The notes under the pieces were generated by a model that made no database searches, was not told where the DNA came from, and saw only the letters and a list, made by a program, of their open reading frames with translations. From positions 1 through 44,387 of the forward strand of contig JAAYYI010000041.1 in the NCBI GenBank assembly GCA_012515445.1: a stretch of DNA of 44,387 nucleotides, read 5' to 3'. Positions 1-44,387 of the stretch are shown piece after piece. Source of the DNA: Candidatus Bathyarchaeota archaeon (GTDB taxonomy: Archaea; Thermoproteota; Bathyarchaeia; Bathyarchaeales; Bathycorpusculaceae). A program made the translations under genes and the position numbers. Each line of letters starts with the position of its first letter. Position 1 is the stretch's first letter.

Positions 1-40
1 GGCGGCAACGGTTCAGGTTTGGCAATAGGGTGCAGTTGCA

Positions 41-310
41 TTAAAGTAGCAGCTTAACCAAGAAATCCATTAGTTCGGTTTTTGTCCTAAAACCTCGGAA
101 GATGGCTTTGCCGCTGGTGTAGAGCCTGAAAGAAACACCCTCATAGGTCATCTCGTAGATTATGCCTGCAATCATGTTCTTCTTAGTTGCCTTCTTTAGA
201 ATGTTAGCGATTGCCTCGTCCTTCTTTTCGTACTTGAAGTTAACGATTACATCGCTTTCGGCGCCGCAGGTACCCTCAATACGTGAAACATAGTCCGCTA
301 CTGTGGACAT
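41..310 (-). CDS. small protein resembling one half-repeat of TATA-binding protein
   Basis: An 89-residue protein, last gene of the Fe-S operon. Its ATG shares one base with the sufS stop (TAATG), so it is translationally coupled. The second half (residues 47-89) follows the pattern of a TBP half-repeat: an Ile-Ile-Tyr strand, a Phe-Arg-Leu-Tyr strand, a Ser-Gly-Lys turn at 66-68, a strand ending in Gly73 and a C-terminal helix. The first half (about 20-45) gives a strand and helix. Complete TBP has two such repeats, so this would be a single-repeat, stand-alone member. Function is unknown. The operon suggests a link to Fe-S assembly or its control, which is inference. The gene itself is well supported by coupling and by a clean protein-like composition. 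Confidence 0.72.
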   Translation of the reverse strand: MSTVADYVSRIEGTCGAESDVIVNFKYEKKDEAIANILKKATKKNMIAGIIYEMTYEGVSFRLYTSGKAIFRGFRTKTELMDFLVKLLL

Positions 311-1530
311 TAGAGTTTTTCAAGCTCCCCAAGGATTTCTGCAAATCGGTCTATTTCTTCTTTTGTGTTGTAGAGGTAGAAGCTTGCGCGGGCTGAGGAC
401 GTTAACTTAAAGAGTTCATGCAGGGGCTGTGCGCAGTGGTAACCGCTCCTTAGCATTATGCCGTAGTTGTCGAAGAACAGTGCGGTGTCGTGGCTGGACA
501 TGCTTTTGACGGCGAATGGTATTATGCCGCATTTCTTAGACACATCAGAGGGCCCGTAGACTGTTACTTTTTGTAGTTCCTTCATGCGTTTTGCTGCGTA
601 CTCTGTTAGTTCTTTTTCGTGGCTGAGCACTTTGTCCATGCCGGCTGCTTCTAGGTATTTGATGGCTGCTCGTAAGCCGACTGAGCCACTGATGTCGGGT
701 GTGCCAGCTTCGAACTTATAGGGCAACTCGTTGTAGGATACACTACAGTTACCGCCTGCAACTGAGACCTCGCGGATCATTTCGCCGCCGCCCTGAAACG
801 GAGGCATCTTCTCAAGAATGTCTTCTTTGCCAAATAAAGCGCCGATGCCTGTGGGACCAAGCATTTTGTGGCCTGAAAAAGCTAAGAAGTCCATGTCGAG
901 GTCTTGGACGTCGATTTTCATATGTGGAACTGACTGCGCTCCGTCGACCAGCATGAGAGCCCCATTATCATGGGCTGCTTTGCCTACGCGTTTAACATCG
1001 TTTATGACGCCTGTAACGTTTGAAACGTGGCTTAAGCAGCAGATTTTTGTGTTCTTAGTTATTTTGCTCTCGTAATCCTCATAATCTAGCGTGCCGTCGC
1101 CGTTGACTCTGGCGTATTTGATTGTGGCGCCCTTGCTTCTAGCGATAAGTTCCCATGGCACAATGTTACTGTGGTGCTCCATCAGCGTCACGAGCACTTC
1201 GTCGCCTCTATTTAGGTTCTGCATACCCCAACTGTAGGCAACCAAGTTGATGGCTTCAGTTGTGCCCCGAGTAAAAATGAGCTCATGTGTGGATTTAGCG
1301 TTGATAAATTCAACTGCGCATTCTCTGCCTCGCTCGTAGAGGTCGGTTGCTTCTGCGCTAAGTGTATGGACGCCACGGTGTACGTTGCCGTTGTGGTTCA
1401 TGTAGTAGTCTGTTATGGCGTCTATGACTTGGCGTGGCTTCTGAGTTGTCGCTGCGTTGTCAAAGTAAATGAGGGGGTAGCCGTTGATCTTCCTCTGCAG
1501 AATGGGGAAGTCTTGGCGCAGAGCTTGCAT
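310..1530 (-). CDS. sufS: SufS-type cysteine desulfurase
   Basis: PLP enzyme of 406 residues that takes sulfur from L-cysteine as a persulfide for Fe-S cluster assembly. Visible marks are YFDNAATT near residue 22, MEHHSN near 117 (the His that stacks on PLP), DGAQS near 196, the Schiff-base lysine in SGHKMLGP (K222), and the sulfur-carrying Cys366 in RSGYHCAQPL, typical of the SufS/CsdA class. Length is normal for the family. The ATG lies 5 bases after the stop of the IscU-like gene, and the stop overlaps the next gene. The preceding gene cluster supplies a scaffold protein and a second, divergent desulfurase, so this is probably the main sulfur donor of the operon. Confidence 0.93.
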   Translation of the reverse strand: MQALRQDFPILQRKINGYPLIYFDNAATTQKPRQVIDAITDYYMNHNGNVHRGVHTLSAEATDLYERGRECAVEFINAKSTHELIFTRGTTEAINLVAYSWGMQNLNRGDEVLVTLMEHHSNIVPWELIARSKGATIKYARVNGDGTLDYEDYESKITKNTKICCLSHVSNVTGVINDVKRVGKAAHDNGALMLVDGAQSVPHMKIDVQDLDMDFLAFSGHKMLGPTGIGALFGKEDILEKMPPFQGGGEMIREVSVAGGNCSVSYNELPYKFEAGTPDISGSVGLRAAIKYLEAAGMDKVLSHEKELTEYAAKRMKELQKVTVYGPSDVSKKCGIIPFAVKSMSSHDTALFFDNYGIMLRSGYHCAQPLHELFKLTSSARASFYLYNTKEEIDRFAEILGELEKL

Positions 1531-1535
1531 CGATA

Positions 1536-2048
1536 TTATTGTTTTTCTGCCTCAGGTTTTTGCCTCTTTGAGAGTGTCTTTGCCAGTTCTTCCTCTTCAA
1601 GTGCCTGTTTCTCTTCGAATGTAAGTTCCTTGGATAGCCAGCTTGGTAACTCGGCGCCTTTCTGGGTGAAGTACTGGCGGATTGCGCGTTTGAGGGCGCC
1701 GACGGCTAGGACTCCGCAGTGGAATTTTACGCTGGGTAAGCCGCCGATTTCCTCAGTGACTTTTTTCCATGTAATGTCAGTCCATGCTTTTTCAAGCGTT
1801 AGGCCTTTGATCATTTCGGTGACTATACTGCTTGTTGCGATGTTTGCTGCACATCCGTAGCTTTCGAACTGGGCTTTGTCTATGACTTGAGTGGCTTCAT
1901 TTATTTTTAAATAGAAGGTGATCATGTCTCCACAGGCGGGGTTGCCTGCTACGGCGACTACGGTTGCATCATCCATTTTACCTAGGTTCTTGGGGTTACG
2001 GAATAAGTCCATAACTTTAGGGTTATACGGTAAAGGTATACGTGACAT
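1536..2048 (-). CDS. IscU/NifU-N-like Fe-S scaffold protein
   Basis: Scaffold on which Fe-S clusters are built before transfer to target proteins. The start is placed at the ATG of MSRIPLPYNP, giving 170 residues; a longer upstream reading frame overlaps the previous gene and lacks family-like sequence. The three ligand cysteines are present: Cys39 followed by Gly-Asp41, Cys66 in SYGCAAN, and Cys111 in FHCGVLA. The C-terminal 45 residues form a charged tail (Glu/Lys rich) not found in the minimal IscU. It starts 2 bases after the stop of the IscS-like gene and precedes sufS by 5 bases, so the three are surely cotranscribed. Partner desulfurase could be either neighbour. Confidence 0.9.
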   Translation of the reverse strand: MSRIPLPYNPKVMDLFRNPKNLGKMDDATVVAVAGNPACGDMITFYLKINEATQVIDKAQFESYGCAANIATSSIVTEMIKGLTLEKAWTDITWKKVTEEIGGLPSVKFHCGVLAVGALKRAIRQYFTQKGAELPSWLSKELTFEEKQALEEEELAKTLSKRQKPEAEKQ

Positions 2049-2050
2049 GT

Positions 2051-3274
2051 TTAGTGCACTCCTGTTGAGCCAACTATCCCTCTTAAACGGTTCACTGCTG
2101 TTGGTAGAACACTGAGAACGTAATTTATATCGTCTTCTGTATGGCTGCGTGTGACCTTCATCAGAATGCTCCCGTGGGCTTCCTCGAAGATGCGTCCGAT
2201 AGCGATTAAGACGTGGCTTGGCTGCAGTAAGCGTCGGCTGCATGCGCTTCCACTGGATACGTAGACGCCTTTTAAGCTGAGTTCGATGGTTATGGCTTCG
2301 CCTTCAGCGCGTAGGATGCTGATGTTAGCGTTGTCTGGGCTTCGCTTGTCGCCTTTAGGCCCGTTAAAGCGTAAATCAGTCAACTCGGCAAATACTCCGT
2401 CCACTAGTTTATCGCGTAGCATTCGCATCTTAGCGACATTTGCATCGAAGTCTGTGAAAGCGAGTTCTGAGGCTTTGGTGAAACCGACGATCAGCGGTGT
2501 GTTCTCTACGCCCGGCCAGAGTCTCTGGGTGCCGATTGGTCCTTCAAGGATGCGTTCAAGGTTTATGCCTTCCCTTAGGTACATGGCGCCAACTCCTCTG
2601 GGACCCTGTATTTTGTAGCTGCTCACGGTTGCTAAGTCTACGCCCAAATTTCTGACGTTAAGCGGGATTCTGCCATAGGCGTCTGTGGCGTCTGTGTGGA
2701 AAAGCGTGTTGGGGTTTTTGGCTTTAACGATGTCTACTGCTTCCTTGATGGGCTGAATTGTGCCGACTTCGCCGTTTACGCTGTGAATGCTGACAAGTGC
2801 GGTGTCACTGTCGACTGCTTCTTTTAGTATCTCGAGGTTGACGAAGCCGTCGCGGTCAACTGGGATCTTCTGTGTGATGAAACCGAATTTGCCCATCATT
2901 TCAGCGACTTGCAGGACGTTGATAGGTTCGATTTCGCTGATAATTATTTTTTTGGCTTTGCCCTTCTGAAGGAAGCAGCTGCCCATGATTGCTAGGTTGT
3001 TTGCTTCTGTTTCGCCTGGTGTAAAAGTGATTTCTTCGAGGTTTTTGGCGCCGAGGTAGGTGCTGATTTTCTGGAAGCAGCCCATGAGTGTTTCGAATGC
3101 TTCCCAGCCTGGCTTGTGTGTTAAGGTGGGGTTGGCGTATGCTTTTTTGTTCCAGTAGGGCAGCATGGCGTCTATGACTTCCTGCGGTACTATGCTGCTG
3201 TTTTCGTTGTCGAGGTACACTTCGTGGGTGATGCCTTCGTGGAGTTTGAGAAGTTCCTTTACGTTTTCAACCAT
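2051..3274 (-). CDS. divergent IscS/NifS-like cysteine desulfurase
   Basis: Fold-type I PLP protein of about 407 residues, first gene of the Fe-S operon. The ATG of MVENVKEL is chosen because AGGA sits six bases before it; an in-frame start five codons upstream is possible. The Schiff-base lysine is kept in SSYKIQGPRGVG, as is a candidate persulfide cysteine in VSSGSACSRR, the IscS type of active-site loop. Several PLP-pocket positions differ from canonical IscS: the stacking His of the EH motif is Pro (SEIEPINV), DATQ reads DATD, GHK reads SYK, and the N-terminal DNAATT reads DNENSS. It may be a desulfurase with altered chemistry or a partner of SufS. Family assignment is firm; activity is not. 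Confidence 0.82.
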   Translation of the reverse strand: MVENVKELLKLHEGITHEVYLDNENSSIVPQEVIDAMLPYWNKKAYANPTLTHKPGWEAFETLMGCFQKISTYLGAKNLEEITFTPGETEANNLAIMGSCFLQKGKAKKIIISEIEPINVLQVAEMMGKFGFITQKIPVDRDGFVNLEILKEAVDSDTALVSIHSVNGEVGTIQPIKEAVDIVKAKNPNTLFHTDATDAYGRIPLNVRNLGVDLATVSSYKIQGPRGVGAMYLREGINLERILEGPIGTQRLWPGVENTPLIVGFTKASELAFTDFDANVAKMRMLRDKLVDGVFAELTDLRFNGPKGDKRSPDNANISILRAEGEAITIELSLKGVYVSSGSACSRRLLQPSHVLIAIGRIFEEAHGSILMKVTRSHTEDDINYVLSVLPTAVNRLRGIVGSTGVH

Positions 3275-3398
3275 ACAGAATCCTACCATAAATTTCTGGA
3301 TAGATAACTCGTCACATTTGCATATGCAGGTTCTGGTAATAAAACGTAGCTGAAAACATAACGGTGTTATCCATTGGTTGCTTGTTTAATTTTTAAAT

Positions 3399-3422
3399 TA
3401 GAAGAAGAAGGCTCTTCTTCTA
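3399..3422. repeat. 9-bp inverted repeat in a non-coding stretch
   Basis: Perfect 9-base arms (TAGAAGAAG / CTTCTTCTA) with a 6-base loop. It lies in the 3290-3518 gap between the IscS-like gene start and the stop of the minus-strand membrane-protein gene. It could end the minus-strand transcript, but no T-run follows on that strand, so a terminator call is not justified. A 13-base piece of it, AAATTAGAAGAAG at 3395-3407, recurs at 21998-22010. Confidence 0.4.
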
Positions 3423-3518
3423 CCAGCAGTCTTGGCAGAAGCGTCTGATTTGGAATCGGCATCGAGGAGAAGTTGCTGGCTGGCTGGTTGTGATCGATTC
3501 CTCAAGTGCTGAAGCGGT

Positions 3519-4061
3519 TTATGGTCGAGGGCGATTTTGGGAGTCAACAAGATCAAGATAGTAGGGCGTAATCGTGCAGCTATTGATTGCTGAGCCGTTA
3601 TATGGCAGCGAGAAGTCAAGGCCAAGAGCTTGATGAGGGGTTACTCCACCGTATGAATGCGAAGTGGATACTTTTCCTTCACTGTTCATGGCAACGACCA
3701 ACAGGCTGGCATCGTATGCTGTTCCGTCCCCCGTGTTATTCACCCAGCCGCTTATGCGCAGGTAGCTTGCGCCGGTGCTTGAGTGGTAATCCTTCGCCGT
3801 CATGTTTACTGTGATAACGTAGGGTTTGTAGGCGCCCTGATAGCGCGGGTTATCCTGATGGGTGACGGTGACGTTTGTGACGCTGACGGTACCGCCAGGT
3901 GTTGGCAGCGGACCATTATGCGGATATGGGCTATAAGATGGGATTTGCCGCGTAACCTGATTTTCGAATGTCTGCAGAACGGTTAACCCGACAAAGAGTG
4001 CGCCACCCAGGATTATTACATAATAGAATACTGCTAAGGCGACTATCCATCTTTCCTTCAA
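3519..4061 (-). CDS. membrane-anchored extracytoplasmic protein, unknown function
   Basis: A 180-residue protein not assigned to a known family. Residues 7-29 form one hydrophobic membrane segment. The rest is exposed and beta-rich with many Asn-x-Thr/Ser sites (for example in SVTNVTVTH), as expected for a glycosylated archaeal surface protein. A region near 95-135 resembles the conserved-motif domain of archaeal proteins that carry an additional immunoglobulin-like fold (ISGWVNNTGDGTAYDASL). The start is a TTG preceded by GAGGCG at five bases. No neighbour on the same strand is close. It is likely a single-gene unit; role unknown. Confidence 0.72.
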   Translation of the reverse strand: MKERWIVALAVFYYVIILGGALFVGLTVLQTFENQVTRQIPSYSPYPHNGPLPTPGGTVSVTNVTVTHQDNPRYQGAYKPYVITVNMTAKDYHSSTGASYLRISGWVNNTGDGTAYDASLLVVAMNSEGKVSTSHSYGGVTPHQALGLDFSLPYNGSAINSCTITPYYLDLVDSQNRPRP

Positions 4062-4216
4062 CTACACGCCTCAACAGGCTAATGATGGCATTACAATAAA
4101 AGAGTTGCTAAATCAAGGGGAAAATACCGTTCAATGAATGCCACCTTGATTGAACTGCTTCAACGCAAAACAGGAGGCAATCAACAGGCAAAAAGAGCCC
4201 ATGGCACTAAAAAACC

Positions 4217-4224
4217 CATATAAA
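4217..4224 (+). promoter_or_regulatory. TATA box for hel308
   Basis: CATATAAA lies 50 bases before the TTG start of the helicase gene; transcription would begin near 4248. A second weaker box, CTCTATACAT at 4231-4240, would give an even shorter leader. No Shine-Dalgarno sequence is visible before the TTG. Confidence 0.45.
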
Positions 4225-4273
4225 CCCACACTCTATACATACCGACAACCAAGTTATTCCGGTTTGAAAAAAG

Positions 4274-6553
4274 TTGAGGATAGCAGAGTTACCAATAGCC
4301 GACAGCGTCAAAGAAGTTCTAGCGGGCATAGGCATATGCGAACTGTTTCCGCCACAGGAAGCATGTATACAGGCGGGTGTGCTTGAAGGCCAAAACATTC
4401 TCCTAGCCAGCCCCACAGCCTCAGGCAAAACCCTAATAGCGGAACTCTGCGCCATGAAGCAAATCTTGGAGAACGGCGGCAAAGTCATCTACCTTTCCCC
4501 GCTCCGAGCCCTCGCATCGGAGAAGTTTGTGGAATTCAAGAAGTACACTGACATCCTTAAACCCGACGGCAGGAAGGTAGCTGTCGGAATTAGCACTGGC
4601 GACTTCGACACCGCCGACAACTGGCTGGAGCGCTATGACGTAATAGTCACAACCAACGAGAAGGCGGACTCGCTGCTCCGACACCGCGCCAAATGGATGG
4701 AGAACATCACCGCAGTAATCGCCGACGAAGTGCACCTCCTCAACGAAGCCGACCGCGGCCCGACACTCGAAATCGTGCTGGCGCGGTTGATGCAGTGCAA
4801 TCCCCACATCCAAATCCTAGCCTTATCCGCAACCGTCAACAACGTGGATGAACTCGCTGGCTGGCTAAACGCCAAACCCGTCGTCACCACATGGCGCCCC
4901 ATCAACCTAAAAGAAGGCGTTATCCTACAAGACGAAATCCAGTACAAAGACGGCGAATCCCGCAAAATCGAGCAGGAAACCCGCTTCACAGTCATCAACA
5001 TGGTTCTAAACACCTTGCGTAACGGGGGGCAAGCGCTGATTTTCGCGTCTACACGCAAGAACGCGGTTTCCGCGGCTAAGCAGGTTGCTAGCCACATGGA
5101 CAAGGTGCTCATTCCGAAGTCGGGTTCAAAGATTGTCCGCAAGGGCCTTGAGGAGCAAGCTAAGGGCGCGTTGGAGAAGGAGGCGCAGAAGATTCTCGAC
5201 GCTGGTGAGCATACGCAGCTGGGTGATGAACTCGCCGATTTGGTTCGCTGCGGAGTCGCCTACCACCACGCTGGATTGTCTGGTGCACACCGCGAGATCG
5301 TCGAGCAGGGCTTTAAGGACCGTAAAATCAAGGTGCTCACTGCGACGCCGACGCTGGCATGGGGCGTTAACTTGCCAGCGCGCACCGTTATTATTCAGGA
5401 TTACCGCCGCTTCGAAGCTGGTCTTGGCAACTACCCGATCCCAGTACTTGACTATAAGCAGATGGCCGGACGAGCGGGTCGCCCCAAATATGACAAGTTC
5501 GGCGAATCCGTTATGATCGCAAAAACAGCCGACGAAGCCGACTACCTTATGGAAAACTATGTCATGGCAAAGCCGGAGCGCATCTGGTCACGCCTCGCCG
5601 TCGAGAAAATCATCCGCACACACGTACTCGCCACAATCGCCTCTGACTACGCCCACACGGAGGAGGGCATCTACGCGTTTTTCCGCAAAACGTTTTACGC
5701 TTACCAGTACGACGTGAAAGCCATCCAGAGCGTCATCGCCAAAATCCTCCGATTCTTACACGACGAGGAAATGATATGCGTCGTAGGCGACCAGATACTT
5801 GCGACGAGATTCGGCAAACGCATAAGCGAACTCTACATCGACCCACTATCAGGCGTGATCATCCGCGATGCGCTCCAAACCAAGCCGCCTATCTTAACCG
5901 AATTCAGCCTGCTCCAACTTATCGCGCATACACCAGATATGGGCCCCATCATGCGACCCTACCAGCGTGAAGTAGATAAACTAACCATTGTGCTTGAAGA
6001 TCACCGGCAGGAATTCTTCGTCGAAGTCCCAGAGCAGGCAGGCGACTACATCGGCTACGCAGAGTTCCTAGGCGAAGTAAAAACCGCTCTGGTGCTAAAC
6101 AACTGGATTGAGGAGTTACCTGAAGATCAGCTTCTGGAGCGCTTCAACGTGCAGCCCGGCGACTTGTACCGCACAGTTGAGAACGCGAAGTGGCTTCTGC
6201 ACGGCATCGAGGAGCTTGCGCCAGTCGTCGCCAAAAACAGGGCTGTCACTGCCCTCGGAACAGAACTGGTCGAGCGGGTTTCTAAGGGTATAAAGCGGGA
6301 GCTTATGCCCATCGTCGCGTTGGAAGGCGTCGGCAGAGCCCGCGGACGCAAAATCTTCAACGCAGGCTACCAAACCATCGAGGACCTAAAACGCACCTCA
6401 ATCGAGGAATTAACTGAGCTGGTAGGCCCTGCATTGGCAAAGAAAATCAAGGTGCAAGTCGGCGGCTACGTAAAGAAGGATGAATGGGAAGCCCTGTCCA
6501 CTGCGGCTAAAGCGCCGGAGCAAACCCAGCAGAAAGGGCTATTTGACTTCTAA
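4274..6553 (+). CDS. hel308: Hel308-type ATP-dependent DNA helicase
   Basis: Superfamily 2 helicase of 759 residues that unwinds DNA 3'-5' at stalled forks, the archaeal relative of human HELQ. Motifs in order are the Q-motif region near 25, Walker A SPTASGKT (46-53), DEVH (151-154), LSATVNN, ATPTLAWGVNLP (motif IV/V region) and QMAGRAGRP (motif VI). The C-terminal part carries the winged-helix and ratchet domains and a helix-hairpin-helix (EGVGRARGRKIF). A PIP-like tail QKGLFDF closes the protein, which suggests binding to the sliding clamp. The TTG is the only possible start, since a TGA lies two codons upstream. Its last 15 bases overlap the convergent propeller gene. Codon style is G/T-ending at 5020-5360 and A/C-ending on both sides. 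Confidence 0.95.
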   Translation: MRIAELPIADSVKEVLAGIGICELFPPQEACIQAGVLEGQNILLASPTASGKTLIAELCAMKQILENGGKVIYLSPLRALASEKFVEFKKYTDILKPDGRKVAVGISTGDFDTADNWLERYDVIVTTNEKADSLLRHRAKWMENITAVIADEVHLLNEADRGPTLEIVLARLMQCNPHIQILALSATVNNVDELAGWLNAKPVVTTWRPINLKEGVILQDEIQYKDGESRKIEQETRFTVINMVLNTLRNGGQALIFASTRKNAVSAAKQVASHMDKVLIPKSGSKIVRKGLEEQAKGALEKEAQKILDAGEHTQLGDELADLVRCGVAYHHAGLSGAHREIVEQGFKDRKIKVLTATPTLAWGVNLPARTVIIQDYRRFEAGLGNYPIPVLDYKQMAGRAGRPKYDKFGESVMIAKTADEADYLMENYVMAKPERIWSRLAVEKIIRTHVLATIASDYAHTEEGIYAFFRKTFYAYQYDVKAIQSVIAKILRFLHDEEMICVVGDQILATRFGKRISELYIDPLSGVIIRDALQTKPPILTEFSLLQLIAHTPDMGPIMRPYQREVDKLTIVLEDHRQEFFVEVPEQAGDYIGYAEFLGEVKTALVLNNWIEELPEDQLLERFNVQPGDLYRTVENAKWLLHGIEELAPVVAKNRAVTALGTELVERVSKGIKRELMPIVALEGVGRARGRKIFNAGYQTIEDLKRTSIEELTELVGPALAKKIKVQVGGYVKKDEWEALSTAAKAPEQTQQKGLFDF

Positions 6554-8281
6554 ACAGCCTTTTTTAGTATAATAGCGGCTGATTAGCAATACTGCAGCTA
6601 TAATTATGGCGATAACAACTGCAGTGACAGCCGTCACTGACGTGGCAAATTCAGGGGTCTTATGAACAATATCTGAATCTGTTAAAGTGACCATAGTGAC
6701 GTTTACAATAGAAATCATCCCGCCGTGCCCGGTTTTAACATTTGTAGGTCCAAGGTACGCAATGAGAATTCCACTGTTTTGGTCAATCACTATGTTTCCT
6801 GGTTCTGCAGAGCCAGCTATGTCTATTTTTTGTGTGCTCCAGTTGTTGTCGACGAATTTTGCGCAAATGAGCGCGTCTTCTTCTGTCCGGTAAGTGACAT
6901 ATGGCGTGTCTGATTTATCAAGCGCTAAGGACCCGATGTTAAGCCAGTTGACGAGGGGGTTCTTCATGGTAAGGTGCACCTTATTCGCTACTGTTTGGAT
7001 GTTCCATGAATTGCCGTTCGAGTTAACGTACAGCAGGTTTCTATTGTACAGATTGCCAGAGGTGGAATCAGCTTGGGCGCAGATAAAGTGGGGGTAACCG
7101 TGTGAATCTAAAACCATATTGCCATATCCGTTTATGGGCTGAGGCAGATTAAGTAATTGGATATTCCAGTTTTGGCCATTATATGAAGCGACCTTAATCG
7201 CTTGGGTGCTATGATTCCCTCCTGAAGCGGCATCATAGTATGAGGATTGGTACCCATACAGTATGTATACAGTATCCGCTTTGTTTATTTTTAAGCAAAT
7301 TTTTGCAGGAACATCATAATCTGCAGACCAAGTATCAATAGTTTGAGTACTCCAACCTATAGGTGTAAGACTTGCGTATTTTACCCATTTACCGTTGGAA
7401 AACGCGACATGCGGAGTGCCCAGTGTATCTAAAGCGATTGCGCCATAAAGATTAGTTTTCTTATCAATAGTCTGGACTGCCCAATCAGCGCCAGTCCAGC
7501 TAGCATAGGATAAGCCTGACCATCCCACGTAGGTTATATGCGGATTATTGTTTGTATCCAGACAGAAGCTCTGGACCCAGCCTTCATCTACCGCTTGGGT
7601 AGCCCAGCCTTTACCTGTCCAGGATGCATACATCACTATCGGATTGATTATTGAGCCAACAGCAAACGCACTGTAAGCTACATGGGTAATGTTATTCGAA
7701 TCTATAGCTACGGGTAAATTGTCTTGTGCTGCACCACCACTTGCACCTCGTGTATCGATGGTTTGAGTATTCCAAAAGGCTGAGGTGGATATCGGTGAAG
7801 AGGAAGTTTTATCGATAGTAAAATTTAGGGTATGTTTAGAAGTTTTATAAAATGGGCCAATGTATGGGCCGCCTCCATAGTTTTGTCCTCCTCCGTCAGT
7901 TGTAACAGTTATCTGTTGATTTCCCTCAGGGGCATTTGTTAAGTCGATGGAAAAGAAGAGATTGTTTCGTCCGTTAGCAGCGCCTTCCTTCCATGTGTAG
8001 ACCGTTTTTGTGTTGCTTTCCCAGCTTGTATTGTAGCTTACTGAATAGAGGTTTGCAAGTATTATGCAGTCGGCGCTGCAGCCTTGCACGATAAGGCCGA
8101 TGCTAAATTTGTCGCCATAAGTATGTATAACGCTTTGGTCCGATATAGAGAAGTAAACTTCTGGAGGGTTAATTCCAGCAGAGTAATCAATCTCAGATAC
8201 ACTAGTCGGAGTTGAGGCTAGTAGAATTATGGCTACTAAAACCATCACCGGTAACGACGTTAACCGTTGATTATAGCCCAT
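6539..8281 (-). CDS. secreted seven-repeat beta-propeller protein with C-terminal membrane anchor
   Basis: A 580-residue surface protein. Residues 8-24 form a signal peptide. An N-terminal beta domain (about 35-155) is followed by a propeller with seven W-x-x-Q strands, at W170, W226, W267, W310, W372, W426 and W481, each preceded by a Tyr-Ala-Ser-Trp-like strand and an Asp-x-x-Gly-x-Pro-His loop. Seven such units fit a single seven-bladed propeller. The C-terminus has Pro-Glu-Phe (543-545), one membrane helix (about 549-568) and basic residues, which is the layout of archaeosortase PEF-type sorting signals. No substrate or partner can be read. Its 3' end overlaps the hel308 3' end by 15 bases. 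Confidence 0.82.
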   Translation of the reverse strand: MGYNQRLTSLPVMVLVAIILLASTPTSVSEIDYSAGINPPEVYFSISDQSVIHTYGDKFSIGLIVQGCSADCIILANLYSVSYNTSWESNTKTVYTWKEGAANGRNNLFFSIDLTNAPEGNQQITVTTDGGGQNYGGGPYIGPFYKTSKHTLNFTIDKTSSSPISTSAFWNTQTIDTRGASGGAAQDNLPVAIDSNNITHVAYSAFAVGSIINPIVMYASWTGKGWATQAVDEGWVQSFCLDTNNNPHITYVGWSGLSYASWTGADWAVQTIDKKTNLYGAIALDTLGTPHVAFSNGKWVKYASLTPIGWSTQTIDTWSADYDVPAKICLKINKADTVYILYGYQSSYYDAASGGNHSTQAIKVASYNGQNWNIQLLNLPQPINGYGNMVLDSHGYPHFICAQADSTSGNLYNRNLLYVNSNGNSWNIQTVANKVHLTMKNPLVNWLNIGSLALDKSDTPYVTYRTEEDALICAKFVDNNWSTQKIDIAGSAEPGNIVIDQNSGILIAYLGPTNVKTGHGGMISIVNVTMVTLTDSDIVHKTPEFATSVTAVTAVVIAIIIAAVLLISRYYTKKGCLEVK

Positions 8282-8348
8282 ATAGTTTTTTAAAATGCAA
8301 GAGGGATATGAAGTTTTAGTAATTTACCGCTCGCAAGGCTGCTAATGC

Positions 8349-9683
8349 TTAGCTGTTGGCGAATTTTTCAGCTTGCTTGGCGGCGGTGCCCGTGTAGTTT
8401 TTGGGGTTTAGTGCGTAGCCAATTTCTTTCTCCGACAGTTTACTGCTGACTGTCTTGTCTTCCATCAATGTTTGTTTGAAGGGTTTCTTCTCAGTGGCGC
8501 TTTTAATGGTGAGTTGGCGGAGTAGTTCGTGGGCTTCCTGTCGGGGTACGCCTTTCTTAACCAGTGTGATCATGACGGATTCCGACATTGATCTGCCCTC
8601 GGTGATGGATAAGTTGGCGAGCATGCGTTGGCTGTCGACACGGAGGTTCGAGACGATGTTAACTGTTAAGCTGAGTATGTAGTCAAGTAGAATGCTTGAC
8701 TCGGGCAACACGAAGCGCTCAGTTGAGGATTGAGTTAAGTCACGCTCGTGCCATGTGACCATGTCTTCAAGCGCGGGGATTTCGAGGCTGCGGACGATGC
8801 GGGCTAATCCGGCGACGCGTTCGCATGTCTCCGGGTTCTGCTTGTGAGGCATAGTGCTGCTGCCAACCTGCTTCTTTGCCTCGAACGATTCGAAGACCTC
8901 AGCGATTTCGGGGCGCTGTAACTCTCGGATTTCGGCTGTAAAGTTCTCCAGTGAAGTGGCTATCATTGCGTAGATGGCGATGAGTTCGGCATAGCGGTCG
9001 CGCTGCACGATCTGCGTTGAGATTTCAGCTGCGTGGATACCAAGCTGCTTCATCACGAGTGCTTGGATTTTTTCAGCGTGCTCGCCGATGCCGGCTTGGG
9101 TGCCGACGGCGCCGCTGATTTTGCCTGCGACAACGCGTTTCTTGCATTCTTCAAAGCGTTGGAGGTGGCGATTGACTTCATAGCCCCAGACCGCAAACTT
9201 GAAGCCCAGTGTGATGGGCAATGCGTGTTGGCCGTGAGTTCTGCCAATCATAACTGTATCTTTGTATGTGCCAGCCTGCTTCTGGAGGACAGCTTTGAGT
9301 TCTCCGAGGCGTTTCTCCAGCACGGCGATGGCGTCGTTTAGTTGTAGCGCGTTGGCGGTGTCTACGATATCGTAGCTTGTGACACCGTAGTGTACGTATG
9401 CGCCAGATTCGCCGCATTGCTCAGATAACGCGCGGACCATCGACATGATATCGTGCTTGATCTCTTTCTCGATTGCTTTAACCCGCTCTACCTTAACGTA
9501 TTTGGTGGATGCCATTTCCTTGATTTTGTCGGCGTCCTTCTGGGGGATGTTGCCTACTTCGGCATGCGCCAGCGCCAAGGCTGCTTCCACGTCGAGTAGT
9601 TTCTGCATGCGGGTCTCTTCATCGAAGATTCTGAGCATCTCGGGCGTTCCGTAACGGCCTGTATCTATTGGTAAGATTGGCAA
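8349..9683 (-). CDS. purB: adenylosuccinate lyase
   Basis: Enzyme of 444 residues for two steps of purine synthesis: splitting SAICAR and splitting adenylosuccinate to AMP, each releasing fumarate. The fumarase/aspartase superfamily signature SSTMPHKQNP is at 275-284, TSYDIVDT near 102 and GRTHGQHALP near 147 supply substrate-binding residues. The start is TTG with GAGGA about nine bases upstream. It lies 40 bases after a cation-efflux gene on the same strand and may share its transcript, though the functions are unrelated. No other purine gene is in the window. The call is firm. Confidence 0.95.
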   Translation of the reverse strand: MPILPIDTGRYGTPEMLRIFDEETRMQKLLDVEAALALAHAEVGNIPQKDADKIKEMASTKYVKVERVKAIEKEIKHDIMSMVRALSEQCGESGAYVHYGVTSYDIVDTANALQLNDAIAVLEKRLGELKAVLQKQAGTYKDTVMIGRTHGQHALPITLGFKFAVWGYEVNRHLQRFEECKKRVVAGKISGAVGTQAGIGEHAEKIQALVMKQLGIHAAEISTQIVQRDRYAELIAIYAMIATSLENFTAEIRELQRPEIAEVFESFEAKKQVGSSTMPHKQNPETCERVAGLARIVRSLEIPALEDMVTWHERDLTQSSTERFVLPESSILLDYILSLTVNIVSNLRVDSQRMLANLSITEGRSMSESVMITLVKKGVPRQEAHELLRQLTIKSATEKKPFKQTLMEDKTVSSKLSEKEIGYALNPKNYTGTAAKQAEKFANS

Positions 9684-9723
9684 GGATAAGCTTCCTCAAG
9701 CAGATGGTATCTGCGATTAAAGA

Positions 9724-10662
9724 TTAATGTTTTTTGAATAGGTTGCAGGAAACATCTTGGTTGCAGCCGGCTTCCTCCTGCTCCAGCTGGATTGTGGTGT
9801 GCTCGATGCCGTGTTTCTCGGTCAGAAGCTTGTTTATGTCTTTGAGTATCTGCTTGGTGTCGCCGCCGCTGATGGTTACGTGTGCGGTTAATGAGTACAT
9901 GCCTGAGGTTATTTCCCAGATGTGCAGGTCAGTTATCTCGACGACAGCTGGGACATTTTTCTTTAGTTCTTCGGTGATTACGTCGGTTGTCATGCCTTTA
10001 GGCGCCGTCTCAAGCAGCACGTTGATGGAGTCACGCAGCAGTCCTACTGCCCAGATGAAGATTATGATGGATATGCCGATGCCGAGGATGGGGTCGATGA
10101 TGTACCAGTTGGTTAACGACACGATGACTGCGCCGATTATGATGGCGACTGAGGAAGCGGTGTCGGCGAACATGTGCAGGAATGCGCCTTTGACGTTGAG
10201 GTCATGGTGTGCGCTGCCTCTTAGTAGTATGATGCTTATGCCATTGGCAGCTAATCCCAGCAGTGCAACAAGTAGCATCTCAGTCCCTAACACTGGCTGT
10301 GGATTCAGTAGGCGGATTACGCCTTCATAGAAGATGTATGCGGTTACGCCGAAGAGGAAGATGCTGTTGAACAGTGCAGCTAGGATTTCTGCTCTGTAGA
10401 ACCCGAATGTCCGGTGATGGCACGGTTCTTTTGCAGCGATAACTATAGCTGTGAAGCTAATGATTAACGCGAAAAGGTGAGTAAACATGTGTCCTGCGTC
10501 GCTTCCAAGCGCTAAGCTTCCCGTTAGCACGCTGCCGACGAGTTCAGCAACCATAACGACTGCGGTAACCACCATTGAGAGTACAAGCCTGTTTTTAGCT
10601 ACGTTCTTGTACTCATCTATCTCGGATAGCGATTCATGATGTGGCTTATGGCTATGCGTCAT
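9724..10662 (-). CDS. cation diffusion facilitator family metal efflux transporter
   Basis: Cytoplasmic-membrane protein of 312 residues that exports divalent metal, probably zinc, in exchange for protons. It has six predicted membrane segments between about 28 and 212 and a cytosolic C-terminal domain of ferredoxin-like fold. The transport site reads SDAGHMFTH in segment 2 (HxxxH) and HMFAD in segment 5 (HxxxD). Typical zinc CDFs have HxxxD or DxxxD in segment 2. The N-terminus (THSHKPHHES) and the C-terminus (CNQDVSC) are rich in possible metal ligands. Metal choice cannot be settled from sequence. A 68-residue unknown gene lies 52 bases upstream and purB 40 bases downstream. Confidence 0.92.
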   Translation of the reverse strand: MTHSHKPHHESLSEIDEYKNVAKNRLVLSMVVTAVVMVAELVGSVLTGSLALGSDAGHMFTHLFALIISFTAIVIAAKEPCHHRTFGFYRAEILAALFNSIFLFGVTAYIFYEGVIRLLNPQPVLGTEMLLVALLGLAANGISIILLRGSAHHDLNVKGAFLHMFADTASSVAIIIGAVIVSLTNWYIIDPILGIGISIIIFIWAVGLLRDSINVLLETAPKGMTTDVITEELKKNVPAVVEITDLHIWEITSGMYSLTAHVTISGGDTKQILKDINKLLTEKHGIEHTTIQLEQEEAGCNQDVSCNLFKKH

Positions 10663-10714
10663 CTGATTCTAAGGCAATAGAGGAACTGTCGGCTAATAAG
10701 TTTAAAGCTGCAAT

Positions 10715-10921
10715 TTATTGAATCGATATACCCTCTGTGTCTTCCTTCACCGTTAGATTGAGCTTCTCTGCCGTGTGCCTAATCATTTTCCTGTCAGAAT
10801 CACAGCTTAATCCTTCGATGCGTATCGTGTAACCTACCAACTCGTTAACGTGTTCAAAAGAGATGTGTCTTTCGAAGAGGGTGAGCGCTTTTAAGCAGTT
10901 TAATGCTTGGTAGGTTTCCAT
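10715..10921 (-). CDS. small conserved-looking protein, unknown function
   Basis: A 68-residue acidic-to-neutral soluble protein with no recognised family. Predicted as a helix (1-20), then a strand-rich part (YTIRIEGLSCDSD) and a final helix and strand, an arrangement that could be a small alpha/beta fold. ATG start with GTGA a few bases upstream. It lies just upstream of the cation-efflux gene on the same strand and could be its cotranscribed partner. Support is reading-frame quality and position only. Confidence 0.5.
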   Translation of the reverse strand: METYQALNCLKALTLFERHISFEHVNELVGYTIRIEGLSCDSDRKMIRHTAEKLNLTVKEDTEGISIQ

Positions 10922-11129
10922 CAGCTTTCACGCTACGTTCTGCCATTTTTTGCATTATAGAATAAAAGACTTACCGAGTTTACGCATGAAACGATAACTG
11001 TAGAGCACAAATACGTAATCACAATCAGAATTAGAACCAAACATGGAAATCGGCACCTAGAAAAAAGTTCAGAATGTTAATGTTACAGCGACACCTCTAT
11101 CTCTAATACAGTAACCGGGGCATAAAGAA

Positions 11130-12578
11130 ATGAAAACCACCATCGCAGTGTTAGACAAACACGGAGACAGTGCAGTAACCAAAATGCTAGACGTCCTGCA
11201 ATCATTTGACGTCGGACAAGTTTCGCATTTCGGCTTGATTACGCCTAAAAAGAGCTTCTTCGAAAAGCCACTTGGTATCATAAACAGGCAGGGCCTAGAA
11301 GACTCCACACTTATCGGCTGTATCAGTTCACGAGCTATAGTCTCCAGCAGCTACGACACACTCCAGCTGGATAACGCCGCGTTACTTTTCGAGGGCAGAA
11401 TCTACAATCCCGTACCCAAAGAAGCCCTGACAAAAAACGTAGCTAAGAACCCCCACTGTGAAACCGCACTGCAGACCCTTATCGAGCAATCTGACGGCGA
11501 CTACGCGTTCTTGATGCTAAAACAGGGATGGATAGCTGCAGGACGCGACCCAGTAGGTGTAGCGCCGCTCTATTATGGCGAAAACCGAGATATCGTCGTA
11601 TACGCAACCAACCGCAAAGCACTCTGGCGACTCGGCATAGAAAACCCCCTCTCTTTTCCACCCGGAACCTTAGGATTCGCCGACAAAGAAGGCTTCAAAT
11701 TCAAACCAGTAAAGACCGCCACCTTCACAGCCCCAAAACCCACAACGCTCGATTACGCCGCAGAAACCCTTCAGGCGCTGCTCACGGAATCAGTCAAGCG
11801 CCGAGTGCAGGGCCTAGAAAAAGTTGCGGTGGCGTTCTCAGGCGGCTTGGACAGCAGCGTAATAGCGTATCTTGCCAGCAAGCAGGACGTTAAAGTGGAG
11901 TTACTGCACGTCAGCATGGAGAATGAGGAAGAAACCGAGGTAGCGATCGAGGCTTCTGAGGCTCTTGATTTGCCGATGCAGATACACTTATTCAAAGACT
12001 CCGACGTTGAAGTCGCTGTGCCAAGAGTGGTGGACCTCATCGAGGAAGCTGACCCTGTTAAGGCGGCGATCGGTGTGCCCTTCTATTGGACGGCGCAGAA
12101 GGCGTTTGAAGCCAAGTACAAAGTAATGCTGGCGGGTCAGGGCGCGGATGAACTCTTCGGTGGATACCAACGCTACGTCAACGAGTGCCTTAAAGACGGC
12201 GCCGAAAAAGTTAGGCGCACAATGTTTGACGATGTAGTTAACATTCACGTAAGCAACCTCGAGCGAGATTTGAAGATAACAGGTTTCTTTGATGTTGAGC
12301 TACGGTGCCCGTTTGCAAGTTTTGAAATGGCTGAGTATGCGCTTGGGCTGCCGCTTGAATGCAAACTGGAGCCGAAAGCTGATACGCTGCGTAAGCTTGT
12401 GCTACGTAAAGTCGCGCGGAACATCGGTATGCCCCCGTCGATTGCGGATAAGGCGAAGAAGGCTGTACAGTACTCTACGGGGATCAACGACGCCGTGAAG
12501 CGTGTAGCTAAAGCCCAGGGCAAATCGGTTAACGAGTACGTCGCGGACCTTTTCAGCGCATCCAAGAATATACCTTAA
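11130..12578 (+). CDS. asparagine synthetase-like protein without glutaminase cysteine
   Basis: A 482-residue protein with a class II amidotransferase-like N-terminal domain (about 1-195) and an asparagine-synthase ATP-pyrophosphatase domain (about 205-465). The synthetase half is intact: PP-loop FSGGLDSSVIAYL near 230 and GQGADELFGGY near 335. The N-terminus begins Met-Lys-Thr-Thr, so the catalytic Cys2 required for glutamine hydrolysis is missing, and no Met-Cys-Gly is present in frame upstream. It may use free ammonia, or amidate a different acid. The start ATG is the first of the frame. T-rich sequence directly follows the stop (TTTTTCTTTTTTAA), a likely terminator. Single gene; substrate is open. 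Confidence 0.85.
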   Translation: MKTTIAVLDKHGDSAVTKMLDVLQSFDVGQVSHFGLITPKKSFFEKPLGIINRQGLEDSTLIGCISSRAIVSSSYDTLQLDNAALLFEGRIYNPVPKEALTKNVAKNPHCETALQTLIEQSDGDYAFLMLKQGWIAAGRDPVGVAPLYYGENRDIVVYATNRKALWRLGIENPLSFPPGTLGFADKEGFKFKPVKTATFTAPKPTTLDYAAETLQALLTESVKRRVQGLEKVAVAFSGGLDSSVIAYLASKQDVKVELLHVSMENEEETEVAIEASEALDLPMQIHLFKDSDVEVAVPRVVDLIEEADPVKAAIGVPFYWTAQKAFEAKYKVMLAGQGADELFGGYQRYVNECLKDGAEKVRRTMFDDVVNIHVSNLERDLKITGFFDVELRCPFASFEMAEYALGLPLECKLEPKADTLRKLVLRKVARNIGMPPSIADKAKKAVQYSTGINDAVKRVAKAQGKSVNEYVADLFSASKNIP

Positions 12579-12836
12579 TTTTCAAGCGGCACATTTTTCT
12601 TTTTTAATACTGAAACACTGGCAAACTCCCTTTAGCCCCTTACATAAGGGAGGGGTAGGTCACTCTGAGACGGGTAGGTCCAGCCTTTTTATGTTTCAAG
12701 CAGAAGTTCAACCTACTATTGCTGCTTTAAATAAGGGGGATCTAGAAAAAATCGCGGCTTAGAGCAATCAACCCTGCAATCGGCAGCTAAGCGCTTATTT
12801 ACCCCATTATGCTTTAGACTCAGTAGTGATTATTTT
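12579..12836. other. non-coding region upstream of rubrerythrin with repeated elements
   Basis: The 258 bases hold a T-rich run after the previous gene, an inverted repeat CCCTTA-CA-TAAGGG at 12637-12650, and two direct copies of GGGTAGGTC at 12653-12661 and 12672-12680, 19 bases apart. These may be regulator sites for the rubrerythrin gene. A TTATTTA stretch at 12795-12801 is a possible TATA box, and GTGAT at seven bases before the ATG is a weak ribosome site. A 23-codon frame from the ATG near 12689 exists but has no ribosome site and is not called. Confidence 0.4.
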
Positions 12837-13340
12837 ATGGCTAAATCTGAGGAAAATCTAAAAGCCGCCTTCGCAGGCGAATCCCAAGCAAACAGAACTT
12901 ATCTTGCATTCGCTAAAGCAGCAGAAAAAGAAGGCTTCGTCCAAGTCGCAAAACTCTTCCGTGCAGCAGCAGAAGCAGAAACCGTTCACGCACTCGCCCA
13001 CCTACGAGTACTCGGCAAAGTTAAATCCACAGCCGAGAACCTAAACGAGGCAGTCAACGGCGAAACCTACGAATTCACAAAAATGTACCCGGAATTCATC
13101 GAAACCGCCAAAGCAGAAGGCAACAAAGCAGCCCTAGTAAGCTTCGACTACGCAAACAAAGTCGAGCAGGTACACGCTGACCTCTATAAGAAAGCAGCAG
13201 AAAGCGTAAACGCCAAATCTGACCTGCCAGCAGCCGACATCTATGTGTGCCCAGTCTGCGGCGACACTTTCATGGGCGAAGTACCGGACCGTTGCCCAGT
13301 TTGCGGTGCTCCGAAGGCTTCATTTAAGAAAATCGAGTAG
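12837..13340 (+). CDS. rbr: rubrerythrin
   Basis: A 167-residue peroxide-scavenging protein of anaerobes that reduces hydrogen peroxide with electrons from rubredoxin or ferredoxin. The ferritin-like diiron domain (about 1-130) shows paired Glu-x-x-His motifs (AFAGESQANRTY near 10 and AEAETVHALAHL near 47). A rubredoxin-type domain closes the protein with Cys-Pro-Val-Cys at about 138-141 and Cys-Pro-Val-Cys near 153-156. Length is normal. It sits opposite a flavodiiron protein and near a disulfide oxidoreductase, so the region forms an oxidative-stress neighbourhood. Repeats upstream may regulate it. Confidence 0.95.
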   Translation: MAKSEENLKAAFAGESQANRTYLAFAKAAEKEGFVQVAKLFRAAAEAETVHALAHLRVLGKVKSTAENLNEAVNGETYEFTKMYPEFIETAKAEGNKAALVSFDYANKVEQVHADLYKKAAESVNAKSDLPAADIYVCPVCGDTFMGEVPDRCPVCGAPKASFKKIE

Positions 13341-13415
13341 GCATTTTTAGCCTAAACAAAAATTTTTTCTCTTTTACAATCGTCGGCTTAAGCTCTAAAC
13401 AAAAAAGGAAAAAGG
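13341..13415. terminator. shared T/A-rich terminator region between convergent genes
   Basis: Between convergent rubrerythrin and flavodiiron genes. On the plus strand AAAATTTTTTCTCTTTT follows the rubrerythrin stop; on the minus strand CCTTTTTCCTTTTTTG follows the flavodiiron stop. Poly-T runs of this kind end archaeal transcripts without a hairpin. Confidence 0.55.
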
Positions 13416-14606
13416 TTAGGCTTTGATTTTCTGGCCAATCATCTGGCCCCACTCAAAGCACTTCTTAAGCTCCTCAGCAGTCGGAACCCACTTCAATTCA
13501 AGCCCCGGCTCCTGCGCTTCCAAACCGAAGTCCTTGGACATCTTTATCATGTTACGCACAGCTCCTCCGCCCCAGCCGTAGCTACCGAAGAAGTACCATG
13601 CCTTGCCCTTTGGTTTAAGTCCGCCTTCATAGGTGAGGAATGAACCCAGCGAGGGGAACATGCCGTTGTTAAGCGTAGGCGAACCAACCACAACCGCTTT
13701 AGCATCCACGATTTCGGTGACGATGTCGGTGTTGTCAGTGCATCTTAGTTTTAGTAGCTTAACTTCGACGCCTTGGCTTGCGATGCCTTCCTCGATTGCA
13801 CGCGCCATCTTATCCGTGCTTCCCCACATCGTGTCGAAAACGACGACCGCTTTATTTTTTATGGTCTTACCTGTACACCAGTCCAAGTAGGCGTTGACGA
13901 TCTTCATTGGGTCCTTGCGCCAGATGATCCCGTGGCTTGGAGCTATGATGTCAATCGGCAGCTTCATTGCGACGACTTCCTGTATTTTCTTAACAATCAG
14001 TGGCGTAAAAGGCATCAGAATGTTCGCATAGTATGTGACTGCTTCCTCCATGAGTACATTCTGGTCAACTTCGTCGTCGAATCTGGCGCTGCTTGCAAGG
14101 TGCTGCCCGAACGCGTCGTTTGGTAGCAGAATCTTGTCCTCGATTATGTAGGTGAACATACTGTCAGGCCAGTGAAGCATCGGTGCTTCAAGGAAAGTCA
14201 AGGTTTTCTTTCCCAACTCAATTTTGTCGCCTGACTTTACGATTTCCACGCGTTCGAATTCTGCTCCGAAGTGCTTGATTAGTTCCTCTTTACCTCTTGC
14301 TGTTGAGTAAATCTTGGCTTGTGGCGCCAGTTTAGCGATGATTGGGAGACTGCTTGAGTGATCCATCTCCACATGGTTAACGATTATGTAGTCGATTTTC
14401 TCAAGTGGTGTATGCTCTTTAATGTGCTCGACAAGCTCGTTAGCAAACGGCGCTTTCACCGTATCGACTAATGCGGTTTTTTGGTCCTGAATTAAATAGG
14501 CGTTGTAGGTGCTTCCCCTATAGGTTATGTAGCCGTGGAAGTCGCGGATGTTCCAGTCTACTACTCCAACCCAGTTTACTCCATCTTTCAGTGTGACTTT
14601 TGTCAT
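13416..14606 (-). CDS. fprA: flavodiiron protein (F420H2 or rubredoxin-linked oxidase)
   Basis: About 396 residues. Reduces O2 to water (or NO to N2O) at a diiron centre, protecting anaerobes. The metallo-beta-lactamase-like domain has HVEMDH near residue 80, His-Trp-Pro-Asp near 145 and SHG near 225; the C-terminal flavodoxin domain starts at about 250 (VFDTMWGSTDKMA) and binds FMN. Electron donor cannot be told: in methanogens FprA uses F420H2, in others rubredoxin. The start is placed at the ATG of MTKVTLKD because GGAG precedes it by nine bases; that GGAG lies inside a longer frame beginning with TTG five codons upstream. Divergent from the disulfide oxidoreductase gene. Confidence 0.93.
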   Translation of the reverse strand: MTKVTLKDGVNWVGVVDWNIRDFHGYITYRGSTYNAYLIQDQKTALVDTVKAPFANELVEHIKEHTPLEKIDYIIVNHVEMDHSSSLPIIAKLAPQAKIYSTARGKEELIKHFGAEFERVEIVKSGDKIELGKKTLTFLEAPMLHWPDSMFTYIIEDKILLPNDAFGQHLASSARFDDEVDQNVLMEEAVTYYANILMPFTPLIVKKIQEVVAMKLPIDIIAPSHGIIWRKDPMKIVNAYLDWCTGKTIKNKAVVVFDTMWGSTDKMARAIEEGIASQGVEVKLLKLRCTDNTDIVTEIVDAKAVVVGSPTLNNGMFPSLGSFLTYEGGLKPKGKAWYFFGSYGWGGGAVRNMIKMSKDFGLEAQEPGLELKWVPTAEELKKCFEWGQMIGQKIKA

Positions 14607-14760
14607 TTTTGACGTCTCCAAAATGTAACTTACCTAAAACGTCAGCCGTCAGCACCTAATATCTGTTTTGTTCACAAGCGCTTGGCTGGTTTAAACTCTA
14701 TATGCAAGAGAAAACAACATTTCCTTAGCCAAACAGCATAGTTTTGTGGAGGAGAAAATT

Positions 14761-15405
14761 TTGAGCTTACTACCTGAGGATAAAAAGGAGCTTTTACGCA
14801 AAGATTTTGATGAAAAACTGGTTGACCCAGTAAAGGTCGTTATGTTCACCCAAGAAGTCGAATGCCAATACTGTAGCCAAACTCGCAAATTGACGGAGGA
14901 AATAGGCACCATAATCCCAAAAGTAACAACAGAAGTCTACGATTTCATGGCCGACACCACGAAAGTCAAGGAACTCGGCATCGAACGCATTCCCGCCATC
15001 GCAGTCATCGGCAAAAAAGACTACGGCGTACGCATCTATGGCATCCCATACGGCTACGAACTGCAGACTCTAATCGAAGCCATAATCAACGTCTCCAAAG
15101 GCAAAACAGACCTCTCAGAGAAAACCAAGACCGTTCTAAAAGACGTAAAGTCGCCTGTTCAAATCAAAGTCTTCGTCAGCCTAACCTGCCCACATTGCCC
15201 TAGCGCAGCCGCTATAGCGCATAAACTCGCCATCGAATACGACCATATACGAGCAGACGTGATTGACACCAGCGAATTCCCAGACGTAGCCCTCAAGTAC
15301 AACGTTATCGGTGTACCAAAAATTGTGATAAACGAAAAAGTTGAATTCATGGGAGAATTCAACGAGGACCTCTTCGCAGAGCATGTGCTTTTAGGCTCAC
15401 TCTAA
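14761..15405 (+). CDS. protein disulfide oxidoreductase with two thioredoxin folds
   Basis: About 214 residues with tandem thioredoxin-like domains, the archaeal PDO/glutaredoxin-like family that keeps cytosolic protein disulfides in order. Both redox motifs are present: Cys-Gln-Tyr-Cys near 35-38 and Cys-Pro-His-Cys near 143-146, with the cis-proline loops ERIPAIA and GVPKIV following each. The start is placed at TTG 14761 because a strong GGAGGAG lies six bases before it; a GTG at 14746 in the same frame would put that site inside the gene. Divergent from the flavodiiron gene. Reductant is likely a thioredoxin reductase encoded elsewhere. Confidence 0.9.
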   Translation: MSLLPEDKKELLRKDFDEKLVDPVKVVMFTQEVECQYCSQTRKLTEEIGTIIPKVTTEVYDFMADTTKVKELGIERIPAIAVIGKKDYGVRIYGIPYGYELQTLIEAIINVSKGKTDLSEKTKTVLKDVKSPVQIKVFVSLTCPHCPSAAAIAHKLAIEYDHIRADVIDTSEFPDVALKYNVIGVPKIVINEKVEFMGEFNEDLFAEHVLLGSL

Positions 15406-15438
15406 AAATGGTTAAACAAAAAGAAGGAAAAAATTGGT

Positions 15439-15684
15439 TTAGTGTTTGTGTCCACAGCTGCAGCCGCAACTGCTGTCGCTTGGTTCGTCTTCGCCTTCTT
15501 CTTTGTGGTGGTGCATTGGGTGTGCTTCGTCTGAGGTTTTTGCGTTTATGTACAGTTCAGGTTCCTCTTCAAAGGCTTTCTTGCAGCCGAGTGCGCAGAA
15601 GTAGTATGTTTTGCCTTTATAGACTGTCTTGATTTTTGCTGTTCTCTCATCTACATCCATGTTGCATACTAAGTCTTTAGCCAT
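15439..15684 (-). CDS. YHS-domain protein with His/Cys-rich tail, probably copper binding
   Basis: An 81-residue protein. Residues 1-46 form a YHS/TRASH-type metal-binding domain with Cys7 in LVCNMDV and Cys30/Cys34 in FCALGCKKAF. The tail has four clustered His (HPMHHHK) and ends in a Cys-Gly-Cys-Ser-Cys-Gly-His motif, extra metal ligands. It lies 37 bases after copA on the same strand, and GGAGGTGA precedes the ATG by nine bases. Likely role: pass copper to, or buffer copper for, the CopA pump. Family knowledge places YHS domains in copper ATPases and chaperones; the partnership here is inferred from position. Confidence 0.88.
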   Translation of the reverse strand: MAKDLVCNMDVDERTAKIKTVYKGKTYYFCALGCKKAFEEEPELYINAKTSDEAHPMHHHKEEGEDEPSDSSCGCSCGHKH

Positions 15685-15721
15685 AAAATGTTCACCTCCA
15701 TACTAGTTAGCATTTGATTAC

Positions 15722-18142
15722 TTAGAGTTTTGGTTTAAACCGTCTCAGTAGCGACGCATTGGTCACTACCGTAACGGAGCTGGAAGCCATCGCCGCAGCC
15801 GCCCACACAGGATCAAAGATCACACCTGTTAACGGGTAAATCAACCCTGCAGCCATTGGGATCAGGACGATGTTATAGAAAAACGCCCAGAAAAGGTTCT
15901 GGCGAATCTTCCGCATAGTTGCCCAGCTCAACTGGATAGCGACTACAACGTCTCGCAGGTCATTTTTGATTAGCACGATGTCGCCTGTTTCAACTGCCAC
16001 GTCTGTGCCTGTGCCGACTGCTATGCCGATGTTGGCCTGTGCCAATGCTGGTGCATCATTGATTCCGTCGCCCACCATCGCCACTACTTTACCCTCTGCT
16101 TGGAGTCGCTTGACTTCGCTGGCTTTCTCACCTGGCAGCACCTCAGCTAGCACTCTATCAACGCCGACTTGGGATGCGATGGCTTTTGCTGTCCGCTGAT
16201 TATCACCTGTCAGCATAACGACTTCCAGCCCCATCTTTTTGAGAGCCGAAACTGCTTCCGCCGAGTGCTCTTTGACCGTGTCTGCAACCGCGATTATACC
16301 CGCTGCTTTACCGTCAACCGCCATCAGCATCGCGGTTTTGCCCTGTTCCTCAAACGCCGCCATCTTACCCCCAAGCGCTGAGATGTCCACGCTGTTGGTT
16401 TCCATTAGCTTGCGGTTGCCCAGCAGCACCTGTTTACCGGTATATTGAACTTCAACTCCATGTCCCGGAATGGCATTGAAGTCATCTGGCCACTCAACGT
16501 TAATGCCCCGTGCTTCTGCAGCTTTAACGATGGCTTCGCCCAGCGGATGCTCAGAGTTCTTCTCTGCAACAGCCGCAAACTGCAACAGCTGCTCTTCACT
16601 GAGCATGTCTGTGGTTAGGATGTCGGTTACTTCGGGTTCACCCTTGGTTAACGTGCCTGTTTTGTCGAATACGATCGTCTGAAGTTTGTGCGCTGTTTCG
16701 AGGGCTTCCCCGCTTTTGATTAAGATGCCGTTCTCTGCACCTTTTCCGACACCAACCATAATCGCTGTCGGAGTCGCCAAACCCAAAGCGCATGGGCAAG
16801 CGACAATCAGTACCGCAATAAACACTGTCAGCGAGAAGATGTAGTCTGCGCCGAAGAGGAAATACCACGCCAACGCCGACACCGTTGCAATAGTGATAAT
16901 CGCAGGGACAAAGTAGCCTGATACCATATCGGCTAGCCGCTGCACCGGTGCCTTGGAAGTCAACGCGTCCTCGACTAGATTAATGATTTGTGCAAGAGCA
17001 GTATCTTTGCCCACTTTGTTAGCTTGGAACTTGAATGTGCCAGTCTTATTCATGGTTGCGCCGATAACTTGGTCGCCTTTGCGCTTCTCAACAGGGATAG
17101 ATTCACCCGTGATAACTTTCTCGTCCACACCAGAGTAGCCTTCAGTTACAACGCCGTCAACTGGGATTTTCTCGCCTGGACGAACAACGACGATATCGCC
17201 GACTTGCACTTCTTCAACAGAAAGCTCCACTTCGACTCCTTCCCGGATGACTCTAGCTGTTTTGGCTTGGAGCCCCATAATTTTTCTGATAGCTTCAGAG
17301 GTTCTGCCCTTTGCTATGGCGTCAAGCAGTTTACCGGCCAAAATAAACGAGATAATCATAACTGAAGTATCAAAGAAAACCATCGAGTGATGGAATATCT
17401 CCGGCGCAAAAGTAACGATTGCACTATAGAAGTAAGCGGTTGAGGTACCCAAAGCGATCAGGGTGTCCATGTTTGCCGTTTTATTACGCAGACCCTTGTA
17501 GGCGCCAACATAGAAGGTCCAGCCGACCACAAACTGCACAGGAGTCGCTAAAAGAAACATTGCGATGTTGTTTAGCTGCATTGGCAGAGGCATAAACACC
17601 ATCAACAGCATAATTGGGATAGTTAATGCAACGCTGACGACTAAAGATACTTTTAATCGTTTGATGTGGCGCTGGCGCGCTTTGTTCTCTGCATCTTCGA
17701 CGTTTTTCTGCTGCTCAACAACCTCGTAGCCGACATCCTGAATCGTCTTCTTGATACTTGGCAGGCTAATCTGGTTAGCGTTATACTCCACTATTACTCG
17801 TTCGGCAGCGAAGTTGACGGTTGCGTTGTAGACGCCTTCTTTGGAGTTTAGTGCCTTCTCGATGGTTTTTGCGCAGTTGATGCAGGTCATTCCGTCGACT
17901 TGGATGCTGATTTTATCGTGGATGACTTGGTAGCCTACTTCTGTTATGGTGTCCTCTATGGTTTTTTGGTCCACAACGTCTGGGTTGTAGTCGATGAGCG
18001 CTTTTTCTGCGGCGAGGTTGACGGTTGCTTGGGTTACGCCGTCTAGTTTTTTTAGTGCTTTTTCTATGCTGCGTGCACAGTTTATGCAGCTCATGCCGCC
18101 GATGTTTAGATCGAGTTTTCTTGTTTTGGCTGGTTGGCTCAT
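15722..18142 (-). CDS. copA: copper-exporting P1B-type ATPase
   Basis: An 806-residue inner-membrane pump that drives Cu(I) out of the cell. Two N-terminal heavy-metal domains carry GMSCINC (13-19) and GMTCINC (near 83-89). Then come eight membrane segments, the actuator TGES motif (VITGESIPV), the ion-binding Cys-Pro-Cys in [14 protein letters not shown], the phosphorylated Asp in [12 protein letters not shown] (SEHPLGEA), and [10 protein letters not shown]. The final helix has an Asn-Tyr-free but Met/Ser-rich end as seen in CopA of the PIB-1 class. Length is normal. Start ATG is first in the frame. The YHS gene follows, and a TATA box inside an inverted repeat lies 41 bases upstream. Confidence 0.96.
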
Positions 18143-18182
18143 GTTGCTTGCCTTCGCTTGGACCGTTTATTGATTTGGGTTT

Positions 18183-18198
18183 ACATAAATATAAATGT
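18183..18198 (-). promoter_or_regulatory. copA promoter: TATA box within ACAT-N8-ATGT inverted repeat
   Basis: ACATAAATATAAATGT reads on the minus strand as ACATTTATATTTATGT, an AT-rich TATA box flanked by symmetric ACAT and ATGT. It lies about 41 bases before the copA ATG, placing the transcript start near 18158. A repressor bound there would cover the TATA box. This suggests metal-dependent control but no regulator gene is adjacent. Confidence 0.5.
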
Positions 18199-18230
18199 GT
18201 CTTAACAAGATATATCTTTTAATGTTTTGG

Positions 18231-18956
18231 CTACACAATCGCGCCGGACACAACAACCAAAACCGCAATCACTATAGCACCAACATAGAGCAAATTAGCT
18301 ATAATATTAAACCTGGGTCCATCGAAAGTTCCCCGACGCCCAAGCCACTTATACAACAAAATCAGAAACAGCAGCCAAAACGCTCCACTCAGAGCACCAG
18401 CTAAAACATCGCTGAACCAGTGAGCATTCAAATAAACCATGTCAAAACAAACAATGCCAATCATAGCAGAGTAAGCACCAACAATGCTTGCCCTCACACG
18501 TGTACTAGTCCAGTGTTCCCATGCAAAAAAGATGAGGATACCCAACATAACCACGATACCTGCGCTGTGGCCGCTTGGAAACGAGAAGCCGCTTTTTACC
18601 AGAATCGCATTTGCAGGTCGAGTTATCTGCTCAATGTTTTTTGTTATAGTCACAATCACTGCAGCGCCTGACATTGCGCCTACCAGGAAAAGCCCCATCT
18701 GCTTGCGGCCCCTCACAAATAAAGCGGCAGCGATGATGACGGAGTAAACGACAAGGCTATTTGTGTCAAAAGCAAAGTCGATTGCAGAAGCCCAAACTGT
18801 CACATTGGCTGACTGAATTGTCGGCATCCACGAGTTAATTGCCGCATCAACTGTATGCAAGCTTGACCTAAAAATTGTTATGAGCAGAAACGCTAATAGG
18901 AACGCTATGCAAAGGGCGAATTCTCTTTTTTGCGGTACCCTGTAGCTATTCTGCAA
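18231..18956 (-). CDS. PAP2-family membrane phosphatase-like protein
   Basis: A 241-residue integral membrane protein with about six helices. Related enzymes dephosphorylate lipid phosphates such as undecaprenyl or dolichyl diphosphate. Motif 1 is Lys-Asn-Ile-Glu-Gln-Ile-Thr-Arg-Pro near 105-113 and motif 2 is PSGHS near 127. Motif 3, normally Ser-Arg-x5-His-x3-Asp, here reads Asp-Met-x5-His-x3-Asp, so the phosphate-binding Arg is Met while His and Asp are kept. The enzyme may have altered specificity. ATG start, no close neighbour on the same strand. Confidence 0.85.
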   Translation of the reverse strand: MQNSYRVPQKREFALCIAFLLAFLLITIFRSSLHTVDAAINSWMPTIQSANVTVWASAIDFAFDTNSLVVYSVIIAAALFVRGRKQMGLFLVGAMSGAAVIVTITKNIEQITRPANAILVKSGFSFPSGHSAGIVVMLGILIFFAWEHWTSTRVRASIVGAYSAMIGIVCFDMVYLNAHWFSDVLAGALSGAFWLLFLILLYKWLGRRGTFDGPRFNIIANLLYVGAIVIAVLVVVSGAIV

Positions 18957-19012
18957 TTTTAGTGCAACTCACGACGCATTACTTTGCTTAAGTAAGGTGC
19001 CGCTTGGTTGTA

Positions 19013-19288
19013 TTATTCTATTCGTTTGATGATGTGGTAGCCGAACTGGGTTTTAACTGGCCCTGAAACTTGGCCTTTCTGTAGTTCAAACGCGGTTTTC
19101 TCGAATTCCTTGACCATCTTGCCTCGGCTGAAAGTTCCGAGGTCGCCTCCTTTTTTGCCTGATGAGCAAAGGGAGACTTGTTTGGCTATTTCGCCGAATT
19201 TTTCGCCTTTGTCTAGGCGGGCTTTAACGTTGTTTGCTTCTGTTAGGGTTTTAACTAGTATGTGGGCACAGTGGACTTTGGCTGACAT
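19013..19288 (-). CDS. parvulin-type peptidyl-prolyl isomerase
   Basis: A 91-residue single-domain parvulin like the archaeal PinA group and the bacterial PpiC family. It catalyses cis-trans isomerisation of proline bonds in folding proteins in the cytosol. Marks are CAHILVKT at the start, the GGDLGTFSRGKMVKEFE loop-helix, GPVKTQFGYHIIK at the end. There is no signal peptide. A TATA box 25 bases before the ATG indicates a leaderless transcript. Confidence 0.94.
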   Translation of the reverse strand: MSAKVHCAHILVKTLTEANNVKARLDKGEKFGEIAKQVSLCSSGKKGGDLGTFSRGKMVKEFEKTAFELQKGQVSGPVKTQFGYHIIKRIE

Positions 19289-19312
19289 AACCCACTCTTT
19301 GGGCTGTTTCGG

Positions 19313-19320
19313 GATATAAC
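19313..19320 (-). promoter_or_regulatory. TATA box for the parvulin gene (leaderless)
   Basis: GTTATATC on the minus strand ends 25 bases before the ATG at 19288, the usual TATA-to-start distance in archaea, so transcription would begin at or beside the start codon. Confidence 0.5.
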
Positions 19321-19462
19321 TTTTACTTGACCATCAAACAGGTTTTTTATGGTTAAAGCGGCGAATTTCAAGTTTTAAGTGAACACTTCCATGCCGCACC
19401 TATGCCTCAACGCGGTGGATTTTACATGTAGCTGTTAAATTGATACAATGGGGCGAGGGTGC

Positions 19463-19481
19463 TACTTCGAACTTCGAAGTA
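19463..19481. promoter_or_regulatory. perfect 9-bp palindrome, operator-like
   Basis: Arms TACTTCGAA and TTCGAAGTA are separated by a single base. Outer bases (CGAG at 19454-19457 and CTCG at 19485-19488) extend the symmetry imperfectly. The one-base centre suits a dimeric DNA-binding protein better than an RNA hairpin. It lies 47 bases before a 36-codon gene on the plus strand. Confidence 0.45.
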
Positions 19482-19527
19482 ACGCTCGGGGATACTGTTA
19501 TAGCAAAAGCAGCCCATAGAGGTAGCT

Positions 19528-19638
19528 ATGCAAACCGATAGCACACTGGTAGATATTGATGCTGAAGAGCACCTTGACAGAGTAACGGCAGAGCAGCTTG
19601 CAAAGATAGTTGAGTTCCTGCTAAATTTAGAAGATTAA
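19528..19638 (+). CDS. 36-residue acidic peptide, unknown function
   Basis: Reading frame from ATG to TAA, with GAGGT four to five bases before the ATG. The product is strongly acidic and helical, rich in Asp, Glu and Leu (for example VTAEQLAKIVEFLLNLED at the C-terminus), with no Cys and no membrane segment. A perfect palindrome lies just upstream. Gene status rests on the ribosome site, the palindrome and the amphipathic composition. No family recognised. It could be a small regulator or an antitoxin-like peptide, but nothing shows which. Confidence 0.45.
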   Translation: MQTDSTLVDIDAEEHLDRVTAEQLAKIVEFLLNLED

Positions 19639-19760
19639 ACCTCTTTTTCTAACAATCCTGACACTAACCTTATTGATTATTAGCTTCAGGTTAACAATCG
19701 ACAGAGAATCTAGAATTTGCTTGAGTTGTTAAAAAATAATAGTTAATAAAAGAGGAAAGC

Positions 19761-19780
19761 TCTCTCAAACGCGTGAGAGA
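19761..19780 (-). terminator. hairpin terminator downstream of ferredoxin gene
   Basis: Arms TCTCTCA and TGAGAGA with a 6-base loop, starting 14 bases after the ferredoxin stop on the minus strand. A pyrimidine-rich run (GCTTTCCTCTTTTATT) follows on that strand. Confidence 0.55.
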
Positions 19781-19793
19781 CTAACTTTTTGGT

Positions 19794-19973
19794 TTACTCG
19801 ATTACCTGAATTGCACCTTCTGGACACTGTGACTCACAGGCTCTACAAACTAAGCATTCGCTTTCTTTTGTAGCGACTGACTTGCCGTCCTTAATTTCGT
19901 AAACGCCGACTGGGCAAGTGTTTACACAAGTTTCGCATCCAGTGCATTTGGCATCGACAACAATTTTTACCAT
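19794..19973 (-). CDS. 2[4Fe-4S] ferredoxin
   Basis: A 59-residue electron carrier. Two sets of cluster ligands are visible: Cys10, Cys13, Cys16, Cys20-Pro and Cys40, Cys43, Cys46, Cys50-Pro, the classical bacterial-type pattern of two CxxCxxCxxxCP motifs. It would carry low-potential electrons in the cytosol for the many oxidoreductases of an anaerobe. GAGGT stands about ten bases before the ATG. A hairpin terminator follows. The gene is monocistronic. Confidence 0.95.
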   Translation of the reverse strand: MVKIVVDAKCTGCETCVNTCPVGVYEIKDGKSVATKESECLVCRACESQCPEGAIQVIE

Positions 19974-20037
19974 TTTTGTCTTACCTCACTGTAATTTCCT
20001 CAAAAGCTTCCATGTAAAATAAAAGGGTTTAGGTGGG

Positions 20038-21819
20038 TTAACGGATTTTTTCACGTAACCTCAAAAGAATTCCATTTATCGACGCTTCCGCCTTATCGCG
20101 GGTTTTCTGCGCGTCAGCAATATTGCGTTTGTAGCTTTCGATCGAGATTTGCCCTTTGCTTTGTCGTGCTTCGAGGTTGCGTATGCTCTCTTCTGCCTCT
20201 GCTTGGTCTGCTTCGGCTAAGTCAAGCTGGTTCATGAGTTCAGGGTAGGTTCCTGCTGCTCCACGGAAGACTGCTTTGTTGCGTTTTATGGTTCTGTCTA
20301 TGGCTTTGATCTTGTTTTCTAGGGCTTCACGTTGGACTTTATATTGGCGTCTGGGGATTTTGCCTTTCTGCGCTTTTGTGTCTATTGCGTGGAGTTCAGC
20401 GGTTAGTTGTTTCTTGTCTTCGTAGGCGTCTATGAAGTCTCTGATGTGTTCTGCTGTTATCTGTTCGCCTTTGACAACTTCGGCTACGTTTTTCTTTGCA
20501 GCGCTTTTCTGTGGAGGCGATTTTACTGTTCTTGTATAGCGTGTTTCTTTGGGTTTGCGGTTGCGGTAGATGACTATTGCTGCAACTGCAATTATGGCGG
20601 CTGCTATTGCCACTAGCGTTGGTGTGAAGGATACCCAGACTGGGTTGTACTGGTATGCTAGCTCGATTGTGTTGGCTTGTGGGGCAAGGAAGTCTACGGA
20701 GCTTACTTGGTCGGCTGTTACTGTTAGGGTATCTTGGTATGCGCCCCGTGTTAGGGTTGAGGATGAATCAAGCTGGCTTGCTTCTGGTGAGGTTATGGTT
20801 GCTCCCTGTGGCAGGTTGAAGGCTGCTTTTGCTTCTGCGATTACGTATTGGTAATTGGCGAAAAGCTGGAAGTCTTTCATTTCGTATTGGTCGTTTTGTA
20901 GGATTGCTCCTGGGAGGCTGTAATGTACTGTTAGGGTGGTTGCTTGGCCGCTGGAGAGGTATGATTGTAGTGTCGCGTTGACTAGTTGCATGTTGCTGCC
21001 GCTTGATGTTATTGCGGATAGGGCTGTTCCGTGTGTGTCTCTGACGTCGATGTTTATTGCGGCTGCAGGCAGAGTCAGTGTGTATGCGCCTATTGCGGTT
21101 GAGGCGTTGTTTATTATTTGGTAAGTTTCGACGGCGTTGACTGTTCCGGTTGCGTCGATGTTGATTTGCCGGTCCAATGTTGGTATCATTGAGGATACGA
21201 TGGTTCCGGCTGTGACTTTGATGTTGGCTTGTGCGACTGAGTAGGTGTATGCTGCGAGGTTGCTGGCTGTGTAGCTTGTGGATGTTACGTTGCCGTCGTC
21301 TTTGCCGATGCTGATGGAGGCTGGCGTTTGGGGTGTGGTAACTTGGACGTTTACGGCGCCGACTGTTTGGTCAAGGCTTGGGTAAGCTGGGAAAGCGATT
21401 AGGAAGTTGCCGTTTCCCTGATCGATTGTCACGCCGTTTGATAGGATGAATGCGACTGTGAATCTGCTTGGTGTGTACCCGTTGAAGTTGATTTGTACAG
21501 CGTAGAAGCCTGTTTGGTCGCCTAGTTGGATGCCGCCCTGGTTTACTGTGAAGGTGTGGCTGTCGTCGTAGGCTATGACTTTGAGTACGCCTGTGCTGAA
21601 GGCGTAGGGAACGGCGATTGTGAAGCCGTCGGTTACTGTGCCGCTGACGTGTATGGTGTCTAGTACGGCAACGTTTCCGCTGTACATGACTTGTATGTTG
21701 TGGTCTACTTGGGTTATGCTGTAGCCGGTTTGGGCGGATGCGCCGCTTAATGATACAAATGGTACGATGGCGCTTAATGTGAATGCTAATAAGAGTATGA
21801 ATGCTATGATTCGTTTCAC
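20038..21819 (-). CDS. ribophorin-I-like membrane protein with cytosolic coiled coil
   Basis: A 593-residue single-span protein. A signal peptide (1-29) ends in SGASAQ. The outer part (30-395) has two beta-rich domains. One membrane helix spans about 398-417, and a basic cytosolic tail (418-593) is largely coiled coil with two similar units around Lys-Gly-Lys-Ile-Pro (near 486) and Lys-Gly-Gln-Ile (near 555). The second outer domain follows the order seen in ribophorin I: LPAAA (250-254), Val-Arg-Asp (259-261), a Tyr-x-Leu-Pro strand (300-303), LPQGA (336-340) and a Tyr-Gln-Tyr-Asn-Pro strand just before the membrane. Ribophorin I is a subunit of eukaryotic oligosaccharyltransferase. Start is GTG with GGTG eight bases before. 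Similarity was judged by eye only. Confidence 0.75.
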   Translation of the reverse strand: MKRIIAFILLLAFTLSAIVPFVSLSGASAQTGYSITQVDHNIQVMYSGNVAVLDTIHVSGTVTDGFTIAVPYAFSTGVLKVIAYDDSHTFTVNQGGIQLGDQTGFYAVQINFNGYTPSRFTVAFILSNGVTIDQGNGNFLIAFPAYPSLDQTVGAVNVQVTTPQTPASISIGKDDGNVTSTSYTASNLAAYTYSVAQANIKVTAGTIVSSMIPTLDRQINIDATGTVNAVETYQIINNASTAIGAYTLTLPAAAINIDVRDTHGTALSAITSSGSNMQLVNATLQSYLSSGQATTLTVHYSLPGAILQNDQYEMKDFQLFANYQYVIAEAKAAFNLPQGATITSPEASQLDSSSTLTRGAYQDTLTVTADQVSSVDFLAPQANTIELAYQYNPVWVSFTPTLVAIAAAIIAVAAIVIYRNRKPKETRYTRTVKSPPQKSAAKKNVAEVVKGEQITAEHIRDFIDAYEDKKQLTAELHAIDTKAQKGKIPRRQYKVQREALENKIKAIDRTIKRNKAVFRGAAGTYPELMNQLDLAEADQAEAEESIRNLEARQSKGQISIESYKRNIADAQKTRDKAEASINGILLRLREKIR

Positions 21820-22336
21820 GAAGTTTTCACCAAACGAGGTTTCGTTAATGTTAGGTTAAGTTGTTTATTTACTTTTACCGTAATCTGAGCATGCGTTTAG
21901 GGCTTGTTTAATTGAGCAGAACCTAAAAGGCGGCTGGTTTGGGGTTGGTTTGGTTTTGTGTGTTTGGTTGATGCTTTCGTATACGGAAATAAATTCCAAA
22001 TTAGAAGAAGAGAACACTGCCCTGCTACTTCATCTTCCATAACTTTATGCAGAAACAGCCGATTCTGGTTTAGCAGTTGGTTTGGGTTGAGGATTGGTTG
22101 TGGCGATTCTACAAGCTTCTGCCAAAAGCCAGCATAGATGAGCTTTTGTTGCTCTCAGTGGACCCCCTCTATTATTTTTTGCATAGAACCGCTAATAGAG
22201 CAGTAGGTAAACAGCTATAGATTCTAAAAACTGGTATTATCAAAATTGAGTCGTGTGTCTTTTTTGGTACGCACACATGTTTAATCGGTTAACAGCTTGA
22301 TTTCTGCTCGAAAAAGGGCTTTTTATGGAAAATTTT
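21820..22336. other. non-coding stretch upstream of the ribophorin-like gene
   Basis: About 515 bases with no supported gene. The part next to 21819 should contain the promoter of the minus-strand gene (AGTAAATAAAC near 21861 is a candidate). It contains AAATTAGAAGAAG at 21998-22010 and nearby words (GGTTGTGGCGATTC near 22103-22116) that resemble the 3395-3520 gap. A weak inverted repeat GTGTG/CACAC flanks 22252-22272. It borders the tRNA 3'-exon copy. Confidence 0.4.
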
Positions 22337-22377
22337 GTTGGCGGCGGGGAGTAGATTTGAACTACTGATCTCTGGGT
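22337..22377 (-). pseudogene. copy of the 3' exon of tRNA-iMet (possible attachment site)
   Basis: These 41 bases match 23131-23171 with only two mismatches, in the same orientation. The match begins two bases beyond the CCA end and stops exactly at the first base of the tRNA 3' exon (position 38), where the intron of the full gene begins. It holds the 3' half of the anticodon stem, variable loop, T arm and 3' acceptor strand. The two changes alter the end of the acceptor strand (CCCCGCCG instead of CCCCGCTA), so it could not pair fully with the full gene's 5' acceptor strand. With the intact gene it brackets 0.75 kb, as attL/attR of an integrated element would. Confidence 0.8.
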
Positions 22378-22463
22378 TATACTTTTAAATTGTTTTTTCG
22401 CCTTCTTGGCAGTGTGGAAAAGCTCAAAAGCAAACCCATACAACAATCAATAGAAGTGTCAGT

Positions 22464-22658
22464 ATGGGTGCTCCCTCATGGGTATACATGCGCCGAATTG
22501 AACATGAACAGGCAGCTCATAGCAACGATGTTTCTAAACTCAATTCAAGGATCGCTGAATTACAGCAAGAGAATGAAGTGCTGAGAAAGAAGGTAAAGGA
22601 GCTAGAAGATGAGAATTTGCGTTTGAGACATGGGCATGAGCCATCTGACAAGCCATAG
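22464..22658 (+). CDS. small coiled-coil protein
   Basis: A 64-residue frame. Residues 9-55 form a charged helix with leucine-type heptads (LNSRIAELQQENEVL, then KKVKELEDENLRL), so a dimeric coiled coil is likely. No DNA-binding or membrane part is evident. It could start at the ATG of MGAPSWVY or at a later ATG (MRRIEHE). No good ribosome site is visible. It is one of two coding remnants inside the tRNA-bracketed island and could belong to a mobile element. Confidence 0.5.
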   Translation: MGAPSWVYMRRIEHEQAAHSNDVSKLNSRIAELQQENEVLRKKVKELEDENLRLRHGHEPSDKP

Positions 22659-22666
22659 AAGTCTGT

Positions 22667-22951
22667 TCAGCCCTCAAACTCTTTCTTAATATCAGCGATT
22701 ATTTGGTTCAAAACTTCTTTTGATGAAATAGAAACTCGACAAATTCCATTTGGATGTATGTGTCTAGCTGTTCCTTGCCCTCTTGATTTTATCCATGATT
22801 TGGTAAATCTATCTTGATTGATTTTCAACTGCTCGGACCAAAAACTCTTCGCAGCCGCTTCATCGGAATTTGGCCATAAATGAAGCCTAACTTTCATGTC
22901 TGTTTTCGTTATGCTATAATATCGTTCAAGCCAATCCACGTATAATACCAA
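22667..22951 (-). pseudogene. C-terminal remnant of a homing-endonuclease-like protein
   Basis: A 94-codon frame starting at TTG with no ribosome site. The frame stays open upstream to a TGA at 22991-22993 and there reads Arg-Val-Ala-Leu-Thr-Ser-Thr-Asp-Pro. In another frame just before it, a basic linker-like segment (VKGTGRKRAE) is encoded, so a frameshift probably broke the gene. The remaining part has VRLHLWPNSDE, SFWSEQLKINQDRFTKSW and a final helix, the pattern of the C-terminal module of HTH plus LAGLIDADG-like proteins common in plasmids and mobile elements (recognition by eye, moderate to low certainty). It lies inside the tRNA-bracketed island. Confidence 0.5.
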
Positions 22952-23132
22952 TACCTTTGGGTCGGTAGAAGTCAGCGCAACTCTGTATGTTCAGCTCTCT
23001 TGCGACCTGTCCCCTTCACACCAATACATTATCAACCCTTCTCTATGAGTCAGCGGCATCTGAGGTCATGAAGTAGTTTGGGTTAGTGGTGACTTAAAAT
23101 GTTCTAACAGCTTTATGTGAAAAGTTATTCGT

Positions 23133-23236
23133 TGGTAGCGGGGAGTAGATTTGAACTACTGATCTCTGGGTATCTCACAGACGCTTACTGCGCTGTTATG
23201 AGCCCAGCGGGTTAATCCTGGCTACCCCACCCCGCT
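23133..23236 (-). tRNA. initiator tRNA-Met (CAU) with 25-nt intron and encoded CCA
   Basis: Full cloverleaf on the minus strand. Acceptor AGCGGGG pairs with CCCCGCT, discriminator A, encoded CCA. D arm GGGT/ACCC, anticodon stem CTGGG/CCCAG, loop CTCATA-A with anticodon CAT at 23200-23198, T arm AGTAG/CTACT. The A1-U72 pair and three G-C pairs next to the anticodon loop are archaeal initiator features. A 25-base intron (23196-23172) interrupts at the canonical 37/38 site, with ACAG and CTGT in it able to form the short central helix of a bulge-helix-bulge. The tRNA splicing endonuclease must remove it. Its 3' exon is duplicated at 22337-22377. Confidence 0.93.
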
Positions 23237-23347
23237 ACGTATGCTATTCAAAACGGGTTTAGCGCAGTCTATTAACATCTTGTCAGGTATTAATAGTTTC
23301 TTTTTCTAAAGTTGGCAAAAGCCTTTTAGTTGGGAACCTATTTCCGT

Positions 23348-24037
23348 ATGGCTGGATGGAAATTAATGGACAAGCCGTACTTGCGCAAACTCTCAAACCC
23401 GACCCTTGACAACCCAATCTTCATACAGGGTCTACCGGGCTTCGGAAACGTAGGACGAATCGCCGCTCATCTGCTCATAAAATTCTTCGACGCAAAACCA
23501 TACGCTGAGCTCTACTCACCAACGTTCCCAGACTACGTTTCAATCTCCAGCAAGGGCATTGCGCATCTACCGCGATACGAATTCTTCTACGCCCCAATAG
23601 AGAAGAACAACATCATAATCATGACAGGCGAAATCCAGCCGAGCTTCGATGACACCGTCGCGCACTATGATGTCTGTGATTCTGTGTTGGATTTTGTTGA
23701 GGAAATGGGCTGCAAATTCATCGTAACCATGGGCGGTGTACCCATCACAGAGGATAAAACTCAGGTGTTTATTGCAGCTACTTCGTCTAGGCTGGCGACT
23801 GAGTTTATGGAGAAAGGCGGCGTCATCTACAGCAAAGGCAAAATCGTCGGCGGCACTGGCTTAACCTTGGCGCTCGCGAAGGAACGCAAGATCGACGGCA
23901 TCAGCTTGCTGGGTACAACCATGGGTTTCAAGGCTGACAAAGGCGCTGGTTTCTTAGTTTTCAAGTTTTTAATGAAGGCTTTGGGAAAAGAGATAAAAGA
24001 AGGGTTCGCAGAAAACAATCAACCTGAAGAGACATAA
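23348..24037 (+). CDS. PAC2-family protein (proteasome assembly chaperone-like)
   Basis: About 229 residues. Member of the archaeal PAC2 family, related to proteasome-assembly chaperones. Family marks are the N-terminal GLPGFGNVGRIAAHLL near 28 and the central Gly-Gly-Val-Pro. Archaeal members probably act in the cytosol, but their role is not established. Start is uncertain: TTG 23330, ATG 23348 or ATG 23366 are in frame, and GGA before the last is the only ribosome-site hint. ATG 23348 is used here. A small membrane-protein gene follows after 12 bases. Confidence 0.88.
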   Translation: MAGWKLMDKPYLRKLSNPTLDNPIFIQGLPGFGNVGRIAAHLLIKFFDAKPYAELYSPTFPDYVSISSKGIAHLPRYEFFYAPIEKNNIIIMTGEIQPSFDDTVAHYDVCDSVLDFVEEMGCKFIVTMGGVPITEDKTQVFIAATSSRLATEFMEKGGVIYSKGKIVGGTGLTLALAKERKIDGISLLGTTMGFKADKGAGFLVFKFLMKALGKEIKEGFAENNQPEET

Positions 24038-24049
24038 GTTGGGCGCTCT

Positions 24050-24283
24050 ATGACTGAAATTAACGAAACTGAAATAGAAGTAAGTGGAGAATCAAAATTC
24101 ACTAAAGCAATGTTCCTAATTATATCGGTATTCTTGATCTTTGTTGGTCCAACTTACATACCGTTCCTGATCGCTGATGTTGCCAATGCAGGCGCAGTAG
24201 CCGCCGATGTTGTGGGCTTTCTGCTGTTCCTTGCGGGCATAGGCTTGCTTGTGTTTGTTCTCCGCAAGAAACTCGTAACTTAA
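24050..24283 (+). CDS. small two-helix membrane protein, unknown function
   Basis: 77 residues: an acidic N-terminal 18 residues, then two membrane segments (about 20-42 and 50-70) with a short loop, ending in Arg-Lys-Lys. The gene begins 12 bases after the PAC2-family gene and is probably cotranscribed. No family recognised. Confidence 0.7.
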   Translation: MTEINETEIEVSGESKFTKAMFLIISVFLIFVGPTYIPFLIADVANAGAVAADVVGFLLFLAGIGLLVFVLRKKLVT

Positions 24284-24528
24284 AAATCCCTTTAATTTTT
24301 TATAACTTTTTAGTTAATTTTTGCCTCAGATACCCTAGAGTGCATCATCAATCAGCTTTTTAGATTCTTCATCGGCAGCAATACAGGATTAAACCTGAGT
24401 TATTAACCATTCTTAGCCAAATGGGCTTTTGCTGAACCTACCTATCTCAGCGTGAGGCCCACTCTGGGAAAAAGCAGTGTATTCGTTTTGTGAACATTGA
24501 GTTCTAATATGCTTCAACAATTCGTAAG

Positions 24529-24536
24529 CTATATAG
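24529..24536 (+). promoter_or_regulatory. TATA box for the ribbon-helix-helix-like gene (leaderless)
   Basis: CTATATAG ends 25 bases before the ATG at 24561, consistent with a leaderless transcript. The preceding gap 24284-24528 shows only T-rich sequence after the previous gene, a likely terminator. Confidence 0.5.
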
Positions 24537-24560
24537 CCCATATCCATCAGAATAAGCGAT

Positions 24561-25127
24561 ATGCTCGATGATAAGCCCCGTTTCCATGATTCGCTAAAGT
24601 CAGAGGAAGCAAAACGCACCACCGTGATTTTGGAGCGTAGCGAACGCGAGTACATCGAGCACCTAATCAAAGAGGGCAAGGAGCAGGGCATTAAGCAGCT
24701 TATCTCAAAGATGCTTGAAATCTACAAATGCCTAAACATGGATGAGTGGCAGTTCCCCGGCGAGTACTACTGCGGAATCAGCCGAATCGCGTTCATAAAT
24801 GTGGAACTCGTAAACATATACACGCAGTTTGTGCCTAAAGAGAAGTATCATGAAATAGGCGCACGCATGGGCGACGCGCTTAAAGTATCCATCCAATCAA
24901 CGCTTGGCGTAGACTCTTCAGTTCAGGATAATTGGGCTGACATTTTTAAACGCCTAAAAATTCAGGGCTTAGGCGACCTGTACCTAAAAGACCGATTTCT
25001 ACTCCTGAAAGCGCCCGTTATTACCGAAAGCGAAATCTGGCGGGGACTGCTTGAAGGCATGCTCAGTACCGAGCTTGAAACCCAAACTGCGCTGCCTCCA
25101 CTGGTTTTTGAAATAAAAAAGACCTAA
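24561..25127 (+). CDS. protein with ribbon-helix-helix-like N-terminus, unknown function
   Basis: 188 residues. Residues 18-55 read as a strand (RTTVILERSE) followed by two helices (REYIEHLIKEGKEQG and KQLISKMLEIYK), which is the RHH DNA-binding layout. The rest is a mixed alpha/beta domain with a WQFPGEYYCGISRIAF stretch, not recognised. Leaderless start after the TATA box at 24529. A regulator with a ligand-sensing or dimerisation domain is the best guess, but no operator is evident nearby. Confidence 0.72.
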   Translation: MLDDKPRFHDSLKSEEAKRTTVILERSEREYIEHLIKEGKEQGIKQLISKMLEIYKCLNMDEWQFPGEYYCGISRIAFINVELVNIYTQFVPKEKYHEIGARMGDALKVSIQSTLGVDSSVQDNWADIFKRLKIQGLGDLYLKDRFLLLKAPVITESEIWRGLLEGMLSTELETQTALPPLVFEIKKT

Positions 25128-25184
25128 AAAAGCTACAGTTTAACCGTCTGGCATATTTGGACAGTTAAATACTAGTGGAGCAGG

Positions 25185-25192
25185 TTTATATT
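25185..25192 (+). promoter_or_regulatory. TATA box of the histidine operon or its leader gene
   Basis: TTTATATT is the best archaeal TATA match in the 25128-25378 gap. Transcription would begin near 25216-25219, at or just before the GTG of the leader frame at 25219 and about 160 bases before hisG. No repeated His codons occur in the leader, so bacterial-type attenuation is not indicated. Confidence 0.5.
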
Positions 25193-25218
25193 CAAGGCAA
25201 GCATTCAGGTGTCACCAA

Positions 25219-25386
25219 GTGACGTATGATGAGGGATTGCGTTCATACAAGGCGATTGCCTTCATTGAAAGCTTAACAGAACTACCTTATTGTAAATCAG
25301 GCGCAGTCCCCAAGCAAAACGTTCTCTTATCAAAACAAAACATCTTAGACAACTCTCTAAACAAAACTGGTGAAATTTATGGATAA
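25219..25386 (+). CDS. possible 55-codon leader gene overlapping hisG
   Basis: A GTG-started frame of 55 codons, placed almost exactly at the start predicted from the TATA box and ending with TAA eight bases inside hisG. The product is mixed (YDEGLRSYKAIAFIESLTEL near the start, then Lys/Asn-rich), not membrane and not recognised. The position suggests a leaderless upstream gene translationally coupled to hisG. It may also be a chance frame: no stop occurs back to 25141 in the same frame. Confidence 0.3.
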   Translation: MTYDEGLRSYKAIAFIESLTELPYCKSGAVPKQNVLLSKQNILDNSLNKTGEIYG

Positions 25387-26380
25387 AATAAAATTTGCAA
25401 TACCAAAAGGCTCCCTAGAAAAAGCAACCGCGGAATTCTTCGCTAAATCAGGCTTTAAAATCGGCTCCTCAGACCGCACTTACCGCCCAAGCATCAACGA
25501 TCCACAGATCGAAATGAAAATACTGCGTCCGCAGGAAATCCCCGTATTCGTATCTGAAGGCCTACAGGACATAGGAATTACAGGCGAGGACTGGGTACGC
25601 GAGAACAAAGCCGACGTCGAAGTCCTACTCAACTTAGAGTACGGTAAAATCCGCCTAGTCATAGCGGTCCCTAACACCGTTCCAGTTGGAACAACACTGG
25701 GCGAGTTCATGGAGCAAGTCTGGGCACAGGGTAAGAACTTCCGCATAAGCACCGAGTACCTTAACATCGCCTCGGAATACGTCAAGAGCCTGCCTGAATA
25801 CAAGAAACGATTCGGCGACCAAGACCCCGTCCTAGTTACTCCCTGGTGGAAGAAGGGCGATAACCAGAGAGTCAAGGTTTTCCTATCCTTCGGTGCAACC
25901 GAGGCTAAGCCGCCGGAAAACAGCGACTGCATAATGGATGTAACCGAAACCGGCACAACACTTGAAGCCAACAACCTCAGAATAATCGAGACAGTCATGC
26001 GCTCATCAGCCAGCCTCATCGCCAACAAGAAAACCCTTGAAGACCCAGAGAAACGCGAAAAAATCTATGATATTGTCGCACTCTGTAAGGGTGTCGTTGA
26101 TGGTTCCAAGCGGATACACATCTTTGTCAACGTCAAGAAGGCGAACCTGCAGACTCTCCTCACTGAGCTGCCTGCATTGAAGAACCCGACTATTTCGCCG
26201 CTGGCAGATGACACTTGGGTCAGCGTTAACACAGTCATCGAGAAAGACTGCCTGATCCAGTTGCTCCCGAAAATCCGAAAGATAGCACAGGGCTTAGTCG
26301 TCTATGAGCCGCGTCAAGTTTTAGCTCTAGACGAGATTAGCCAGAAAGAGGAGTGCTCGTGCAAACCGAAGTCGCAGTAA
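25379..26380 (+). CDS. hisG: ATP phosphoribosyltransferase, long form
   Basis: First enzyme of histidine synthesis: joins ATP and PRPP to phosphoribosyl-ATP. About 333 residues, so the long, self-sufficient form with a C-terminal regulatory domain (about 225-320) that usually mediates feedback by histidine. The PRPP loop is DVTETGTTLEANNL near 183; the catalytic lobe starts with IKFAIPKGSLEKAT. ATG 25379 is chosen with GGTG five to six bases upstream; a GTG three codons earlier is possible. A Cys-Ser-Cys sits near the C-terminus (EECSCKPK). First canonical gene of the his operon; its 3' end overlaps hisD by 22 bases. Confidence 0.96.
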   Translation: MDKIKFAIPKGSLEKATAEFFAKSGFKIGSSDRTYRPSINDPQIEMKILRPQEIPVFVSEGLQDIGITGEDWVRENKADVEVLLNLEYGKIRLVIAVPNTVPVGTTLGEFMEQVWAQGKNFRISTEYLNIASEYVKSLPEYKKRFGDQDPVLVTPWWKKGDNQRVKVFLSFGATEAKPPENSDCIMDVTETGTTLEANNLRIIETVMRSSASLIANKKTLEDPEKREKIYDIVALCKGVVDGSKRIHIFVNVKKANLQTLLTELPALKNPTISPLADDTWVSVNTVIEKDCLIQLLPKIRKIAQGLVVYEPRQVLALDEISQKEECSCKPKSQ

Positions 26381-27660
26381 AAATATACAAAGCCACAGAG
26401 CTACCCCAAAACTGGGCTAAAAGGCAGCAGGCGGACCAGAAAGCCACCGCTGATCTTGAATCCAGCGTTAAAGCAATCATCAGCAAAATCAGGGCAGAGG
26501 GCGATATGGCGCTTATCGAGTTTGCGCAGAAATTCGACAAAGCCGCCCTCACCCCCCAAACCCTCAGGGCCTCAGCAGAGGAAATCAAGGAAGCATACGG
26601 TAAAGTCACCAAAGAGCAGGTCGCCGCTATCGAGTTTATGAAGCAACGTGTAAGCGTCTTCCAAAAACAGTTACTCTCTAATTCTGAGGTTAAAGCCTTC
26701 AACGAGGGCATCATGATCCAAACTGTGCTGCGACCGATTGAGAGTGTCGGATGCTATGTGCCCGGAGGCCAAGCAGCTTACCCCAGCACCGTTGTTATGA
26801 CGGCTGTTCCTGCAAAAATTGCAGGTGTGCCCCGCATAGTTGTCGCTTCGCCGTCGGATTCGATGGGCAAAGTCAACCCGCTTGTGCTGGTTGCCTGCGA
26901 CGTATGCGGCGTAGACGAGGTTTACAAAGTCGGCGGAGCACAAGCAATCGCCGCACTCGCATACGGAACCGACACAATACAGCCGGTGCGCAAGATTATG
27001 GGGCCCGGCAGCAAGTACGTAACCATGGCAAAAGTGCTGGTTTCTCAGGATGTCGCTATTGATATGCCTGCTGGCCCAAGCGAAGTCCTCGTACTCGCCG
27101 ACCAATACGCTGACCCGCGCCTAATTGCCTACGACATGATCTCGCAGGCTGAGCACGGAACCGACAGCGTCGCCGTCCTTATCACAACATCCGACAGGCT
27201 CGCAGCACAAGTGCAGGAGCAACTCGGCAAACTCGCCGCGTCTGCACCCCGAGCTGACAAAATCGCTGATTCACTAAGTAAATACAGCTTCATAGTCACC
27301 TGCACCAGCATGGATGAAGCAGTAGAGTTAACTAACGAATTCGCAGCGGAGCACCTAGAAGTCATGGCTAAAGACGCCAAAGCACTCTCGGAGCGACTCG
27401 TCGCGGGCTTAATCCTGCTTGGCCCATACAGCCCTGTGCCACTCAGCGACTATGCCAGCGGCACCAATCATGTGCTCCCGACAGGCGGCTTCGCCAAATC
27501 CTTCTCAGGCCTCTCCGCCATCGATTACATGCGTAGGGTTAGCATCGCCGAGTGTAGCCGCGAGGGCCTGGAGAAAGTCCGGGCGCAAGTCAAGGTGTTA
27601 ACCGACACAGAGAACCTGCCTAATCACTCCAAAGCTATCAACGCGAGGTTCGAGCAATGA
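26359..27660 (+). CDS. hisD: histidinol dehydrogenase
   Basis: Zinc enzyme of about 433 residues that oxidises L-histidinol to histidine with two NAD+. Visible motifs are the CYVPGGQAAYPSTV loop, GPGSKYVTMAK, GPSEVLVLAD, the QAEHGTDS zinc-site region and SDYASGTNHVLPT. The start GTG 26359 has GGAG five bases before it; an in-frame GTG two codons upstream lies inside that site. The stop overlaps hisC as ATGA. Confidence 0.96.
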   Translation: MQTEVAVKIYKATELPQNWAKRQQADQKATADLESSVKAIISKIRAEGDMALIEFAQKFDKAALTPQTLRASAEEIKEAYGKVTKEQVAAIEFMKQRVSVFQKQLLSNSEVKAFNEGIMIQTVLRPIESVGCYVPGGQAAYPSTVVMTAVPAKIAGVPRIVVASPSDSMGKVNPLVLVACDVCGVDEVYKVGGAQAIAALAYGTDTIQPVRKIMGPGSKYVTMAKVLVSQDVAIDMPAGPSEVLVLADQYADPRLIAYDMISQAEHGTDSVAVLITTSDRLAAQVQEQLGKLAASAPRADKIADSLSKYSFIVTCTSMDEAVELTNEFAAEHLEVMAKDAKALSERLVAGLILLGPYSPVPLSDYASGTNHVLPTGGFAKSFSGLSAIDYMRRVSIAECSREGLEKVRAQVKVLTDTENLPNHSKAINARFEQ

Positions 27661-28781
27661 GCGAAGACTACCAGAAATGGTTCAAAGAGAAACAGCAAAA
27701 ACTTGGCGCGATTGACTGCTACTCTGCAGGCGTTACACCTGAAGGTTTAGCGGAGCAATTAGGCGTTGATGTATCTGAGATTGTGAAGCTGAACTTTAAC
27801 GAGAACCTCTTCGTCGACAGATCAAAGCAGGTTCCGCTGATGAAGCAACTCGCCGAAGAAATCGACCTTAGAATGTACCCTGAGGATGAGGAAGCTAAAC
27901 TTCGCGAGAAACTCACCGGTTACCTCGGCGTCTCAGCGGACTGCATAGCCATCAGCAACGCAGGCGACGAGTTAATCGACCGCATCGTGCGATTATTCAT
28001 CGAGAAAGGCGACGTCGCAGTTTCGCCAACCCCGACTTTTGCTATTCCCCGTCTGTGTGTAAAGCGCCAAGAAGGCGAATACGTCACCGTGCCCCTGACG
28101 GCAGGTTTCCAGCTGGACGTAGAGGGGATGCTATCGCAGTTCAATGATAAAACGCGGCTACTCTACATCTGCTCGCCGAATAATCCCACCTCAAACCAGA
28201 TGCGCCCCGAAGACATAGAAAAACTCGTTAAAGCGTTCCCCGGCATAGTCATCTTAGACGAAGCCTACGGCGAATTCGCCGACTACAGCTTCATACCGCG
28301 ACTATCAGAGTTCTCCAACATGGTTATTCTGCGCACGTTCAGCAAAGCATTCGGGTTAGCCATGCTCCGATTAGGCTACGCCGTTGCGAATCCGCCGCTG
28401 GCCAAAGTTATCCGCGAGAAGGCGCCGCTGCCCTACCCAGTGTCGGGCTTCACCATCCGCATGGGAGTCAAGATACTTGAAAACATGGACATCATGCGCC
28501 AAGCCGTCAGCGGCCTTGTTGCTGAGCGGGAAAAATTCATATTAGCACTAAACCAGATAGAGGGCGTAGAAGCGTTCCCCAGCCAGGCAGACTTCATCCT
28601 AATCAACACTAAAAAACCCGCCGACGAAACCTACACGGCGCTACTTAAGCGGGGCATCATGCTCAAAAAGTGGGGCAAACTCCTGCAGTACGACAACTGC
28701 TTCCGCGTAACCGTCGGGTTACCCGAAATGAACCAGAAACTAATCCGGGCATTAAAAGAGATAATGAGTGAATCGTCATGA
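27657..28781 (+). CDS. hisC: histidinol-phosphate aminotransferase
   Basis: PLP enzyme of 374 residues converting imidazole acetol phosphate to histidinol phosphate with glutamate. Fold-type I marks are CSPNNPTSNQ near 172, LDEAYGEF near 200 and the Schiff-base lysine K230 in RTFSKAFGLAMLRLGYA. Starts on the ATGA that ends hisD and ends on the ATGA that starts hisB, so it is translationally coupled on both sides. Confidence 0.95.
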   Translation: MSEDYQKWFKEKQQKLGAIDCYSAGVTPEGLAEQLGVDVSEIVKLNFNENLFVDRSKQVPLMKQLAEEIDLRMYPEDEEAKLREKLTGYLGVSADCIAISNAGDELIDRIVRLFIEKGDVAVSPTPTFAIPRLCVKRQEGEYVTVPLTAGFQLDVEGMLSQFNDKTRLLYICSPNNPTSNQMRPEDIEKLVKAFPGIVILDEAYGEFADYSFIPRLSEFSNMVILRTFSKAFGLAMLRLGYAVANPPLAKVIREKAPLPYPVSGFTIRMGVKILENMDIMRQAVSGLVAEREKFILALNQIEGVEAFPSQADFILINTKKPADETYTALLKRGIMLKKWGKLLQYDNCFRVTVGLPEMNQKLIRALKEIMSESS

Positions 28782-29353
28782 GATGCGAAGAGGTATACCG
28801 TAAAACCAAAGAAACTGAAGTAATAGTCAAAGTCAACCTAGACGGTGAAGGAAAAGCAAACATCCAGACTCCCGTGCCGTTCTTCAGCCACATGCTAACC
28901 TCGTTTGCTACGCACAGCTTAATCGACATCGACGCCCAAGTGCAGGGCGATTTGGCACACCACATGATAGAGGACCTAGCGTTGGGCTTAGGCGAAGCTC
29001 TAAACAAGGCGCTGGGCACCCGGGAAGGCATTACACGCTTTGGCAACGCAGCCGCACCAATGGATTGCTCACTCGCATTCTGCGCCGTCGATTTAGTCAA
29101 GCGTCCCTACTTTAAAATCGACCTCAAACTCAGAGGCAAAAAGGTGGAGGAGATGGCAACCGAGGATATAGTGCACTTCTTCGAATCCCTAACGCAGACG
29201 CTTCAGGCAAACGTACACGTCTACGTCGAGTACGGTAGCAACGATCACCACAAAGCAGAAGCCGCCACTAAAGCGCTGGCGCTTGCACTGCGGCAGGCAG
29301 CAACACCTGACCCCCGACGTAAAGGCGTTCCAAGCAGTAAAGGCGTAATCTAA
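28778..29353 (+). CDS. hisB: imidazoleglycerol-phosphate dehydratase
   Basis: A 191-residue single-function IGP dehydratase (no histidinol-phosphatase domain). It binds two manganese ions through duplicated His motifs: HHMIED near 65 and DHHKAEA near 150, with FFSHML near 31. The first motif is shorter than the common DDHHxxED form, as in some archaeal enzymes. Lacking the phosphatase part, the cell needs a separate histidinol-phosphate phosphatase, which is not in this window. Confidence 0.95.
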   Translation: MRCEEVYRKTKETEVIVKVNLDGEGKANIQTPVPFFSHMLTSFATHSLIDIDAQVQGDLAHHMIEDLALGLGEALNKALGTREGITRFGNAAAPMDCSLAFCAVDLVKRPYFKIDLKLRGKKVEEMATEDIVHFFESLTQTLQANVHVYVEYGSNDHHKAEAATKALALALRQAATPDPRRKGVPSSKGVI

Positions 29354-29958
29354 TGCCCAAAGCAGTCATATTCGACTATGGCGTCGGAAACCTCCTAAGC
29401 CTCAAAACCGCGCTCGAGAAGGCGGATTTCTCTGTCACAATCGGCACTTCTTCTGCTGATTTAGCGGATGCTGACGCAATCGCGTTGCCGGGTGTGGGAA
29501 GCTTCACCGCCGCCCTCGACAGGCTTGACACGGTGAAAGAAACCCTGCAGAAGAAAGTGTCGGATGGCACCCCAATCTTGGGCATATGTCTCGGCATGCA
29601 GCTCTATTTCGAGTCAAGCGAGGAGGGCCCCGGCGCGGGATTAAGCTTCTATCAAGGAAGAGTTGTTCAGCTACCAAAAACCGTGAAGGTTCCTCATATG
29701 GGCTGGAACACCCTAAACATCATTGCCCAGAATCCGCTGTTCGACGGCATCGCCGAGGGCATATACGTCTACTTCGTGCACTCACTCTATCCCGCACCCA
29801 AAGACCCATCCGTCGTCGTCACCACAACCGAGTACGGCACAACATTTACGAGCGCAGTCGCCAAAGGCAACATCTTCGGCACACAGTTTCACCCAGAGAA
29901 ATCAGGCGATGTCGGACTCAAAATACTAAAGAACTTCCAAAGGATAGTTGTAAAGTGA
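29353..29958 (+). CDS. hisH: imidazole glycerol phosphate synthase, glutaminase subunit
   Basis: Class I amidotransferase of 201 residues that feeds ammonia from glutamine to HisF. The triad is visible: Cys79 in GICLGMQLY, His180 and Glu182 in QFHPEKSG. Its ATG overlaps the hisB stop by one base (TAATG). Unlike many operons, hisA lies between hisH and hisF, though the two proteins act as a complex. Confidence 0.95.
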   Translation: MPKAVIFDYGVGNLLSLKTALEKADFSVTIGTSSADLADADAIALPGVGSFTAALDRLDTVKETLQKKVSDGTPILGICLGMQLYFESSEEGPGAGLSFYQGRVVQLPKTVKVPHMGWNTLNIIAQNPLFDGIAEGIYVYFVHSLYPAPKDPSVVVTTTEYGTTFTSAVAKGNIFGTQFHPEKSGDVGLKILKNFQRIVVK

Positions 29959-29963
29959 TTCCT

Positions 29964-30689
29964 ATGCAGCTTATTCCAGCAATAGATTTGATGGGCGGTA
30001 AAATCGTCCGCTTAACAAAGGGCAAAGCAGAAACCGCGAAATGCTACGAAAACCAATTCGGCACCCCACTGCAGGCTGCGGAGCGGTGGAAATCTGAGGG
30101 CGCGGGCAAACTTCACATAATCGATTTAGACGCCGCATTTAGCATAGGAGACAACCGAGGCGTTATAGCGGAGATCACAAAGAACATCTCGCTGCCTATA
30201 CAGGTAGGCGGAGGTATCCGAAGCTATGAAGCCGCTGAGAAGCTACTCAAAGTGGGTGTTGCACAGGTTATTCTTGGCTCGCTGGCTTTTAGTGACCCGA
30301 CAGTTATTCCTAAGATTATCAAACGGTTTGGCTACGACTCTGTCATAGTGGCGCTTGACAATAAAGAGGGCCGCATCATGGTGGAGGGCTGGCAGACAGA
30401 AACCGCCATGACAGTCGATGACGCACTCGAAAAGTACAGCGAATTAGGTGTAGAAACCTACCTAATTACATCCATTGCACAGGACGGCATGCTAAACGGC
30501 CCCGACCTGCAAACACTCAGCGCAGCCACAATGTATCCCGGGGCAAAAGTCATAGCGGCAGGCGGAATCGGCAGCGTCGGTGACCTCGCTGCACTAAAAG
30601 AAATCGGCTGTGAAGGCGCAGTCATCGGAAAAGCCCTTTATGAAGGACGCTTCACCTTAAAGGAAGCATTGGAAAAGATGGGAGCATAA
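29964..30689 (+). CDS. hisA: ProFAR isomerase
   Basis: A 241-residue (beta-alpha)8 barrel that isomerises ProFAR to PRFAR. Acid/base residues are Asp8 (PAIDL) and Asp132 (VALDNKEG); phosphate loops QVGGGIR and AAGGIGS are present. The start ATG 29964 gives the standard N-terminus; a GTG 29955 overlapping the hisH stop is possible. In one loop the usual Thr-Asp-Ile reads Thr-Ser-Ile (TSIAQDG), a minor variant. Confidence 0.95.
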   Translation: MQLIPAIDLMGGKIVRLTKGKAETAKCYENQFGTPLQAAERWKSEGAGKLHIIDLDAAFSIGDNRGVIAEITKNISLPIQVGGGIRSYEAAEKLLKVGVAQVILGSLAFSDPTVIPKIIKRFGYDSVIVALDNKEGRIMVEGWQTETAMTVDDALEKYSELGVETYLITSIAQDGMLNGPDLQTLSAATMYPGAKVIAAGGIGSVGDLAALKEIGCEGAVIGKALYEGRFTLKEALEKMGA

Positions 30690-30695
30690 AAGATA

Positions 30696-31496
30696 ATGCT
30701 TGCAAAAAGAATCGTACCCTGCTTAGATGTTGACCACGGACGAGTAGTCAAGGGCATAAACTTCATTGAGTTAAAGCACGCAGGCGACCCCGTTGAAATG
30801 GCTAAACGCTATAGCGACGAGGGCGCCGACGAACTTGTATTCCTCGATATCACCGCTTCACATGAGAAACGCGACATCATGCGCCAATACGTAGAGGGCG
30901 TGGCCAAGGCCATCAGCATACCCTTCACGGTTGGCGGGGGTATACGCAATGTGTCGGATGCAAGAAACGTTCTCTGCAGCGGAGCCGACAAGGTTTCAGT
31001 CAACACCGCCGCCATTGAGAATCCACCGGTTATTACAGAGTTAGCGGACGTTTTCGGTCGCCAATGCATAGTCGTCGCCATCGATGCTAAACGCAACCGC
31101 ACTCCAACCGAGGGGAAATTAATGTTTGATACCCCATCAGGCAAGGTCTGGTTCGAAGTTAACACCTACGGCGGACGTAAACCCACAGGTATCGACGCAG
31201 TTGCATGGGCGATGCAGGCTGAGAAGCTTGGCGCAGGCGAATTCCTCGTAACCTCAATGGATCGTGACGGTACAAAAGACGGCTACGACATTGAATTAAC
31301 AAGAGCTATATCCGAGCGCGTAAACGTGCCAGTCATTGCAAGCGGAGGCGCAGGCGTACCCAAACACCTCTACGACGTATTCGTAGAAGGCAAAGCAGAC
31401 GCAGCCTTGGCAGCTTCGATATTCCACTATAACCAGTATCCTGTACCGGTTGTGAAAGATTACCTTCGTAAGATGGGGGTGACTATCCGACAATGA
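30696..31496 (+). CDS. hisF: imidazole glycerol phosphate synthase, cyclase subunit
   Basis: A 266-residue barrel enzyme that uses HisH-derived ammonia to make IGP and AICAR. Catalytic Asp11 (PCLDV) and Asp130 (VAIDAKR) are present, along with TVGGGIR and ASGGAG phosphate loops. It starts 6 bases after hisA and its stop overlaps hisI as ATGA. Confidence 0.96.
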
Positions 31497-31825
31497 CACC
31501 TGAAGAATTACTTTCTAAGCTTGACTTCGCTAAGGGCAACGGGCTTATTCCAGTCATAACTCAAGACGCCAAAACCAAGACTGTGTTGATGCAGGCATTC
31601 GCAAACAAAGAAGCCGTAGAACTCACGCTCAAAACCAAAAAAGCCACCTACTGGAGCAGAAGCCGAAACGAAATCTGGGTAAAAGGTGAAACATCTGGTA
31701 ACACACAGAAAGTCATCAGCGTCGCTACAGACTGCGACTACGACTCGCTACTCTACCTCGTTGAGCAGACGGGCCCAGCATGCCACACAGGCGAATACAG
31801 CTGCTTCTACAACAAACTCCTCTAA
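31493..31825 (+). CDS. hisI: phosphoribosyl-AMP cyclohydrolase
   Basis: A 110-residue single-domain enzyme opening the adenine ring of PR-AMP. Metal ligands are in [10 protein letters not shown] and the zinc-type GPACHTG..SCFY end. The HisE pyrophosphohydrolase domain often fused here is absent, and no hisE gene is seen in the operon, so it must lie elsewhere. Last gene of the operon; T-rich sequence follows the stop. Confidence 0.95.
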
Positions 31826-31846
31826 ACAGCACTTTCTTTTTTTAAA

Positions 31847-32293
31847 TTACGGCCTTGTGTACCCGTAAGCTTCTACCTGGACAAGCGGTAACGGATTGCT
31901 GCGGGAGAAATTAACTAGAAACGAGGTTTCCACGGGGTAATCAGTTAACTCAAACCCCACGCCCCGATCATTCGTGTTTAAATTTAGGACACCCAATTCT
32001 TTGGTTAAATGCACTGTGGAGCCATTGCCTGCTATATACGACACTGTTGCTGTGCAGTCGTAGAGTATGCCGCTATCCACTTGGAAGCTAATCGCCATGG
32101 TGGCGTAGGTGTAATTGGGGATTTTGATCATCTGTCCTTTGTAGTCCAATTCGACTCTGTCGCGCTGGTTCATGCGTGTTATGGTTTGGCCTAAAGAAGC
32201 GACTTGGCTATTGAGTATAGCTATTTCTATTCCGAGAATTAGCACTGCAACGGATAGAACTGCAACTGCTGCTACGAGGATTTTATTCTGCAT
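31847..32293 (-). CDS. membrane-anchored extracytoplasmic protein, unknown function
   Basis: 148 residues with one N-terminal membrane helix (about 6-27) and a beta-rich outer domain containing several N-glycosylation sites (NYTYATM, NGSTVHL, NFSRSN). No family recognised. Layout matches the 3519-4061 and 33569-34336 products (N-anchor, small outer domain). Convergent with hisI, 21 bases apart. Confidence 0.7.
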   Translation of the reverse strand: MQNKILVAAVAVLSVAVLILGIEIAILNSQVASLGQTITRMNQRDRVELDYKGQMIKIPNYTYATMAISFQVDSGILYDCTATVSYIAGNGSTVHLTKELGVLNLNTNDRGVGFELTDYPVETSFLVNFSRSNPLPLVQVEAYGYTRP

Positions 32294-32436
32294 AAGTGCA
32301 CTATGTTCTCTATCTTGCTAGTTATATTTCAATTTTTCAGCGTTAGGTCTTTAATAAAAAGCAAGGGTAGCCGCTCAAGTCCTTGACTTAATCCTTTTAA
32401 ACGAAATCCGTCTCTATTCTTCTCAGTGAATCATTT

Positions 32437-33498
32437 ATGTCCCACTCACACCATGAAGCCATGCTCTACAAACGCGAAAACGGCGCCAAAGTCAAATGCA
32501 GCCTATGCGCAAGACGCTGCCAAATCAGCGAAGACGCTCCCGGCTTCTGTTTGGTCCGCAGAAACGAAGGCGGCACCCTCTACACACTTAACTATGGCAA
32601 AGCCGTCTCCGCCGCCGTAGACCCCATCGGCAAAAAGCCGTTATCCCATTTCAATCCGGGCTCGCTTGTGCTTTCAGTTGCGGCTGCCGGCTGTAACTTC
32701 CGCTGCCAATTCTGCGATAACTGGATGATAAGTCAAGACCGCGAAACCCCGGGAAACGATATGCCTCCCGAAGAAATAGTGAAAGCCGCCCAGAACGCAG
32801 GATGCCAGGGCATAAGCTACACCTACACAGAACCCACAATCTTCTTTGAGTACGCCTACGACACCGCCAAATTAGCCAAAGAAGCAGGACTATTCAACAC
32901 ATTCGTAACCAACGGGTACATGACGCCTGAAGCAGTAAGAACGATTGGGCCCTATTTGGATGCCGTAACGGTGGATTTCAAAGGCGGCGCTGACCCGGAC
33001 TTCTACAAATCAGTCATGGCGGTGCCGGATGTTAAACCGATTTTTGAGGCACTGAAAGAGTTCAGGCTAAACGGCGTCCACATTGAGCTCACTAACTTGG
33101 TTGTGCCAAAAATCGGAGATTCGCCCGGTAAGATTCGCAAGTTAGCTGCTTGGATACATGATAACCTTGGTGCGGATACTCCGCTGCATATGCTGCGTTT
33201 CCACCCAGATTACAAGATGACGACGATTCCAGCGCCGAGCGTGAAGGATATGGAGATGGCTGTGTTGACGGCTAAGAATCAAGGTCTGCGTTATGTCTAT
33301 GTTGGTAACGTGCCGGGTCACGCGGCTGAGAACACGTATTGCCCCAACTGTGACACAGCAGTGATTCGTCGCGATAGCTTCGAAATTACTCAGTGGAACC
33401 TCACCGAGGATAACAAGTGCCTCGTGTGCGGGCAGCAGATACCGATCAAGGGCAGATTCTACAAGAATAACCTACGATTCCCCTACGCCCTCTTCTAA
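32437..33498 (+). CDS. amrS: AmmeMemoRadiSam system radical SAM enzyme
   Basis: A 353-residue radical SAM protein. The cluster motif Cys86-x3-Cys90-x2-Cys93 lies in AAGCNFRCQFCDNW. Four N-terminal Cys (21, 24, 28, 38) and two C-terminal Cys pairs (YCPNC, KCLVCG) form extra metal sites typical of the family. In other genomes it occurs with AmmeMemo proteins as a three-part system; the chemistry is not established, and neither partner is in this window. TATA-like TTTTAAACG near 32395 gives a short leader. Codons switch from A/C-ending to G/T-ending near 32940. Confidence 0.9.
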   Translation: MSHSHHEAMLYKRENGAKVKCSLCARRCQISEDAPGFCLVRRNEGGTLYTLNYGKAVSAAVDPIGKKPLSHFNPGSLVLSVAAAGCNFRCQFCDNWMISQDRETPGNDMPPEEIVKAAQNAGCQGISYTYTEPTIFFEYAYDTAKLAKEAGLFNTFVTNGYMTPEAVRTIGPYLDAVTVDFKGGADPDFYKSVMAVPDVKPIFEALKEFRLNGVHIELTNLVVPKIGDSPGKIRKLAAWIHDNLGADTPLHMLRFHPDYKMTTIPAPSVKDMEMAVLTAKNQGLRYVYVGNVPGHAAENTYCPNCDTAVIRRDSFEITQWNLTEDNKCLVCGQQIPIKGRFYKNNLRFPYALF

Positions 33499-33568
33499 TG
33501 GGCAAGCCTTTCTTCGTTTTTAATTGATTGACAAGCGCTAAATACTAGAAGCATCCATCTCTGTCTTC

Positions 33569-34336
33569 GTGATAAGGGTGTCCCGCAGAGTCATTAGCCT
33601 AATACTATTTCTTGCTTTGTTAATCGTTTTAGTATGTGGATACATAGGTGTAACCTACAATGACAGCAGCCAGCCAAACGATGGAAATGCTAAGGCCGCG
33701 AGGGACTCTGTTATAGCTTATCTATCCGAGAATTACCCTGACGCCCAAAACTGGACAAGTAATCTTGCATGGAGCGGCGGCAGGCAGAACGCAAGCACCG
33801 CTGACTTGGAAGCATACGTTTACTGCACCAATGAATGGACTGTGCAGCTTAACTCTACGACGGCTTTAAACCCCCTCTACGTAGTTGATGCAAACTACAC
33901 TAAGGGTGATGTGACGTTGGACTGGATGGGTGTCTGCCAAAACGGTACAGTAGTGGAGCAAGGCTATGTTGTGTACGACGTTGATTTCTTGGCGGTCGAG
34001 CCTTATCAAGCGGCGTGGGGTGCACTTCAGTACATGATTGAAAATCATGAAGATGTATTGGAGTATCTGAATGCGTATGGTTTGACTGGCGGCAGAGTAG
34101 CATCTGAAGGGGTTGTGGGTTCAGAGAGGTATCGCTATGTTGGGGTAGCTTGGAACGAGACGACCCTCTACGAGGTGGGCTGGGTTATTTCTGTTGAGTA
34201 CCCAGTGGTGCCAGACCCAGTTTACAGCGTAAATATAACCTACGTTCCAGCTGGTGCAGTGCAAGCAATCATTAATTGGCAGGGCACATGGCAAGACGAG
34301 GCATTAACGGAAACGCTCTACTCCTGCACGCCATAG
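33569..34336 (+). CDS. membrane-anchored extracytoplasmic protein, unknown function
   Basis: 255 residues. One N-terminal membrane helix (about 9-29), then an outer domain rich in Asn-x-Ser/Thr sites and Trp/Tyr (NWTSNLAW, NETTLYEVGW). No catalytic motif. It may start at GTG 33569 or GTG 33578. Alone on its strand between the radical SAM gene and the CofE-like gene. No family recognised. Confidence 0.7.
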   Translation: MIRVSRRVISLILFLALLIVLVCGYIGVTYNDSSQPNDGNAKAARDSVIAYLSENYPDAQNWTSNLAWSGGRQNASTADLEAYVYCTNEWTVQLNSTTALNPLYVVDANYTKGDVTLDWMGVCQNGTVVEQGYVVYDVDFLAVEPYQAAWGALQYMIENHEDVLEYLNAYGLTGGRVASEGVVGSERYRYVGVAWNETTLYEVGWVISVEYPVVPDPVYSVNITYVPAGAVQAIINWQGTWQDEALTETLYSCTP

Positions 34337-34393
34337 CCCCTTATTGAATTCTTATTAGGCGCAACATGCGATTGGCTACTGTAAGTGCCCTAC

Positions 34394-35239
34394 ATGGCTA
34401 AGTACAGTGCGTTGGCGATCTCGACCAGTTACTGGAAACCCGGGTGCGACTACCTCTCCAAACTCACAGAAGCCCTAGAGGGTAAGGTGCATGACGGTGA
34501 CTTTGTGGTGGTGTCAGAGAAGGCTCTTTCCACCGCTACAGGCCAGATAATCGACGAAGCCAAAGTATCGCCGGATCGCAATGCGCGGTTCATCGCGGGG
34601 TTCTGGATGCGTCGCGTGTGGGGTGGCCCGCTTGGGGTGCTGTGCGGTTTTGGGCCGAGGCTTCTTGCGCGGCTTCGCAGTTACCCCTTGGAGGGTGGTG
34701 CCCGCCATAAGCAGGTGGCTTTGGAGCGCTCTGGGCTGCTTGGCGCGTTGATGTTTGGCTCTGAGGGCGGTATAGATGGTTCTAATTTGGCGCTTTCGTA
34801 TGTTAGTTTGCCGCTTGGGGATGCGGATGCTTTTGCGGTTGGGATCCAGGCTGAGATTAGGCGGCGTTTGGGTCGAAGGGTCTGTGTGATTATAGCGGAT
34901 ACTGATAAGACGTACCGGTTTGGCGGCTTCTATTTTACTCCTCGGCCTCGTCCGCTGCGTGGGATTTACTCTTTTGGGGGTGTAGTGTCGTATGTATTGG
35001 GGCGGTTGTTGGGGTTGCGTCGGAGTTCTACACCGTTGGCTGTTTCAGGCTGTGTTTTGGGGGCGGGGGAGGCTTTGACGGTTACTAATATTGCGGATCG
35101 GGCGCGTGGTGTGGGATCGGGGGCTACAGTGTGGGATATGGCTTCGCGTTTCGGTGTGGCGGTTGAGGATGTGTCTTGGGCTATGCTGGATGGGGTTGTG
35201 CATAAGCCGGTCGTCTTAGTCAGGCGTGCTATGTTGTGA
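34394..35239 (+). CDS. F420-0:gamma-glutamyl ligase-like protein
   Basis: About 281 residues with similarity to CofE, which adds glutamate to coenzyme F420-0. Family features are an early DGDFVVVSEKALS strand, a GHxQVAL-type stretch (ARHKQVALERSG), a GGIDGSNL loop and IIADTDKTYRFGG. Several stretches differ from standard CofE, so it may be a paralog with another acceptor. ATG 34394 is used; GTG 34385 is an alternative. Codon use turns strongly G/T-ending after about 34620, unlike its neighbours. Confidence 0.8.
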   Translation: MAKYSALAISTSYWKPGCDYLSKLTEALEGKVHDGDFVVVSEKALSTATGQIIDEAKVSPDRNARFIAGFWMRRVWGGPLGVLCGFGPRLLARLRSYPLEGGARHKQVALERSGLLGALMFGSEGGIDGSNLALSYVSLPLGDADAFAVGIQAEIRRRLGRRVCVIIADTDKTYRFGGFYFTPRPRPLRGIYSFGGVVSYVLGRLLGLRRSSTPLAVSGCVLGAGEALTVTNIADRARGVGSGATVWDMASRFGVAVEDVSWAMLDGVVHKPVVLVRRAML

Positions 35240-35343
35240 TGTCTGAAGAATTCGGCTGATAGTTTAACGCAAAATTTGAGTTTAGAAGAGTAAGACATAA
35301 AAATTGGCTTGTAGCCTGTATGCGGAATACAAGGGATCACACA

Positions 35344-36858
35344 ATGGAAGAATCACTACAGAGATTAGATGCATTCTTTAATCCTAAGTCAGTCGCAGTC
35401 ATCGGCGCCACTGTTAAACCAGGTAAGCCCGGACAGGTTATATTCAAGAATTTAGCCACAAGCAAACAGCGTGGCATCTACAAGGGCGAGTTATATCCAG
35501 TTAATCCCGGAGAAGAGTCTCTTTTAGGTCTTAAATGCTATAAAACCCTGAGCGATTGCCCAGGCGATGTTGATTTAGTTGCGATTATCGTTCCAGCTAA
35601 GGCTGTTGCCTCCGTCATGGAGCAAGCAGTCACGAAGCACGTTAAAGCCGCAGTCATCATCACCGCTGGCTTCAAGGAAATCGGTAACAAGGCCATGGAG
35701 GACGAGGTTGTCTCTATCGCTAAGAGAGGTAACATCCGCCTGCTTGGCCCTAACTGCCTCGGCGTTTTCTACTCCAAGAGCGGCATCGACACCCTGTTCC
35801 TGCCAGAAATGAAGACTTTAAGCACAGGTAAAGAGGTTGTTGCTACTCCCCGTCCAATGTTTGGCAGCATAGCCATGATTACCCAGAGCGGCGCTTTCGG
35901 CTCCGCAGCACTGGACTATTTGACTGGTCGCCAGATGGGTGTATCTAAATTCGTGAGTTTCGGTAACAAATGCGACGTCTCAGAAACTGAGATGCTTAAC
36001 TACTTAATGCATGATGACGAAACCAAAGTCATCTTGGTGTATCTTGAAGACATCAAGAACGGTCGCGAATTCATGAAGGTCGCCAAAGAGTGCACTCTCA
36101 AGAAGCCTGTTGTTATGATCAAGTCAGGCCGCAGCAACGCTGGTGCACGTGCAGCAGCAAGCCACACAGGCGCCATCGCCGGCAGCGACAAGGTCTACGA
36201 CGCAGTGTTTGAGCAGTGCGGTATCATCCGTGCCAAGAGCATGGAGGAATTCTTCGACTACGGCAAAGCACTCGCCATGCAGCCACCCGCAGAGGGCAGC
36301 AACATCGGCATCTTAACCGACGCAGGCGGACCCGGAGTCATGACCGTTGACGAACTCGAAACCCAAGGCTTAACCGCTAACCACTTCGAGAAGGAAACCG
36401 ACGACAAATTCACCAAGCTGCAGCAAGAAGGCAAAATACTCATGATCGCCGCCACACACAACCCCGTTGACTTAACCGCCTCAGTCACTGACGAGCAATT
36501 CACCATATCCGCTGACATCATGTTCCAGGATCCACACACCTACGGCATCATCTTCTTGGGCTTACACCACATGCCAGGACTCAAAGAGAACTACATCGAC
36601 GACATCGCAGCGCTCACACACAAGTACCACAAACCCATCGTTATGGTGGACATCGGCGAAACAGAAATGGCGCTCTTCACAAGAGGCCGCTTCGACCGCT
36701 TAAACGTCCCCGCCTTCGGTTCACCCGAAGACGCAGCCCGCGCGATGAAGGCGCTTGTCTGGTACGGAGCTTACCTCAAGAAGAACGGCGCATACGAGAA
36801 GTATGTGAAGGCCTTCAAGAGCAGCGCTGCACCCTCACACGTGCAGACTAAAGAGTAA
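35344..36858 (+). CDS. acyl-CoA synthetase (ADP-forming) alpha-type subunit
   Basis: About 504 residues. Converts acyl-CoA, ADP and phosphate to acid and ATP in archaeal peptide or sugar fermentation. The CoA-binding Rossmann domain starts FFNPKSVAVIGATVKPGKPG; two succinyl-CoA-ligase-type domains follow; the phosphorylated His is in ASHTGAIAGS. The beta subunit (ATP-grasp) is not adjacent, so it must be encoded elsewhere, or this is a paralog with another partner. ATG 35344 is preferred with AAGGGATCA upstream; an in-frame ATG 35320 exists. Its 3' end overlaps convergent ribK by 11 bases. Confidence 0.9.
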   Translation: MEESLQRLDAFFNPKSVAVIGATVKPGKPGQVIFKNLATSKQRGIYKGELYPVNPGEESLLGLKCYKTLSDCPGDVDLVAIIVPAKAVASVMEQAVTKHVKAAVIITAGFKEIGNKAMEDEVVSIAKRGNIRLLGPNCLGVFYSKSGIDTLFLPEMKTLSTGKEVVATPRPMFGSIAMITQSGAFGSAALDYLTGRQMGVSKFVSFGNKCDVSETEMLNYLMHDDETKVILVYLEDIKNGREFMKVAKECTLKKPVVMIKSGRSNAGARAAASHTGAIAGSDKVYDAVFEQCGIIRAKSMEEFFDYGKALAMQPPAEGSNIGILTDAGGPGVMTVDELETQGLTANHFEKETDDKFTKLQQEGKILMIAATHNPVDLTASVTDEQFTISADIMFQDPHTYGIIFLGLHHMPGLKENYIDDIAALTHKYHKPIVMVDIGETEMALFTRGRFDRLNVPAFGSPEDAARAMKALVWYGAYLKKNGAYEKYVKAFKSSAAPSHVQTKE

Positions 36859-37246
36859 CCACAACGGTTACTTTCTTTCCATCTGACAAACCCAGCTTGC
36901 CCCTGAGATAGATCGGGGAAATAACTTCGATTACGTCTTGGGGGTAGCCGGGTACATCCGGCACGACGACGGCGCACTCCAAGCCTTGAATGCTTGCGCG
37001 GTAGGCTGTGCCGGGTAGAAAGCCTGATTCTGGGGTTATGGTGATCCCTTGTTTGGGGTCTAAGCTTTTTCTTTTAATTAATTCTTGTCCAGTTAATCGG
37101 AGGTTTAGGGTGCCGCTGTAGGGCGTGAAACCGAGTTTCTGCTCTATCTGCAATGTAACCCATGGCAGCGAGACGAAGCGTTTGCCGGTGCCTTTTCCGC
37201 TGAAAACCGTGCCCTCAAAGGTGACTTGCGGCAAGAAAGGGGCCAC
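36848..37246 (-). CDS. ribK: CTP-dependent riboflavin kinase
   Basis: 132 residues, the archaeal enzyme making FMN from riboflavin with CTP. Visible marks are an early Gly-x-Val-x-Ser-Gly-Lys-Gly-x-Gly nucleotide loop, FVSLPWV, LGFTPYSGTLNLRL, and a final beta-barrel strand set ending in KKVTVVV. GTG start, one base after the stop of the upstream gene. FMN is needed by the flavodiiron and flavodoxin-like proteins of this region. Confidence 0.92.
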   Translation of the reverse strand: MAPFLPQVTFEGTVFSGKGTGKRFVSLPWVTLQIEQKLGFTPYSGTLNLRLTGQELIKRKSLDPKQGITITPESGFLPGTAYRASIQGLECAVVVPDVPGYPQDVIEVISPIYLRGKLGLSDGKKVTVVVTL

Positions 37247-37247
37247 T

Positions 37248-37616
37248 TTAGAGTTGAGCTTTAAGCCACGCAGCGACGCCTTTTAGGATTTCGTCCGCGG
37301 ATATATCCACAACGGGAACAATCATTTTCTCCTTTGTCTCAATGATCGGCATGTACTTCGGCATCGGAGCGTACCCGACGTAGGTCCAGTAGACTTTGCG
37401 TTTCTCCAGAAGCTCCTTGGATACGGCGGTGTTAGAAGCAGTCAGCGGGAAATAGAGGAAAACTATGCCGTCAACCCAGTAGAGCCCCGCCAATTTACCC
37501 CCGGCGATAACCGAAGTGAAGCGGGCGATCTCCTCCGCGCTGCCAAAACGCGTCTTCTCCATAATAACAATCTCCTTGAAAGGCTCATAAGAAACAGAAA
37601 CACCACTCGAACTCAT
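37248..37616 (-). CDS. conserved-looking protein cotranscribed with ribK, unknown function
   Basis: 122 residues, mixed alpha/beta, soluble. It reads as strands around IAGGKLAGLYWVDGIVFLYFPL and VYWTYVGYAPMPK with a final helix. No family recognised. It ends two bases before the ribK start, so the pair is coupled. A role in flavin metabolism is only a guess from position. Confidence 0.7.
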   Translation of the reverse strand: MSSSGVSVSYEPFKEIVIMEKTRFGSAEEIARFTSVIAGGKLAGLYWVDGIVFLYFPLTASNTAVSKELLEKRKVYWTYVGYAPMPKYMPIIETKEKMIVPVVDISADEILKGVAAWLKAQL

Positions 37617-38439
37617 AATCTCAAATCCACCGAATTGCTACCCCTAAATGTGTAAGCGGTAACTAAATAATATTACCCAAATGGGGGCAAGCAGGATTTT
37701 AGATTTTCAGTGTCGGAAAGTGATCTTATGCGGTTATTATGGGAAAAAGCAGGCGTATTTAGTTACCCATTTATTGACTGAAGCTCATTTTTTATTTTGC
37801 CCATGAGAGCGCACTCACAAAGAAAATGGCCAATTAGATTAATAGCGATCCTATATTTCGCCAATTATTTTCCTTAGATTCTTAGTTTGCGCTATGTTGT
37901 TTTAGCGCTATATTATGAGTGCGTGTTCAAGGGCTGGTTGGGTTGGTGTGGCGGCGGCTGGGCTGCGAGGTTTTGGCCTTGTGGCTCTTTTGCCCCTGTT
38001 GGGTGTTTGGCTGACTTGCCTAACTAACTAATTGATTGAGCGTAGAACATCAAGATGATTTATAGGGTTTTTGAATTTTGTCTGAAAGAAAAAATTGGTG
38101 TTCCCCTATTGTTGTTTTTTCTTCTTCCAGAAAGGACTTGTTTTATCGAGCATTTTTTAATTAGAACAAGAAACGACTGTTGTTAGGAAAAAATCGATTT
38201 TTTCTTCCCAAAAAAGATCTCCCGCGACAAAAACCCCAAAACCCCCGAAACAAACACAACAGCCAGCAGTTCAAAGCCGGAAAAGGGTTAGTTAAGAATA
38301 ATTTTTTTGACCCACTATTTAATGAGAGATGGTTTATTGAAAAATTAGAGTTGAATACAGGCCTCCAAGTCATTCTCTTATGTTTTAGAAATAATTTTAT
38401 TAGCGGTCATAGGTATTAGCAGTCTTTGAGGGAGCAATC
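37617..38439. other. 820-bp non-coding region
   Basis: No convincing gene. The first 300 bases are AT-rich. GCGCTAT(G/A)TT occurs twice (37889-37898 and 37905-37914). A G/T-rich block (37921-38030) could code for a 38-residue hydrophobic peptide but has no ribosome site. An 18-bp perfect palindrome lies at 38187-38204. On the minus strand a frame ends in Arg-Phe-Leu-Phe near 38161 with no other support. Confidence 0.45.
38187..38204. repeat. 18-bp perfect palindrome
   Basis: GAAAAAATCGATTTTTTC reads the same on both strands. The centre has no loop, so it suits a protein-binding site or cruciform rather than an RNA hairpin. The T-run could also end plus- or minus-strand transcripts. It stands about 235 bases before the GTG of the next gene. 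Confidence 0.55.
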
Positions 38440-38928
38440 GTGAGCGCTGACAACGGAAAGATGGATCTTATTCTTAAAAAAATCGAGGAAATGAATACTT
38501 CAATCGCTAAGATGCAGGAAGAGCTAAAATCGGTTTCTGCCTCGCTTAAGTCGCTTGCTGTCGGGCAGATCACTCAGCCACCCACAGTGCACGTAACTTC
38601 AGGGTCTAGGCCCATGACTGTTTCAGCACCCAAACCATCTGTAACGGTTTCCACACTCAAACCCGTAGCATCGCCAACTCCGGCACCGACCGTGCCAATG
38701 GAAGCATCAAGAACCCGCAGCCTAACCGATGTCAAAATGTCCTTCCCAGAAGAACTCGAAGCACGCCTCTCATTCGAAGAAAAAGGCGAATTTATAATGA
38801 TCAAACCCAAATCCTTCCTCGGCTCCGATAACTTCGCCAAAATCGCCCTAACCATCCGCGGAATGGGCGGAGAATACATCAGCGCCGGAAAAGACTCTCA
38901 CTTCCGGGTGCCCAAAAAGAAAGCCTAA
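38440..38928 (+). CDS. coiled-coil/linker protein with conserved C-terminal SHFRVP domain
   Basis: 162 residues. Residues 5-42 are a coiled coil (MDLILKKIEEMN...), 48-90 a Pro/Thr/Ser-rich linker, and 95-160 a compact domain ending GGEYISAGKDSHFRVPKK. That ending resembles a domain attached to phage and plasmid replication proteins and to archaeal proteins of unknown role. GTG start with GGAG about five bases before it. Its last 4 bases overlap the convergent reductase gene. A DNA-binding or scaffold role is possible but not shown. Confidence 0.75.
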   Translation: MSADNGKMDLILKKIEEMNTSIAKMQEELKSVSASLKSLAVGQITQPPTVHVTSGSRPMTVSAPKPSVTVSTLKPVASPTPAPTVPMEASRTRSLTDVKMSFPEELEARLSFEEKGEFIMIKPKSFLGSDNFAKIALTIRGMGGEYISAGKDSHFRVPKKKA

Positions 38929-39464
38929 CGCCCCAAGTGCCTGCCCAGAAGCTTCGCCTCGTCGAGAACATGAGGCTGAGCAGCAACTTCGCCCTTCTCC
39001 GACGCCTTCGGCAACAAAACACCAGTCAACTGCATCCCCAAGTACCCAAAAGAGAGGTTAAACATGCCCACAACGTGGCTGCATGCATCCGCACCCTCCT
39101 CAGACGGCACCAACAAAACACCGCGCTTGCCCTTCAGCTTCCCAGAAGCAACATACGGCCGAAGCCGATCCAGAACCAGCTTCATCTTCCCAGACGGCCC
39201 ATACCAGTAAAGCGGCGTCCCAAAAACAACCACATCCGTTTCCTCAAGCTTCCCATACAGCATCTGCATGCCATCCCGCAAAACACACACAAAACCACCC
39301 TTCTTACAAGCCCGACAATCAACACACGCCCCAACATCAACCCCGTAAAGGTACACCTTCTCAGTCGCAAACCCGCTTTGGGCTGCACCCTCCAAAACGG
39401 ATTCAACCAGCAAATCAGTGTTGCCGCCCCGCCGCGGACTGCCCACTAAACCCAAAACCTTCAT
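38925..39464 (-). CDS. NADPH-dependent FMN reductase/iron-sulfur flavoprotein-like protein
   Basis: 179 residues. Flavodoxin-fold FMN-binding protein: GLVGSPRRGGNTD phosphate loop at the start, FGTPLYWYGPSG near 81-92. A Cys-x2-Cys-x2-Cys-type set (ACVDCRACKKGGFVC) suggests an Fe-S site as in archaeal iron-sulfur flavoproteins. Electron carrier or reductase in the cytosol. Codons are strongly G/T-ending throughout. Tail-to-tail overlap of 4 bases with the previous gene. Confidence 0.88.
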   Translation of the reverse strand: MKVLGLVGSPRRGGNTDLLVESVLEGAAQSGFATEKVYLYGVDVGACVDCRACKKGGFVCVLRDGMQMLYGKLEETDVVVFGTPLYWYGPSGKMKLVLDRLRPYVASGKLKGKRGVLLVPSEEGADACSHVVGMFNLSFGYLGMQLTGVLLPKASEKGEVAAQPHVLDEAKLLGRHLGR

Positions 39465-39503
39465 GTCAACAACTATGCCGCAGCCCGTTTTTGAATTTAG
39501 CGC

Positions 39504-39782
39504 CTAATACGCAATAGAGAAACCCTGAAATTCACCTTGGTAAGGTTCCCAGTTAACGGTTACACCGCTGACGGATGCGCCTTTTGGGCCAACCCTGCAG
39601 AACTCAACCACTGCTTTAACAGCTTCTTCTTCACCCTCAAAAACCACTTCCACCCGACCATCATCAAGGTTCTTAACCCAACCGTAGACACCGCGGCTCT
39701 GCGCCTGACGACGCGTGTTCTGCCGATAAAAAACGCCCTGAACCCTACCTTCCACGTAGACGTGTGCTCTTACTTTCGCCAT
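39504..39782 (-). CDS. acyP: acylphosphatase
   Basis: A 92-residue enzyme hydrolysing acyl phosphates. Catalytic Arg is in GRVQGVFYRQNTR near 20 and Asn in GWVKNLDDG near 38. Length is standard. ATG start. It follows closely behind the Tag-like gene on the same strand (26 bases). Confidence 0.94.
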   Translation of the reverse strand: MAKVRAHVYVEGRVQGVFYRQNTRRQAQSRGVYGWVKNLDDGRVEVVFEGEEEAVKAVVEFCRVGPKGASVSGVTVNWEPYQGEFQGFSIAY

Positions 39783-39808
39783 AACTCCAATCGATCTATA
39801 ATGCTATT

Positions 39809-40300
39809 TTAATACAACCGTTTTGGCTTAATGTTTTCTCCAACCGAGTAGAGGAAAAGCGCCGCCGTCGTCGGCCCGATCCTTTCAAATCGACTGGACA
39901 GGGCTCTGAGCACCAGCGCATAGTTATCTGATTTATCAAAGCTGTCAAGATACGCTTGGAAGCCGTCGTATCTGCGCCTGATCTGCTGGAACTGTTTGGC
40001 GTTTTCTACTATCGCGTGGAGCTTGTAGGGATTGCGGATAATGCCCTTATCATTTAGAAGTCGTTGTAGGTCAGCTTCGGTGAAGGCCGCAATCCGATCA
40101 ACATCAAATTCACATAACGCCACTTTAATCGTCGGCCACTTCTTCTCTACAACCGCCCAGTTAAGCCCAGTCTGAAAAAGCACCCGACACAAATTCTCGA
40201 AGTAGGCATCATCACTTTGCGGCCGCCTTCCCCGATACCACCATTCAGGATAATCAGTTACCTGCAAACTAATCCCACCAAAAAACAGCTCGAAGCGCAT
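39809..40300 (-). CDS. DNA-3-methyladenine glycosylase I-like protein
   Basis: About 163 residues. Resembles Tag, the base-excision enzyme that removes 3-methyladenine: AYFENLCRVLFQTGLNWAVV, KGIIRNPYKLHAIVENAKQF and IGPTTAALFLYSVG. The N-terminal zinc-binding segment of E. coli Tag is not seen. A longer frame extends upstream to 40435, but its extra 45 residues are not family-like and overlap a divergent gene. The start is placed at ATG 40300; no clear ribosome site is visible, so it is uncertain. Confidence 0.82.
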   Translation of the reverse strand: MRFELFFGGISLQVTDYPEWWYRGRRPQSDDAYFENLCRVLFQTGLNWAVVEKKWPTIKVALCEFDVDRIAAFTEADLQRLLNDKGIIRNPYKLHAIVENAKQFQQIRRRYDGFQAYLDSFDKSDNYALVLRALSSRFERIGPTTAALFLYSVGENIKPKRLY

Positions 40301-40418
40301 CTTAAGCAGTTGTGATACACCTGCTGTAGCATCACTTTCAGCCACCCCTCCACAGCCAAGCGCAGTCGCTTCCGCATCCGCCTTAAAAGCAAAAACGCAG
40401 CAACTATATCCTTGGAGA

Positions 40419-40763
40419 ATGTGCGCATTGTACAAGTCAAACCAGCCAAAACTAATGGTTTACACACCAACAGGCCTTCCATCAAAAGACCGATTAGAAT
40501 CCGTCCGCGATGCAGCCAAAGAAACAGCCAAACGCCTAAACCTAGACTTCGAAGTAGTCCGATTCGAACGCCAAAGCACACCAATCTACGTATACTACGA
40601 AGAAAACAACGGCGAACCCATCCCACTATACTGCGACGAAGGCAAAGCATCAGATAACAAAGAAATAAGCAGTGCCCTTCGCCACATGATGTTTGTCCTC
40701 TCATTCCATCCAAAGCATCTGGCGCTAGCTCAAATGCGAAGCGAGCTGCTTAAACTTTCGTGA
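40419..40763 (+). CDS. conserved-looking small protein, unknown function
   Basis: 114 residues, or 102 if started at the second ATG (MVYTPTGLPS at 40455), which looks more natural. Soluble alpha/beta protein with YVYYEENNGEPIPLYCDEGKA and a C-terminal helix. A TATA-like CTATATC at 40404-40410 favours the later start. Overlaps the next, convergent gene by 14 bases. No family recognised. Confidence 0.65.
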   Translation: MCALYKSNQPKLMVYTPTGLPSKDRLESVRDAAKETAKRLNLDFEVVRFERQSTPIYVYYEENNGEPIPLYCDEGKASDNKEISSALRHMMFVLSFHPKHLALAQMRSELLKLS

Positions 40764-41073
40764 ACTTTATCGACTGAGCCGCCAAGTTAACCTCATAAAC
40801 CTGGTTAACGTCAAAGCTTATCCCTAAACTGTCATATTCATGCTCAGTGAGGAACAAGATGATTTTCGGCGTCGCCATCTGCTGGCGTTGAGGCAGAAAA
40901 GGCATCTGGGTTTGAAGCGCCTGCATTATGTCCTGAGCCATTTTTGCTTCGTCAGTTTGCGGACGCACAATGTAAGGGTTAACTTCACGTTCTTCGAGCA
41001 GCTCGATTCTTTTGCCCAAATTGCCGTCTAAGTCGCGGGTGGATTCAATTTTGTTAACTCGTACGCGGAACAA
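40750..41073 (-). CDS. small conserved archaeal protein, possibly arcadin-1-like
   Basis: 107 residues starting at TTG with GGAG about ten bases before it. Strand-rich N-terminus (FRVRVNKIESTRDLDGN, then RIELLEEREV), a helical middle with Gln/Met-rich part, and LTEHEYDSLGISFDVNQVYEV at the end. The N- and C-terminal pattern brings arcadin-1 of the crenactin system to mind, but this is a weak recollection, and no crenactin gene is in the window. Confidence 0.6.
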   Translation of the reverse strand: MFRVRVNKIESTRDLDGNLGKRIELLEEREVNPYIVRPQTDEAKMAQDIMQALQTQMPFLPQRQQMATPKIILFLTEHEYDSLGISFDVNQVYEVNLAAQSIKFTKV

Positions 41074-41134
41074 GCGTTTTATTCTCCTTGCTAGAGGATA
41101 GCGACGTTATTATTTAAACTATTAATAAACGCTG

Positions 41135-41719
41135 CTACTGTGAGGTGCCCTGCGCTTCAGGCTTAGGTTGCTTTTTGAGGTAAACGATTTTGCTGTCTAC
41201 TTCTTTTAGTTCTTCGCGCATCTGTTTAATGTGGTCGGCGAGGTGCTTGCGGTGGTTTTCAAGCTGCTGCAACGTAGGTTCGCTCTTGTTCTCCAAGAAA
41301 ACAGTGAACGGTGAAGGCGGTGCAGGAGCAGGAATGTTGGCGTCGATGTTTAGGACTTCTTTAGCGAACTCGTTGAAGAGTCCGTTAAGGTTTTGGAAGA
41401 TTTCTGTCTGTTTTAGTAATGCTTTTTTGAGGATTTCTTCGCCGGATTTTGTTATAGTGTAAACTTTTAGGCGTCTGTTTTTCTGGGTTTCCCAGTGGCC
41501 TTTGATGTAGCTTGATTTTTCGAGATCGTTTAGGATGGGGTAGATTCCGCCGGCGGTGGGTCTCCAGAAGCCTTTTGTTCGTTGGCTGATTTCTTTCATG
41601 ATTTCGTAGCCGTGGGCTGGTTTTCTTTTTAGGAGCATGAGGACTCCGAGGCGGATGTATCCTTTCTGTGCTTCTTTCATCCAGTTCTGGGTTGTCTGGT
41701 CTTGGGCGTCTGGCTTCAT
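41135..41719 (-). CDS. PadR-family transcriptional regulator
   Basis: About 194 residues. Winged-helix DNA-binding domain (about 15-95) with LLKRKPAHGYEIMKEI and GGIYPILNDLEKSSYIKG, the PadR signature; a C-terminal helical part (about 120-190) contains a long coiled coil for dimerisation. The start at ATG 41719 is supported by an ATATAAGT box 31 bases upstream; a longer frame to 41779 overlaps the neighbour's promoter. It faces an ABC-2 exporter operon and probably represses it. PadR proteins in this setting often sense drugs. Confidence 0.9.
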   Translation of the reverse strand: MKPDAQDQTTQNWMKEAQKGYIRLGVLMLLKRKPAHGYEIMKEISQRTKGFWRPTAGGIYPILNDLEKSSYIKGHWETQKNRRLKVYTITKSGEEILKKALLKQTEIFQNLNGLFNEFAKEVLNIDANIPAPAPPSPFTVFLENKSEPTLQQLENHRKHLADHIKQMREELKEVDSKIVYLKKQPKPEAQGTSQ

Positions 41720-41763
41720 TGAGGTCAGAATGTATAATGATTGAAAGTAATACTTATATTTTG

Positions 41764-41796
41764 CCGCTATATATTGCATTCAATTATATTCAGCGG
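41764..41796. promoter_or_regulatory. shared promoter region with CCGCT/AGCGG inverted repeat
   Basis: CCGCT (41764-41768) and AGCGG (41792-41796) flank 23 AT-rich bases containing two TATA-like boxes, CTATATATT at 41767 and ATTATATT at 41783, for the exporter operon. On the other side, ATATAAGT (minus strand, 41752-41759) serves padR. A regulator bound to the repeat would cover the exporter TATA boxes. Confidence 0.45.
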
Positions 41797-41808
41797 AGAT
41801 GCAAAAAA

Positions 41809-42834
41809 TTGAAAGACGACAACATGATCCAAGTTACCAATCTGGTAAAGACTTTCAAGACGTTCAATGCAGTCGACGACATATCCTTTACCGTAAAGAA
41901 GGGCGAAATCTTCGGTTTACTGGGCCCAAACGGTGCAGGCAAAAGTACAACGCTGCGAATTTTATCTACGTTAGCTCGACCATCCGGCGGCAAAGCAGCC
42001 ATCGGCGGCTACGACGTAGTAAAAGACGATAACAAAGTCCGGGAAATGCTCGGCATAGTTTCAGAAAAAATGATCATATACGACAGATTAACCGCAGAAG
42101 AGAACCTGTGGTTCTTCGGATGTCTCTACGGCATACCTAAAGAGCAACTTAAAAAACGCATAGACGAGCTTCTGGAGCTTGTCAACTTGATACAGTTCAA
42201 AAATAAGCAGGTCGGCACTTTCTCGACTGGTATGCGGCAACGCATGAACGTTATCCGTGCCCTGCTTAATGCGCCTGAAGTGCTTTTTCTAGATGAACCC
42301 ACGCTAGGTTTAGATCCACAGTCGTCGGTTGAAATCCGAGACTTCGTTAAGAAGCTCAACAGAGAAAAAGGAACCACAATCATAGTCACCACCCACATGA
42401 TGGTTGACGCAGACATACTCTGCGACCGCATAGCCATCATAGATCACGGAAAAGTTATAGCGTTAGATACCTCAGCGAACCTCAAGAAATCAATCGTTGG
42501 CGCAGATAAACGAGTCATCAAACTGGAAGTCTCAAACTTAAACGGTGACATGACATCTAAAATCAAAGCCCTGCCATGCGTTTCTGCACTAAATCAGGAG
42601 GAGCCCACCAAGCTTCGAATGACAGTAACAGGCGAAAACGCGTTTGACACTATACTTGATGCAGTACGCGGTTTAGGTGGAAAAATAAGCTCTATGGAGA
42701 ACCTTCAGCCTACACTCGAAGACGTATTTCTGCATATCACTGGCCGTAATGTGCGGGATAGTACTGAAGCTAAAATTGCAGTTCCGATGCATGGGCCACC
42801 TGGATTGATGAGAAGACAACAAAGAGGGCGATAA
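41809..42834 (+). CDS. ABC exporter ATP-binding subunit (DrrA-type)
   Basis: About 341 residues. Powers an ABC-2 exporter. Walker A GPNGAGKSTTL, Q-loop near GIVSEKMI, signature FSTGMRQRM (a variant of LSGGQ), Walker B VLFLDEPTLGLDP and the switch His in VTTHMMVD. A C-terminal extension (about 215-330) is typical of the DrrA/CcmA group. TTG 41809 has GGAG ten bases upstream; ATG 41824 (MIQVTNLV) is the alternative start. It precedes its permease by two bases. Confidence 0.92.
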   Translation: MKDDNMIQVTNLVKTFKTFNAVDDISFTVKKGEIFGLLGPNGAGKSTTLRILSTLARPSGGKAAIGGYDVVKDDNKVREMLGIVSEKMIIYDRLTAEENLWFFGCLYGIPKEQLKKRIDELLELVNLIQFKNKQVGTFSTGMRQRMNVIRALLNAPEVLFLDEPTLGLDPQSSVEIRDFVKKLNREKGTTIIVTTHMMVDADILCDRIAIIDHGKVIALDTSANLKKSIVGADKRVIKLEVSNLNGDMTSKIKALPCVSALNQEEPTKLRMTVTGENAFDTILDAVRGLGGKISSMENLQPTLEDVFLHITGRNVRDSTEAKIAVPMHGPPGLMRRQQRGR

Positions 42835-42836
42835 TT

Positions 42837-44033
42837 ATGGGTGCTAAACGAATCTTTGAAGCTAGTTTACGTATTGCTTGGAAAGACCTAAAAGAGCTAC
42901 AGAGAAACAAGCTGGGGCTCTTAATGCTGGTTCTGATGCCGCTGTTAATGATGGCTATGATCGGCTTCATCTATCCAAGTGGAGCCTCGTATGACATGAG
43001 TAACCTAAAAGTCCAAATTGTGAACTCGGACACAGGTTACATGAACACTACCTTAAGCAGCCAGTTTACCGATGCAGTCCACGCAGTTAATCAGGCTTCA
43101 GTGAATATGCAGATCTCCACTGGAACCACCACAGTGGCTTTAACTGATAGCATACAACGCGGCGATATCGATGCAGGCATAGTTGTACCTGCAGACTTCA
43201 CAGAGTGCGTTTTAACTGGAAGACCAGCTAACATCACAATCATAAGCGACAACTCCAATCCGCAGGTTAGCGCCCAAGTCAGCGGCGTACTCTCTGGTAT
43301 TGTGCAGTCGATGAGTACGCAGGTTGCGCAGTCTAAGCTTGCATCTGCTTTAAACATCACAGCAGCTGAAGCAGCTGACTACATGGTACCCTATTCGGTT
43401 ACCGCACAGGGCGTCGTGCAAGGTAGCACCAGCTACTTCGAGTTCATCGCGCCTGGAATGATGATGATGACTGTTATGATGAGTGTCATGACAGGCTTAC
43501 CTGGCGCTATTACGATGGAGCGTGAACTTGGAACTTTAGATGGTGTTATGGTTGCACCCATCAATCGGTTGTCTATTATACTAGGTAAGACTTTGGCGCA
43601 GATGGCAAGGGGTTTGCTTCAAGGCGTTATCATTATGCTGCTGGCAGTTACACTATTCGGCGTTACAATAAATGGCAGCATACTGCTAGTCTTTGGTTTG
43701 CTGCTGCTGGGCGTTTACAGCTTCGTCGGGTTAGGCATAACTTTAACCTCGATTGCTAAAGATCAAGAGACTGCAGCGATGATAATGACGACAGTGATGT
43801 TCCCGATGATGTTCCTAAGCGGCATATTCTTCCCCATCAAAATGATGCCAGGCTTCATGCAGACCATCAGCAGCTTCCTGCCACTAACCTATGCATCCGA
43901 TGCCATGCGCAAAGTAATGGTTCTCGGTGCAGACGTAACACAGATATCCTCTGACCTGCTTGTACTAGTAGTGTTCGGAGCAGTTATGCTGGCCATCGCT
44001 GTGCCACTGTTCAAGAGGATGATGTCACGATGA
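42837..44033 (+). CDS. ABC-2 type exporter permease
   Basis: 398 residues. One N-terminal membrane helix (about 26-47), an extracytoplasmic domain of about 150 residues, then five helices from about 205 to 395, the usual layout of DrrB/YhfG-like permeases. Family marks include LGTLDGVMVAPINR near 235-250 and FPMMFLSGIFFPI near 325. GAGGGCG precedes the ATG. With the ATPase and the divergent PadR regulator this forms a complete transport module, likely for a lipid-soluble compound or drug. Confidence 0.92.
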   Translation: MGAKRIFEASLRIAWKDLKELQRNKLGLLMLVLMPLLMMAMIGFIYPSGASYDMSNLKVQIVNSDTGYMNTTLSSQFTDAVHAVNQASVNMQISTGTTTVALTDSIQRGDIDAGIVVPADFTECVLTGRPANITIISDNSNPQVSAQVSGVLSGIVQSMSTQVAQSKLASALNITAAEAADYMVPYSVTAQGVVQGSTSYFEFIAPGMMMMTVMMSVMTGLPGAITMERELGTLDGVMVAPINRLSIILGKTLAQMARGLLQGVIIMLLAVTLFGVTINGSILLVFGLLLLGVYSFVGLGITLTSIAKDQETAAMIMTTVMFPMMFLSGIFFPIKMMPGFMQTISSFLPLTYASDAMRKVMVLGADVTQISSDLLVLVVFGAVMLAIAVPLFKRMMSR

Positions 44034-44046
44034 GGAGGCGAATGCG

Positions 44047-44193
44047 TTGAGCACGTTATGTTCAAAATGCCCTTTTTTCCAGTTGCCGCCTATTCTGAAG
44101 CGGAGCAACAGTCGAAAGCGTTGCAGACTTGAGCCGCAGCGGCAACTGCGCATCTACGAATGTAAAGACTACCCAAAAAAGACGCTAAAGTAA
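44047..44193 (+). CDS. 48-residue basic Cys-containing protein after the exporter
   Basis: TTG start with a strong GGAGG eight bases upstream, which overlaps the stop of the permease gene, so it belongs to the exporter operon. The product is basic and has Cys5-x2-Cys8, Cys26 and Cys39 (IYECKDYPKK), reminiscent of a small zinc ribbon whose fourth ligand has become Tyr. Too short to name. It might be a regulator, or a peptide handled by the transporter. T-rich sequence after the stop marks the end of the operon. Confidence 0.5.
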   Translation: MSTLCSKCPFFQLPPILKRSNSRKRCRLEPQRQLRIYECKDYPKKTLK

Positions 44194-44240
44194 TCAGCGT
44201 CGCTTCTTTTCTTTTTTCTTATTCTTATCTACCTGTGCTT
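44194..44240 (+). terminator. T-rich terminator of the exporter operon
   Basis: TCGCTTCTTTTCTTTTTTCTTATTC directly follows the stop of the 48-codon gene, a typical archaeal poly-T terminator. The remaining bases to 44387 show no gene. Confidence 0.5.
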
Positions 44241-44387
44241 CTGTTGCTTTGCCAAGACCCCCCTCCCCTTATATACCTGAATTTTACCTCTATTTTATAC
44301 ACTATGCTTTTTCTCGATTTCCATGTTTACTCTTCCATGCTCGCCTGTTAAGCGATAGAAAGTTTCATTAACCTAGTGTACAAAATA

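Follow-up and report, generated by a model that had tools for sequence, protein, structure and literature searches.

A putative homing endonuclease cassette may have given an archaeal initiator tRNA gene its intron and a new 3′ half

The window, the whole stretch of 44,387 nucleotides that was analyzed, is one contig of one metagenome-assembled archaeal genome (assembly 92% complete) and carries an intron-bearing initiator tRNA gene (iMet) followed by a second copy of its 3′ part. We consider it fairly probable that a small mobile cassette, driven by its own endonuclease, entered an iMet gene that had no intron, at the intron site in the anticodon loop (nt 35-38). The cassette would begin with a bulge-helix-bulge intron, followed by a replacement 3′ exon and then by a gene for a LAGLIDADG-like homing endonuclease. 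The new 3′ exon would restore a whole tRNA, now bearing an intron, and the native 3′ half would be left stranded behind the endonuclease gene. The features of the locus are as follows.

23236-23133, minus strand: tRNA-iMet(CAU), whole gene (ARAGORN with introns allowed).
23197..23236, minus strand: iMet exon 1 (nt 1-37), probably native, as its upstream flank aligns with relatives including the closest one, G021 (ARAGORN).
23172..23196, minus strand: 25-nt intron at 37/38, lacking in the closest relatives; it forms the left end of the insert (ARAGORN, folding).
23171-23136, minus strand: iMet exon 2 (ARAGORN).
23135-23133, minus strand: encoded CCA of iMet (ARAGORN).
23133..23171, minus strand: replacement 3′ exon with encoded CCA, followed by insert sequence and not by native flank.
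22667..23029, minus strand: single-motif LAGLIDADG-like endonuclease gene (homology from 23053, first ATG at 23029, in-frame TGA at 22993-22991).
22381..22666, minus strand: 286-nt stretch unique to the window genome among 41 genomes searched.
22464-22658, plus strand: ORF for a coiled-coil-like protein of 64 aa inside the 286-nt stretch, on the strand opposite to the endonuclease.
22339..22377, minus strand: nt 38 to CCA of an intronless iMet, the native 3′ half now stranded (alignment with G021).
22262..22338, minus strand: native downstream flank of the original iMet (aligned with the G021 flank, z 8.0).
20038..21819, minus strand: 593-aa gene, directly after iMet in empty sites (locus comparison).
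23330..24037, plus strand: PAC2-family gene, before iMet in nearly all relatives (locus comparison).

A preliminary description of this DNA had placed an intact iMet with an intron at 23133-23236. ARAGORN found the gene when introns were allowed and missed it in a run without introns, and the folded pre-tRNA showed an acceptor stem, an anticodon stem and a bulge-helix-bulge-like intron, confirming the assignment. In two other genomes, G036 (L056) and G034 (L062), iMet carries an extra insertion of ~27-35 nt near the variable/T arm, likely a non-canonical intron.

The second copy had been described as an exact 41-base repeat on the same strand. The repeat is real, lies like the gene on the minus strand, ~0.75 kb away, and is not exact: 34 identical bases (22377-22344) are followed by CG for TA and then by 5 identical bases (39/41). 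It is far beyond chance, as a 33-mer with two matches in the window had none in 100 shuffles, and a genome search found the copy to be the only other match to the iMet 3′ part in its own assembly. Judged by the intact gene in the window, the copy starts precisely where the intron meets the 3′ exon, a boundary already noted in the first description; compared with the intronless iMet genes of relatives, it continues to match for 3 more bases, the ATA at 22378-22380 that precedes ACCCAG and corresponds to anticodon-loop positions 35-37. It holds no trace of an intron, and its discriminator and last stem base are mutated.

The first reading had also allowed that the fragment might encode a 3′ tRNA half, to be joined by trans-splicing with a 5′ part that begins GGCGGGG. 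The fragment does keep a T arm, CCA and an acceptor strand able to pair with GGCGGGG. However, no such 5′ half was found when the 92% complete assembly was searched, the leader is AT-rich and neither structured nor complementary (only the T arm folds), an intact iMet is present, and the fragment is already accounted for as a native remnant, so we regard this option as very improbable. The GGCGGGG candidates that were rejected comprised chance matches in non-tRNA sequence, a tRNA-Ser and, as read by eye, a further CAU-type tRNA with an intron and a match at a contig end that resembles tRNA-Leu.

Comparison with related genomes revealed the empty sites that had been proposed as a check. The gene order PAC2 gene, tRNA-iMet, 593-aa gene is conserved in the genus with no insert, whereas the window has ~1 kb extra. 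From the iMet start to the 593-aa gene, the distance is 231-440 nt in nine relatives, which thus hold an insertion-free allele, and 1422 nt in the window; two further relatives have 697 and 1013 nt, the latter with a VapBC pair inside. The stranded half and its flank align in one piece, over 126 columns at 74%, with the intronless iMet and flank of G021. Scored by flank only, the stranded half gave z 8.0 against G021 and at most 2.8 against all other genomes. In contrast, the downstream flank of the window's intact iMet did not match G021, its best score being z 2.5 against G003, the other one of the nearest genomes to carry the endonuclease gene. Because the stranded half and its flank align with the G021 gene and flank, and the flank of the intact gene does not, the alignments identify the stranded copy as the original 3′ half of an iMet that had no intron. 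Upstream, the intact gene likewise has a native flank, which aligns with relatives including G021.

We also examined whether the intron was gained on this branch. G021 has an intronless iMet, and in a PAC2 tree the window paired with G021 (support 99/85) inside a clade of ten genomes (97/93), of which the other nine are intronless; over the whole tree, the intron presence label requires at least six changes. Since the window genome falls within a supported and otherwise intronless clade, the intron was probably gained together with the insert. The three extra matching bases carry little weight by themselves, and they agree with the flank and the tree. The exact exon boundary of the copy, previously considered unusual, is accounted for if a native gene without an intron had been cut at what is now the intron site. 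Native nt 1-37 and native nt 38 onward make up one complete tRNA, and therefore a single insertion at the intron site would explain the locus without any loss.

Part of the earlier proposal that the copy is the att site of a degraded element is upheld by these results, namely insertion into a tRNA gene with the native 3′ part and flank left downstream. An integrase att is not the best version of it, because an endonuclease-like gene, and no integrase, was found in the insert and because the junction falls at the intron site. According to the recombinase version, the cassette would have been inserted by a tyrosine integrase that worked in trans or has since disappeared, with the stranded half as attR and the endonuclease as cargo. 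Such elements classically show a direct repeat of the tRNA 3′ part on the same strand, followed by native flank, and in G029 and G032 a VapBC pair and a RelBE pair, respectively, are enclosed by iMet on one side and a 3′ fragment of iMet on the other, the flank of the G032 fragment matching an empty site (G010:C19, z 30). Set against this are the lack of an integrase in the insert and among 20 scanned window ORFs, the intron right at the junction, by which the two copies differ and which leaves them with hardly any common core, if any, on the 5′ side, and the association of the endonuclease family with tRNA and rRNA genes at nearly all sites where it was detected. On balance, we consider a recombinase unlikely.

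VapBC-like pairs were observed directly behind iMet in G029 (L025), G024 (L041), G580 (L081) and G480 (L084). A 28-base iMet 3′ fragment lies beyond the pair in G029, and in G580 and G480 the pair lies between two intact iMet copies. G032 (L031) has a 14-base iMet 3′ fragment at 1848-1835 on the minus strand, with a RelBE-like pair between iMet and the fragment; the fragment flank is nearly identical to the sequence behind iMet in G010:C19. The VapBC and RelBE gene names were assigned by eye. VapC enzymes of other organisms are known to cut initiator tRNA. As iMet copies and fragments also flank toxin-antitoxin pairs, a cut by the endonuclease is not needed for iMet repeats to arise, and since insertions beside iMet carry more than one kind of cargo, a recombinase or a tandem duplication keeps some probability for the window.

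In a tandem duplication, a complete iMet with its intron and the endonuclease gene would have been placed ahead of the native iMet; the 5′ half of the native gene would later have decayed or given way to the 286-nt stretch. Such an order is seen in G003, where iMet and the endonuclease are followed by a degenerate iMet that is nearly complete and has an intron, and in a distant genus a VapBC pair is enclosed by two intact copies of iMet. The second copy in G003, being near full length and having an intron, is not a simple stranded 3′ half, which speaks against a simple cassette model; in the flank test, the flank of neither G003 copy matched any relative. The window tRNA, intron, spacer and endonuclease align with G003 over 565 bases at 68%. 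The 286 nt before the stranded half, for which no kin was detected in 41 genomes except a weak 37-nt match, are not accounted for by the cassette reading and count against it, as do the TGA in the window's endonuclease gene, the weak assignment of that gene to the LAGLIDADG enzymes and the origin of the locus from one contig of one metagenome-assembled genome. Tandem duplication is in turn opposed by the stranded half of the window, which begins exactly at the intron site with no trace of an intron, and, given that the intact gene keeps its native flank upstream, insertion at a single site needs fewer steps. For these reasons, we consider tandem duplication improbable, and we continue to favor insertion of an endonuclease cassette.

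The window endonuclease reading frame, ~120 residues, lies between the intact iMet and the stranded half and is broken by one in-frame TGA, and so the cassette is probably dead in this genome; the homologue in G003 has an open frame. Among the 61 nearest genomes, only these two have the gene, both times between iMet and a second iMet copy, and a degraded piece of it was found in G121 just behind a CAU-anticodon tRNA with the same CTCATAA loop. A search of 398 genomes of the phylum yielded eight clear homologues, all of them in or beside tRNA or 23S rRNA genes: one at the window iMet, one between the two parts of the G539 iMet, two within introns of tRNA-Asp(GUC) (G308 and G517) and four within 23S rRNA (G341, G356, G435 and G535). 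A ninth, weak match (E 7.5e-4) lies within an open frame of 857 residues in G467. The tRNA-Asp(GUC) introns are roughly 450-570 nt long. The gene in G308 (L069) spans 1284-1928 and has the LAGLIDADG-like endonuclease in its intron, and that in G517 (L078), at ~1207-1734 on the minus strand, has an intron encoding such an endonuclease in an interrupted frame; ARAGORN called the latter gene tRNA-Ser, and its ends, read by eye against G308, are those of tRNA-Asp(GUC).

The assignment of the window gene to the LAGLIDADG homing endonucleases is weak. Residues E14-G15 did not vary across five homologues, among them the ORFs of the tRNA-Asp and 23S introns, which fits the end of the LAGLIDADG motif (a catalytic acid and then G). 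The best solved match to the family profile was I-DmoI, a weak one (E 0.013), and two relatives weakly matched PF14528 (Pfam LAGLIDADG_3; E 3.5e-4 and 0.033), while the window protein itself had no direct Pfam match. A fold predicted from two sequences reached a pLDDT of 77.6, with the first 18 residues (the first helix) mostly below 50, and a PDB fold search with this model gave unrelated weak matches, with no LAGLIDADG structure among the matches listed. Between the window and G003 genes, synonymous sites are saturated (0.77 against 0.25 for replacement sites), and thus only purifying selection in general can be claimed. A viral origin of the cassette was considered and rejected, as no relative was present in viral contigs.

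Previously, cassettes known as mORFs were described in fungal mitochondria, in atp6 of Allomyces and in atp6, atp9, cox2 and nad3 of Glomus (PMC3630166). These have a native 5′ part, a foreign replacement 3′ part, an endonuclease gene and the native 3′ part ~1 kb downstream, and the same layout was found in the window. However, the mORF cassettes occupy mitochondrial protein genes, whereas the window cassette occupies a chromosomal tRNA gene of an archaeon and also brings an intron. Our best reading is that the locus may be an archaeal tRNA version of these 3′-end-replacing cassettes. By analogy with them, the endonuclease would cut the anticodon-loop DNA of the intronless allele, and a donor that carries the endonuclease gene and is homologous only 5′ of the break would serve for its repair, the opposite end being joined to the cut native 3′ half. 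The new allele would then be shielded by its intron, which interrupts the target, as happens in collaborative homing (PMC2988022).

Collaborative, or intronless, homing in phage T4 resembles the window in that a free-standing endonuclease sits beside an endonuclease-less intron at its presumed target, but it involves protein genes with self-splicing introns and not a bulge-helix-bulge tRNA intron (PMC2988022). Archaeal rRNA introns with LAGLIDADG endonucleases of the I-DmoI type have the same enzyme type by profile, and relatives of the window enzyme lie in 23S introns; in those systems, the gene is in the intron, whereas in the window it is outside the intron, behind the tRNA. In Caldiarchaeum, a tRNA-Thr gained an intron and has a 5′ fragment 1.8 kb away, which was attributed to a mobile element (PMC3293823). 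There, as in the window, intron gain goes with a nearby tRNA fragment, but Caldiarchaeum has a 5′ fragment and a recombinase, and the window a 3′ fragment, an endonuclease and a direct comparison with empty sites (PMC3293823).

Furthermore, Aeropyrum and Thermosphaera have a split tRNA-Asp(GUC), divided at 37/38, and Chan and colleagues supposed an element aimed at the 37/38 site, with homing unmentioned in the text (PMC3218864). The same tRNA bears the anticodon-loop endonuclease introns of G308 and G517, and the enzyme encoded there could act in the way supposed for that element. The published proposals we found for a mobile-element origin of archaeal tRNA introns and splits name viruses, plasmids or recombinases, not homing endonucleases, and our literature search, to which subscription journals were mostly closed, found no report of endonuclease-bearing archaeal tRNA introns.

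Finally, G539 (L068) has two perfect iMet half matches 1830 nt apart on the minus strand (~3130-1261), with 15-base complementary arms, a TATA-like box before each half and three ORFs, including the endonuclease, between them. No other full-length iMet closely resembling the query was among the matches in this genome, and the gene is a candidate split tRNA or a candidate for a giant (1.8-kb) intron.

These observations bear on the origin of introns and splits in archaeal tRNA genes, and the window locus would show one route to introns. It provides a before-and-after comparison, in which a sister lacking the intron can be set beside the gene that bears it, the presumed agent adjoining that gene and the discarded native half, and the question is directly testable with one small protein on intronless iMet DNA. 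More speculatively, we suggest as a tentative possibility that one homing-endonuclease family may be a general breaker of archaeal tRNA genes at the anticodon loop, and that tRNA introns and split tRNAs may in part be homing scars. If true, this family would deliver introns, as in the window iMet, live in long introns of tRNA-Asp and make split tRNAs, as in the iMet of G539.
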